From: Trebouxia sp. TZW2008
Lineage: Eukaryota; Chlorophyta; Trebouxiophyceae; Trebouxiales; Trebouxiaceae
Length of the DNA: 64,000 nucleotides
Assembly (NCBI GenBank): GCA_002118135.1
Contig: BDIU01000309.1
Coordinates: 21,916-85,915, forward strand
Direction: 5' to 3'
In this document: one piece after another, positions 1 through 64,000 of the stretch
Layout: each line of letters begins with the position of its first letter
Position numbering within the stretch: the stretch's first letter is position 1
The notes under the pieces: model-generated
What the model was told of the DNA's origin: nothing
Databases searched by the model: none
The model's input: only the letters and a program-made list of their open reading frames with translations
Made by a program: the position numbers and the translations under genes

Positions 1-775
1 CCCAAGGTGTGTTGACCAACACAATACAGTTCCTGTGCGGAGATTAAGGCAGCCAATCAGGACATTCAGCAGGCAAACTTTTTGTGCTGTGCAACACAGC
101 TTGTCTACTCCTACAAGCACAGATCTGCAGTCATAACTTCTTGCTGAAGGTACAACTGCTTGCTTCAGCATTGTTGCCACTGCCCCAAGGTGTGTTGACC
201 AACACAATACAGTTCCTGTGGGGAGATTAAGGCAGCCAATCAGGACATTCAGCAGGCAAATTTTCTGTGCCGTGCAACACAGCTTACCTACTCCTACAAG
301 CACAGATCTGCAGTCACGAGTTCTTGCTGAAGTTACAACTGCTTGCTTCAGCATTCTTACCACTGCCCCAAGGTGTGCTGCCCAGCTTGATCAGAATAAG
401 CGTTGGTGAGATTGAAGCAGCCAAGCAGGACATTCAGCAGGTAATCTTTCTGTGCTGTCTGTATCACAGCTTGTCTGCTGCCATAAGCGCAGATCTGCAG
501 TCATGATTTCTAGCTGAACTCGCAACTGGTTGCTTCAACACGGCTTCCACTAGCGCAAGGTATGTTGACCAGACCTGTACCTCTGGGGGAGATCGGAGCA
601 GCCAAACAGGGCATTTGACACTTATTTCTTCTGTGCTGTCTATAGCAGCAGACAAGCTGGTTATGCTTGTCTGCTGCTACAAGCATGACTCTGCAGTCAG
701 ACTTCCTCCTCAAAAGCTCAAATTGCCACTGCTTGCTTCTGCATTGCCTGCGTTACTTCAAGGTGTTCTGAACAA
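1..775 (+). repeat. Tandem array of a helicase exon, five copies, about 183-203 bp period
   Basis: Copies of the exon coding GVL..I..GEI.AA.QDIQQ start near 1, 184, 367, 554 and 757 (spacings about 183, 183, 187 and 203). Copies 1 and 2 have a frame break in the middle of the exon and GC at the donor position. Copy 3 (about 366-440) is fully open, encodes IRISVGEIEAAKQDIQQ and ends at a proper GT donor, joining in phase to the exon at 1715. Copy 4 is decayed with an in-frame stop, and copy 5 keeps only the first part. Only copy 3 looks usable. Confidence 0.8.
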
Positions 776-3700
776 TGCTGCTTGGCAGCCTACTCAGTGA
801 AGCTGCTAGACTACAGCTTTTTATATAAATCAGCATAACTAGCTACAGCAGGATTTCTTTCCATGACAGTAGCCAATTCAGTTGCCAATGGTCAATTCAT
901 GTTATGTGCAGCCTTGTTGTTGCACCACAGCTGCTGCAGCCTCGACATTGCCACCCTGATTGGACTGTAGTGCTGAAACACCTTAAGCATCAGTGTTTGC
1001 TGCTAGCATGACTTGCCATATGATGGAGTGCTTGTTAGGTTTCTGGCACGAGGCCAGGCAGGCTACAAGTGACCGTGAAGTGTACAGCCTCATGGTATTT
1101 CTGCAGCACTGTTTATGTAAGGCAGCAAATTAAGGGCCATAAAACCACCAATCAAAAGCTGAGTTCTGCAGCTGATCTCAGCTGCCTTAGCTCCAGAGTA
1201 AGCGTTTCCGTCAGGCACAGTCACACTTCAGTCTCTTCAGATTGACTGCTAAGATTGTCTGCAATCTGAGAGAATGGATTGTTGCTGTGCCTGACAGAAA
1301 CAAAGTGCTGGAAGTCAAGGCAGCTGAGAACAACTTGACAAAAGCAGGTGCAGCATTGGACGCACTGATTGTCTTGTCATCCTGTTCAAGCTGCTCAAGC
1401 AGATCTGTCACTTTGAGACTCAAAGGTCACTAGGGCGTGAGAGTGTCTGCGACACCACTCACACCTAAGCTGATGTACATGCAGCACAATTCCGCAGAGA
1501 GTACAGTCATAACAGATCTGTCACTTGCTTGTAGCCAATAGCAACTAGATTGTTCACGGAACTGTCGACCGAGCGCTGCACTTGGCAACTGTGTTGGCCC
1601 TAAATAGCAACTAGCTTTCACACCCTGCCCAGGCCTTCAGGGCAAATACAATGGCTGAGAGCAAGCAGAGTTACACCCAACAACAACGTTACGACGTGTC
1701 ATGTGCCCACACAGGTTGTTGAGGTTGTTGCTGGAGATGTTCTCAAAGACCAGTGGCTGATGGGACACATCCACGAGTTCATAGACAGGGGAGATGTTTT
1801 GGTGTTCGCCAATCAGAAGACGCGAGTGGACATGCTGTGTGACAAGCTCAAAATTGCAGGCGTCAGGTGTGCTCATTGCATTTGTGTTTGTGTCACTGCA
1901 GTTGTTTGCAGCACTGCCAGGATTGTTCGAGTCACGATCTGATGGTAACCCACACAGAGTCCAAAAACTTTGTGTTGCAATGCTCACATCTTGCAAGTAC
2001 AGGTCTCGGGGATTTGGGCACCAATTAAACCCGAAGTGTAGTGAACACAGATATATGCAGATTTTTGTGCATGCAAAAAATGGGTGCATGATCTGAAACA
2101 CGTTTTGGCAGCAGCAGCTGCAGGAACGCAGATGCCTTGGCTTCTTTGTATACTCGCGCACAAGGTCTGAATGCCAGGGTCATCAACATTGCATGACTTG
2201 CAGAGCTGCAGCCATTCATGGCGACATGGACCAGCACAGCAGGATGGCTGTCCTCAATGAATACAAAGCAGGCAAGCATCACGTTCTGGTGGCTACTGAT
2301 GTGGCAGCCCGGGGTCTGGACATCAAGAGCATCAAGAGCGTGATCAACTATGATGCTGCCAAGGAGATAGACACCCATGTGCACAGGATAGGGCGCACTG
2401 GGCGAGCTGGGGACAAGGAGGGCATTGCGTACACTCTCATCACACCTTACGAGAGCCGATTTGCAGGTATGCTCAAAGTACTCCTGCTTGTGCTGATCTG
2501 TAGCCCTTGCTTGTTATGGTGTTGTGCATCATCTAAAGTGGCAAATGAGGATCCCCATTTGCTGATCGGGCGCACTGGGCGAGCTGGAGACAAGGAAGGC
2601 ATTGCGTATACCCTCATCCCACCTTGTGAGACCCGCTTTGGAGGTGGCTCCTGTAGCTGCTGCTTGTGTTGTGTCACTTGCTAGCTGTGGGGATGAATCA
2701 AACCTGATGCAGCAACAGAGTATGGCCATGCATTGCCAGAAAGTAGCATGCTGTGAAGCTTCTTGCATTTTGGGAGGTTCAGTGTTGGTTTTGTCGTGTT
2801 TTGGGATCCAGTGAGCACCATATATCATCGAGGAGGTGATTTTCATGCCGAGCCAATCAGCATTGTTTCTAACTTTTCTGCTGTCCAGAGCATTCAATTG
2901 CATTGTTGGTAATGCAGGGGACCTGGTGAGCTCCATGTTTGCTGCCGGCCAGGAAGTATCTCAGCCTTTGCTAGATTTGGCCACCAAGGATCCCCGCTTC
3001 AAGAAGGGCCGCAGGGGCACAGCAGGCAGAGGAAGAGGAGGGGGGCGGGGCAGGGGTCGTAAGGGGGGTCCCCAAGTGGGTGGTGCAGGCCTCGGCTTTG
3101 GCAACACTGGCTATGCACCAGGCACATCACTGGCAGCAGCAGCAGCAACCAAGGGTGGTGCAGGCTATGCACCATCTGGTTTGGGAGCTGCGTTCAACAC
3201 TGGCGGCTTTGAGTCAACGGTGGACGGCACCAATGCTGCTGTAGCGTCCAAGTATGAGCAGCCTGAGGGAGATTCTGACCCACCCCTACCTCCCGAGGCT
3301 GACCCGCCCCTTCCCCCACCCCCCTCCCTGGTCCCAAGCTACTCTTCAGAAGCCCCTCAGGCAGCTGCTGGGCAGCAGCCTGCAACACCTCACGTCTCTC
3401 AACAGCCAGCTGTGATGCAAACACAAGCATCACCTATAGCACAGCAGTCAGTACCCGCCCAGCCGCCAAAGTTTAAGACACTGCAGGAGGCATTGCAAGA
3501 GCAGCAGGCAGCAGCAGCTGCTCAGACAGCTGCAAGCTTTACTCAAGCAGCAGCACCACAGCAGGCACAGCAGCAAGCACCGCCAACGCAGCTTCAGGGC
3601 ACCTTCTCAGGCTTCAAGAACATGTACAACAACCGATTTGGCAACTCGTTTGTGTCGTCTGGGTCCACTGGCGGAGATCAGTCCATGAAAGCAACCATTG

Positions 3701-4678
3701 TGGCTCCAAAGCAGCAGGCTCAGCGGTCAGCAATGCCTGCGCCTATACCTGTGACAGAAAGGCCGCTCTTCAACAGACCAGGCGGACTTGGAGCTGCGGC
3801 TCACAGTGCATCCACTCAGCAGGTTGATAATTATGGCTCATGGTTGGCCCAGCAGTTGTTTGCACGCAGACTTGTTTACCCTGCATGCTTGCATGCCCTG
3901 TAGATCTGAATGCCTTCCTGCTTCTCTGGCATGTGAGCACAACACGGCCCATCAGATCAGTTGGCCTCTTAGCCTGAAGTTGCATCAAGCATGCATACAG
4001 ACAGAAACTGCAGAGGCACTGCTCATGTGTCCAACTGTAACTGAAAGACGTATTGCTTTTGGCTTGCAGGCGCTTGCTGCAGCCCAAGCAATTGCAGCTA
4101 GGCTATCATCCCAGGCTTCTGCCTCTACCCCTACCCCTACCCCAACCCCCAGCAATGACTGGGCTGGACAGCCAGACTACTACCAGCCCTCCCCAACTGC
4201 AGCTTTGGCAGCTGCACAGGCAATTGCTGACAGGCTTGCTGCCCAGGCACCCGCCGCAGCACCTGACACAGCAGCAGCACCTGCATTACCAACTCCACCT
4301 CAGGCATCACCAGATTGGTACGAGGAGCCAGTCTCACGGCCTACGGCGGCAGCTTCTGGGTCTGCCGCCACAGCTGCTGCTCAGGCAGTTGCTGACCGGC
4401 TTGCCGCCCAGTTTTCAGGCTCTGCCGCATCTGTAGTGCCGTCAGATGCAGCATCACAGCAAAGCACTTCGTGGTCGTCAGGCTTTGCTGATGCTGCATC
4501 GCCTGCACCCATGTCATCTGCAACAGCCGCAGCACAGGCGATTGCTGACAGATTGGCTGCGCAAGCTGCGGCTGTTGGCAGCTCAACGCCTCAGAATGGG
4601 CATGCGTATGGGCAATCTGCGAGCACAAAGAATGAACTTGACAGAGGCAGCAAAAGGCAAAAGTGGGATTCAAGATGA
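371..4678 (+). CDS. RH24: DEAD-box RNA helicase, DDX42 / plant RH24 type (3' part only)
   Basis: C-terminal half of an ATP-dependent RNA helicase; the Q motif, Walker A and DEAD box lie before the window. Exons that join in phase: about 371-440 (ends DIQQ, donor GTAATC), 1715-1866, 2204-2466, 2918-3822, 4070-4678. RecA-2 motifs visible: DVLVFANQK (motif IV region), ATDVAARGLDI (motif V), HRIGRTGRAG (motif VI). These are followed by the family-typical extension DLVSSMFAAGQEVSQPLLDLA, then an RGG-rich stretch (RGRGGGRGRGRKGG), then a Q/A/P-rich low-complexity region. The last exon carries four copies of an amphipathic motif close to AAAQAIADRLAAQ. The homologues DDX42 and RH24 are nuclear helicases linked to the U2 snRNP/spliceosome; nuclear splicing function here is inferred by family. 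The donor after 3822 (GTTGAT) is weak, but the phase (0/0) fits. Identity is firm; the 5' boundary is not. Confidence 0.88.
441..1714 (+). other. Long intron of the helicase gene
   Basis: Runs from the GTAATC donor at 441 to the acceptor CACACAG at 1714. It contains decayed exon copies 4 and 5 of the array (to about 775). The remaining 0.9 kb has an open stretch at 1242-1433 with no recognisable protein similarity. I see no other gene in it. Confidence 0.6.
2395..2650 (+). repeat. Duplicated motif VI exon end inside the following intron
   Basis: The exon end coding IGRTGRAGDKEGIAYTLI..E.RF (2388-2466) is repeated in the downstream intron at about 2563-2645, with few substitutions and again followed by GT. 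The second copy lacks the upstream half of the exon and its own acceptor, so it is a partial exon copy rather than a second exon. Confidence 0.8.
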
Positions 4679-5630
4679 TGCCAGGCTTGTCAGACGCTGC
4701 TGTGCAACCTTTACTTTGTTTGCATTAGCAATGAGAATGCAGCCTGGTGTTCACAAAATTCTGGATCCTTTTTGTATAGAGACAAGCAGCAGTTGTGAGT
4801 GCAGCAGACTGTTGGGCCTCTCAACAGTCCTTCGAGTTGAAGAGCCACATAGGCAGTGAAGCACATGTCAGAGGACATGAATCTTGCCCCTCTCTGCCTG
4901 ACATGCGCCCATGACACATCCACTTGCCAAGAATTTGAAGTTGCCAAATTTGAAGCGCAATCAGAAACACATTTGCCCGCCCCAAGTAGGCGCAGTGACG
5001 CTCATCACTGAAAGGTGTGTCAGACTTTCTGAACGTGGCGATCAAGTCTCATGAGCAGCTCGAGCAATAGACAGCTCTAATTCATGTCGGCCATCTGTCA
5101 TGCATGGGGCATGTCACACATAGATAGGTAAATGATTTGCAGGTCAATATATAGCCTCAAGCTTTGAGTAGACACGTCGAAAGGGTTATTAACCCACACT
5201 CCTAGCTTAAGGGCGTCCGCATGAGCCCGCAGAGAAAGTGCCTCCTGTGCACAAGCCTAGTCATTCATTGAGTCATCAAGTGGTCAATGATCATGAAGAA
5301 TGCCAACACTAAGTCTGGTGCGAGATGTATTGCTGCGGCTGGCCAAAGGCATCTGTCGATCACCCGCAGCTTACCGCAGCTGCAGGGGGGCGGGGGGATA
5401 ACCATTGCCGACTGCTTCCATTGTGATAGGTGTACAGGGTGCTGCGGTCGCCCGCCTCGTTGACTAAGCAGCGATGCCCCAAAGCCATGCTGTGCTGAGC
5501 TTGAACATTTGATTTGGTTTTGGCTACACCGCAAGACTTAAAGCGGGGTCTGTGCAGCACTCACAGAAAACTATCGCTTCTTCCGAGCCGCTGCTTGCTT
5601 TGATCAAGACGTGAACCACTAGATAGCAAC
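4679..5630. other. Intergenic, no gene seen
   Basis: Downstream of the helicase stop codon and upstream of the small gene at 5631. Short open frames on both strands look random. I see no repeats, RNA gene or clear regulatory element. Confidence 0.5.
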
Positions 5631-6464
5631 ATGGCACAGCCAAGGGGGGCATGGACTCGGTCTAGAGATCTGGCGCACAGGCAGGCAGTTGGCGGCCGGG
5701 TGAGTGTCTTCTGTCGCACTAATACCACTGTGCGCAATTCTCTCTGTCCAGCCTCCTGTGCAAACACCTCAGTAAGACGAGGACGACCTGTTGTTGAAGT
5801 GGCCGGTCGCTCACTTGAAAATTGTGAGCCGCTGCTGAGCGGCTGGTATGCTGCATGTGCCAGGGCCGCAACTCACCACAGCCAGAGGCAACTCAGCGTC
5901 CAAACTACCTAGAGCAGGCACCCGCAATCGGGAGCAACACCAGGGCCAAGCTTGCCGCCCTTTACAAGAATTCTGACGCATTGGCCCAGGCACGACCGAT
6001 TGGCAAGCAGACCACTGATGATATCGCCAAAGCCAGTGACGCAGCAGCACCCAAGCCTGACCGTGTAGGCTTCCGGCTGCGGCCAATTCAAGAAGAATCA
6101 GACTCTGAAGTACTGAGCTATAGCAGCGTTGCAAGGCAGCCCAGTTCACAGCCTGCCAGGGCCAGCTCCAACAATTTTGGTAGGTCTATGCTGGCTGTTC
6201 GGAAGGTCTACTGATGCTGCTGTCTTTCAAACCGCGCCTTGCTCTGACATCAATTTCTTCACTGTTCTGATTGAATGTGCAGGTACAGTCAGATCTGGCC
6301 AGCACAGCAGAAATGATAAGGAGCGCCCCAGTACCATGCCTGAAAGCACCGCTGATGAGCGCCCCAGCACCACGCCTGAGCGCCCTAGGGCTACAAAGAC
6401 AGGGCCAATGTCAGGCTTTGTGCATGGCCAGCTGCTGGATGCTCAGGCTTTCATGAGGGCATGA
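5631..6464 (+). CDS. Unrecognised small protein, three exons
   Basis: A phase-consistent model is 5631-5699, 5864-6179 (or 5882-6179) and 6283-6464, giving about 188 residues. It starts MAQPRGAWTRSR and ends GFVHGQLLDAQAFMRA. Composition is Arg/Ser/Pro-rich and acidic in the middle (IQEESDSEVLSYSS), suggesting a disordered protein. A short imperfect repeat (ERPSTMPESTAD / ERPSTTPERP) sits in the last exon. After the TGA stop the same frame stays open as KRLPEAERGGPK up to a possible GTAATT donor, so the stop could be a recent truncation. No domain, membrane segment or targeting signal is recognised, and no function is proposed. Confidence 0.5.
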
Positions 6465-7517
6465 AAAAGGCTGCCAGAAGCTGAGCGAGGTGGACCTAAG
6501 GTAATTGCAGAAGTGAAATATATGCTCACAAGCTGTGGTGTGTATGCATCAATTTGAGCTTGAGGTGACAAGGCCACCAGCTGGACAGCTTGCCAGAGGT
6601 CCAGCAAGCAGTGTCATAATCATGTTCCAATTGTGAGGCCATTAGCACCCTGTCATGGAAAGTAATCAGCACATGCAGACATACGCTTAGCATCTTGCAG
6701 TTGCATTAGTGGGACGTGCTTGACTTGATGCAAGAAGTGCCCCAGTGAAGGATTTAAACTTTGCTGCTATGTGGATCAGGGTGAGGAGTTGGTTGAGAAA
6801 AATTTTCAGAAGGCTGTGGACATTGGAAGAAGCTGCAGAAGTACTGATTTATGCGTCTTACTGTGCCCAGTCTTTAAGAAAGAAATGTGGCATTACACAG
6901 TATAGCTGAACACCTTTGTGATATTTCCCTGCAATGCCTTGGCTACAGAGGCTGCAGTGCCCTTTTCAGATGTAATGATGTGTCCAAGCAGTTCCAGTTT
7001 GTAAATTCAGTACTCGACTGGCCAACAGATGTTTAATGCTACCATAGCGGCTGCACAAAGCTACCAGAAGTGCCTGCATTGCTGTGCAAGAGCGTTTGTG
7101 CGAGCAAGGAAATGGCAGCATACACAATCTGTGCCGCAAAGGCAGCTGCATCAACTGTGCCACAATGTCATTGCTTACATCTATTGTGATGCGAAAGTGC
7201 TTGCTGATGGCAAGCCTGTCTGCTGCGTACCTCTGCACAGTACATGCACAAAAGCTGCTGACACAGCACTGACAGTGCCAGGCATGAAAACATGCACCTT
7301 GCTGCGCATGCATGCCGCAATGACCTTGCCACCCATGGTCATTGAGGGAGATAATGTATTGCAATAGAAGGTAAAAGGCTTGGCAACCATGGCAGGTGCT
7401 GTGAAATGAAATGGTACTGCAGCTAGTTCTATCAAGGACAGATTGGACAATGTCTGCCGGCTATCATGCTGAGTTTGCAGATTTAAAACAAGCTTGTGAT
7501 GTACAAAAGCTCTCAAG
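6465..7517. other. Intergenic between converging genes
   Basis: Lies between the stop of the small + gene and the stop of the - strand kinase. No gene, RNA or repeat could be supported. ORFs at 6966-7364 on both strands are unrelated to known proteins and overlap each other. Confidence 0.45.
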
Positions 7518-10500
7518 CTACTTGAAAATTGGGGCCTGCAGGACTTCCTCAACTGTTGCCCTTGCAGAAGCCTCTGGGTGCAGCATGTGACATACAACGT
7601 CGGCCAGTGACAGAAACTCCTCTTCAGAGGTTGACCAGAGAGCCAAGTGGCACAAGATCTCATGGCTATTGCTGTCACGCTGCTTGTCCTTATGAACACT
7701 TGCCTGCAGTCACATCACAGGTGTCTTGCCATGGCATGAATTGGCCAATCAAAGGCTGCAAAAGGCTTGATGCATGCCTAGTTGCAACAACAACAAAACA
7801 ACCTTTATTATGTGAGGCAGCCAGCAGTCACAGCTTTTGACATGCAGCATGGCCCTAGCAGTTTCCTACCCATGCATCATGCTTCTTGCAAACATCCTCA
7901 TACTCATTGCTGTCTCCACTGAAATAAGCCTGGGCTGTCAACAACCAATGCAGCAAGTAGCCCAGCCCCCAAACGTCATGAGCCATTGCATCGATGAGCC
8001 CAGAGGCAGGGTGTCCTTCACGGCCAGCTATGATGTAGCAGATCTCAGGCGCAGTGAAATCTGTCGAATGCTGAAAGTTGAATGGAACGTCCTTGCATGG
8101 CCCTGCATGCAGTGCAGGCTCATGTCAAGTGGCACATGTTGAGGAGCTATGACATCAGCTCTGCATCTGAGCAAAGGACTGGCCATCTGATTCCACCAAA
8201 CTGCTACATGCGTTCAGCATCCAGCTCGAAGGAAAAGAAGCCACAAAGGCTGGAAAGGCATGTGAGTAGTAAGGTCACTGTAGCTATGAGATGCTAGAGA
8301 AGCAACACATATCACCAGTGTGATGCAAGCTATAGGCGCTGCAGTGGAGCTAGAAACTGACCAGTATATACAACGCTGCCGCCGAGGTCATGCATGGTGA
8401 GCTGTAACACATTGCCTTCGTCATCCAGCAGGACTCGGATGTTTTGGGGCTTGATGTCACAGTGGGCCCGCCCCTGTGCATGCAGCCCTTGCACTGCCTG
8501 CACCACAAAACAACACATTGAGTTTGTAACACATTACACACACGACACATTGGATTTGCAACACATTGAGACTGCATTCACAACAGTGCAGCTAAAGATT
8601 TGTGCAGTGATTGATCTGCCTGCACCACAATACACTGAAAGTCACAGCAGGGCAGGTGACTGCTGCTGCAGTGAACACACTGTATGCACTACAACACACC
8701 AAAACTTGCATAGGCACAGCTGAGTGCTGAAATTCCAATGAGCGCATGGCTGTGTGACAATTTGGTGAATACTGTCTCTCAGCGGGGTCTGCATTGCCTG
8801 CAGCCTCAGCTGAGGCATGCTCTGAGCAGAACACAGCATGGCAAGGTTGTCAAGCGTAAGTGATGCATGGAGCTGCGTGTCTGGCGACACAGCACATCAT
8901 GGTAGAGTTGGCAAGCATGAATTGCGCACAGAGCAGGGTGTCTGGCAACACAGCACAGCATGGTAAGCTTGGCAAGCATGAGTGGTGCATGCAGCAGCAT
9001 GTCTGGCAGCACAACACAGCAAAGTAAGGACGGCAAGCATTGGTTGTGCACACAACAATGTGTCTGGCATGAGCACAGCACAGAGCAGCAGGAAGTGATG
9101 TGCCAAAAACTCACTATGAGTGCTTGTTTTGCCACAGCCTGCCCACAGGCAAAGCTCTTGTCTTGTCCACCACTTCCATCCTTTGCCCGTTTTGACCTCA
9201 GACGAGCCATTGCGCCATCCAAATCCTGCAGGCATTATTGCAGAGCGGGAATCAGTGAACAAATTGCAGAGCGGGAATCAGAATACACCTGCAGGCATTA
9301 GTGCAGAGCGGGAATTAGTGAACAAATTCATGCCACTCGTATGACAATATGTCACACTTTCCAGCAAAGACACTAGGTATATACGGCACAAGTCTTGTCT
9401 TGCCAGTGGCAGGCACAAAGTTTGGCAAATGAGTGTATTAAAAGCACTCAATATCAATGCAGATAGCTGTAGTGGAAGGAGAAGCTCAAGCTATGTGACT
9501 GCTTCTGCAGCGCAGTATATCATCAACCGATTGCCACTAGGCATGTGGAATGTGATTCACGGCTCCCTTGTAATGCACTGCAAACTGAACCAAGCATTTT
9601 GCTAGCCCAGCATAACTACATCGGTGCAACAGCAAGGCAACGGCAACAACAGTCGGCAGAAGCTGACTCAGAGATGCACTGCATGCTGAACAAGACATTT
9701 TGCAAGCCCAGCATGATCACAATGCTACAGCAGCAATCAATGGTAACAGCAGTTGCCTTGATGCTACAGCAGCAGTCAATGGCAACAGCAGTTGTCAGAA
9801 GCTTACTCAGCGGTGATGCACAACACATAGAACAGAAAATGTACAAGCCCAGCACGACAACAATGCTGCAACAGCATATGGTTGGCAGGGGCGTACTCAG
9901 TGATGATATACACGGCATCCTGCAGAGCATCGTCCATGTGGGCACAGGCACCAAGGCACTGCACCAGGTTGGCTTTGCCCAGTGCTGCTTCCAGTGCCTC
10001 AAGCTCAGCATTTGCCTTGTACACCTCTAGTGGAGTGTTGTATGCCAATTTCTTAATGGCGCAGGGCTTCACGGTGTCATCAGCCATCAGAAGCTCCCCA
10101 CTGCAACATCAGAGATGTGTAACTATGTGGCCACTGCGACATGTAGACAAGCAGTGTGTGACACAAACACAAACACATACATGCACGTATAAACAAGGAA
10201 GTAACTTGACATGTAACAGTAGGTTTTGAACACACTAAGCAATTGTTGTTTGCACATGTTACATGCAGTTGCTGCAGCCAAATCAGCTTGATGCCATGCT
10301 AAACAGCACCTCTGCTGAGTGGTCTGATGACAACGACAGGGTCGTGCATTGCCATGCACGCTTGTCAAATGACAGCTTCATGTAAAGTGCTCAACAGCGT
10401 GGGCAGCACCACATACTGGTACACAGCGCTGCTAGCATCACTGATGCCTGCTGCAAAAGTCTGGTGTCCATGATAGAGGTTGTGCAGTATAGTGCAATGC

Positions 10501-13500
10501 AATGGAAGCACTTCTGCCATGCATTGAGCCTACGGCATGAGTCAGACACTGACTAGTACACAGCGCCATTGATGCCTTCTCCAAGGGTCTGGTCTCCATG
10601 ACAGAGATTGTGCAATGCAGTGCAATGCAATGCAAGCACTTCTGCCATGCATTGAGCCTACGGCATGAGCGAGACACTTACTAGTACACAGCGCCATTGA
10701 TGCCTTCTCCAAAGGATCTGGTCTCCATGACACAGATTATGCAATGCAGTACAATGCAGCGCCAGCACTTCTGCCATGCACTGCAGCTTACAGCATGAGC
10801 CAGACACTAATACACAGCACCATCGACGCCTGCTCCCGAAGTCTGGTCACCATGACAGAGGGTTTGCAGCGTGGTGCAATGCAATGCAAGCACTGGTGCA
10901 ATGCAAGGCAAGCACTCGCATGATGATAGAGCCATGTATCGTGTTCAACAGCATGAGCAGCATGACTTACTAGTACACAGCGCCATTGATGCCTGCCCCC
11001 AAAGTCTGGTCTCCACCTGTGACCAGCTTGCGCACCAAGGGGCTGAAGTTGGCTGGCTCATAGGTCCACGTAACCTCCTCATTCTCAGTCAGACCAAGCT
11101 TCTTCCTCATGTATGACTCCATGAAGCTGGATGCCATCTGCATCAAAGCAAGATTCAGACCCCTGTACAGTAATTCCTTCGATAGAGACACTTGCTACAT
11201 GAACAACCTTGACGCGACAACAATGCATCTGGCGATTAAGTGCTGCCATCTGACTGCAGTCACACCTCTTAGCAAGCTTGTTCTGTTGTGCGCAACACAA
11301 GTCTTGTAATAATGCTTGAGACAAAGCGCTGGTGATAAAGAACATTCACTGCATGTATGCAAGCAGCGTAAGCAGGTTTTATCATACGAGATAGCAAAGG
11401 CATAAGGCTCGATGTCAAATCGCTGGTCAGCAGTCCTGGACTGGGTGCAGTCCCTTCAAGCAACAAAACAGCTGCAGACAACTGCAGTCAGAGGTTGCTA
11501 TGGTAACAGACAGTGTTTGCAGGCAATGTAGACAATTGCAAGCAGGGTTTCATGCAATGCAGGCAGACAATGCCTACATGTTTGGTGGTCATTGGAAATA
11601 CGCTGCCCAGGTTGAAGGCATCTGGCCTCGTCATCTTGTTGCAAAAGAAGTCCAGAACAGTCTACATGAACAGGACACCTTGTGAGATCTGACCACTGGC
11701 TTGCATGCACTGTGCCATGCGCTATGGCTTCTGATCCTGATGAGAATACGTGGTAGCTGAAACCAATAGGCACAGTATGGCATTGGCAGCTTCCAATTGC
11801 TTGACAGGGCACACCATGAGATCTGACTGCTGACTTGCATGCACATGATGCGCTGTGACTCTTTATGTGTAGAAGCTGAATCAATAGGAGCAATGTGGCC
11901 TTGACAGCTTCCTGTTGCTTGATGGGGCAAGTCACACCAAGGTACCTGCTTTATCAGCATGTGCACAAGTTATAAGCCTGCATGGCCCTCCTCTTTGTTG
12001 TTCAGCCATTCTCCTTTCTTTTTCAGAAAGAGACAAATTCTCCATGCTTTCTCAGAAAGAGGAAAGTTTCCCTTTCTTTTTCAGAACGAATTCCACCAAC
12101 TCAGTGCAGCAGGGTCAATATGACAGTTGCTCAAACGCTGCTGCTGCTGCTGTGGCTGATGTCGATGGTCACAGATGTTGATGCACATGACAGCTTTGCT
12201 CATATGCAGTGAGCATGCAGGCTGTGTTTGATGATGTTTGGCAGCAGAGATGCACTCTCTGACTCAATCACCAGGTACTGCTTGCAACAACAGCAGTAAT
12301 GCATGATGCATTGCAGTCATCTATACACAGTGCAGATGTTTGAGCAGCAACGGTGTGATACCTGTGGCTCCTCATATACCCCATATTCGTCACCACACTC
12401 ATCATCATACTCGTCATCATACACTGACTGACTCTGCCTAGATGGATACTCCACAAGCTCAGCTGCCAGCTCTTCAGGTGACAGATCCCATCTCCTCTGC
12501 ACACAGCAACACAATTGCTCATACAATCAGAAAGATCATGGCATGCTGTGCCTCTCTGAGACAACAAGCCTAGCCCCAAATTCTTCACGTAACAAACTCC
12601 CTTTCCTCTGCGTACAGCAAACACAATTGCTTGCTCAACTTTAATTGGATCATGGCCTTTGATCCAACAAGTATAGCCTCCATGCAATGAATCCCCTTTT
12701 GCGCACAAGAGGCAGATTTGCTCATACACTGCTCTACATTAAAACAAGGAACGATGGGCACGACTGCGACACATTTGCCTGTTAAGAAAACTTGTTTGAA
12801 CGTACACCTGCAGGCTGGATCAGCATCAAAGTTGAAACAGCAGTCACTAGCATGAAGGCGTCAGCTACCCAATGGGTTCTTTTTACCTCAGAGTAAGCAC
12901 CAACTGGCATGTCATCAGTCTCAGAGGTGCTTGCAGGTGCCTCAGCCCAGCGGCTAGCAGCCACAGAAGCAGCATGTGAGGTACCAACAGCATCCTCCTC
13001 CTCAGACTCAGTAGCGCTGCTGTTGCTCTACAGGGCAGAAAGCGTGATCGTCAAATTGCATCAATATTGAATGAGGCACAGCGTCTGATGTAGCAGCAGC
13101 GCTCGCCTTGCCCCAGCAGGTCCACCGCAGGTCTGCAGAGCAAAAAAACTTCATGGGTAACAAACTGAGCTGCCCACAAAGTTCAAGATGACAGGTTGCA
13201 GGCATTCATGATGACAGACGCCAGCTGCCGGCAGCACAGTCCTCAGGCTCAGTATGTCCTGCAATATCTGCAGGGTACAACTGTTGAGTGTCAGAAGACT
13301 GCATTGGGTCCATGCCAATAACGCTTGAGCTACCTTGAAGAAGCAACATTTGAACTTCTAGATTTCCATCGCACCCTATCTACCGGCAGCAACAGCTATC
13401 AACAGGCACGTATATATAGAGGACCGCAGCCAAGAAACACTAGCATGTGGAGGAAAGGATACCTGGTCTGTAGTGCTTGTTGATGACTCCTGTCCTGCCT

Positions 13501-16081
13501 GTGCCAGGAGTTCTGTGATAGAAAGGGAAAACGCTGTGGGCTGCTCTGGGAGAACACTGCTGGGTGAGTCTTGCCCTGAGAGAGGCACCTGCAATGTCCA
13601 CGCCTGTTATTGATTGTACAGCGTCTTCGCACTTATGCTTTTTGTGAAGCTTCAAAGCAGCAGCAAATCATTGGCACAGCCTCTGCACACTCATGCAAGT
13701 TGTTGAGCTTCCCAGCAACAGCAAATGAACGGCTCAGCAAATTCACATCAATGCAACTTGATTAGCTTTATAACAGCAGCACGTCGTTGACTCAGCATGT
13801 TCACAGTAGTGTAATCTGGTAAGCTTGAGAGCAGCAGCAATTCAATTGGAACTGGCATGTGCAACTGGAGTTCAGATGCTTTGATGAGCACAATGAGCAG
13901 TGACGTATGCTCAGCGCAGAGGTTGATGTTTCACCTTGACAGGAGTTAATGAGCTGCTTGATGATGAGTCAGGTACTGAAGCTGCCTCTGCAGCTGGTGA
14001 GTCATCTGGCTGCTGCTGTGCATCTGTTGAGTCATCTGACTGCTGCTGGACAGCTGCTGACCCATATGACTGCTGCTGTGCAGCATCTCCTGCTGTGTGA
14101 AGTAAACTCAATGCCGTAGGCTGCTGTTCATGTGCTTGCAGCGTCAGGGCAAGAATCTGCTCATCTTTCTCAGCCAGCAAGTGCCTGAGCTTCTGCAGTT
14201 CATCATGCTTTGCTGCCATCCCGGTCTGAACTGCCGCTGCAATGTTCTGCAGACTGGTCATCATTTGCTGTTTTACAGACTGTGGTGGCGACTCACTTCC
14301 CTGCATGGATGCCATTGCTGTCAGTCTGTTTGCATGACACAGGTTGCAACAAAGGCTTCCTAAGGTAGTTTAGCGAGAGGAAGTAATTGCGGAGAAAGAC
14401 AAAAGGCATGAAATGAGTGGTGCACTGGCAACAGACAGGACAACTTGAATGCTGATGTGCTATGAGACCCGCATATATAGTCGTCATCATGAAATACGCA
14501 TTACGCTTGCTAGCACATGTGGTATCGGTGTGGAGCAAACATCAAAAGCGGCATATAGCAAAGGTGGCTTGTACCTCAGATGGCAGAAGCAGCTGTGACA
14601 CATCTTCTGACAGATTGCCGGGCTCCACTGTCGTCGCATCAGCACCGTCCTGCATTTTTCCAACAGCATGCAATTGTCAATCATCACGCACAGTCAATAC
14701 ACACCTGCAGCTGGACTCAGCACTCACACTGGGTCAGTGATCAACATTTTGGAAGGCGAATATTCCAAAACTGAGTCAGCAGGCATGCAAGCACTTTCTC
14801 TTTCCTCTTACCTGTTTTGAGAGCTCTGAGACATGCTCTGATGAAGCTTCATTGCTACATTCTGCCAAAAGCTCCAAGCAGAAATCCATCAGCTCGTCTT
14901 GTGATAGCCATACCTGCATTATAGCATAAACTGTCAACTGACATGTCACAAAGCAGACTTTGGTCTTTCTGAACTGAGATTTAAGGAGTGTAAGCATCTG
15001 TACAGTTACATGCTTTTACCATAGAGAAGATGAGAATCATATCAGTCATCCAGCTGCTCAGGATGAACTCCATCGCTCTGTCAACAGCCAATGTGGCAGC
15101 CAAACCAAACGTGAAGAAGACCACAGCCAGATGAGGTTGGTCTGTGTGCAGAAACAGATCCCTAGCAAAGGAGAATGCTTGAGTGCCAAACTGGAGGGTG
15201 AATTGCTGTACTGTCTGGAACCTCGATCTGGCTTTTGCCCAACACTGTGCTTTCACTGTGCGTGCTTTTGGGCTGCAGGCAAACTGCTGTAGATATGCTG
15301 CTAGTGCAATGCTGCTGCTGCGTAAGCACAACCAAGCCTGTGCTGCTCCTGAGGTCATCTTGATCAATATAGCGTGTGTTGCTGAAGTGCACAAGGTGTT
15401 TGGCATGCCAGAGGTGGCCACAGCTGCGGCAATTGCTGATGTGAAGGTGGCAGCATCTGGAAGCATGATGACTGCTGCTGTCCAAAGCATGACACACAGC
15501 ACATGAGCCCAAGCTTGCATATGGAAACCAAGGATGAGGGAGAAAGCTTCGAGGCTGGGTACTGTTAGCTTCTGACAGTATTTGATGAGTGACTCCCAGG
15601 CAAGTCCAGATTCCCATGGCAGAGTGATGAATGATGATGCTGAGAGATTGAGTGTCCATGATGTGAAGCATACGCTGATAGCTTGGCCAGCTTGGGTTGC
15701 CATGTGGAATGTTCTGAAGCCCAGAATGATCATTGCAAGCACAAACACGGAAGCTGCCTCCTTCATGCCTTTGAAGGCGCTGGTGGGCTGGGAAGGCATA
15801 TCTAATATAGACCTGTAAGTTTTTGATGTACTGAACAGCTTTGCAACGTCAGTGGGAATAGAGCCTGTGATTGCTGCCTGTGCAGCTGCAGCTTCTGTTG
15901 TCATTGCGGGCACAACGTGCTCTTCAAGGGGTGTGCTGAGGGTAGAGCTTCTGTTCTGTACAGTGATGTCAACTCTGGCAGTGTTCAAGCTAGTAGCCTT
16001 TCTGTTGCTTTGAGGTGCTGCAAGCTGGTCAAGAGACAGACTTGCGGGGTGGACCACCTGTATCACAGGAGTGTTAGACAT
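7518..16081 (-). CDS. Membrane-anchored protein kinase, multi-exon
   Basis: Sixteen or so exons on the - strand join in phase into one protein of about 1,050 residues. Exon 1 (16081-15020, 354 aa) has several hydrophobic helices. Next come a coiled-coil/Ser-Gln-rich exon (14300-13935), acidic exons (13 kb; 12.5-12.36 kb, DDEYDDECGDEYG) and a C-terminal kinase domain. Kinase motifs: glycine loop GAGINGAVY (exon 11162-10971), PCAIKKL lysine and hinge ITEYAP (10100-9845), helix exon 8821-8759, HCDIKPQN catalytic loop and DLGG in place of DFG (8497-8362), TAPEI and DVWGLG (8060-7870), and the C-lobe end with EASARATVEEV (7658-7518). HRD is HCD and DFG is DLG, but the Lys, Asp, Asn and Asp residues needed for catalysis are present, so it may be active. 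The small exon near 13.25 kb is the least certain. Membrane location is inferred from exon 1; substrate is unknown. Confidence 0.75.
8822..9085 (-). repeat. Intronic tandem repeat next to a kinase acceptor, about 58 bp unit
   Basis: Four to five degenerate copies of a unit resembling GTGTCTGGCAACACAGCACAGCATGG lie directly upstream (in - sense) of the acceptor of the kinase exon 8821-8759. They extend away from the splice site into the intron. Confidence 0.7.
9590..9880 (-). repeat. Copies of the end of the kinase N-lobe exon
   Basis: The exon end coding HMLLQHCCRAGL and its donor (9845-9880) recurs in degenerate form at about 9695-9760 and 9590-9640 in the following intron. Each copy carries the CAAGCCCAGCA segment at the splice junction and CAGCAG-rich tails. 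Confidence 0.6.
10405..11015 (-). repeat. Five copies of the kinase glycine-loop exon end, about 126-163 bp period
   Basis: Aligned at the sequence CTAGTACACAG (the donor side on the - strand), copies sit at 10416, 10553, 10681, 10807 and 10970. The last is the real exon. Copies at 10553 and 10681 still read GDQTLGEGINGAVY on the - strand and keep a usable GT donor (GTCAGT, GTAAGT). Copies at 10416 and 10807 are more degraded. The copies lack the 5' half of the exon and an obvious acceptor. Confidence 0.82.
11680..11945 (-). repeat. Intronic tandem duplication, about 125 bp unit
   Basis: Two full copies and part of a third of a unit containing TGAGATCTGAC..CTTGCATGCAC and CAATAGG..CAG..TGGC. 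They lie just upstream (- sense) of the acceptor for the exon coding VLDFFCNKMTRPDAF. Confidence 0.65.
12478..12640 (-). repeat. Two-copy duplication at an exon start in the kinase gene
   Basis: The segment around the acceptor of the exon coding RRWDLSPEELAAELVEYPS (CTCTGCACACAGCAACACAATTGCT, about 12497-12520) recurs at about 12606-12632 inside the adjacent intron. Confidence 0.55.
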
Positions 16082-18742
16082 GATTCACTGAGTTGTCAAG
16101 AATTCGCGTAACATGAGGGGTGCAGGTGCAGGTTGCCGCATGTGCGAATGTGACAGATACCTGCGATCTTGCTGCCTGAGGGTTTGCAGGCAAAGATGCA
16201 CTTGCAGAGACTGCATTGACCTGCAGGTGAAGTCAACTCAGAGGCACTTATCTTGCAAATATGAGTCAGCGCCAAGAATCTGTATGCAATTACCTTTACA
16301 GCTTGTCTAGGGCGGGTTTGTTTAAGCTTTTCAGTCTTTCCAGTCTCTAGATCTTGCTGTCGAGAAAAGGCGCCACACGATAAGAAGGACCAGAAAGCCA
16401 GCCACTTCCCGCCGAAGAATTTGTTAGGCATGGCGGGCTTGGTCTGATGTCCACGAGTACACGAGTCAAAGCGATCTATACTTGAGCTGATAAGGATGAC
16501 CTGCAAACGCCTGTCCGTGCACGTCGCCGGCTGAAAGGAAGGTTGTTTACTTCAAGTGGCAATCTCAACTGCACATGAATCTTCACAGGGCAACTGCGTT
16601 GGAAAACGTCACAACAGCTGCTAAAGCCTCAAGGGCTCTCAACGTCAGGGTTAAGCTGATTACGTCAGAGTGGAAGCGAGGCACCCTGAGATAAAGAGCT
16701 TGCTGAGGTGCGGCTGGGCTGCGAAGCGCAAGCTGACATCTGCGATGGGCTGCTGACAACTTGGCAGGCAAAAACAGCGGTAAACAACTGTTGATCTGGG
16801 TCTGAGGTTTCGTCAGTTTGTATCTGGGTCAGCTGTGTTCTTCTTCTCTTGACTAAGCAGGTGGGATAAGTTTGCTGCAAACGGCATGCATCGCAACTTG
16901 TTCAGCGACGCTGGACACCGGTCCTCATGAGCCGGACATCAGCAGCTTCAGGGTATCTTGAGCAGAGCTCACGCTCAAAAATGCGCCGCAGGTTCGCCGC
17001 TACCACCCAATTCACACTGGTTCGATTAGCGTCTGTTTTGAGCCACCAAACCGTATTCACACGACTCTAAGCGGCCGATTAGCTGCCGATTCGTTTAGGC
17101 CTAATGGATCCTCCCAATCGACAGTGCCAATCGGGCCAACCAGTGTCAGCGAGGCCGTTTAGGCCGATTCGATCAAACTCCCACCACCCGCTGATCGAAC
17201 TAGTGTGAGTTGGGTCCAAAAGGGGGACGCTGGTACGAGACTAGATGATCAAGATTCAGTGCTATGTCCATCACAAGTACCGTGTAGGTAACAGTAACGT
17301 TCTGCTTAACAAGGCAGTTGCCTGCAATAAAAGCAGCTGGAGTTGTGGTTTTGCCTCAAATGTGCTAAGTTGGTTGGCACTGGCACTAGAGTTGCTAGTA
17401 GTTGCTAGCAGGGAGCACTTGTGCCCCTTTAGGCTTTCTGACTGCTGCTCAGACTTTGTTGATGAGGGACTGTCCGCATTGGTGTGTGAAACCTGCATGG
17501 GTCAAAGTGCGCGTTGCTGTGTCCAGTGACTTGCAAGCACTGCCACTCACAGCCAGATCAGCAATGTTGTCAAGAGCACCAGTCTGACTCAGCTGACCAT
17601 ACTCCTGTCAGCCTGCACATATGCACTTGGGCATGGTACTCTATAAGGACTCTAGAGGCAGCTTGGCCTCTGCAGCAACTCTGAGGAGGTCTAATTTACC
17701 ATGGGACAACCCTAAAGGCGCAAGCTGAAGCCAGAACGCTTGATCTGAAAGTACCATGTTGAACTGAGTCAATGTCTGCCCTGTACACATTATCTGCTCA
17801 TTGCTGCTGCGCGCTGTCCTTCAAATAGGCCCATGCACAGCTGTTTTTCTTAGCAGCTGCTGCTTGAGCGCACAGCAGGTGCATCAGTTGCTTGTGACGT
17901 CTTGCAGTAAAGGAGCATCTTGTATGATGGTGGTGTTGCACTTGGGCTTGCAGGTCGTCTCGCAGCCTTGATTATCAAGCATAATCTTGGTATTGCTGAT
18001 GTCTGATGCAGAACAAGAGCTTGACGCAAGTGAATCAGCAAACTGAATGCAATAGCTAGACTGGAAGTTGTAGGCAATGAGATATTCATTTGAGAGCTGC
18101 TGCATGACTGATCCTGCATACTTGGTATGTCTTGCACAACATGTCACGGGCTACATGACATGAATTGATGAGCATGGAGCACTGCCTGTGTTCTTTTCAA
18201 AGAAAGCCTTTGAAGGCTTTGTGCGTTCAAATGCACATCAGAGGATACGTCAAAGGATCTTTCCTCAGGACTTGCTTTACATGATGACCCGCAGGGGGGG
18301 GCTGCCTGTTTGCTTTCCCCCTCCCGGAGAAGTATCATACCTCACGGGCTGGTCAGGCAAACTCTGGCAATTTCAACACGGCACTCATTTGCCTGTATGA
18401 ATGTACCTTCTGATCAACACAATGACGGCGGACACATGTCAACAGAATGTTTCAGCATCGCAAAGTCAGCCTTGGCTGATGTACGTGTAATGCAGAAACT
18501 AGTGTACAGCTTCCTTGCTTGCTTGACAGTCTTCCCCTTCTTCGTTTGTCATCAGAGTCAACTGAGGGCGGTCAAGAAGCGCAACTAACCAGCACTGCAA
18601 CGACGCACGCTTAACGCATGTACAGTTTGCAGCATGTAAGCTGTCGCTAGCATGGTGATGCACTTCAATCACCTGTTGTGTACTGTTATCGTCGGCAGAC
18701 CTCGCGATCTCTCTTAGCTTGTGTCTGTCTATTGTGCCCGTT
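16082..18742. other. Divergent intergenic region between kinase and ICME genes
   Basis: Holds the 5' sides of two divergent genes. On the - strand an open frame at 16431 to about 16294 begins MPNKFFGGKWLAFWSF and ends at a GTAATT donor. It could be an upstream exon of the kinase gene, but I could not join it in phase to the ATG at 16081, so it is not annotated as coding. The MITE-like element at 17005-17215 lies here. The rest (17.2-18.7 kb) has only random-looking ORFs. Confidence 0.5.
17005..17215. mobile_element. MITE-like inverted-repeat element, about 211 bp
   Basis: Termini 17005-17031 and 17189-17215 are inverted repeats of 27 bp with three mismatches (ACCCAATTCACACTGGTTCG on the left; the right end reversed is ACCCAACTCACACTAGTTCG). 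All three differences are transitions. The interior has further imperfect symmetry around GGCCGATT / TTTAGGCC. There is no ORF, and no clear target-site duplication is visible beside the ends. A small non-autonomous DNA transposon is the likeliest reading; a structured regulatory hairpin is the alternative. Confidence 0.55.
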
Positions 18743-21700
18743 ATGGCAGCAAGTCCCCTTACGGAGATGCCTGTGACAAACAATAGGTTCCGAGCAGCTC
18801 CAGCGCCTCAGTCGCTCATTGACACGCCTTTCGCTGGCTCTGACGTGAGTGTGGAAATAGCCTCACCTAAAACGCCCCTTGGTACTGTGCACGAGGAGGA
18901 TACAAATGGTCACGTTCCGGCCAGCCCCGTCGGCAACGTCAAAAATATCAAGCGAAACACACGTGGTGCTGGCTTTAGTTTCAAGCAAGTCGGTAGAAAT
19001 ATCTCCAAGCAATTTTCCTTGGATGACTTTGACTGGGACGCTGCGAAAAGGCGAAATGAGCAGATTGAGCAGATAGCTCTGAATGATGAGGAACAGTGGA
19101 ACATGCCACCTAGGCCACAGAACAAATGGGAGAAAGCCTGGATGGGATTCATCAGAACTTTGTCAGACACGTTCCTGATAGCAAGGCTATCCCTTAATCT
19201 GATAGGATACTTGGGCGTCGGTAAGTTGCTGAACATCAACCGATGAAAGCTGATGCAAGTACTGCATCAATTGCATAAGGCAAAGTTGCAGCAACTCAAG
19301 TTGAGGCAGTGAATTGCTGCAGGTGGCACATGGGTATTCAAGTTTCTGAGGCTGTGTGTTTACACCTTGCTCCTGATGCCAGGATTTGCACAGGTGCGTG
19401 CCTGCTGGCTGCAGCAATGCATGCCTATAGCCAGAACACAACTGCCAGCTATGATTTGCTGCCTATCAAGCTTGTGCTAGCTGGTGCTGCTATGAAGTCT
19501 CCAGAAAAGTTCTGACCACCATGCACTTTGCTGATGTACGCTTCAACATGCAGATGTTTTTCTTCTACTTCCTTTCATCTAGAGTCATCCGCAGTGTTGC
19601 CTATGGCAAGAAGCCTCGTCAGCGGTTAGACATCTTTGTACCCAAGAACCATTGGAAGCAGAATGACAGTTTGCGGCCTGTTGTCATCTATGTGACAGGT
19701 GCTTCCACATTGCTCTCTGCTTGCAGTCTCAGCACTTTTGTTGCCAACAATACCCAGTAGTGTTGGGCCCTCTTCAGCGCCTTTGCTACCACAAATGCAA
19801 CCACAATCATGCTCGACTATCTTGCGTGCAAGGTATTGCTACCTTTGCTGCAGGCTGGCAATTGCATCAGCCTGCACAGGTTTACATCAGTCCTTTTCTA
19901 TCTGTAATAGCATGTCACACCAGCTTGCATGTGGTGACAGCACAACCCACCCTGATACGGCCTTGCATATGTTGTGCGGCAGTAGCAGAATGACATCTGC
20001 ACCAGACTGTCAGCAATTTAATGCTGGGCAAAACCTGCAAGATAAGCCTTGCCTTGTAGGAGGAGCATGGACTATTGGCTACAAGGCGTGGGGCTCTCTG
20101 CTGGGTCGCCGCCTCAGCAAGCACGGCTGCCTTGTCTGCTGCCTGGACTACCGCAACTTTCCTCAGGTACTTGTCATTCATCTTTGAACAGCAGACACAA
20201 ACTTCAAGTCTCGACTAAGTATTCACAGCATTGCTGCTGATTGGCTCGTTGCGCTATTGGCTTTGCAAGAGTCTCCCGTCTGTAGCGGCCTTTGGCATTC
20301 TAGTGGCAAGTCATCATCATCTGCTGACATAGCATGCAGCACTTGATCATGACAATTGCAAACAGCTATGTCGCCTGACAGTTGCTCACTTTCAGTCACA
20401 CCTACATGCAAACAGCATTGCTCACTTGCAGTGGGTACAGACACAGCTGTTGCATATTTTCTGACTTATGCGGCAGGCACATGTCTGCCTTGGGACATTC
20501 AAGCACAGCTGCTCACCTGTTGCAATGGCTGCATGAGGGAGATATGCATCTTGAGCAATTATGCTGACGTCCCTTCAAACAATGCACAGCAACTGCATGA
20601 CAGCAAAATTTGCCTGCCATTTCATCAGCACAACGCACTGCAACATGCATGACAGCAGCACTTGCCTGACACGACTTGTGCTTCTACTGCTCTCAGGGAA
20701 CCATTGTGGACATGATGGAAGATGTGAACACCGGCATTGGCTGGGTTTTGCAGAAGATCTCCAACTACGGTGGAGACCCGGAGCAGGTGTATCTGGTTGG
20801 CCAGTCATGTGGAGGGCAGCTGTGCACCCTCACCACCCTCATTCAGGTCAGCTTACACTGCAGAACGGATAGAAAGCCAGACAAAAGGAAACAAAAGAAA
20901 AGGAAGCCTTTGCTTACTAAGTCTGGTAGCACTTACGCCCTGAGGCCTCAACGAAATAGTCAAGTGGTGTATCGGGTTTCTCAATTTTGCATTGCAGGCG
21001 CAGTGGCTGTTGTGTGACACGTGTGCTTGCTTGCACCCCAGGCATGCTTGAGCTTTGGCGTGTGACACAGGTACTGCTTGCAATGCAACTGCGCAGACAA
21101 CTGCTGCAGAGGTCTAATTACAGACACCTGTGCAGTGTCAAGTGATCATCTGGTCATGGAGTGCGCGCTATCTTGTCCAGCATATACTGACGCAGGATCT
21201 TCAGCCAGCCAAAGCTGAGATTGCTGCAGAACCTGTTCCGTAATACGCTTGACAGTTTGCGCCTGTCCAGCATGATGCCTCACATGAAGCCGTTTGACAC
21301 GGCTCAATCTGCATGGTCAGCAAATCCACCTGCATCAACGGGCATTGTGCGACGCCAGACAATACAGTTCAGCCCACAGCATTTGTCTGGTATCAACATG
21401 GCTCACTCCTGTGCCACACACCCAAAGTCAACCCTCTTGCAGTACATGCGTGATTTTGTCACAATTGGCTGCCTGGCACGCAACTGTCATGCCTGCTGGC
21501 GGTGGTATAGGCTGCATTGACTGTTGGCAGTAGCATAGGCTGTGATGACTGTTGGAAATAGCGTAGGCTGTAGTTATTGTTGGCAGTGGCATGTAGGCTG
21601 AGCAGGCCATGGGCAGGAAGCACATCTTTGGCAGCACCCCCAAGTGGGCCCCCACCAAAATCAAGGGCTTGGTTGGGGTCTCTGGCGTGTACAACTGTGC

Positions 21701-22476
21701 TGACTTGCGGCAGCACTTCAACCAGCGGGGGCTGTATTATTCCCTGTTTGACCGCATCATGAGCTTCCAGGGCAAGACTCAGCTCAAGGCGCTGTCACCC
21801 ACCTATGTGGTACACGGCGCTCAGTATGCCCATCTGGTCCCTCCTGTGCTGCTGCTGCACGGCACCAAGGATACCTGTGCCCCCCTCTTGAATGCCCAGC
21901 AGTTTGACCAGGCCCTGCAGAGAGCAGGCATTCAGGTTAGGCCTCCCTTGGCTTCGGTCAATGTGCATGACCTGGAGGCTGCATGACTGCAACAGGAGGG
22001 GGTTCGATCCTTTGTCGAAGTGTGCTTGCATTTATTCCTCAGTGTACTGACTGGCTGAAGATACGTGAAGCAAGCACGCATACACCAGAATTGCAGGTAA
22101 CGTGCAGTCTGATGCTCTGCTCGTTCTGCTATTGCTGTGACCTGCAGCATGCTGCAAATCTGGCAAAACCTGCATTAGGCGACCCACGATTCTTTTGCTG
22201 CTACTCGTCAGTCTTACTAATAATTCGTTTACGGAAGCATATGGCCGTGACTCTGCAAGCTTTGTGAACGTTGTTGTTTGACTGCAGTCCACGTTGAAGA
22301 TCTATGAGGGTGAGACGCACACAAGCCCTTTGGTGGAGAACCCCATGCGCGGTGGCACTGACAAGCTCATGGACGACATCCTCAGCATGGTGAAGGGGCA
22401 GGAAGTTGTGACTGTTCAGTACTCTTTGTGTCCTGGTTTCTTGGTCAACCTGGCCGCCAAGATTTGCCCATTCTGA
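18743..22476 (+). CDS. ICME: Isoprenylcysteine alpha-carbonyl methylesterase
   Basis: Alpha/beta hydrolase that removes the methyl ester from C-terminal prenylcysteine of farnesylated or geranylgeranylated proteins in plants, at the ER/Golgi membrane (family knowledge). Exons: 18743-19220, 19323-19393, 19554-19698, 20060-20166, 20697-20846, 21606-21935, 22288-22476. Phases all match and total 1,470 nt (489 aa). Residues 1-160 are a variable N-terminal region. A membrane segment follows ([25 protein letters not shown]), then the family signature [19 protein letters not shown], the oxyanion-region [13 protein letters not shown] and DYRNFPQGTIVDM. The nucleophile elbow is GQSCGG, the acidic residue is probably in HGTKD, and the histidine is in GETHTSP. 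An extra open stretch at about 21190-21370 in the fifth intron ([15 protein letters not shown]) does not fit the phase and was left out. Start chosen as the first ATG giving an unbroken exon 1. Confidence 0.93.
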
Positions 22477-23382
22477 TCACCAGAACTTGTATGTATCGTA
22501 TTTCAGTGCTGCTGATGCCTTGCATTGGTTGGTTCATTATTCTGTGTCAGTCCAAATGAAGTAAGCATGACTAGCATGCGTTGCAAAAGAATGAGACCTG
22601 AATGAACCCAATTGCAAGTCAAGGTACGGCATGAGTATAGGTGTAAAGTAGAGGTCGTGTTGAGTACTCAGGACCATAGGAAGCATGTTCATTTTGTTCT
22701 CAAGCATTGCAAGCATGCTCATCTTTTAGGTCTTAGGTTTGTGATATGCAGGGGTGCTGTTTGATTTTGCTAGTTAGTACATTTGGTACAACTGATGAAC
22801 TGACACACAGCGATGTGTAACACAGATGCACACTTGCTGTTGGTTCCACAAGTCGAAGCATGTTTTACTGTTGAAGCCATCAGCCTGACTGTCATCAGTT
22901 GCAGCTTCTCAGCCCTATGCCGTGCAATCAACATGCTGCATTGTAAACTTCTCAAGAAGCCTATCCCCAGACATTTTTGTGCCAGATCAGTCAAATGGCT
23001 TGCCAATGCAGCTGCCAACATGGTGCCTCCCACAGAAGGTTGCAGAGGAAAGCTTGAAGCGGTGCCAATTTGACATCAATGCCATGAATCATGGGTCATG
23101 ATTCAATTGGCATGTTGATCTCAGGCTTAAGCACTCAACTCCCCATATACTTGAGGGTCTGCTGCGTTGACTGGGCTATGGCAGTGTGGCCTGCTTTGCG
23201 CGTCCTCCATTCAGCGATCAGTCGGGACTCACAACTAGGAGCATCACTGCTGTAGAGTCGTTGCTTGTGAGTCTGATCAGGCGCGGCCATTCGGAGGGAG
23301 TGCATTCTCCTCAGATGTGGATCAAACAGAGCTAGCCGAGCGTTTGTAGCAAATATTATCCGTCTTTTTGCATCCTTGTACG
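22477..23382. other. Intergenic between two + strand genes
   Basis: No gene recognised. A TGTAA sequence about 165 bases after the ICME stop (near 22641) matches the polyadenylation signal commonly used in green algae; this is only suggestive. The remainder shows no repeats or RNA genes. Confidence 0.4.
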
Positions 23383-25323
23383 ATGAGGAGGCTGCCGCCA
23401 GCAACTATCAGTCGTCTAGCCGCCACTGAGCCCGTACAGGCTTGCTGCTCGTTGTGTTCACGGATCGGTCTCAGCTCAGAAGCAACTACCTCAGAAGGTA
23501 TGGTGCAGAGCAGGCACTGTTTGCAGCTAACACTTGACCTTACTGCCGACCTGAACCGACAAGTTGCAGAGCCAGATGTGATTGATGTCTTCCCACGTGA
23601 TGGCAGTGGCAGGCACGCCTCTGGTCGTTACAGAAAGGTATTGCTTAGTGAGTGGCATGCACCAGCATGGCCAGACACTGACGTTATGGTCGTGGCTGCT
23701 TGAAGGACGACCAAACACCAGCGATAATCTTTTCTCTACCAGGCAATCAACAAAAACTTATCACCCTTGAATCAAACATAGCCAAAAATATGGTAGGTAC
23801 TAGGCCCTGCTACTGCGCATCAGTCCGTGCGCCGCCATACTGTGCACTTGCAACCTGAACGCCCTTTTGCAGGTCAGACACCATGGCAGGCAAGGTCTGC
23901 TTGCACAAAGATATCACCTACGACTAGAGCATGAGCAGTTTCCCGTGCTGGTATGTCCTGCACCAATCTCCCTCTGGCATCTTCAGCTCATTGCACAGCC
24001 TGTCTGACACTTGAGCAACACGTTATGCCATTGCAAAACTAGCTGCTCACAATGCTGCTTTGTAATTGCCCTTTGGGATCACAAAAGCAGATTTGCACAG
24101 CCTGCCTGGATCCTGAGCAACCCCTGAAAGCTCATCACAATCAGCTGCTAATGATGCATGCCGTGTGTGTCTGCAGCCACGCGTCGTGCACATCAACTCT
24201 GTAAGCAATCTTGTGGAGAACATCACTTTCATGCACTGTCCGCCAGGCCGCAGAGTTGTAGTACCTGTGCCAGTGAAGGTGAGCATTCCAGTATGCGCCT
24301 GATAGAATACGCCTGTGCTACATCAAGTCTTGTGTTGCAGCAAGTGGTATGCCTGGTGCTGATTGAACATCAGTCATGTAATGTACAAAGAGCAATCATG
24401 TGCAAAGGACTTGTTGGGCTTGGCAGTAGCATGTGAATTGTCCTGAACAACCTCAACATCAACATGTCCACAGGCAGTCAATAGCATATGTTACATTGCA
24501 CTGGCACACATATCGTCAGCAAGAATCTGCTGATGAAGAAGACTGCGTTGTGCCCAGTGCGAACAGCTAAACATGCAAGCTGCTTGCAAGCGGCTTCTTT
24601 CCAAGCCATGACAATCAAGCCTCCCACAGCCTTGAACATGTGTTGCAGCAGATTCATAATTTGCTTTGCAACAGAAGACACTCAAATGAAGGTGGCCACT
24701 TGCTTCAGGTCATTGGTGAAGATGCCTGTCCTGGAATCAAGCAGAATGGCTTCCCATACTTGATACGACGCTACGTCGAGTGCTTGTGTCCTGGTGACAA
24801 TATTCCACCATACATTGAAGTGGATATCAGCAGGCTCAAGTTAGGCCAGACTGTTCTGCCTTTGCAGCTCAAGCTTCCAGAAGGCATCAAGCTGGTTGCA
24901 CAGGTATTCTGTTTGCTATAGTTTCTACATTGATTGGTCGTTTTGGTGCTGAGGAAGATTGAGCATCAACACTCTGCATCAGGGGCCATAGGCCTTTCTG
25001 CTTATTGCTTTCAGCAGAAAGGCTTAACTAGTGGGGCTTGCAGCTTTGCAATTCTCACTCATGTGCATTGCGCTGCTGAGCAAGGCTTGCCTGCAAGCAC
25101 AGGTTTGCCCATATGTGATCATGTGGTATCTGCATGCCTGCAGCTCCTCTCCCCTACGTTAGCTTTGCTGTCAAGTACTTCCTCATTTGAAATCAGGGCA
25201 AACCTTGCCTGCCATTGGGTTCTGCTGTGCTTGTCTGCACTGCTGACCAAGTCTTCTTTTGTGCAGCACCATACGTTGCCTGTATGCAAAATTGCTGGAA
25301 AGAGCTCCAGGAGTGAAGGATGA
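23383..25323 (+). CDS. Organellar ribosomal protein bL25 family
   Basis: Large-subunit ribosomal protein that binds 5S rRNA in bacterial-type ribosomes, here encoded in the nucleus. Exons: 23383-23637, 23706-23792, 23873-23950, 24177-24278, 24709-24903, 25267-25323. Phases are all 0 and total 774 nt (257 aa). The first ~50 residues are basic and Ser/Cys-rich with few acids (MRRLPPATISRLAA), consistent with an organelle transit peptide. The L25 N-domain follows (VFPRDGSGRHASGRYRK, then TPAIIFSLPGNQQKLITLES). The TL5/CTC-like C-domain has PGIKQNGFPYLIRRYVECLCP, IPPYIEVDISRLKLG and LQLKLPEGIKLVAQ. The last short exon ends LPVCKIAGKSSRSEG. Length fits mitochondrial bL25 of plants; mitochondrion versus plastid cannot be decided here. 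Confidence 0.9.
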
Positions 25324-26236
25324 GGCGCACACCAGAAAAATTCGTGGGTGGTAATCATTGCCAGAAACATCTGCAATGAACCTAGCTGACTGCACTGTCG
25401 GTGTGCTGTGCGTGGTCAGCAGTGTCACACAGTTGGTTTTGCATGTCGCCAAGTCTCTGAGCCCTGATAGAACTGCTGAAGTGTGCGTTTGAAATTTAAG
25501 TCTGTTGACAGCTTGCTGTCATCATTGCCAACATTGCCTGCATTAGATAGATCTGCCAAGCCTGCTCAAGTTTGTCAACAGTCATGCCACATTTGAGCTA
25601 GCTGCCAACATGTAGGAGCAGTCCATGCCTTCATCGCTTGCAGGCTGACACAGAGTCAACCAAGCAGTACAGTTGCCAGATGGCACAAAGCATCATTACT
25701 TTGCGAACCAGACCTGTCATTATGTACATGAGAGCTCATGGGTGGCAGCTGCAGCAGCATGGTTTGGCTAGGCTTTTGACACAATTTATGCACAAATGCT
25801 GCATTTCAATACTGCCATCTACACGAGTCTGGCGGACGAATTTGCACAGGGATATGATATCGATGTATTTCATTGATGCATTATACGTCGATATAGTGGA
25901 GCAGGTCTAGACTTCCTTAATACATCATGCTGCGCACCTCAGGGCCTGCCTATAAGTGCATGTATTATAGCCAGCAAAACAAGACTCAGTTGAAATGCCA
26001 TGGTACAGATGCATGTTCACATGCCCACTCAGCTGCTTCAGTCATCCCTAGGCTTCAAATGGCAAGTTATTGCTAATCAATGAAGCTTCTGCAGCATTGC
26101 CAGTTCTTCCCTGGCTGCCTCTCTGAACAAAGGCTCACATTATGACGTCTGACGGCGTACACTTCTCTCTGTCCCTTTTTTTTCTCTTTCTGCTTCTTTT
26201 TCTTGCCAGTTATGGACCCCCCTTACAACATTGCAG
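25324..26236. other. Intergenic, converging genes
   Basis: No coding sequence supported. At 26170-26213 the + strand has a very strong pyrimidine tract ending in CAG, which is the reverse of an A/G-rich 3' flank just beyond the stop of the - strand gene. Confidence 0.45.
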
Positions 26237-27052
26237 CTACCATCTTGCACTGTCAGCTCCTGTGCCATTGCCAGGTGCACTGCTCCACCTGTTTGTTCCT
26301 GTTCTGCTTCTGGAATCGCCATTGCTGCCTGCTGAGCGACGCCAGCTGTCATTGCTGGCTGAGTTGGAACCAGATCTGTAGCTACCCGCTGCATTGCTGC
26401 CATTGCTGTTGCCGGACAACATGCTATAGTTGGAAGCAGAGCTAAGCCAGGAACTCTCAGCTGAAAGGGGTCTCTGGTGTTGTTTCAATGGCTGCATGTA
26501 CACAAGATGGTGACTGGGACTCTCATAGACTGGCTGTGTCAGTCTGGCAGCTGCTGGTACTGAAGCTGTCTGCATCACTTGAGTGTTGGAGACGTAGAAG
26601 ATGTGGGAGATCTTGACTGTGCCAAGCATATCTGCAAGTTGTCCTGCCACTTGGCTTTGTCGCCTTTCATCTGAGGCTGGGATGAAGACTGTTAGGCGGC
26701 AGTCACCAAACGGTCGCCTGGATTCCTCAATGTACCAATCTGGCTTCTGCTTCCGAGCTGCAATTGCTACTGCTGCTTGAGGGCTGCCAGATAAGAACTG
26801 AGACTTCAAAATCTGCCAAGCCTGGTCCATTGAGGTGTATGCTGTCCACAAAACAAGCTGTCCATACGTTGCGCTGCCTTGCTCATGGCTTTCTGCTGGG
26901 ATTCCAGCTATCTTGATCATGATATTCTCCCCAGAACGAAGAGTGCTGATTTGCTGTGGCAGATCCTCAACAGCACAAGCATGTTTGTCGAAGCGATCGC
27001 TGATGTGTTCTTGCCTCTCGCTGAAAAACCTTGCAGCCGCGAATGCGGCCAT
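26237..27052 (-). CDS. Unrecognised protein, single long exon
   Basis: Open frame of 271 residues from ATG at 27052. The N-terminal ~170 residues look like a folded domain (ARFFSERQEHISDRF, ENIMIKIAGIPAESHEQG, YGQLVLWTAYTSMDQAW, WYIEESRRPFGDCRLTVFIP, GTVKISHIFYVSN). The C-terminal ~100 residues are Ser/Gly/Asn/Arg-rich and probably disordered. The frame continues upstream to 27184, so the start may lie further 5' or there may be an earlier exon; a GTAAGT lies at about 27190. No signal peptide or membrane segment is evident. I do not recognise the family and propose no function. The ordered first half and low-complexity tail argue that it is a real gene. Confidence 0.6.
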   Translation of the reverse strand: MAAFAAARFFSERQEHISDRFDKHACAVEDLPQQISTLRSGENIMIKIAGIPAESHEQGSATYGQLVLWTAYTSMDQAWQILKSQFLSGSPQAAVAIAARKQKPDWYIEESRRPFGDCRLTVFIPASDERRQSQVAGQLADMLGTVKISHIFYVSNTQVMQTASVPAAARLTQPVYESPSHHLVYMQPLKQHQRPLSAESSWLSSASNYSMLSGNSNGSNAAGSYRSGSNSASNDSWRRSAGSNGDSRSRTGTNRWSSAPGNGTGADSARW

Positions 27053-28370
27053 GTTGCAAGACAAACTCGCTGGCCTAGAAGCGATGTTGTGTACAAGAAA
27101 AAGGACTTCGAGAGCACCTGAAATTCGGTGTGAATTTGTTACACGATGCGCGTCTGCAGTACAGCACGACAGAAGACACTGCAAGTGACTTACAGCTTGT
27201 TGGCTGAGGAAGAGTGAGCGTCAGTCCCGAAAAGGTACCGGCCAAACAATCAAGCTGACCGATCCATCAAAGCAAGCTTCCGCCCCTCAAGACCAGGCCA
27301 ATGATGTGAAAGCATGCTCAGCAATCACAGGTGTAGGACAGGGAAAAACTGACAATGCACAATGCATGCGCACTGCTGCCGCCTTTGATTGCAGTCTGCA
27401 AGCGGACAGGTCCTCACTGAAACTCCTGAATGCTGCAAATATGACGGACTTTTTTGCATGCATGCGACCTAGGTGTGATCCGAGCAGTGGTCGGCAGCAC
27501 CCAAAGCTATCGCCGTGAATGACCGCTCAACTGTCCCGTAGCAGACGTTGTCAGTCGGAAGGGGGGGGGGGCTGTTTGCAATTGACCTCCTTGGGTGCTG
27601 TGCTATGCTCTGCTGCACAACTTGTGATTTGACAGACTGCACATGACAAAGCCTGGTCTAATGCAGTTTGCCACTTTGCAAACGGCTATGTCACCAGTAG
27701 TCTGAAATATTGATATGTTGTACAGAGAGACCACCAGATTGTTTGTTGACACAATATGACAGCGAAACTGCATGTGTCAGAGCTGCAGCAATGTTGTTGA
27801 CGGGCAGCATGCATGATAGGAACAGCATGGTGCACATTGGCTCACTTGTCACACTGTAATCAGTGTTGCTGATGATCATGTGTTGCTGTACACTCACAAC
27901 AGCAATCTGAAGACATACGCTGTACTGTTGGAAACTCCTAGATCTGAGGACCCCGATGATTACGCAGTTGCGCACCTATAGTAGTAGCTACTACTCACAT
28001 TACAAGCTCGATGAATCAGATGTTGTACAAAGCGCTGGTGTCACTGTGTCATGCCACGATGTTGCTTGAAATGTCAGGAACAGCAGCAGCATGTAAACAC
28101 CGCAGGCAAACACAATTGCAGTGGCTCAGCTGCATGTGCGGCAGGCAGCGTGTGGCCTTGTAACATAAACTAGAGCCAGTCTCTGGACTGTAGCTTCTGC
28201 AGCACAAAATGTCCCGGTGCCCAGCAGAGGACAGCCATTGACGGTATCAGTCACACTGTCAGGCAAGGGAGTGAACATGAAAGAGGAAGCATAAAACAGT
28301 AGACCTGATACCACCAATGCGCTTCAAGGCTATCAGGCAGTAGGGTTGATAAGTACACAGGACTTGGTCA
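27053..28370. other. Intergenic, no gene assigned
   Basis: An open + strand frame runs through about 27185-27518 but has no recognisable domain or clear splice partner. A run of ten G residues lies near 27560-27570. Nothing else is evident. Confidence 0.4.
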
Positions 28371-28374
28371 GCAG

Positions 28375-28700
28375 TCTAGCCAAGCAAGGCCTGCAAGTCT
28401 GCCTCAGTCCACTGGTATACGCATTGTGACAGTCAGTGGTCTAGCTGAGCAAAGCCTGCAAGTCTGCCGTGATCCACAAGCATCCGCACTGTGACAGCAG
28501 TCTAGCCAAGCAAGGCCTGCAAGTCTGCCTTGTTTAACTGGTCTGTGCACTGTGACAGTAGTCCAGCCGAGCAAGGCCTGCAAGTTTGCCTTGTTTAAAT
28601 GGTCTGTGCACTGTGACAGTAGTCCAGCCGAGCAAGGCCTGCAAGTCTGCCTTGGTCCACATGTATGATCCAAGGGTATGCGTACTATGACAGTAGTCTA
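28375..28700 (-). repeat. Minisatellite derived from the SNF2 C-terminal codons
   Basis: Five to six copies of a roughly 58-bp unit containing GCAAGGCCTGCAAGTCTGCC. On the - strand this reads as ADLQAL followed by a stop, the same sequence as the real C-terminus ([10 protein letters not shown], stop at 28698-28700). The array therefore extends 3' from the gene end into flanking DNA. Confidence 0.82.
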
Positions 28701-31638
28701 GTCAAACAAGGCCTGCAAGTCAGCCTTAGTCCATCGGATGCCGCCCCTCACCCCTTTCTCTCCCTGTCCAATAAATGAGTCCATCATGCGTTGCTTGCGC
28801 TGTTGTATCTCCAGCATCTTCTCTTCTACTGTGCCTGAAATGGCAGCCACAGATATTTGGTTTTGAGAGGTTCTGTCCTTGATTCTTTTGTTTCAGTTTG
28901 CTTTTGCATTTCAAAGGGATTTTGGTGTTTGTTTTTGATTGCTCTGCTAACCAAAATCTTTGTTGAGGTCAGATGTCTGGCATGAGCCGATCAGACAAGC
29001 CTTGAAGATGTTGTCAGCAGCAGTGCAATGGTGGCGATGGTTTTGCCCAGGCCCTGGTCATCTGCTAACAATCCGCCTTGCACTGCAGGCTTGGCACCAG
29101 GACCTTCCCTGTGCAGCATCCAGGCCAGGGCTCTTGTCTGATGAGGCAGCAGGGGCACTGCCAAACCGCCCTGCATGACACAGACCGCGTGGCGGCAGGT
29201 GACTACGCAGCAAAGCAGTGGTGGTGGTGATGACTAGGGCTTGGGCGAATCTTGCCAAAGCCCTAGTCATCTTGCAACAGCCCTCCTGCACTGCAGGCTT
29301 TGCATCACCACCCTCTTGGTGCAGCATCCAAGCCAGGGCTCTTGTTTGGTGCAGCAGCAGGGGCACTGCCAAACTGCCCTGCATACCACAGCTACTGCCA
29401 GACCCATGATGCACTATCCTCAGCAGCCTTCCAAGTCTGCAAACCAACATAGACATAGAGATTAGTGCATCATACAGGCCAGGGTCTTTGTCTCAAGGGG
29501 CACTGTCAAGATGCCCTGCGTGCCACAGCTCAGGCTAAGATCGCATGTAAGAAGCTAACAGCAACTGATACAAGTACGAGAAACGTGGTGGAAAGAATTG
29601 ACAGCACCATTCAGCTCACAAGTAGCTCCAATGTACTATTGACATCAGTCTTTGATTCTGAACTCACACGGTTGTCAGCTTTGCAAAGACAGCAGGCACT
29701 TGTACCTGTGGGGGCTCAGCATTTCCTTCAAAGTCACCACCAGCCAAAGTGCCCAACAATGCATCAACTGCCTCTTGGTGCCTGGCTGGAGACCATTTGT
29801 CTGCTTTGTCCTCACACTCATCATCCGTTTCAGAGCTTTTCTCGAAATTTGGTCCCAGACAGCCTTCGCCCATGCCTCCGACTTTCAGAGTTCCCTGAAA
29901 CAGGCATCCATGCAATCAGTCGTATCTGTGTGAATTTGTGTGCTGTACTCAGCAGTGGGGAGCAGTGGCGAGCAGGCGGATCACGACTGAGCGGCAAGTA
30001 GGCGTCCATGCAAGCTCGGTGCGAGCTATGCACAATGTGATTGACCATGTCCCTCAACTTTTGATGCATGCAATGAATGATGCAGTTGACCATGTGCCCC
30101 AATCTCCTAATGCATGCAATGAGCATTGCAATAGGCCGTGAGCCTCAACCTTTGATGCATGCAATACATATTGTGGTTGGTCAGGTGGCTCAAATTTTTG
30201 ACGCATGCAATGCATATGCTGCAGCCTTTTCTTCAATGCAATGTACATGCAATGTACACATGTGTGCATCAAACTAGCGTTACAATTCATGCCTGCATCT
30301 TGCCAGTAGGCGTCCCAGCACGTATTTACTGCAAGCAGCAGGTCTGCTGGCATTCAAGCTCAGCAACGACACCCACTTTGCGCCAGTACTGCTTTTTGGC
30401 TTCATCTACAGCCTTTATTCTGGCAGTAGCCCATGCTGGGGTGTCCTGAGCGATCCACATAGCAAATCCTTTTGTCTTGTGCTTGAAGTCTGGCCTGTTC
30501 TTCTCTGTTGGACGCTTGTCATACCACATTTCAGGCTAGTCCAACAGGCTGTTCCACAGCTCATGTGGGGAAGGCATGACAGTTGGCTGCAATGTCCTGA
30601 CACAATGTGAGCACAACAGGGGGCAACACCGCCAGCAGCAGCAGCAGCAGCAGCAGCGGCGGCAGCAGCAACTTTGTCAAGTGCACTTGAAGCAGCACCG
30701 CTTTCATGTGTGCAACAGAGACATTGCATACAGTCAAACATCATGTAATGATATAATGCAGACAAAACTTCCATAGCAAGCATCCTTGTCTGACTTGTGT
30801 GACACACTCCTGACATGTGTGCTAAGTAGTGTACAGATCATCATTTCTATCATTCATGTAACAGATGCATGCTTGAGTGAAAATAGGTGTGTGGCAGATG
30901 CAGAAATGAAAGCTGCCCCAAAGGGATCACCTTGGCATCATCATCAGAGGGACTGGCATCCCAAACTTTGGCCTGTTGCAACAGCTCTTGCGACGCAGCA
31001 TTCAGCCACAGGCCTTGTCCTGAATATTTGTGCTTAAAGTCTGGGGACCTGTCACTGCGCTTGCAATGCCGCACATCAAAGAACTCTTGTGGGAAGTACA
31101 TCAGTTGCTCTGCGATTCTTTGACGGCCTGATCCGAAGTGTGCATGGCTGGCCCTTGGGCAAAAGACCTACAAGATCCAGAAATGTATGTTACATACACT
31201 CCCAGGCATGCATGATCAGGTCTGTTGGCATAAGTCCTCTTGTCTGTCAGATACAGTTTCGCTTTGCCATAGGTCATCATTCACAGCAGCTCTGCCAGAC
31301 TCACCAGGTGTGGCCTTGTCCTGTGCCCTATGGGCTGTGACCCAAAGCCAACTCGCATGCTGTACATATGGGATGACAGCATTTGCAGCTCAAGGCTGCT
31401 GATCAGCTGCTCAGCATGGAGTCCATGTTGCCCCACAGATGTGCATGCTCATTTGTGTCTTTTGGGTGCAGTGCTGCTGTGCATGGGCGCAAACGCTGTT
31501 CTGTACAGCATGTGCAGCACCAAACTGCGGAGAAAGCCTTCCCCTGCATTGCTGCTTTGGCCAAAACAGCAGCAAGAAGCCCCTCTGCCAGTCCGTGGCA
31601 TACAACCTAGCTGCTACTGCACTTTTTTCGCTGGACAT
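28698..31638 (-). CDS. SNF2-family ATPase, CHR28/RAD5-like, apparently with core deleted
   Basis: Exons recognised on the - strand: about 31170-30935 and 30535-30375 (two copies of a zinc-ribbon-like PDFKHK...W module); 29895-29707 ([15 protein letters not shown]); 29170 to about 28987 ([17 protein letters not shown], then Walker A region [21 protein letters not shown]); 28834-28698 ([20 protein letters not shown], ending [10 protein letters not shown]). The Walker exon matches the plant CHR27/CHR28 (FRG) type of SNF2 protein and the last exon matches the end of helicase motif VI/brace of the same family. Everything between (DEXH box, RING, motifs Ia-VI, several hundred residues) is absent: only about 150 bases separate the two exons, and their phases do not match (0 against 1). 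The 5' start is uncertain; an ATG at 31638 is the best candidate. Probably a pseudogene or a misassembled locus. Confidence 0.65.
29010..29520 (-). repeat. Duplicated SNF2 Walker A exon, decayed second copy
   Basis: The exon [17 protein letters not shown]...KPAVQGG (29170-28987) is repeated at about 29385-29215, and a shorter fragment lies near 29475-29520. In the second copy the Walker A segment has a stop and frame changes (DDQGLGKT reduced to something like DD-stop-GFGKI). Only the 28987-29170 copy is functional in sequence. Confidence 0.78.
30003..30235. repeat. Intronic tandem repeat, about 55 bp unit
   Basis: Four to five degenerate copies of a unit containing TTGATGCATGCAATG and GACCATGTGCCCCAA, within the presumed intron between the second PDFKHK exon and the acidic exon of the SNF2 gene. 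Confidence 0.65.
30637..30675. repeat. CAG/CGG trinucleotide microsatellite
   Basis: About eight CAG units, interrupted by CGG, then further CAG, in the intron between the two PDFKHK exons of the SNF2 gene. Confidence 0.85.
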
Positions 31639-32692
31639 GCTCTCTCCGCTGGATCACCTCGCACACTCTGATCACGGCAACTGCCGCTACTCACGCGGCA
31701 AGCACCATAACAACCTTCACAGAGTCTGCTCAGTGTCTAGCGACCATGTTCAACAAACGCGTTCAGTACAAAAGCTCGCGCGCACCAGCGGATAGCGCAA
31801 GCGGCTTTCTGGGACTGATACGAGGTTCTAGCATGCAATGCAATTGTCACAGCAAAGCGACAGGAAAAATTGCACATGACGCAGCACAGTAGAGCCTGCA
31901 GTGAAAGTTGTACAGGCTAAGATTGCGTTGGATACTGCCAGACACAAAGACACTTGCTAGCACTGGCATGCACCTCAAGACTCTTGGGTACAGCTGGGCT
32001 GTGTTGGATGATGCCATGCAAACAACAGTATGCAACATCATGCGCGCTTTTTTTGCGCAACATGATCATTTGGGGGTGTTTCACTATGTCATAGACTGCC
32101 TGAATTTCATGGACATATAGTCATTGCCACAGTGTGGCACATGTGATGCGGCAGCCCCGAAGAGCGAGAGCCCCCAGCCCGAGTTTAGAAATATTGGCTG
32201 GCTAAAGCATGTAAAACTCCTCCCTCTCTCTCTCTGGCATCAAATTGAGCTTTGCATGGCTCAGGTGCTGGCCAGAAGCAATACAACTTGGCTGCAGCAT
32301 TTGATCAGCGCAGTATGGTGTCAGCGCATGCATGTGCATGGTGAATCCCAGCCCAAGTCCCTTTGCCTGCCCAGTTGCTGCTGGGCGCTTGGCAAAACGC
32401 CGGCCAACTTATGCAGAATCTACTTGCAATTGGTCAACCTATAGCAACATGCAAGGCACATCCAACACGCTGCGAAGCTTTGACCTCATAGAGCAACTAT
32501 TGAGCCATTTGACGCACGATACTTCTGAAACTTTAGGTAAGCGATGCCTCAGCATTCTATGGGCTAGTGTTGATGCCAGAGTGCAAGACTGAAGAATTGC
32601 GTGATGGCAACATCACCGCCTGAATTACTTTTGCATGAACACTATCCATGACCAGATGTCAAAACTCAAAAAGATTTGAACAAGTAGTAGTA
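31639..32692. other. Intergenic between SNF2 5' end and POLH 3' end
   Basis: The promoter of the SNF2 gene would lie here. Open frames at 32124-32444 and 32332-32592 show no recognisable domains. No repeat or RNA gene was found. Confidence 0.4.
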
Positions 32693-35600
32693 CTAGTGAC
32701 CCTTTGCAAACAAAGAAGTTATAGTTCGTTGACCTGGTCCTGTGGTCTGCTCACCCTTGCTTTGTTTTGCAACCTTGTGATTTGAACTTGAATGCGGGCG
32801 TTTTGACCCTGTATGGCTTGAGCTCTGCACTGCAAGCAGGTTGTTCCTGACCTGTATGTCCCTCAGCAGCTGACGCTGCTGTTCTATGTCTACACAAGTG
32901 TAATCTTCTGATGCTTCCGCATTGCTCTGGTCGTTGCACTCCTTAGCAGGCTGAGCAGAAGCCCAGTCATTCAAAACACCAGCTGTCCTTTCTCCCTGAA
33001 CACCATCTCTTCCAGAGGGCATTGCAACTTGCAGCTTTTGAGGCCCTCTGGCAGGTTCCCTTGTGCTTGAAACTAGAACCTGAGAGTGTCTTTGCACCTG
33101 TTCCTTTGCTGCTGCATTTGCAGTGCTTGCAATGTCTGTAGGCCTGACATCAGCGTGAGGCTCCTGATGGGTTGCAATGCCCTTGACTGCTGCATCTGTA
33201 GTGCTTGTGATGTCTGCAGATCTAGCAGCAGCCTGAGATTGCTCTTGGATTGTGCTGCTTTTAGTAGCTTGCTGCAAGAACTTGTGAATGGATGGTGCTG
33301 CAGCTGCAGAGAAGCTGGAAAAGTTGGTGGCGGCAAACTCAACTTGGACCAGAGCCCAAGTCTCTGGCAAGCCTGCTGCTGCATTCTTGCTGAGCTTGAC
33401 TGCATTTGCAATCAGTGCAGCCTCCAACTTAGACCCTGCAAAATTTACAAACTTAGCAACTGGAGTTACTCATCAAAGCTGCTGCATGGACAAGGTACAG
33501 AAGCATCATCAAGTGCCATATGCACAATGTATTGCACATGACTGCATGCAGCTTGAGGATGTCAGATCAAGCACTGTGACGAATGCATCAGCTTGAGGGC
33601 AGTCACAAAACAAGCAAGATGATGCACACCTGCCCCAGTCTCCTCATTGAATGACTCTGGGGATTCTGCTGGCGCCAGCAAAGCGGGTGAAGGGAATGAG
33701 CAGCTGCGCACTGCTGTCTTGGACTTGCGGTCACTGTTTTTGAATGCACGCATCTGCAGCTCAAACTTCTGAGGCCACCTGTGCAGACAAATCAGCGGCT
33801 GTTGCAGCGCTGCAATCAGCATGCAATTGGAAGCTACAGTATACAGAGAGGTACAATATGACAGGCACTGCCTGACTCTATGTGTCTTGACTGACCTCAA
33901 GGCAACCATTAGATTCATTGATAGCATCGACCTCACAGCAAGCACTGAAGTCAGTGCAAGCACGTACTGAACAAGAAGGACAACCTGTCCTCCTCTGCTC
34001 TGTCACCCATAACCCTGCCAAGTATGTCAGCGCTCATGGCTGCCAGCAAGCCATCCAAGCGCTCCCTGAAATTGGCTGCACCAATGGGCAGAGGCTCCAG
34101 CAATCCTGCACAACAAAAAGATTGAGAGCTGTCTTATATCACTTTGACATTTCAGCATCACAGGTTATTTGACCGCCAAGAATAAGCTGGTCTGGCGAAA
34201 ACAGGTCTCGGGCAACATACACAAAGCCAATCATGCTGGCAATATATGCTTGAGCAAACTTGCCCACTAGCTAGGCTTTTCAGAGTTGTGTGCCAGAATC
34301 TGAGCTTCAGCAAATTATGCATACCTCATAAAGCTCTGTCACTGAAACCAGTAGTGCTGTGCAATACAAAGCTTGATACTGCTGCATGCATACGTGATCA
34401 ACTACACAAATGTCGAGTGCGATTGGCTTGCTGCGCATGAATGGCCACCTGCTCAATTAGCCAGCTCAGTTGCAACAAGTGTGCAACATCATAGTGACAT
34501 AGAACATGGATGACTCAGCATGATGAAGACACAAATGACTGCACTTGCAAGCCAAACCTCTGCTTGAGTCGATTACTCCGGCACATACCTGCTTTGCCGC
34601 CTGCAACTGCAATGTCTCGCCCCATTGAGGGATGCATGACCAAAGGAATGGGGGTCAGGGTCATCTGTATGGAAAGGGTCTTTGGCGGTGGCCTTTCTGC
34701 TACTGGGCTTGCATCAAACCCATGACTCCATTCTGACAGCTGCTTAGCTTGGTCTGCAGCAAAGCCCAGGTCTTTCTGAAGCTGCTGTGGGCTCCATGCC
34801 TGCATGACATTGCTGTCAATGTTGGACACCATCATGCCATGTGCCTTGTAGATACTCATCCACCTTTGTGTGCAAGCTTGCAGCCAGCAATGGCTGTTGT
34901 CTGAACAGGTTATTGTGCACTGAGACTGGCATCAAGTGTTCATGGCGGGTCACAAAGTCAGTCAAGTGGGCAGACATTGCTGCAGCTGTGAGTGGACACT
35001 GCAGCACCAGGCAGTCAAGCTGCATCCTGACAAGGGCTACATGCGAGCTCAAGCGGTGGCTAGCGGTATTGGCTTGCCCATTTTCGTCAGAATCGCTGAA
35101 ATGACATTGCGTGCAATATCAGGCAATCCTAATCTGCAGTTGGCAAGGGCCAGTGTGCGTTTGCGCGGTACCTGCAGATCAGCTACAGTGTGCACTCCTG
35201 CCAGTGTCAGGGTGTCTGTGACCTTGCCGCCACAGCGAGGCAGCCGGGAAGCAGGCGTTGTGCTGAGGAGCTTCTGCAGAGCTGCATCTCCATCTATGTT
35301 GAGAATGCCATTTGGCTTGCTGGCTTGCGAAGCTAGCTTAGCAACCATCTTATTGTTGCCAATGCCGACTGACACCACAAGGCTCAGCTCTTGCAACACT
35401 GCATAACGCGAAGAACAAGTGAATGTGTGAGCTTCATTGCAATATGTGCACTATGCACAAAAGGCCTTGCAAAGCTTTTGGGACATACAGCTCTGCATGC
35501 TTGAGTCATGGGGGTTGAACTAGCTGTTGCTAGAAATACTCGGTGGGAAAAAAAAGGTCCATGCCATTAGGCATCATAGCGGGAGCCTCTGTCTCAAGAG

Positions 35601-36552
35601 GCAGCCCGGAACAATCACTGAATATGCAATGCTGCAGCTGCAATGGCAAGTACAAAGCTGGAAATGGTTTGCAATTGTCTGTCTCATGCGGTTTGTACAC
35701 TGAAACTGTATGAACGTCATTGCTGAGTCATCACATCAAGGCACACTGTCAAAGCTGCGTCAGCTCTACACAGTAGTCAGACAGTCAAAATCAGCACAAA
35801 GTGCCTGACAGGATCACGCATGTGCACCTGCTTGGCGAATGGTCTGCGCTAGCTGCTCAGCCTGTTGCATAATGGTCAAAGTCCCATGCCCGCGATTCTG
35901 TGGCTCCAGCTTGTATAGAATGTAAGCTTCATCAATAGACGCTTTCTCGATGATGCCAACTCCAGCAAATTGCCTCAAACGGCTGATGAAGACCTTGCTG
36001 ACGTCACGATAGGGCTTGTAAGATACCCTGCCCCCAGCCTCCATATGTACATGATGTACGATTCCACCAACTTTGCTCAGCAATGTTCTGGCCTACACAT
36101 GAGCATGATGCAATGTTGACTGCTCCCATATCACAAACACACAAGATTTTGCTTGATGACCTGTTTGATGATGTGGAGCTTTCAGCCAGAAGTGGCATTA
36201 CCTCTTTTGGGTTCATATGCTTTTTGACTCCAGCCGCGCGGGCTGCGTAATTTACCTGCACACTTGCATTACATCAGAAGCATGTTGCCATGAGAGCATT
36301 TGAGTCATGGTATCTGTACTATATCGCACCGCAATGATGTCTTGGTGCTGCTGTATAGCAAAGGCTCTCCCTTTCAAGCCTGGGTGCATGTTTTGCTCCA
36401 CCTGCAGCACAATTTGCACGGTCGCCTCTGTGCTCTGGCTGCAGCTTGATGTGAGATACGTTAGCCTAGCATCTTAATGCACATTCAGAAGCGCGTACCT
36501 GGCAAAAAAATGTGTCCACATCGATGTGCAGCACAGGACATGCATTGTGCAT
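32693..36552 (-). CDS. POLH: Y-family DNA polymerase eta (translesion synthesis)
   Basis: Inserts nucleotides opposite damaged bases such as UV dimers. Exon 1 (36552-36499) reads MHNACPVLHIDVDTFFCQ with the first metal-binding aspartates. Exon 2 (36401-36330) is VEQNMHPGLKGRAFAIQQ. Exon 3 has VNYAARAAGVKKHMNP. The next exon has GGRVSYKPYRDVS and the catalytic SIDEAY. Around 35.4-35.05 kb lie GIGNNKMVAKLAS, KPNGI and LPRCGGKVTDTL (the helix-hairpin-helix/thumb). At 34.85-34.6 kb the little-finger start is seen, and at 34.1-33.6 kb further little-finger exons including RWPQKFELQMRAF and RSCSFPSP. The last exon (33427-32693) has LPETWALVQVEFAATNF and a Ser/Gln-rich tail ending in a PIP-box-like QRTITSLFAKGH for PCNA binding. 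Some middle exons were not fully delimited. POLI or POLK are less likely because of the GGK motif and tail layout. Confidence 0.85.
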
Positions 36553-36918
36553 TCGGATGCACCACAAACGAACTCAATGCAGAGCACGGTCAAGCTTAGC
36601 CTGCACGATCAAATTGCAAGCACCCTGCAGTCACACTTGTACGTCTCGCAGCGACGCGCGGTCTCTGTCACTTGCCGACACTGTGTTGTCGCACGTCGCA
36701 CGCTAAGCACAGCACGCGCAGCAGGCTTTGGTCGCTTCACATTCTTCATCGCATGTCCTTTCCCGACTGAACCGCTTCTTGCAAATTTCGACCAGCACAC
36801 ACACCTGTTCACGCCACCGTTGGACACGTCCGGACGCGTCACAAAATGTTGATGAGCAGCTAGTCAGGTCAAGTACAGCTATGCGCCAGAGAAACCTGGC
36901 TTCACGCCTCACTCATCG
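36553..36918. promoter_or_regulatory. Shared divergent promoter region, 366 bp
   Basis: Separates the divergent start codons of POLH (-) and the membrane protein gene (+). It contains several CG-rich segments (TCGCAGCGACGCGCGG, GTCCGGACGCG). No TATA box is obvious. It must hold both promoters unless upstream exons exist. Confidence 0.45.
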
Positions 36919-39429
36919 ATGCCCACTTTGCTGGCTCTTCTGGTCTTCAGCTTAGCAGCAGGAGCGGGGGCGCAAGAAAATGTTCCTTGCGCTGTGACCA
37001 ATTCATACGACTTTCAGTACGGCATCGCAAACGTGCAAGATTGCAGCGTTTTGGAGTTGCAGAATAGTGTTCAGCTGACAGCGACAGCCTTTGCAACAGC
37101 CTTGACAATTGCTGATGAGAGCTTGACAATTCGCCCAAGCCCGACAGCAGGACCAGAAGTTGTTCTGGATTTCGGCAACTATGAGCTCAACAGCAAAATC
37201 TTGGTCACAGGCAGCTCAGTGGTCTCTTTTGACAACATCACGTTGCAGAACTATGCAGCGACGTCCGTGCAGAATGGCACAACTTCTACCTTCATGGCTC
37301 TGTTTCAGTTTGACAGCACAGCCACATTGTTTCTCAGCAATGTTCACTTCCTTGTGGATGCCGGGCGCTGTTTGCTAGATCCCAACTACGCAAACGAGCT
37401 CGCCGCTCCCAGGCTTGCATGGTCAGCACTGCTAGCAGCCTTTGCTATGTTGCTCTTTTTCAGCATTTGCAGCCTCAACCTTGCTGTCGTGGATATTTTT
37501 TTGGCCTTTGCTGCTGGTAATGCGTCGGCAACAGGCTGCAAACAATTTTGCAGGCTGCAATCACTGCACACAGACTCTTTCCAGGGCAGTCAGGGTGCTG
37601 ATGGGGTGTACAACGTAGTCCATGCAGTGGTACGTTCATCGTGCAGTGCATGATCATCACGCAACAGCACAAAGAAATCTGTCTGAATGCAATCTTGCAG
37701 CGTTAATGCACCTCAAGACAGCAATCTCACATGCCTGCAAGCAATGCTGCCATGTAGGGTTCAGGTCAGCCTAAACCCTAAACTCAAGTTCAAAGTGCTG
37801 CAGGCGCCAATCATGTTCAACCGGCAGAATCTGACAGCCATTGTGCTTACTGACGACTCTGCCACAGCCACATTCACCAACTGCAGCTTTTCCTGCCCTG
37901 ATGTTTCTGAGCATCTCTCATCATACCAGATTGTGACACGTGTCTGGACTCCACTTGAGCTGCTGAGCTCCATGAGCCTGCCAAACTCTCAACTGATATT
38001 ACTTCAGCAGAGCTTGACAACGCCAAACAACACATGGGGAGCATCACCACTCCTGATTGCTGAATCCAGGTGCTCGGCTGTCATCGCATGAACTGTTGCT
38101 GTTGCACTTTTGTTCTGGCTTGCATTTCATCAAATGACAGGCATGTCAGCTTGCCATGCGGCAATGTCAGGGGCATGGTAAGGAAGCAGAAGACTGAACT
38201 GACACAAATGGACACAGGCTTACATGAACACTTGTTCGTACTATCACTCTGCAGGCTGTACCTCATAGCAATTTATGACACTATTGTTACAGTGCTCCAT
38301 TGGCTCTCCACCATTCAAGAGGGTCTCAACAATTTTACTCAGAATGCATGCGCAGCTTCTATGCCAGCATCAGCTGTGACTATGGCCATGCTGCGTTCAC
38401 TGGTCATAGTGATGCTAAGCTGATTTCATGTTCTGCAGGACAATACACCTGGTCGGCTTGCCAAATGCCACTTTGCAGATGCAGCAGGGCAGTGTGGCAA
38501 GCGCGCTGACAAACCCAGCTGATTCTGCCATGGTTCTGCCCAATGAACCACTGCCGCAACCAGGCAACATGCTATCATGGACAATCAATGACAACACCGA
38601 TCTGCTGCAAGTCGGCTATCTGGGCAGTCTGACCATACAAGAGTTGGCTCTGAAGCTGCCGGAGCCTTGCTGTGTGATGATTTCCCTCGTGGGTTCTTGG
38701 TATTTCAGCAACCAGCCACTGCCTTGGAGCATTTTTGGCACAATTCTGCCTGGAGCATTCAGTGTGCAGACGGTCAGAGTCCCACAGCTCAATGCGCCTG
38801 CGTACCTGGTTCTGCGAGACGTGACAATTGAGTATGCGTCCTGTGACGCCTCCTTTGCAGCAGCAGCAGCAACGCTGATCAGCAAAGCCAGCGCACAGTA
38901 TGAAGACACAAACATCAATGTCATCAGCTACAACAACTCGACTATTGTGTGCAATCCCTGCCTGTTCCAAGGATCTGAGCAAGTGCCGTCAGCGTATAGC
39001 AATGCAGTCTCACAGGTGCAGCTGTACAACACCAACATCACTTGTCTAGGGGCGGGTAACAGCAGCGCAAATGGCACAAGTAGTAATGCTGCCACAGCCG
39101 CGCAGCATCCGCCACCAGTTGCCACAGCTGGGGCAGCCTGGGCACCGCCGGTCTGGCTGCCTGTTTTGTTAGCGATAGTGACTTGTGTGTTTGTGGTCGT
39201 GGGATTGACGGCTATGTGGCTTTATCTCAGCAGGCAAAAGGAGACTGCTCAGTTTAGCAATCTCAGAGAAATAAGGTCTCTGCCAGATCAGCTCACTAGA
39301 CGAGGATCAAATGGGGGTGTGAACCTTGCACATACGCTTAGAACCAAGTCATCACTGGGACTAGGAACTCCAGGTGTTCAGAAAAGTAAGCTGTCTATTG
39401 TGTACTCTGCACAACAAGATCTAGAGTAA
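36919..39429 (+). CDS. Secreted/type I single-pass membrane protein, unknown role
   Basis: Starts with a clear signal peptide (MPTLLALLVFSLAAGAGA). The long extracellular part is rich in Thr/Ser/Asn with many N-glycosylation sequons (NIT, NGT, NAT, NNS, NIT, NSS). Its pattern of short beta-like segments (LTIRPSP, VVLDFGNYELNS, VVSFDNITLQNY, AIVLTDDSATATFTNCSF) resembles a parallel beta-helix. A transmembrane helix follows (WLPVLLAIVTCVFVVVGLTAMWLYL) and then a short basic tail of about 60 residues (SRQKETAQF...SAQQDLE). Well supported exons: 36919 to about 37415, about 37770-38069, and 38439-39429 (the last junction restores Arg across AG|G). Exons near 37.5-37.65 kb are uncertain. The build resembles the ectodomain of algal receptor-like proteins, but the tail has no kinase domain. 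A receptor or cell-surface role is inference. Confidence 0.7.
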
Positions 39430-40276
39430 CACACAGGCTCATTTTGGTTTCTGCTCATTGCCTTCTATAGTATGATAGACTTTTTGGGGCTCAAAACTGT
39501 TTTTGCTCACTGACAGACATTGTCTGGAGATGTGTATCACGAGTGTACAATTCTTTACATGTGACCCTTCTAATCAAGCCTTGTGGTGTTCAGGCAGCTG
39601 CTTTTTGGGTTTGAGTTGAGCATCAGTATAGATCCTGCTTGTGTACTGCAGTCACAGCCAGCTTCTACAGGCTTGAGAATGAAGTTCAATATGGTGGATC
39701 GCATGACTATGAATTGCAACTATGATCCTGTTTAGACATATGTATGAGTCTCATGGTTGATTGGTTTCAGCACTAGCAACTATCAGAAGGTGAATGAAGC
39801 TTGTAGCAGTTTTGGCATAGAATCAAATGGGTTGATCCGATGACCGTGATCATGAATCGCAAACGACGACAATCTTACGCTCACGTTTGAATTCTGTCAT
39901 GATCAGATATACAAATCGCCTCAGTCAGCTTCAGCCCTAGCTCAGTCAAAGCTAGCATGCACCAGATCCTGTCCATGTCATGACTCAGCGCCAGACTTTA
40001 TTGGTCTTTTACAAGAATGCTACGTTCGATCCTATTGCAGCTGCAATCAGAGCACATCACACACAAGCTAACTCACAATGCAGAGGCTGCAACTCAGCTG
40101 AGCATGACAGTCTGCGCACCGGCTGGGCAACCACAACAACAAAACACCGTTGACATGGACACAGGCCTGCTTGACTTGACATTTAGGCTAAGATAATCAC
40201 AACAGCCTAACATGCAACGAAATTGTAAATCTTCTCCTGCAATCTGTGCGAGTTGAGCAGCAACAGTGCTGTTGCC
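39430..40276. other. Intergenic, converging genes
   Basis: Holds the 3' flanks of the membrane protein and eIF5B. No ORF of note and no repeat. AT content is somewhat higher than in neighbouring exons. Confidence 0.5.
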
Positions 40277-43200
40277 TCAGTCTATCCGGAAAGTAGACTT
40301 CAGCTTGACAACAAGCCTCCAGTCATCCTTGGTCATGTCCTCTTTGAAATGCTGTTTCAACAGATCAATGGACTTGCGAGAGATTTTGCTGACAAGCGGA
40401 TCCTGCAAGTAGCAAGCTTATGTTGACAACAGGCCTGGAACATCTCTGTTGCAGCTGAATACTACTTATTCAAGACGCAAGCGACTGAGATTCTCTTGCC
40501 AATTGGCCCAGCTGCTGTCAGAGGCATCATCAAACAGGACAGCAGGAACACAACATGCGTGCCACTGGTGCTTTTGAGTTTGTCACTGGGCTCAAAAGTG
40601 CTCGTGCAGTCGCTGCAGTGCAGAAAACATGTCAGCTTGAAGACAAGCCAAAACTGGTCAATGTGTACCTTAAAGTCAAAATGACGCCCGTACAGCCTTG
40701 TGGCCTCGGTTGCGTTTCCTGGCTCAATCTTCATGGCAACAGACTCGCCCTGCTTGGCTGTGTTGACAGGCTTGTGGTTCAGCTCCATGCTGGCAATGCG
40801 CCCAATGTCAATGCCACCTTGTGATGGCACACACAGCGGTGTGCCAACCTGCAACAAGCTTTTGGCATCAGTACTGTGACATGCCTGCCTGGCCCCAAGG
40901 CTTGCTAAACTTGACGCAAGCCTTCTTGCAAGGCATGCAGTTGGTGGAACAAAGGCATTCACTGATGTCTGCCAATGTCGGTGCGACCTTGTGACAAAAC
41001 ACACAGCGGTGTATCAACTTGCAACAAGCTTTGGGTACCAGAGGGGATTTTGCTAAAACTTTTTGCTTAGCGTCAAACTCTCAGTTAGGACTTGGTGCTC
41101 AGTAGTCTGTCTTCAAAGGAAACATTCAGTTGACGGAGCAAAGCAACAAGGACTTTGCATGCCTGCAGGCCAATGACTCTGCAGTCGGCGGCTCTGTGGG
41201 TGCGTAGTGCCCATGTGACCAGCGACCAGACTGGCAAAATGTAGGAGCAGGGAGAAGCAGCCAGCAGCACAGATAGAAGAGGTATGGCACCTTTGCAATG
41301 CCTTCTTCAATGTCCACTCCGACAACAATGGGGTCCTTCTTGTTGAAGACACAGTTGGGCAGAATGCGCAGGATGCATGGGAAGACGGCATCAAATTTGG
41401 CAGCCTCCTGCTCCTCATCCTTCACCTGTATTGCAGCATGCAGCTTGCTGATGATAATGTTGATCACGTTCAACATGTTGTGAATGTGAGTGAACAGATT
41501 ATTTGGCGCACAGACCAGCAGGGCTAGGCGTGTGTGCTCAAGCCTTGTCTTGCATACAGCTTGAGTGAGGCTCAGACCACAGCAAACTTTTTTTCGTAAT
41601 GACTGCTTTGGTTACCAAGCAGTTAATCTTACATCAATTGTCCTTACTGAGCAGGACCATTGCAGTCAGAATGCAGTGATTGGGTACCAATGGCGTTGTC
41701 CTTACATTAAGATTGTCCTTATATTGAGTGTCCTTGCACAGAGAGTTGACTGTACACGCATCCTGACGACGGCAACTTGCACATGCAGCTTTGCTACAGC
41801 CCACCTAAATGATCAGGCCATTTGGCTTAGCATTTCCACAATGACCACAATTGGACATACTGATCGAAGTCTTGCCTAGCTGTACAAAACATCCATTACA
41901 AGCACAACTGCAAGCACAAACAAGGTTTCGACACATCGAACATACAGATGCAGCAGTCACTTACCGTCTTCAGATAAGCCGTGAACTGGTCAAACAGGTG
42001 GTAGATGATGTCTGCTGTGAACACTTTGACTCCCAAGCTCTCAGCCATCTCTCTGGCCTCTCTGGTGACAGGCACATCAAAGGCCAGAAGGCAGGCAAAC
42101 TTCTTCCTTCCCTTCTCTAGCATCACACTGGCCCGCATGATGTCCTTCTTGTGCACTGGGCCGATGTTGATGCCAGAGACTGGAATCTTGACTGCTGGGG
42201 ATTTCAGGAACTCCAAGAGAGCTTCTAGAGATCCTAGAGTGGAGGCTTGCACACACACACCCTCCCCTGCAACAGATTAGTGGGCTGTTGAAGCCAAGTG
42301 ATGCTAGACTGTTTTGGCTGCTGGGGTTATGGGGGATTTGAGTAGGGCTTCAAAAGATCTTAGAGTGGAGGCTTGCACACACCCTCCCCTGCAAAATTTG
42401 GTGCACTGTCAACGGCAACAGTTCAATGCATTGTCAAGGCCAACTGTTGATGCCAGAGAGGGGAAACTTGACTGCTGGGGGTTTGAGGAACTCTAGGAGG
42501 GTCTCTAGAGATCCTGAAATGGAGGCTTGCACACGCAACCCCTGCCCTGCAGTTCGAAGCCAAGTCAAGCCAAAGCCGACCGGTGATGCCAGACCGTATA
42601 AGCCTGGGAAGGGGGCTTGAGTGAGTGAGCGCGTGGGTGGGGAAATCAGGGAGGCGGGGAGGATGGGAGCGAGGAATGGAGCGGTGACTAGTGAGCAAGC
42701 GAGCAAGGAGAAAGAGCGAGCGAGCGAGTGGGTAGGTGGGTGGGTGGGCGGGTGGGCGGGTGAGCGAGTGAGCGAGTGAGTGAGTGAGTGAGTGAGTGAG
42801 TGAGTGAGTGAGTGAGTGAGTGAGTGAGGGAGTGAGGGAGGTTCTATGAGTGGGTGAGTGAGTGAGTGAACAGATGAGTGAATTTGTGCGTATGTGCATT
42901 GTAAACAAGCAGGTGAGCAGCAAGCAATTGCATGAGTGAATGACTCCGTAAGTGAGTGAGCCAATGCATCTTGGAGAAAGGTAGGCAGACAGGCAGGCAG
43001 GAATGCAGTCCATGCATGCAGTGAGCAAGCTTGCCTGATCTATCCACGCTGCCAAAGATGTCCTTCATGTCCTCCATGACCTCAGCCTTCAGGGCCTCAA
43101 CGTCATCTCCAGGCTGGCTGACCAGCATCTGTGTGCCAGCCACTGCAGTCTCCAGGTTTTGGGCAGCAATCTTGACTCCCTGTGCTGCCTTGATCTGCTT

Positions 43201-46200
43201 GTGGTGCAGGTAGCTGCCTCGCACCCGCAGCTCCTGCAGCCCACACAAAAGATCAGCCACATCATGTCTTTATTCTTTTCGATGACCAAGACAGTCGCTG
43301 ATGCATTGCCATCAGCCAATAGCAAGACTGTGACTGGTGGCTGATTACTGCATGTCCATTGCACAGCAGGGACTTTGCCTCTGAGTTTGTGGTATGACAA
43401 GGCATGCCTGCCATGCGCTTGCATGAGAACAAGGGTGCTCAAACAAACATTTAGCGTAGTGTGTACCATGCAACTGTGCCACAGTGGTGCAGGTGTTCAT
43501 AAGGCCAATAGGAAAAACAGATCTGGAAGTATGAGTGATGAGCCTGCCAGGTCAGCATCTAGACCGTCAGGTCAGAGACAGATGCTGTTATTCAGTACAG
43601 AGCAGGGGCATAGAATTGGGCTTCACTGCAAGAGCCTACCTTGAGGGGGTGGGGGGTGAGCAGGGATCTGATCTGGGTCACAATGGGGCCCCCCATGCCG
43701 CACAGCACAATGGTGTCGCCCTCATGCAGCACGCCGTTCACCAGCACCACATCAATGGTTGTGCCCAGGCCCTCAATTACCTTCACCTCCAGCACTGTGC
43801 ACTGGGTCTCACTGATCACCATCAGTCTTGACGCCATCATAGACTGCAATGTCAGGCATAACAGTGCCAGTCAGTGTCATATCAGTTGGAAATGACATTG
43901 AGACTGCACCTGAGCTGCTCAAGGGAACCATGCTGCTTTGCAATTGAATGCCTGCGGTGTTGACATAGTTTTGCATACAGGCAGTCCTCGTAAAAGAGGC
44001 TGCATACATAGCAATCAGGCAGTGGCTGACATATTCAGAAAGGCACCATGGTCGCGCTCGAGCAACACATGAAGTTGTTCAACTCTGATCGTGCACTCCA
44101 GCACACCTGGGTGACTTGCACAGCAGCTGCAATCCCGAGCAACCAGTTGTGCATATGAAAGCTCATATTCAATGAAGCAAGCTGCAACAACCATGAATTG
44201 CCAGCCCATCTGAGCTGAAGCCACCAGTGACCACTTTGTGCTTCTGAAATTCATGTCTGGCAAGACCCACGCAAACAATCACCAGCAACAAGAAAGTACG
44301 TGTGTGAGGTTCACCAGCAGCTGCAGCATGTCAGGTAGGCCCTCTCCTGTGATAGCTTTGTGAGAACCACATGATCGTCACACAAGCAATGTCCAGAGAT
44401 TTGCAATTAAATCCAGAGTTCACGTGAGGTTGATGTCCAAAACAAATGAACTTAAAGTCCCAGCCCACCTGTGTGAGGTCCACCAGCAGCTGCAGCATAT
44501 CAGGTAAGCCCTCTCCTGTGATGGCACTTGTGGGCACCACATTCACATACTTGCGCTTGTCAGGGTTCTGCCAGTACAGAGCCACATTCAACCCCTGCTC
44601 ATTCAGGTTCAGCACCGACTGCTTCAATCGCTCGTCGAACTCCCGCCTGACGTGGTCTTTCTGGCTGTCCAGGCTCTGTCTGATTGGTGCGTCTGTCTGA
44701 GGTTTCCAGTCAAACAGCCTGTCAATCTGCAGTCAAAAGTGCTTGTGAGAGGTGTGCCACATAAGAATTGAGCCCCTGTTCAGCACAGACTGCTTCAATC
44801 GCTCATCAAAGTTGCGCCTGACGTGGTCCTTCTGTCTATCTAGGCTCTGTCTGGTGGGTGCATCTGTTTGAGGCTTCCAGTCAAACAGCCTGTCAGTCTG
44901 CAGTCAAAAGTGCTTGTGAGGGGTGTGCCACACAAGAACTGAGTCCCTGTTCAGCACAGACTGCTTCAATCGCTCATCAAAGTTGCGCCTGACGTGGTCC
45001 TTCTGTCTATCTAGGCTCTGTCAGATGGGTGCATGTGTTTGAGGCTTCCAGTCAAACAGCCTGTCAGTCTGCAGTCAAAAGTGCTTGTGAGGGGTGTGCC
45101 ACGTAAGAACTGAGTCCCTGTTCAGCACAGACTGCTTCAATCGCTCATCAAAGTTGCGCCTGACGTGGTCCTTCTGTCTATCTAGGCTCTGTCTGGTGGG
45201 TGCATTCTGTTTGAGGCTTCCAGTCAAACAGCCTGTCAATCTGCAGTCATAAAGTGATTGTGAGAGATCTGCTACATAAGAGCCACATTCAGCCTCTGCT
45301 CGTTCAGCACTGACTGCTTCAGCCGCTTATCAAAGTCACGCCTGGCATGGTCCTTTAAGCTGTTTAAGCTCTGTCTGATGTGTGCGTCCGTCTGAGGCTT
45401 CCAGTCAAAGAGCCTGTCAACCTGCAGTCACATGCAGAAGAACTTGCGTGAGCAGGAACTCACGTCCATTGAGGCAATGAGACCTTTTATCAGGTGCATT
45501 TGGATTACTGCATGCCTACATTTGGCATGCACTCATTTGTTTGTGATATGGATTGTTTCATACATCAGCATGAATCAGTGACATTCTTCACTCCATGAAT
45601 TGCCATCAGGACATGACCTTACAAATTGCTGCTCCGTCAGTGTTTCAGATGAGGCCAGAAAAAATTTGCAATGGAAAGCTGCTGGATTTGTGATCAGCCT
45701 AAGGAGCACTTTTGAGGCTGATCAATAAAGCCTGTACTACAACATGTCGCAACCCTGAGAACAGGCAGACCATAAGATCTAGCAGCGCCAATTGCAGAGC
45801 TTGCTTGCAGGCTTAAGCAAGCTCTGCAAGCCCAGACCGTTCTCAGAACAGCAACGTGTCCAAGTTACAGGTGCTGCAGGCAAATCAGGCTCATGTCTGC
45901 TGTTGAGGCCTGTATACATGCGTCTCTTCCCGCTGTTGTGCATTGGTCCAGAATTCCAGGTCCAGATCCAGAATTAAGTGCAAATACAAAGTTGACAGAG
46001 TAAACACAGCTTGAGTGTGATCATTCTGTCAGCCTTGATTTTGCAGTCAACCCTGAAGTCAAGCTCAACAGTTGGACCTGTATTGCAACAGGTATCAGAG
46101 TCGGGACAAAAGAAGTTGCTTGACTCCTTGGAGTGAAATCCGCTGGCGTGAGAAAGATTAAGAAGGAACAGGCTATGCCGTTTGGCGTCATAACAGCAGC

Positions 46201-49200
46201 CTCTGTGAGTAGAAGCAGCCTAGGATGAGCCTGACATGAGCTTCATGGCAGGTAAGGGGAGAAAGATCCTGATTGAACGCAACAGCAGTATAGCCCTGCT
46301 GGTCGAACCGTACCTTGTTGAGAGCAACAACAAAGGGCGTCTTGCGCATCTTGAGCAGGTTGATGGACTCAATAGTCTGCTGCTCCAGGCCGTGCATCAT
46401 GTCCACAACCAAGATGGCAATGTCACACAGGCTTGACCCCCTGGACCTCAAGTTTGAGAAGGACTCGTGCCCTGCAGTGCAGGATGCAGCATGTCAGCTG
46501 CTGTGTCACACACAACGCAAGGAGCAGCCAAGCTTCAAAAAAAGGTTATGTGCACCATGAAGATAGCAATGTCACACAGGCTTGAACCCCCGCACCTCAC
46601 ATTTGAGAAGGACTCACGCCCTGCAGTGCAGCGTACAGCATCTAAAGTACTGTGTCACAAACATGTGTGCCGACGCACATGACGCACAGCCGTATGGCCT
46701 GCAGAACGGTCCATGAGCAAGCCTGGCAGCAGGACTCCATATGCATTGCATAAAAAGTGAATCAGCAAGAAAGCATATGGCAAGCTGTACATATCACCTG
46801 GAGTGTCAAAGATCAGAACGCCAATTGACGAGAAACTTTCCTGCAATGTACCAAATGGGCACGACACAGAATCGTGGCAAGCTGCCTGAGACCTGGAGTG
46901 TCAATGACGAGCAGGCCTAGCATCTGCCGACTGTGACACTTACTGACAGAAAGCATACAGCAAGATGTGCAAGACACCTAGTATGTCAATGACGAGCAGG
47001 CCTGGAAGCTACCAAGAGATGGCAGTCATCAGGATGGCAGTTGTGTGCATTTGTACAATGCACACAGCACAGAGCCATGGCATGCAGAACGGCACCTGGT
47101 GTGTCGACGATGAGCAGGCCTGGCAGCTTCAGGGTGCTTTGTTGCCCAGATGCCCTCAAGGACTGGGTGCTCTTCAGCAGTCAAGTCTGATTGACACACT
47201 ATCAAATACGCATGACCAAAACAAGGGCGTATTGTGTGATACCTAGTGTGTGAATGATGCGGATGATAGCCAGCAAGAGACCCTCTGCACATGAGCAGAT
47301 GCACACAGTACAGAAGGACATGGCACCTGGTGTGTCAATGATGAGCAGGCCTGGCAGCTTGAGGTTGCTTTCTTCCCCAGAGGCCCTCAAGGACTGAGTG
47401 CGCTTCAGCAATGCGTCCTCAGGTACATATGTAGCACCAATCTGCTGTGTGATACCGCCGGCCTCACCGTCTTGGACATTGGTGCGCCGCACATTGTCCA
47501 GCAGCTTGGTCTTGCCTGCAGCAAGATGAGTGATGGATGCTTACATCTAGCCAAGCCCGTCAGGTCAATGAAGGATGTAACTTCAACGCAAACGTCTATG
47601 TTTGTCACCTGACAGATGTGCCGATGTGCATCAAGAAAACGTTCAACAACTCCCTTGTCACAAGTATCATGCCGTCAAACTGGCCAAGGACTATCTGCAG
47701 CTGCACTAGCAGCGCTGGCTGACACATGATATTTGTGCAGTTACAAAGCTGGCAAGCTTGCACCATAGAGCCTGTAACAATAGAAGGCCTAAGCAAGTGT
47801 GTATTCTGCAAGCAATTCATTGCAGCTTGTCACAGCACATTGACAAGTCCCAAGCTGCATTCAACAAAGCAGCAAAGGGCTCTTGTCACATGTCTGTCAT
47901 CAGCTACATGGAGACCTGACCTGTGTCCACATGACCCAAGATACAGCAGATGGGTGATCGCAGGTTCTCTTTGCTTCCAGCTGCCAAGGCTGCCTGCAAC
48001 CGCGCCTGCCGCTGCTCCTTGGCGGCCTGCAGCCGTCGCTCAGCTTCTTCTTCGCTGTCCTCTTCACTACCGCTGTACTCGGTGCTGCTGTCCTGCATCA
48101 GCCCACAGCAACAGGCATGAAGTTTTGAATCGTTTCAACACACGCTGCTGCAATGAGTGCTGCTGCTGCTTGGCAGCCTGCAGCCACAACCAGGCTCCTT
48201 CTTTGTCGTCCTCCTCAGTGCTGCTGTACTCGCTGCTGCTGTCCTGCACCAATGCACAGCAACAGCAATGAAGTGGGTAAATTGTTCCAACACATGCTGC
48301 TGTAACGAATGCCGCTGCTCATTGGCAGCCTGCAGCTGCTGCTCAGCTTCTTCCTTGCTGTCCTCCATACTGCTGCTGTACTCGCTGCTGCTGTCCTGCA
48401 CCACTGCAGCAGAAGTCAAAGCGATGGCAGCACAACAATGCAGCAACCGTCTTCGCTGAAGCAAGTTCCGTATATCAGTGCAGCAACAATTCTGGAGTGG
48501 ACATGCGTTAAGCGTCATGACAGGTGTTCTGTGTGAGTATGTCACCTGCTCACCAGAAGCCAAACAAGTGCAATGGTGGAAGCCAGTTGTGAGTATGGAG
48601 CGCAAGTGAGTATGGAGCGCAAACAACACCTTGAAGCTAAGTTTGCCCCACAAGCACTACATATGTACGAGACTGTAAGCAGGGAGAATGCACTGCAGGC
48701 TGCAAGCACAGTCAGGCAAAACTCTGCAAGCGACTTCTCCCAAACGCAACCAATGCTTGAGCAGCCAAATCACCTCATCTGAGTCAGTCTCAGACTCTTC
48801 CTCAGAGCTAGACTCCTCCTCAGACTCAGACTCCTCTTCTTCGCTTTCCTCCTTCTTCTTCTGCTCTGCAGCCTTGGCATTCTGCGGTTCAGGCTTGCTG
48901 AGCTGGGCTGCCTCAGGCTCAGGCTTCTTGGCTGGGGGGGCGTCCACCCCACTCTCCAAGGGTCGCTCAGCATCACCCTCAACAGCCTGTACATGCAATA
49001 GAAGTTGAAGAGACCATACAGCAGCTTGGGGGTCAAGCTTGCTGGGCTGGGCTGCCTCAGGCTCTGTTTTCTTGGCTGGTGGGGCATCCACCCCACCCTC
49101 CAGGGGTTACTTTGCAACCTGTTCAACAGTCTGTGCACACACATTTGAAGCTCAAGGCATGAATGCAAGAGCCACTTTCAACACAGGCAAATTCCTTCTT

Positions 49201-52200
49201 GAATGGGGGGGCATCCACCCCAGTATCCAGGGGTCGCTTGGCCTTACCCTCGACAGCTCGTGCATGCAATAGAATTTGAAGAGGCCAACAAGGTCTGCTT
49301 GCATGCACGCGTGATACATACCCAGCTGAGCAGCAAAATCATGAAGTTGCAGCTGTCCTGAGGAGGTTATGCAGTGATTTGGTTATACCAAAAACAAGCA
49401 GGTGGAACAAGAGTCGGACCACATACAGTATATGTACTAAAGCACTGTTGTACAAGACCTTTTGTAGCATGTGATGCATAAAGGTGTCATTCATTGTTTC
49501 GTTTTGGACACTGTCTATTGACCCCCCTGTTGGGTCCCAGGGACACAAAATGTAATTGATTGTTGCTCATACCTTCTGTTTGGCTTGAGCTGCTTGAGGG
49601 CCAATGGCTGGCACAGCGTCCATATCTTCCCAGCTCTCCACCTTGTCCTCCCAGTCATCCTCTGAAGACTCCTGTTGGGTGCTGTCTTTTGCCTCCTCAA
49701 CAGTCTGCCGTGCCTGTGCCACCAGCGTGTTAGTGTCAAGTCAACAGGCCAGCAGGCTTCATCTGAGGCATGCAACAACAATGCCATGCATACAGCATGT
49801 AGGAGATCATGGTGCACCCGCATGGTCAAGATTCACACACACAATTGGGTGTGTTCAAAAGAGCATCAGACTGCAAGTGCCGTTTGCTTGTGAAGGCTTG
49901 TGCATCACATCATGCTCCATTACTGGCCTCACAATACCTGGCTCGAGGTGGTCGACACGTCCTCACAAGGTCACCAGCAAAGCAAGTGTCGGTACAGCAT
50001 CCAAGTCACACTGCACGCAGGGTGGTGAATGCAGCAACAACGTTCCGAACTGGCTGTCTGAACCAAAGACAATAGCACATGCAGCCAGTCCCTCTGCACA
50101 GCCTTTTCCCGTTTGCATTTCCCTCACAGACAGTATTCTATACAACACGTGAGTGCCCACCTGAGCTTCCTGCTGACGGTGTTCCTCTTCGGCCTGCTGG
50201 GCCTGAGCCTTTGCCTCTTCGGCTTGAGCCTGTGCTGCATCAGTGCTGACCGCAGCTTCAGCCTGGGCCCCGGCTGCAGCAACATCACCCACAGCTGTGG
50301 CCAGCTGAGCCTCTCCTTCCGCAGGCTTGGGCTTGGGCTGTGGCTTCTTCTTGCCGTAGACCACCTTCTTCTTCGCTACAGGCTTGTCGTCCTCTCCTTC
50401 AATTGCTGCAAAAAGGCAGACATTGGGCTTATTGCATGGAAATCGGTCAGCACATCAGTGCCAGTTTGTGCTCATCAAGTGGCAGTGTGTAAGCAATGAT
50501 AGCAGCAGATATCTGGGCTTGACCCCTCATGGGCGTGTCCTGCTGACTGCTGCTGCTACAGTAGCCTCAAGCTGCTTCTGGGAGCCACTGACTCAGAAGT
50601 TAGTGGCTGATGGCATAGCTGCATCTGGGAGCAAAACACAATTGTAGGTGAGATTGATGGGACCACTATGGCTCTAGTAATTTGTACTACAGACCATTCT
50701 GAAAATGAGTATAACACGTGATTTCTCAATGCCATCAATAGCAGTATCAAGTGAACAAAACTTCTGGAACAAATCCTGTTGTGAAAGAACAGATCAGGGC
50801 TTTGCCTGTGGCTTCTATGCCAGCCTCCTTGAGGAACTGCTCCCTGACAGCAGCCAGGCGCTCAACATCCTCCTTGGCTTTGCCTGTCAGCAGCAAGTCC
50901 CACTACAATGATTGCAGTGAGGGCAAGCAGTGAACAAAGACTGCAACAAACAATGATAGTAACATAGCAGTGCAGAAGGCGTGCCTGTTGGGTCTTCAAT
51001 GCCAGCCTGCTTCAGGAACTGCTCTCTGACAGCAGCAAGGCGCTCGGCCTCCTTCTTGGCTTTGCCAGTCAGCAGCTTGCCCTCCCTTTTCAGCTGGGCC
51101 CGCCTTTCCAGCCTCTCTGCCTTGCGCCGCTCTGTGTCCTCCTTCTTCTGCCTTTCTTCCTCTTCTCGTCTGTGCTCCTCTTCTTCCTCCTAGGGAAACA
51201 GCAGGGCGTGTTAGCATGAGTTGTGCAGTGCTGATGTGAACATGTTATAAACAAAACTTTTGATGTGAGCATAGGCTATACATGCTTTGGTCACATGCCT
51301 TTGCAATACACCCCTCTTCTCCTCAGCAGGATTTTCTGCACGTATCATGCAGTGCTGGTGAGGCACAGTGCTGAATGCAAGCTTGTGCTGTGCTTGCAGA
51401 TAATGTTTGGGCTGTTCAACACATGGCAAAGTGAGCAGCATCACAATCTGGACCAAAGCAGTTTGAAAGCCTGGTGCAAACGGTCAAGCTGCTGCCAAAG
51501 TAGTACAAAGAGCTTCTTTGAGCGTACCCTGATGCGAGTCTCTTCAGCTATCCTAGCAGCTTCTGCTTCAGCTCTTTGCCTTGCCTCTACTTCCTCTTGC
51601 ATCTTACGAACAGCTGCAGACACCTACAAACACCAGTGACAGCCTCAAAGTCAGACTGGCGACTCAGATGAGCGATATGTCAGCCCCGCATGCAGTCTAT
51701 GTTTCAGCTGCATGATGTAGCCCAAGGCCAGGGTGCCTGATTGTCGAGAACTCTTGATGGACAGATTTTTCAAGTCAGGAACAGTGTTTGGCATACAGTG
51801 CAGAGAAATACTGATATGAGCGCATTGACATGTATTGCTCCAGTGGTCAACTTTTACAAGTTGCTTGTTAAGCAGTATGACAGTGAACACTCAAGCAACC
51901 TCTGTAAACAGCTGTTGCCAGAGAAGTAAACATGGTGAAACTCGGGCAGACTTACCTTTTTGCCACCCTTCTTTGCAGGGGCTGCAGCTGCTGCAGTGTC
52001 ATCTGCATCACCGCCGGCTTTCTTCGCCTTCTCTCTTGCCTTCTTCTTCGCCTTCTTCTTTTCTGCAGCCGTCATCTCCTGCAGCAGGATAGATCTGTCA
52101 ACAAGACGCTATGCAACCCATGAAAACGCCTGCTTTGTGGTTTGGACAAAGCCAAACGCCTTTTACTTGATCTTACAGCACAGATAATGCTGTTGACAGA

Positions 52201-55200
52201 TGAATTGCATTTGAACATACTGGCTGTACAGTTGTGAAGCGCTGGCAACTACAGCAGATAGCTCTGAGTCTGTAAGCTTGGGACAAGCGAGGAAACTCAA
52301 CAGACTGAACAGGCATGCTTCTTTCAGGCCAGTTGCAGACCTTGCCCGCTTCCTCAGGAGCCGCATCTTCTTCATCCTCGTCACCAGCTTCCGCAACGGC
52401 TTCTGTGGCATCTGCTGCAGCAGGTGCTGCCTCTGTCGACTGTGACTGAGCATCTGTTGTGCGCTCAGCTTCTGGCTTAGCTGCCGGAGCCATGCCCAGC
52501 TCTGCCAGCACAGCGTCCAGGTCCTCTTCTTCTTTGGCGCCACCCTTGCCCTTCTTCTTTTTCTTCTTGCCCTTGGCAGCATCAGCTGCAGGCTCAGCAG
52601 CTGCTGCTGGAGAAGCTGCTTCTGGCTGGGCAGAAGTAGATGTAGGGTCTGGTTTCTGCTCAGCTGGCCCGTCAAGCTCTGCCAGCAATGCGTCTATGTC
52701 CTCTGTGTCTGCTGCTGCTTTGCCTTTCTTCTTCTTGCCTTTGCTGGCTGACGGCTGAGCAGTGTCATCTGGCGACAGTGACTGCTGTTCTGCTGGGGCT
52801 GCTACCTCTGCATCTTCTTCTGCCAGAGCATCCAGCTCAGCATCAGCTGTAGCAGCTTTGACATCTGCATGTGAGCAGAGCATGATCATGCACAGCTTAA
52901 GCAACATTTTGTCAGGTACATGGGCATGACCGACATGCATCATGTTTTCTGGTATGAATGCCTTTGCCTGTCTCAAGTGCATACTTTGACGTGTGAAGCT
53001 GTTGCAAGCAGAGACTGCACTGTCGCCAACTGTTGCTTGCAGGGTAAACTTTCAACAGCAGTAGCAAGTCAGACAGTACCGTGTAAAGAGCCAAAGCAGA
53101 TGCCGCGCTCAAGATAAAAACAAACATGCCCACAAACTGATGCATAGCTGCTCAATCAGCGCAGGTTACAAATGCTTGTCCCGGCCAGCAGCATACCTCG
53201 CTTGACCTTGCTGCTCTTCTTTTTCTTCTTGCCAAAAGCCAAGGCCTCTTCTTCATCTTCGGGACCTGGATGGGCCCCATTCGCAAGGGCATCTGACTGG
53301 ATCTCAGCATCACCATTCTCTTCTGCATGTCCATTCTGATCCAGTGCAGCAAACACAGAGTCCAGGTCTGCTGTCTTCTTCTTGGACCTCTCTTTCGTCT
53401 TGCTTTTACCTGCACAGCATACAGATGCAGCTGTATGTACTGTGTAGCAAACACAAAGTCCAGGTCTGCTGTCTTCTTCTTGGCCTTCCTCTTGGTCTTG
53501 CTTTTACCTACACAGCATGCAGACGCAGCTGTAGAGAGCAAACTTGTCACTTGCAGCATATGGCTGATGACTGCAGGCATACGTCAAAGGCGTGGCTACC
53601 TGGCAAACAACAGCATGCTGACTTGTGATACTTTTGGTACTCGTTGAATGTCATGAAATGTGCAAGTCACACTAATCTGACTCAACACATATGAGGGTGC
53701 AAAGAATCATTGAATGGTCACCAGCAGACAAGGCGACGCGCTAGCCAAATGCAGAACAGCATGACCCTGACAGCAGCTTGACTTGTGCTACGGCTGCAAA
53801 GGTGAGCAAGCTGCAAGAGAGGCAGGTGTGAGTATGTGGCTACATCAAACATGGACGTGCTCAAAGCACAAACAGCGGAGAACTTTGTCTCAAGCTCTTT
53901 GGATCGAAGTAAAATCAGGGGACAGAGAGCCAGCAATCTGGTAAACATTTTGTACCAAGCTTGAAGCATTGAGCACTGGACAATTTTATCTCAATCTGTC
54001 CCTACTGATGAGATGAGACCACAAAATGCCATGGCACAAGTGCTGCCACAGACTGTCAAGCTCACAAGCAAAGGCATCCTCGTCATCCACATCAGCAGTG
54101 CCATTTGGAGCCTCATGATCTTTTCAATCAAGAGCAGCATTCAAATCAGCAACAAGTAGTTGCTGCAAAGCAGTGTAGACCAAATGCTGTGATTAAAGCG
54201 TCAAGACATGAACCTACCAGCAAAGCCATCTTCTGCATCCACATCAGCAGTGCCATCTGGAGCCTCATTGTCTTCTAAACCAAGAGCAGCAAACGCTGAA
54301 GCAGCGTCAGCGCCGCCCTTCTTGCCCTTCTTGCTTTTGCGTGCTGGGGCTGACACAGGAGCGTCCTCTGCTACTGCAGCCTCAGCAGTGCTTAATGGCT
54401 GGTCAAGCTGGTTTTCCTGTTCAGCGTCATCGCCATCCTCAAGACCCAGGGCAGCAAACGCTGACGCCGCATCTGACTGCTTCTTCTTGCCCTTCTTGGC
54501 TTTGCTCTTGGACGCTGCTACTGGTGCATCCTCTGCTTCATCAAGATCTCCAGATGGTTGAGCTGTCTCAGCATCGTCCTCAATGTCCAAAGCAGCAAAG
54601 GCTGAAGCTGCATCTGATTGCTTGTTTTTGCCCTTCTTGGCTTTGCTCTTAGGTGCTGCTACTGGCGCATCCTCTGCTTCATCAAGGTCTCCGGAAGGCT
54701 GGGCTGTCTCAGCATCGTCCTCAATGTCCAAAGCAGCAAAGGCTGCAGCCGTATCTGACTGCTTCTTCTTGCCCTTTTTGGATTTGCTCTTGGGTGCTGC
54801 GACTGGTGCATCCTCTGCTTCATCAAGGTCTCCAGAAGGCTGAGCTGTCTCAGCATCATCCTCAATGTCCAGAGCAGCAAAGGCTGAAGCCGTATCTGAC
54901 TGCTTCTTCTTGCCCTTCTTGCCTTTGCTCTTGGGTGCTGCGACTGGTGCACCCTCTGCTTCGTCAAGGTCTTCCAAAGGTTGAGCTGTATCATCATCAC
55001 CCTCTAGATCCAAGGCAGCAAATGCTGAGCCATTGTCCAAGTCTTTCTTCTTCTTGCTCTTTTTAGGCTTGCCTTTGGGTGCTGACTGAGGCAACTCCTC
55101 TGCCTCTTCAACTTCGACAGCAGGCTCGGTCATGCTTTCTGGGTCAACTTCATCGTCAACATCCAGCGCTGCAAAGCCCATAGTGGCATTGGTCTGTTTC

Positions 55201-57460
55201 TGTTTGCCTTTCTTTGACTTGCGCCCAGCAACCGATGCAAGCTCTGCTTCGTCAGGCACGGAGTCAGTGCGCTGAGCTTGCTGCTCTTCTTCATCACTGT
55301 CCAAGGCATCAAAGCCACTTGCAGCCTTTGCAGACCTGCGCTGCTTTTTGCCCTTCTGCTTTGGTGCTGCAGGCTCTTCTGCCTCAACTGCTGCTTCTGG
55401 GTCATTGTTGAATGAGTCAGCTGCCTTGCTGGCCTTACCCTTGTTGCCTGCCTTGCCCTTGCTGGGCTTCTCAGACACCTGGCAATCATGCTGCGATCAG
55501 TCAGACAGGCAGCTTGCGGTGTCAGGGCAGACACTGCAAGTTGAACACAGAGTGGATCTAATGGTAGACTTGAGTGTGTCTACTGCAAGATTGCCATGTT
55601 TTGCATAGGAACAGGCAAAGACCATAGTCAGACCGTACAACACAAGCAGGACAGCTGTAAGGGCAGTATCTCCAGCGTGGCCACAGTATCAGAGGCGTAC
55701 CTACAGTGAGCCTGCAATCCCCCAGCACATTACATGGCTTACATGGGAATGAGCATCTGAGATTTATGCACAAGCGCAAGTCCAGAGAAAAAGGTGGTCA
55801 CAATTGCCAACTGAACAAGCAGATCACCAAAGGCCGGTCTAAGACATATGCAGGAATGCAGACAGGCAAAGACAAATGGCATTTGCTGGCAAGCAGGTCT
55901 TGTCTAAAACAAAGACCCATCAACTACAACCGTCTCAATGCATGTGTCATACAAAGACCAGGCAAAGTCAAACACACCTTCGGAGGTTGAGCAGGGCAGG
56001 GGTCACCAGGCTGAGCATCATCAGGCATAACTACCAGCTTGCCATCTGCTTCCTCTGACCAGCCAATGTCATGGGCTGAGCACAGCATGCCAAAGCTGTC
56101 CACGCCTCGCACTGAGGTCTTGCTGATAGCTATGCCGGAGCCAGGGGTAGTGACCCCATCACCCTGCAGAAAGCTTGTCAGGTAAATACGTATTCATGTC
56201 ATGGGCTGAGCACAGCACGCCAAAGCTATCCACGCCGTGCACTGAGGTCTTGCTGAATGCTATGTCAGGGATGGTGACCCTGTCACCCTGCAGAAGGCTT
56301 GTCATGTGAATACCGCTATACCAAAAACAGCCTATTATGCACGTGTGTCATCTGCATGATGAAGAGGCGGCAGATCCATATTCTAATTTCCCTTGATTCT
56401 AGGGGGACTGGTCCAGCATCTTGTTGCAGATCATGGACAATTCTGAACTCAATCCAGGTAAATGGAAATCAAGCGATTAGGCAAACCCCTGTACTAGCCA
56501 ACAGGCTGTGAAAGCTGAAGGTCAAGGAACACCGCGCTTACCGCAAATATGACCTTCATGCCTGTTTTGACCTCAGCCGCATTCGTGACAACTTGTGCCA
56601 CATCATGCCCATAGTCAACTGAGCAGACCTTCAATCGATCAGACTTGGGGTGTGCATTCACACTGAAAACCTCCGCAACCAACAGCCCACCCTGCAAGCA
56701 GGAGACTGAGCTTCAGCATGCCATCTGTTGATGTCATACACCCACAGTGACACGATTGCTGCTGATATAGATCAAAGTTTCAAAAGATTCTGCAGGCACA
56801 GAGAAAAGTGAGCAGAGCAAAGTAGTGATGAGCGAAAAGTGCATTGCAGTGTATGCCCCAACTGCAATGCTACTAGCATCCGCATCAATACAAAGCGCAG
56901 CATGTTAACCCAATTCGATCTGCATTCACACCTGCGGATCAGCTTCATTGTCTTCATCTGAAGCAGCCTCATTGTCATCGTCAGACACTGCTTCATTGTC
57001 AAGGTCAGCACTACGGCTCTGTCCCTTGGCAGGTGCCTGTATCTGTGCTTCATTGTCATCAATATCATCATCAAGCACATCAAAAGCGCTGGCAGGCTGC
57101 TTGCCGGATGCTTTCTTGCCAGCAGATGCTTTCACAGCAGGTGCTGCAACATGCTCTTCTCCCGAGTCAGCCACTGCCAGCCCAGCTGCCTCATCATCAG
57201 AACCCCAGCCTGGATCCTTGGCTTTGCCCTGACCGGAACGAGCTCGAATGTGAGAGGTAGTGGTATTGCTAGTAAGTGTGTGCTGCTGAGCGAGTCACCA
57301 GCAGACCGACCTTCTTAGCCTTTTTCTTCTTGTCTTGCTTTTTGGGTGCCGCGACTGGAGCGTCCTCGATCGCGGGATTAGCGTCTGCGCTCGCCTCTGC
57401 CGCCTCTAGAAAGTCGTCGTCGATATCTGGGGCGCCTTTGCGTTGCTTCTTTTTACCCAT
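40277..57460 (-). CDS. EIF5B: Translation initiation factor eIF5B with embedded tRNA-binding domain
   Basis: GTPase that joins ribosomal subunits and stabilises initiator Met-tRNA. More than 20 exons encode roughly 1,900 residues. Order from the N-terminus: Lys/acid-rich exons A (57460-57311) and B (57228-56932); tRNA-binding OB-fold exons C (56691-56542, [20 protein letters not shown]) and D (56163-55978, [18 protein letters not shown]); a repeated [15 protein letters not shown] region (55.49-54.2 kb); more charged exons to 48 kb; G domain with GHVDTG|KT (split by an intron, 47.9/47.52 kb), [20 protein letters not shown] (46.3/44.7 kb) and SAITGEG; domain II (43.8 kb, [21 protein letters not shown]); domain III (42.27-41.96 kb, [16 protein letters not shown]); domain IV, ending [16 protein letters not shown]...STFRID. 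Exons A to E all join in phase 0, and the G-domain junctions also match. Two introns start with GC (after 50985 and 43035). Gene identity is certain; a few mid exons are approximate. Confidence 0.9.
40820..41035 (-). repeat. Two-copy duplication at an eIF5B acceptor
   Basis: The exon start coding [11 protein letters not shown] with its acceptor region (about 40820-40870) recurs about 164 bases further at 40984-41035 (CACACAGCGGTGT..CAACTTGCAACAAGCTTT). The outer copy is degraded (QGG is lost). Confidence 0.7.
42240..42560 (-). repeat. Three copies of the eIF5B domain III exon start
   Basis: The real exon begins at about 42267 ([21 protein letters not shown]). A truncated copy lies at about 42400-42310. 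A nearly complete first segment lies at about 42555-42435, open on the - strand as [19 protein letters not shown] and continuing [12 protein letters not shown]. The outer copies have acceptors but no matching donor close by. Confidence 0.8.
42625..42965 (-). repeat. GAGT tetranucleotide-rich satellite in an eIF5B intron
   Basis: About 340 bp dominated by GTGAGTGAGTGAG, most regular at 42760-42830, with GGGTGGGC and GAGCGAGC variants at the edges. On the eIF5B sense strand it is CTCA-rich. Confidence 0.9.
44280..44530 (-). repeat. Duplicated end of the eIF5B G5 exon
   Basis: The exon end coding [18 protein letters not shown] (about 44535-44468) with its donor is repeated at about 44355-44290 in the next intron as [13 protein letters not shown], still followed by GT on the - strand. 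Confidence 0.75.
44700..45430 (-). repeat. Five copies of the start of the eIF5B NKxD exon, about 170-183 bp period
   Basis: The exon start coding [12 protein letters not shown] with its acceptor occurs with its boundary near 44727, 44899, 45069, 45240 and 45422. Only the 44727 copy runs on into the full exon ([22 protein letters not shown]5 motif). The others end after KQSVLN-like codons and break into intron sequence. The outermost copy (45422) is open as [17 protein letters not shown]. Confidence 0.85.
46420..46660 (-). repeat. Duplicated start of an eIF5B G-domain exon
   Basis: The exon start around 46475-46420 ([19 protein letters not shown]) is echoed at about 46620-46555, including AATGTCACACAGGCTTGA and TTTGAGAAGGACTC, then diverges. 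Confidence 0.72.
46795..47350 (-). repeat. Five copies of the eIF5B G3-motif exon end
   Basis: The segment coding [11 protein letters not shown] plus donor (CACCTGGTGTGTCAATGATGAGCAGGCCTGG on +) occurs near 46797, 46892, 46976, 47092 and 47325; the last is the real exon. The 47092 copy also keeps about 80 bp of upstream exon (LRASG..SNLKLPG). Other copies are shorter and more decayed. Confidence 0.82.
48020..48410 (-). repeat. Three copies of an acidic eIF5B exon start
   Basis: The exon coding [24 protein letters not shown] (about 48100-48020) is repeated at about 48250-48165 ([19 protein letters not shown]) and 48405-48320 ([22 protein letters not shown]), each with an acceptor-like upstream tract. 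All three are open over this segment. Confidence 0.8.
48890..49260 (-). repeat. Three copies of an eIF5B exon start (GVDAPPAKK)
   Basis: The sequence coding [25 protein letters not shown] (about 48975-48895) recurs at about 49110-49030 ([16 protein letters not shown] in a related frame) and again, shorter, at 49255-49190 ([13 protein letters not shown]). Confidence 0.75.
50790..51075 (-). repeat. Duplicated eIF5B exon end with GC donor
   Basis: The exon end [25 protein letters not shown] (51075-50985, then GC) is duplicated at about 50890-50810 ([25 protein letters not shown]), also followed by GC. The period is about 180 bp. Confidence 0.8.
53190..53525 (-). repeat. Duplicated start of a Lys-rich eIF5B exon
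   Basis: The exon start [24 protein letters not shown] (about 53410-53335) is repeated upstream in - sense at about 53510-53440 ([22 protein letters not shown]), with its own CAG/TAG acceptor-like end. Confidence 0.8.
54069..54300 (-). repeat. Duplicated end of the large repetitive eIF5B exon
   Basis: The exon end around 54300-54219 ([23 protein letters not shown]) recurs at about 54145-54069 in the next intron with many substitutions. The period is about 152 bp. Confidence 0.75.
54420..55010 (-). repeat. In-frame protein repeat of 47 residues in eIF5B
   Basis: Four to five near-identical copies of a 141-bp coding unit, each giving [19 protein letters not shown] followed by [26 protein letters not shown]. 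The unit length is a multiple of three, so the copies are fully coding, unlike the intronic arrays. Alternating acidic and basic blocks suggest a flexible charged linker. Confidence 0.88.
55978..56691 (-). other. tRNA-binding (PheT-B2/EMAPII-like) OB-fold inside eIF5B
   Basis: Exons 56691-56542 (50 codons) and 56163-55978 (62 codons) encode a full tRNA_bind-type OB-fold of about 110 residues. Diagnostic segments are [52 protein letters not shown] and [19 protein letters not shown]. Both exons begin and end in phase 0 and their neighbours (56932, 55489) do too, so they splice cleanly into the factor. The form with a RGV.S.GMLCS motif and the D.A..G ending is like bacterial PheT/YtpR domains as well as AIMP1/Arc1. 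Binding of tRNA is inferred from the family. Confidence 0.82.
56160..56300 (-). repeat. Duplicated start of the second tRNA-binding exon
   Basis: The acceptor and first ~100 bp of the exon coding [20 protein letters not shown] are repeated at about 56290-56195 ([23 protein letters not shown] in degraded form). The copy has a 6-bp deletion and lacks the exon's second half. Confidence 0.78.
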
Positions 57461-57826
57461 TCAGTTGGACGCCAAGCCTTGTCACCGTCGTAGAGTGATG
57501 CGTGACGGCTGACCGCCGGCGCAACCGTAGCTTATGCTTCCAAATGTTGACTGTCTGCAAGGGTGCGCGTCTTTGCGCCCGCCTGTTCCGCAAAAGCTAG
57601 CTGCAGGTGGTGTCATACGCTGTTCTGTCTGTTCGACTTTCCCGTCATTCGTGCTGCTGCGCCTTGACCTATCGAAGCACAGCACGCGCGATGTTGACCA
57701 ACACATTTCGTCCCGATGACGAGGTCCTGTCGGCTTTCCCGTGAATGTATGGCTCTGGGGTCTGTCAAATTGATAGCGCTCAAGCTACAGCTTAGCCCGA
57801 CGAAAACTGATCGGCAAACATAGCAG
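57461..57826. promoter_or_regulatory. Shared divergent promoter region, eIF5B / RMI1
   Basis: 366 bp between two opposed start codons. It has no repeats and is slightly GC-richer than nearby introns, with no clear TATA. It presumably drives both genes. Confidence 0.5.
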
Positions 57827-60800
57827 ATGGATCAGTTCTTGCAGCAAAAGGGCGTGCGTCTTTCGCGAAATTGGTTGGAGCAGTGGCAGCAGCATGCAGA
57901 AAGGTCCGACCCATCGTTCAACAGAAGTACCGCCAGTGCAAAGCAGGAGCGACTTTGGCAGGGGGTTCTGCTCAGTGATCTGCACGTGATCGGTGCTCGT
58001 ACCCTGCCAGCTGATCTTCAGGTACGTCGGCCAGATGACAAACATCAACACCACGGCACCTCCCACGCTGGTTGACGCTGCTGTGCGTGCGCAACAGGCA
58101 TGGCACAAGCGGCAGTTGCCAGGTCTATTTGTGCTGCAAGCAGATGAAGTCACCAACATAGCTGCAGCTGCAAAGCAAAGGCAAGAAAATCTATGCTGAA
58201 TGGAGCTTTTTGGCCAAGGTTGTGCTAATTGTCCAGCGCTGCTGCAGGTACTCAGAGGCTGCAGACAAGCGGTGCCTGCGGCTCACCCTCACAGACGGTA
58301 TGCACACACCAAGATCCAGTCAGCAATCTGTCAAGCAGCTGTGAATTGCTAGGTGCGATCCACAATTTTGCAGGTGCAATGCAGGTCGCTGGATTAGAGT
58401 ATCATCATATCAGGGATCTCCACACCTTGATGCCAGCTGGAGTCAAGGTAAGTGCAGCATGCTAGGAATTTCTACAAAGCACTGCTGCCGCTCTATGCCT
58501 TTTTTGTTCCATCCTTGTCAAACACCTTTCTTCTGCATGAATGGACTGCTAAACGCTCCTGCTTGAGCTTCCTGATGTGGCTGTCAACACTGATGTCTGC
58601 AGATAGCTGTGAAAGATGTCACGGTACGCAGAGGCACCTTGCTCTTGACACCGTATAACACTGTCATATTGGGTGGTCAGGTGAGCTCAACCAGCACTTG
58701 TGACACTGGCAGCATTGCCTGGCAATAGCACACTGCATTTTGGTGATGCACCATTTTGTTCATCATTGCAAAGCTGACCTGTGCATGGCTCACAGGTAGA
58801 TGCTCTGGAGAAAGCCAGGCAGCAGGCTTTGAAGCGCTGGAACCAGCCTGCAAGTAAGGCTTGCTGCACTTCTGGGCTAATTTGAGCTGCATTGCAATGC
58901 TTTGGTCAGATTGGGTTTTGACGTTGCCTGGAGCAACTTTATTGTGTCTGATGTCAGCCACAGCTGAGCGTACTGCTTCCAGCTTGTGAGTATTCTGCTA
59001 ATCAGGACACAGGGCTTTTGCCAGTAGTGCTGCTCGTCATTTTATGTTATACTCTGCAGCTGGGAGAACTTCAAGACATGAGACAGGTCCTGTGGATCTG
59101 TATGCTGAAGCCTCTGCTGCTGCTTGGCGAGAGGAGTCAGAATTCCCTTCTGCCGCTGCTGCTGCTGCTGCTGCTCCACATGCTGCCCCTCATGCTGCTG
59201 CCGCTGCTCCTCGTGCTGCCACTCATGCTGCTGCTGCCGCTACCCCTCATGCTGCTGTAGCTGCTGCTTCCCAGCCAACTGCTGCTTCTACTGCTACTGC
59301 TGCTGCTGTCGCTGCTTCAGCTTCCCGGCCAACTGCAACTGCCAGACCTGTGTCTAACCCAAGCACTCTGCGGCAACATCAGGCAATGCCAAGAGCCGTT
59401 CCCAGCAGCACCCATCCCGCAGTACAGCAGGTCATGCCATCCAACCTTGGCTCATCGCATCATCAGCCATCGTTCCCAAGACCAGCGCTTCCGTACACTC
59501 CCCCCCACCAACTGCAACAGCACCAAGCAGCTACCGGCAGTGGTCAACAGCAGAATTTGGGCAGTGAAAACAGCTCAGGCCATTTTGAGGCTCACCAGCC
59601 AAATGGCAGATCAGATGGTGCTGCTGCTGATCTTCAGCCAGACATCAGAAGTGGCAAGTTTGAGGCAATGGACACACAGCTGTATCAGGCTGATGTCAGT
59701 CCGCTAGCTGCAGCTGCATCTCCTGGCAGCAATGCCAATCATCAGTCTCCTCAGTTGCTGCAGAATGGTCACCAGGGCCTGCAGGCTGACCAGGCAAACC
59801 GCACTAGCAGGTGATGCTCCATGACCACTGCTCCATGACTACTGCTCCATGACTACCCTTCCATGAGTAGAAATTGCATGTCTGTTCACCATCATCAACA
59901 TGCGTTTGGTGACATTTCTTGACCCAAACAAGTGCATACAGAAGCAATAAATTGCTTTCAGCCAACTCTGTCTCAAGCCATTTGTCCCGATGCAAATGAA
60001 CTCTCAACATGCTTAAATCTCTTTCAAAGTGTTTCTGCACAGGCTTTGCTGATATGCATACAACTGTAGAGGTGTGTCTACCTGCTGCTCCAGCAAGCTG
60101 ACAGCACTCCAACACAGTGCCAACTCAGCTCTGCTTGCTATCTGTTAGGTTGCGCCTGTCACGGAAACCAGGATCTGAGAGCCTCAGTCAACAGCCAGAA
60201 AACCCCTTGCCCACCTCCTTTTCACCTCCCAGAGCAGCTCTATTGCTGCAAACAGCAGCTCAGCCTGTAAGAGCCCAGTCACATCAAGAGCTGATTGTCA
60301 TTGACGACTCTCCTCTGCTGCCACAAGCTCAGCCTCAGCGGCAGTCAAGCACAGATGACATAGATGAGATCATGGAAGATGCAGATGATCAGGATGAGGA
60401 CGACGATGATGATGATGCTGAAGCACTGCCCAGTAGGACACAAAGGCGCCCAATCTTGGACAGCAGCCCAGAAAGCGAACAAGGCAATGTTGCTTCTAGA
60501 ACTAGTGCCAGACCTGACCCATCTGTTGACCTGGACAATGTCGACAAAGATGCAGCACATGACGCTTTTGATCCCGCCTCAAATTCCGTTTATCGCAGCA
60601 ACATTGTGCCTGACACGCTTCTGGATCCTGGGCTCCTGCCAGAGGAAGCAGATGACTACTCAGGCACGTACGCAAATGAACCTGCCAATGAACCTGAGTA
60701 TGATGATCAGATAGATGAGCCAGATTATCGGGATGAGGAGCAGGCTCATGAGAATGACCGTGCTGAGCATCATGCTGCTGATGTGCATATCTCACGTCAC

Positions 60801-61639
60801 GACCGTTCACAGTCGTCCCATCAGCGAGCAACCAGTTCTGGCAGCCATAAGCCTGACATAGGTCGTAGAACAGAGGCTGACAACGGTCATCAAGATGTAA
60901 GATTCAGTCCTGCAAATCCTTTCCAGATCTCATCTTCACCAGAAGGAGATGCAGCTGAAGCTCTGGGCAACTACGGCAATCACCTAGAGGATATGCAGGC
61001 TTTGTTTGCTGCCCCGCACACAAATCTCAGGCTGATCAAGCAGCTCCTGCCAAAGATTCCTGCAGCAGATTTTCCGATGACTTTGCGCATCAATGGAAAA
61101 ATCATCAAGACGCTAAGCAAGCTTGAGTTCAAGGATGCTGATAGCAATGCGCTGGATGAATTCTCTATAAGGGTGCAGCTTCAGGATGCAACTTGCAGCT
61201 GTGCGGCCATCCTAGGTCATGAGATTTTGCTGGAAGCAATAGGTGAGGGCTTGTCTGCCTAGTTGAATGTGGAACCCTTTGGGCTCTAGTCATTGTTGCA
61301 CAGAGCACACAGCATTCACATCAACTGGACAGCAGACCTGTCATGCAATGCAAAAATGTTGTGCAATGTATCATGTCCGCAAGAGCTTGATGTCATGACT
61401 GTGAAAAAGTTGACAACATGATTGCAGGTGTATCACCAGCTCATTTCACAGAGCAAGCAGCCAAAGGCAAGTCAGCAGTAATGCCGTATCTGCAGAGGAT
61501 GAATACCGAAATGCAAAAGTACTTCAAGACAAACACGCTGATGGACGTTGTGCTGAGCAGCAATACTGCAGACCCTGTTATAGTTTATCTGCATGACACT
61601 TGGACTGAAGCAGACAAAGCAGCACTTGGCATGTCCTGA
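57827..61639 (+). CDS. RMI1: RecQ-mediated genome instability protein 1
   Basis: OB-fold subunit of the RecQ helicase/topoisomerase III/RMI complex that dissolves double Holliday junctions. Exons: 57827-58021, 58098-58180, 58248-58297, 58374-58447, 58603-58680, 58796-58853, 59060-59810, 60149-61242, 61428-61639. Phases close exactly to 2,595 nt (864 aa). N-terminal RMI1 region: VRLSRNWLEQW, LWQGVLLSDLHVIGARTLPADL, LPGLFVLQADEVTNIAAAAKQR, CLRLTLTDG, VAGLEYHHIRDL, LMPAGVKIAVKDV, TPYNTVILGGQVDALEKAR. A long disordered centre follows, with poly-Ala (59150-59330) and an acidic DEDDDDDDAE stretch. The C-terminal RMI1_C OB-fold has EFSIRVQLQDATCSCAAILGHEILLEAIG. The second intron starts with GC (58181). 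The poly-Ala tract is unusual in length. Confidence 0.92.
59811..59875 (+). repeat. Short tandem repeat at an RMI1 donor
   Basis: Directly after the donor at 59811 the unit CTCCATGAC.ACTG (about 17 bp) is repeated three to four times. Confidence 0.65.
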
Positions 61640-63713
61640 AGACAGAGTTGAGGGGCAATGCAGGGCCATGCATGCGTCCCTATAGTTGGGGCCCCTCTGT
61701 TTGACGCATTATATTGAGGATGCATATCTTCATACTCGATGCTAAGCACGCAGAACCGTGATTTTCTTGCATATGTCTAAACATGCAGATTTATGATGGT
61801 GCATTTCTGCGATGCTGTATGCGATGTGGACATGCGATATTCTACAGTGATGCTGATCTGTGCTTGTACAAATATGCATCGCGCAGAAACGTGCAGATTT
61901 GCACTGCTCACAATCAGCATGGTTTTGCACAGCTGTGAACTGCAGATAATTACATGTCTACACGTAGCACAGTCGCAGGTCGCTCTGTAGACCTTGTTGC
62001 CTTTCAGAGAGAGGTCTCAAAGGCCTGTCACAACATATCATGCTGTGACAAGTCTAACAACAAACTCACTGCTTGCATGTTATACAAGCAGCTTGGTGCG
62101 CTCACCTTAACTAGAGACTGAATTCTTGACCATGCAATCAAAGGTGTTATCAGTGCAGAGTGTGTTCAGTTGCTGGACAAACACAAGAGGCAGCAGAAGA
62201 GATGGCCGCTAAGCAGTATGACACATCATATGCCAAATGCAGGCTGCATTGCAAGTGGCGTCCAGCTTGGGCTATTGTTGACAGTCAGAGATCTAGTGCG
62301 CAGTGCAAGCAGCTGTCTTGTCGATGTACATAAGTATCACAATCTTGCTCACCACTTCAGCAAATCTCTGCACAGCCTGGTCTTGAAGCACACAAAAGCA
62401 TGGCACAGCGCCACTACCTTCCACATGCAAGCCTAGGCCTTGCGTCCCATAGCCTGCTTGCCTTTGCTTTTGCTCTTCTCCTAACTGTCAGTCTCTGTTG
62501 CCTGCAAGCATTGGCGATGGGGACAGCAGCTGCATCTGAAAGCGTCGCTGATGTGTACTGGACTGGGCTGAATTTCCAGCTGTTGAGGGCCAAGGACTGC
62601 TTGCAAGATCCCAGGGTTCGTCTGGCTGTTGTTGATCTCATCTCTGGGCACGCAACCGTGGTACCTCATTCTCAAGCATTGCCTTTGCACAGCCACCAGT
62701 CTCGTGACGTGAAAATCGCTTGGTTTGGGGCTGTTGTTTCCGCCACTGTGGGCAAGAGATGTATAGTGATGATGAGCGTCTGAGTTTGCGACCGCGAGCT
62801 GTGCAAACTCAGACCAGTCTCTGCTCGAACTGCTACTCGTCGCAATCTAGAATATCTGCACGGGGTCGCTACCGCAGTTGGAAACGCAGGGAGAAAGCAG
62901 CTGAGCTCACAAACAGCTAGACATTACGAACTGTCAAGTATCTCTATCAGATTCCCAGGCAGGAATCAAAACTTATGAACTTCATGGGACGCTTTTGATC
63001 ATGATCGTGCTCTGCCAGACTCTGAGAGCAGGCTGCATTCTAAAGACTTGCAAGCCCTTCGAGTCGATGTACATGGGCTCAGCATTCGCAAGGTGACAGT
63101 ACCTTTGATTGAGGCACTAATGACTCTGCCTTTCAGTGAAACTTTCAACGATTGTAAGATCGTCTGTCTTTTGAGGGGGTCGTAGATCTGTGCACTTCCT
63201 CAGTCGCGAAGATCTACCAAGTCTTTTCCATTGATTCAGCTCTGCAGGTGTACACGCAGCGCAGAAAACCACATTGATGTCATCCTGCAGATTAGCGCAG
63301 ATTAGTCATCTAGGTATACCCGGAGATTTCTGGCGCTGCAGACCTGCACACCCGCAGACTTCCGGCTCTGCAGATCGTCAGACCCTAAGACACGCGAAGA
63401 TTTCTGGCCAATAAGTATGCGTAGATTTCTGACCGGGATATATGCAGAGACTTGCGGTATCGTTGCTCAGTGTGTATTCCTGTGTGCGCGGATGTGTTAA
63501 GATCTTTGCTGCTCAAAGACCTACGAAATTGCGTTTGTATCGATTGTTGCAGATGTGCAGAGGTCGAAAGTCGCGTGTAACTTCGCATGGAAGATACATG
63601 CAGAGATGCATATTGGTCTATATGCCTGAATGTCTGAAATGATGGATATTGACATATTTACAAGTATTCAAGACTGCCAAAACTTCCATCTGTTGAAACT
63701 CTCCAGTTGTGTC

Positions 63714-63757
<44 letters not shown>

Positions 63758-64000
63758 GAGTTCAACACACTGGCCTTTTGACTCATAGGACTCTGATACC
63801 AAAGGCACAACCCAGCTCTTCTACAACCATACTCTCACTATTAGATTGACTTGGCAGGGCTTGAAAACCACCTAGGACTTTGCCACTACTTCGCCACCTT
63901 GAGCCTGAGCGTAAGTGCCTCTTCTCCCAGTCTGTGAAGTCTGGTGTTGATCCACTGGCAGTTGATATAATGCCCTTTCCCTCTGCCGTTGTGCTGTCAC
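61640..64000. other. Downstream region, no firm gene
   Basis: An open frame at 62400-62783 begins with a hydrophobic, signal-like segment (LLAFAFALLLTVSLCCLQALA), but neither its start context nor its similarity supports a gene. At 63180-63460 a loose family of AGATTTCTGGC/AGATCT-centred units repeats at irregular spacing. The rest shows no genes. Confidence 0.4.
63712..63752. repeat. CT then CA dinucleotide microsatellite
   Basis: A short (CT)n run is followed by about 13 perfect CA units, then AAACACAG. Confidence 0.95.

Follow-up and report, generated by a model that had tools for sequence, protein, structure and literature searches.

The window analysed here, a 64,000-nucleotide stretch of contig BDIU01000309.1 from the green alga Trebouxia sp. 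TZW2008, carries on its minus strand a gene for the translation initiation factor eIF5B that, in our hand-built model, runs from 57460 to 40277 and comprises 23 exons encoding 1908 amino acids and a stop codon. Exons A to E lie where a first-pass annotation of this DNA had placed them and are bounded by GT donors and AG acceptors. The first four measure 150, 297, 150 and 186 nucleotides, the joins A-B, B-C, C-D and D-E are all in phase 0, and past exon E the reading frame continues through 18 more exons to the eIF5B stop at 40277. Two introns of the model, those following exons J and S, are of the GC-AG type, while the others are GT-AG. The features of the locus, with identities to the Trebouxia homologue P0003 where these are informative, are as follows.

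57311..57460, minus strand: exon A, start codon and charged N-terminus (MGKKKQRKG...), phase 0 at its end; 35/50 identical to P0003
56932..57228, minus strand: exon B, disordered acidic and Lys-rich stretch, phase 0/0, without a Pfam match
56542..56691, minus strand: exon C, aa 150-199, first half of a tRNA-binding OB fold assigned to the PheT type, phase 0/0; 45/50 identical to P0003
56196..56287, minus strand: incomplete tandem duplicate of exon D's 5' portion, within the C-D intron; 82.7% identity over 98 columns
55978..56163, minus strand: exon D, aa 200-261, second half of the domain with the RGVDSFGM loop and contact residues R218, S222 and M225, phase 0/0; 49/62 identical to P0003
54218..55478, minus strand: exon E, linker with KKGKK/AFAALD repeats, phase 0 in and phase 1 out
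48774..53409, minus strand: exons F-M, remainder of the charged linker, from the hand-built model aligned to P0003
40277..48092, minus strand: exons N-W, GTPase and domains II-IV with the stop at 40277; PF00009, PF03144, PF11987 and PF14578 over cut-off

Exon E holds a 141-bp tandem array (54451-55028), and copies exist for 11 of the 23 exons. We considered the partial exon-D copy as an alternative exon and rejected it: 124 nucleotides separate its acceptor from exon D, a length not divisible by three, and because reading through it breaks the frame we take the copy to be a relic.

The core encoded by this gene matches the eIF5B chain of 7tql with 756 bits (E=2.1e-226, residues 2-600 of the 601-aa query), and IF2 chains score 107.7 bits or less. 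We class the protein by sequence as the cytosolic eIF5B type, not as a bacterial or organellar IF2; like other eIF5B proteins of the IF2 family of translational GTPases, it has a full-length core with the GTPase and domains II-IV. Scanned with Pfam, the whole model shows the four core families and, at aa 153-253, the tRNA-binding domain PF01588, each over its cut-off.

If exons A to D were a separate gene, or the model had been wrongly joined, this extra domain would not be part of eIF5B. We found no point in favour of such an artefact and regard it as scarcely credible. All exon joins are in phase, and the domain shares one continuous 1908-aa frame with the GTPase and domains II-IV, so that the first-pass proposal that it belongs to eIF5B holds. 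In P0003, a protein of 1765 aa (5,298 nucleotides with the stop) on a contig of 5,534 nucleotides, the domain and the GTPase likewise lie in one frame. This homologue aligns to all 23 window exons, which span 17 kb in the window gene, and its contig is very likely a transcript, because 5,534 nucleotides leave no room for such introns. An independent A-D gene is therefore very unlikely. Gene models made independently for several algal genera also show the fusion, as does P0007, whose MMETSP label we take to denote a transcriptome project. The continuous frame, the P0003 contig and the Pfam families of the full-length model together led us to reject the separate-gene and mis-joined readings.

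In the genome we found a single eIF5B locus and a single domain of the PheT type. When the Parachlorella domain was searched against the 68.5-Mb assembly from which the window comes, the two matches were exons C and D. A search with the eIF5B core gave 14 matches, 12 of them on the window's contig and the other two being 39-40% identical pieces elsewhere. PF01588 itself has 10 matches in the genome; an HMM of the algal domain, run on six of these loci on four contigs (leaving aside the second match on C252 and the match on C151), scored the other loci at 12-29 bits and the window domain at 166.

Identity and conservation of the extra domain

Exons C and D together (aa 150-261) match PF01588 with E=2.5e-17 and 63.2 bits against a cut-off of 27, covering profile positions 2-95 of 96; within the full 1908-aa model the same profile scores 56.5 bits. 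The match is far beyond chance, and the two exons form a complete PF01588 tRNA-binding domain, in agreement with the first-pass annotation. The label given there, PheT-B2/EMAPII-like, is apt in its first half and not in its second. Amongst curated bacterial families, PheT (TIGR00472) scored best with 88.9 bits over model positions 46-149, followed by YtpR with 82 (under that family's cut-off of 100, the 112-aa domain alone having been scanned), TapR with 68.2 and MetRS with at most 18. Among solved structures the best matches are chains of bacterial PheT, with 4p71 in the lead (E=8.5e-19). Because PheT leads both the curated families and the solved relatives, we assign the extra domain on sequence grounds to the PheT type of tRNA-binding domain and not to the EMAPII/MetRS type, whose members belong to the same Pfam family but score low against it. 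An EMAPII/MetRS origin is likewise unsupported by the MetRS models and by the low scores of the other scanned PF01588 loci of the genome.

The window domain has the RGVxSxGM loop in common with its counterpart in bacterial PheT but differs from it in being fused to eIF5B and in standing without the other PheT domains: PF03483, PF03484 and PF17759, as found in P0121, did not come up when the full model was scanned with Pfam. A second difference from PheT and YtpR is a tryptophan, W234: 42 of the 44 eIF5B domains have it but none of 33 PheT/YtpR rows does, which makes it a candidate eIF5B-specific mark.

How this fold binds tRNA is described for Trbp111, which uses it to take the 3'-terminal CA (C75-A76) of tRNA; amongst the Trbp111 mutants reported, Arg75 had the largest effect, followed by Lys33, Ser82, Met85 and Phe78, and in Arc1p the places of Arg75, Ser82, Met85 and Phe78 are taken by Val271, Ser278, Met281 and Arg274 (PMC11286949). 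The algal eIF5B domains keep the serine in 43/44 proteins, the methionine in 43/44 and an arginine or lysine at the Phe78 place in 43/44, the sole exception at all three being P0009, a gene model that deviates from the family there. Of the 41 algal rows that extend to the Lys33 place, 39 have lysine or arginine there. The Arg75 place, in contrast, is alanine in 21 of the 44 domains, threonine in 14 and valine in four, and PheT and Arc1p likewise lack this arginine. The window domain therefore shares with Trbp111 and Arc1p the fold family and the serine, methionine and basic contact positions, but differs from both in its fusion to a translational GTPase, which neither has as described in that source, and in having mostly alanine or threonine at the Arg75 place (PMC11286949). 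Since the serine, methionine and basic positions are kept and the Arg75 place mostly holds alanine, threonine or valine, the domain probably has a 3'-end site of the Arc1p/PheT kind that works, perhaps weakly.

The same fold is also known from protein assemblies. Trbp111 is described as a very stable homodimer, and the related domains of Arc1p and AIMP1 reside within synthetase complexes (PMC11286949). The algal OB fold could accordingly dock an aminoacyl-tRNA synthetase or dimerise, bringing a synthetase to the initiation complex without itself holding tRNA, and W234 could mark an eIF5B-specific contact of this sort. We consider this unlikely, as the tRNA-contact positions rank amongst the best conserved of the domain and no partner is known.

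Within Trebouxia, conservation is far higher in the domain than in the stretches on either side. The window and P0003 are identical at 45/50 positions in exon C and 49/62 in exon D, compared with 41/99 in exon B and 167/420 in exon E, while exons N-W are 87-100% identical. AlphaFold models ten-residue blocks of the domain in the homologue P0023 with a mean pLDDT of 72-94, whereas the flanks (residues 1-122 and 244-390) fall below 50. The prediction is thus of a confidently folded module attached by a flexible tether; approximately 1,050 aa separate the domain from the GTPase in the window protein. The 50 matches listed by a Foldseek search with the P0023 model are all eIF5B, aIF5B or IF2 chains, and none of those listed bears on the extra domain.

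A linker that is long and predicted to be disordered might also be cut, freeing an N-terminal tRNA-binding piece with a role of its own, as is the case for AIMP1/EMAPII. Processing of EIF5B has been reported in human, Arabidopsis and Chlamydomonas native proteomics (PMC11297038). The parts of that report available to us give no detail on the Chlamydomonas eIF5B fragment, however, and state for EIF3A that some such fragments may come from preparation (PMC11297038). We judge a released fragment decidedly improbable as the explanation of the domain.

Distribution and history of the fusion

We scored 121 eIF5B proteins with the algal-domain HMM, namely the 120 listed, out of 3,159, by a search with the GTPase region plus the window model, and found the fusion in 44. 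The remaining 77 lack it, 73 having no HMM match and four scoring at chance level. Of 160 candidates in a search with the domain, seven proteins reached E<=1e-3, and every one of them is an eIF5B. With a consensus domain, 31 of 297 candidates matched, comprising 24 eIF5B and seven PheT proteins, and no other architecture was found among these candidates. All of these searches reach relatives that have exact words in common with the query, and red algae, glaucophytes and early streptophytes lie outside the sample.

A check of other chlorophyte eIF5B proteins, as the first-pass annotation had suggested, thus found the domain well beyond the window. Named carriers comprise Trebouxia, Myrmecia, Elliptochloris, Coccomyxa, Symbiochloris, Auxenochlorella, Parachlorella, Volvox, Mantoniella and, by the label Botrbrau1, Botryococcus; amongst streptophyte algae they comprise Closterium and, by the label Mesen1, Mesotaenium. 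As its relative Volvox has the fusion, eIF5B of Chlamydomonas, which is amenable to genetics, probably has it too. Among the 121 proteins the domain is absent from Bryopsis (P0038), from the gene model P0080 (Spirogloea by its label) and from the green-algal protein P0037, as well as from the other 74 of the 77. All of these 74 except P0075 can be assigned to land plants or fungi, either from the name or from the position in the core tree. The N-terminus of P0037 looks truncated. Since Bryopsis, Spirogloea and land plants manage without it, the domain is not essential to eIF5B as such.

The eIF5B core tree was built from 73 of the 121 proteins. Three domain carriers with short cores (P0002, P0023 and P0073) were dropped, and 45 of the 77 domain-free proteins were left out, which thinned land plants and fungi. 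In this tree the window protein groups with Trebouxia (94% identity to P0001). Carriers are found both within the chlorophyte part and within the zygnematophytes, and it takes four changes to explain where the domain occurs.

The domain tree was built on 113 columns from 34 of the 44 eIF5B domains, the other 10 being partial or near-identical, and 32 PheT/YtpR rows from bacteria. A pattern scan of contigs (e.g. V[ED]S[FE]GMLC, which favours proteobacteria) yielded 583 confirmed loci, of which 80 were kept and 21 used in the trees; the bacterial rows are mostly proteobacterial and no PheT row is known to be cyanobacterial, so that this sample speaks neither for nor against a plastid-ancestor source of the domain. 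An earlier version included a single EMAPII-type row, which formed a very long branch placed among the eIF5B rows, and the eIF5B domains then fell on one side in 0/200 bootstraps. After removal of this row and of the long PheT_P0122, the rebuilt tree put all eIF5B rows on one side against the bacterial PheT/YtpR rows with a support of 100/100 (200/200 bootstraps). The tree that the first-pass annotation had called for as a guide to the domain's source thus separates the eIF5B domains from their bacterial relatives but does not single out a donor group. A chlorophyte-only clade in the domain tree, in which the 31 chlorophyte rows were held apart, was not rejected (p 0.225).

These trees fit a single fusion before the split of Chlorophyta and Streptophyta, with later loss toward land plants, and we infer such a history; the fusion is then likely as old as the green lineage. 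Transfer between green lineages is an alternative to a single ancient origin that the domain tree does not reject (p 0.225). The first-pass annotation had instead proposed exon shuffling aided by symmetric exons, and recent shuffling finds no support here: the fusion is spread across Chlorophyta and Zygnematophyceae, the nearest relatives found are bacterial PheT domains, and an intron lies within the domain. With an intron splitting the domain, the fusion widespread and the nearest relatives bacterial, the introns are more likely to be younger than the fusion.

A possible role at the tRNA 3' end

Domain IV of eIF5B contacts 73-ACCA-76-Met of the initiator tRNA (PMC7538418). The PheT-type domain at the other end of the protein would grip the 3'-terminal CA of tRNA, mainly that of Met-tRNAi, swing on the predicted disordered linker and hand the acceptor end from the N-terminal OB fold to domain IV. 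In published structures each kind of module is bound to this same tRNA end, which is why binding would alternate between the OB fold and domain IV; the two modules of eIF5B would then either compete for that end or pass it on. Such a hand-over in green-algal eIF5B, with a single ancient origin and loss in land plants, seems to us about evenly balanced between right and wrong. More tentatively, and with the chances somewhat against it, a 3'-end gripper derived from bacterial PheT may have joined eIF5B in the ancestor of green algae and plants, giving a two-handed CCA relay with domain IV from which land plants dropped the second hand.

Alternatively, the domain could pick up tRNA that is stray or deacylated in the vicinity of the ribosome, or control tRNA traffic, with little part in the hand-over of Met-tRNAi. 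Trbp111 recognises any tRNA through its 3' CA, and recycling and trafficking roles have been suggested for the fold (PMC11286949). However, eIF5B acts beside Met-tRNAi, whose CCA end domain IV holds (PMC7538418), and we think stray-tRNA capture quite unlikely.

With respect to novelty, the first-pass annotation had called the architecture new, and our search of the open-access literature found no description of it. The available parts of a 2015 survey of translational GTPases describe the eIF5B N-terminus as extended and variable and make no mention of the domain found here (PMC4342817). Compared with N-termini so described, that of the window protein contains a domain predicted to be folded. 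Public domain databases probably show the architecture already, as the fusion is visible in precomputed Pfam lists. The novelty lies in how the two parts are combined, in the likely age of this fusion and in its distribution; each part by itself is of a known kind.

eIF5B is a universal factor, and here a domain that is conserved across the classes of green algae sits in its variable N-terminal region. This points to a concrete function for an N-terminus of eIF5B, one open to testing, and the domain's predicted target on tRNA is the very end held by domain IV. The bacterial affinity of the domain suggests a contribution, by gene transfer or from an endosymbiont, to the cytosolic initiation machinery, and its putative lineage-specific loss in land plants would need explaining.

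Tandem arrays within eIF5B

Several stretches of the eIF5B gene are occupied by tandem arrays:

54451-55028, tandem array with a 141-bp unit, 4.1 copies, within exon E
44607-45430, tandem array with a 171-bp unit, 4.8 copies, exon Q region
42760-42869, array of the tetranucleotide GTGA, 27 copies, intron between exons S and T

The 141-bp array encodes the KKGKK/AFAALD repeat units of the protein. The length of the KKGKK/AFAALD array differs amongst Trebouxia eIF5Bs, and when the window protein is aligned with its Trebouxia homologues, gapped residues within exon E number 145 against P0003 and 358 against P0001. The 171-bp array contains four decayed part-copies of exon Q, which encodes the end of the G-domain, lying upstream and followed by the full exon. 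Local repeats are also found elsewhere in the window, in the 0-4, 8-12 and 28-32 kb bins.

The Elliptochloris bilobata model

Within residues 115-228 of P0009, the eIF5B of Elliptochloris bilobata, the gene model matches the family through the first half of the tRNA-binding domain and diverges ahead of the RGVxSxGM loop. This divergence probably reflects a missed exon, or else a decayed domain.

Exon copies in eIF5B introns

Between 40900 and 56300, partial tandem copies of 11 of the 23 exons (D, E, F, J, M, N, O, P, Q, T and V) are located in eIF5B introns. These copies are 47-169 bp long, share 77-89% identity and the same orientation with their source exons, and sit in neighbouring introns at a distance of 33-532 bp. 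The eIF5B introns of the window are rich in putative 'fossil exons'.
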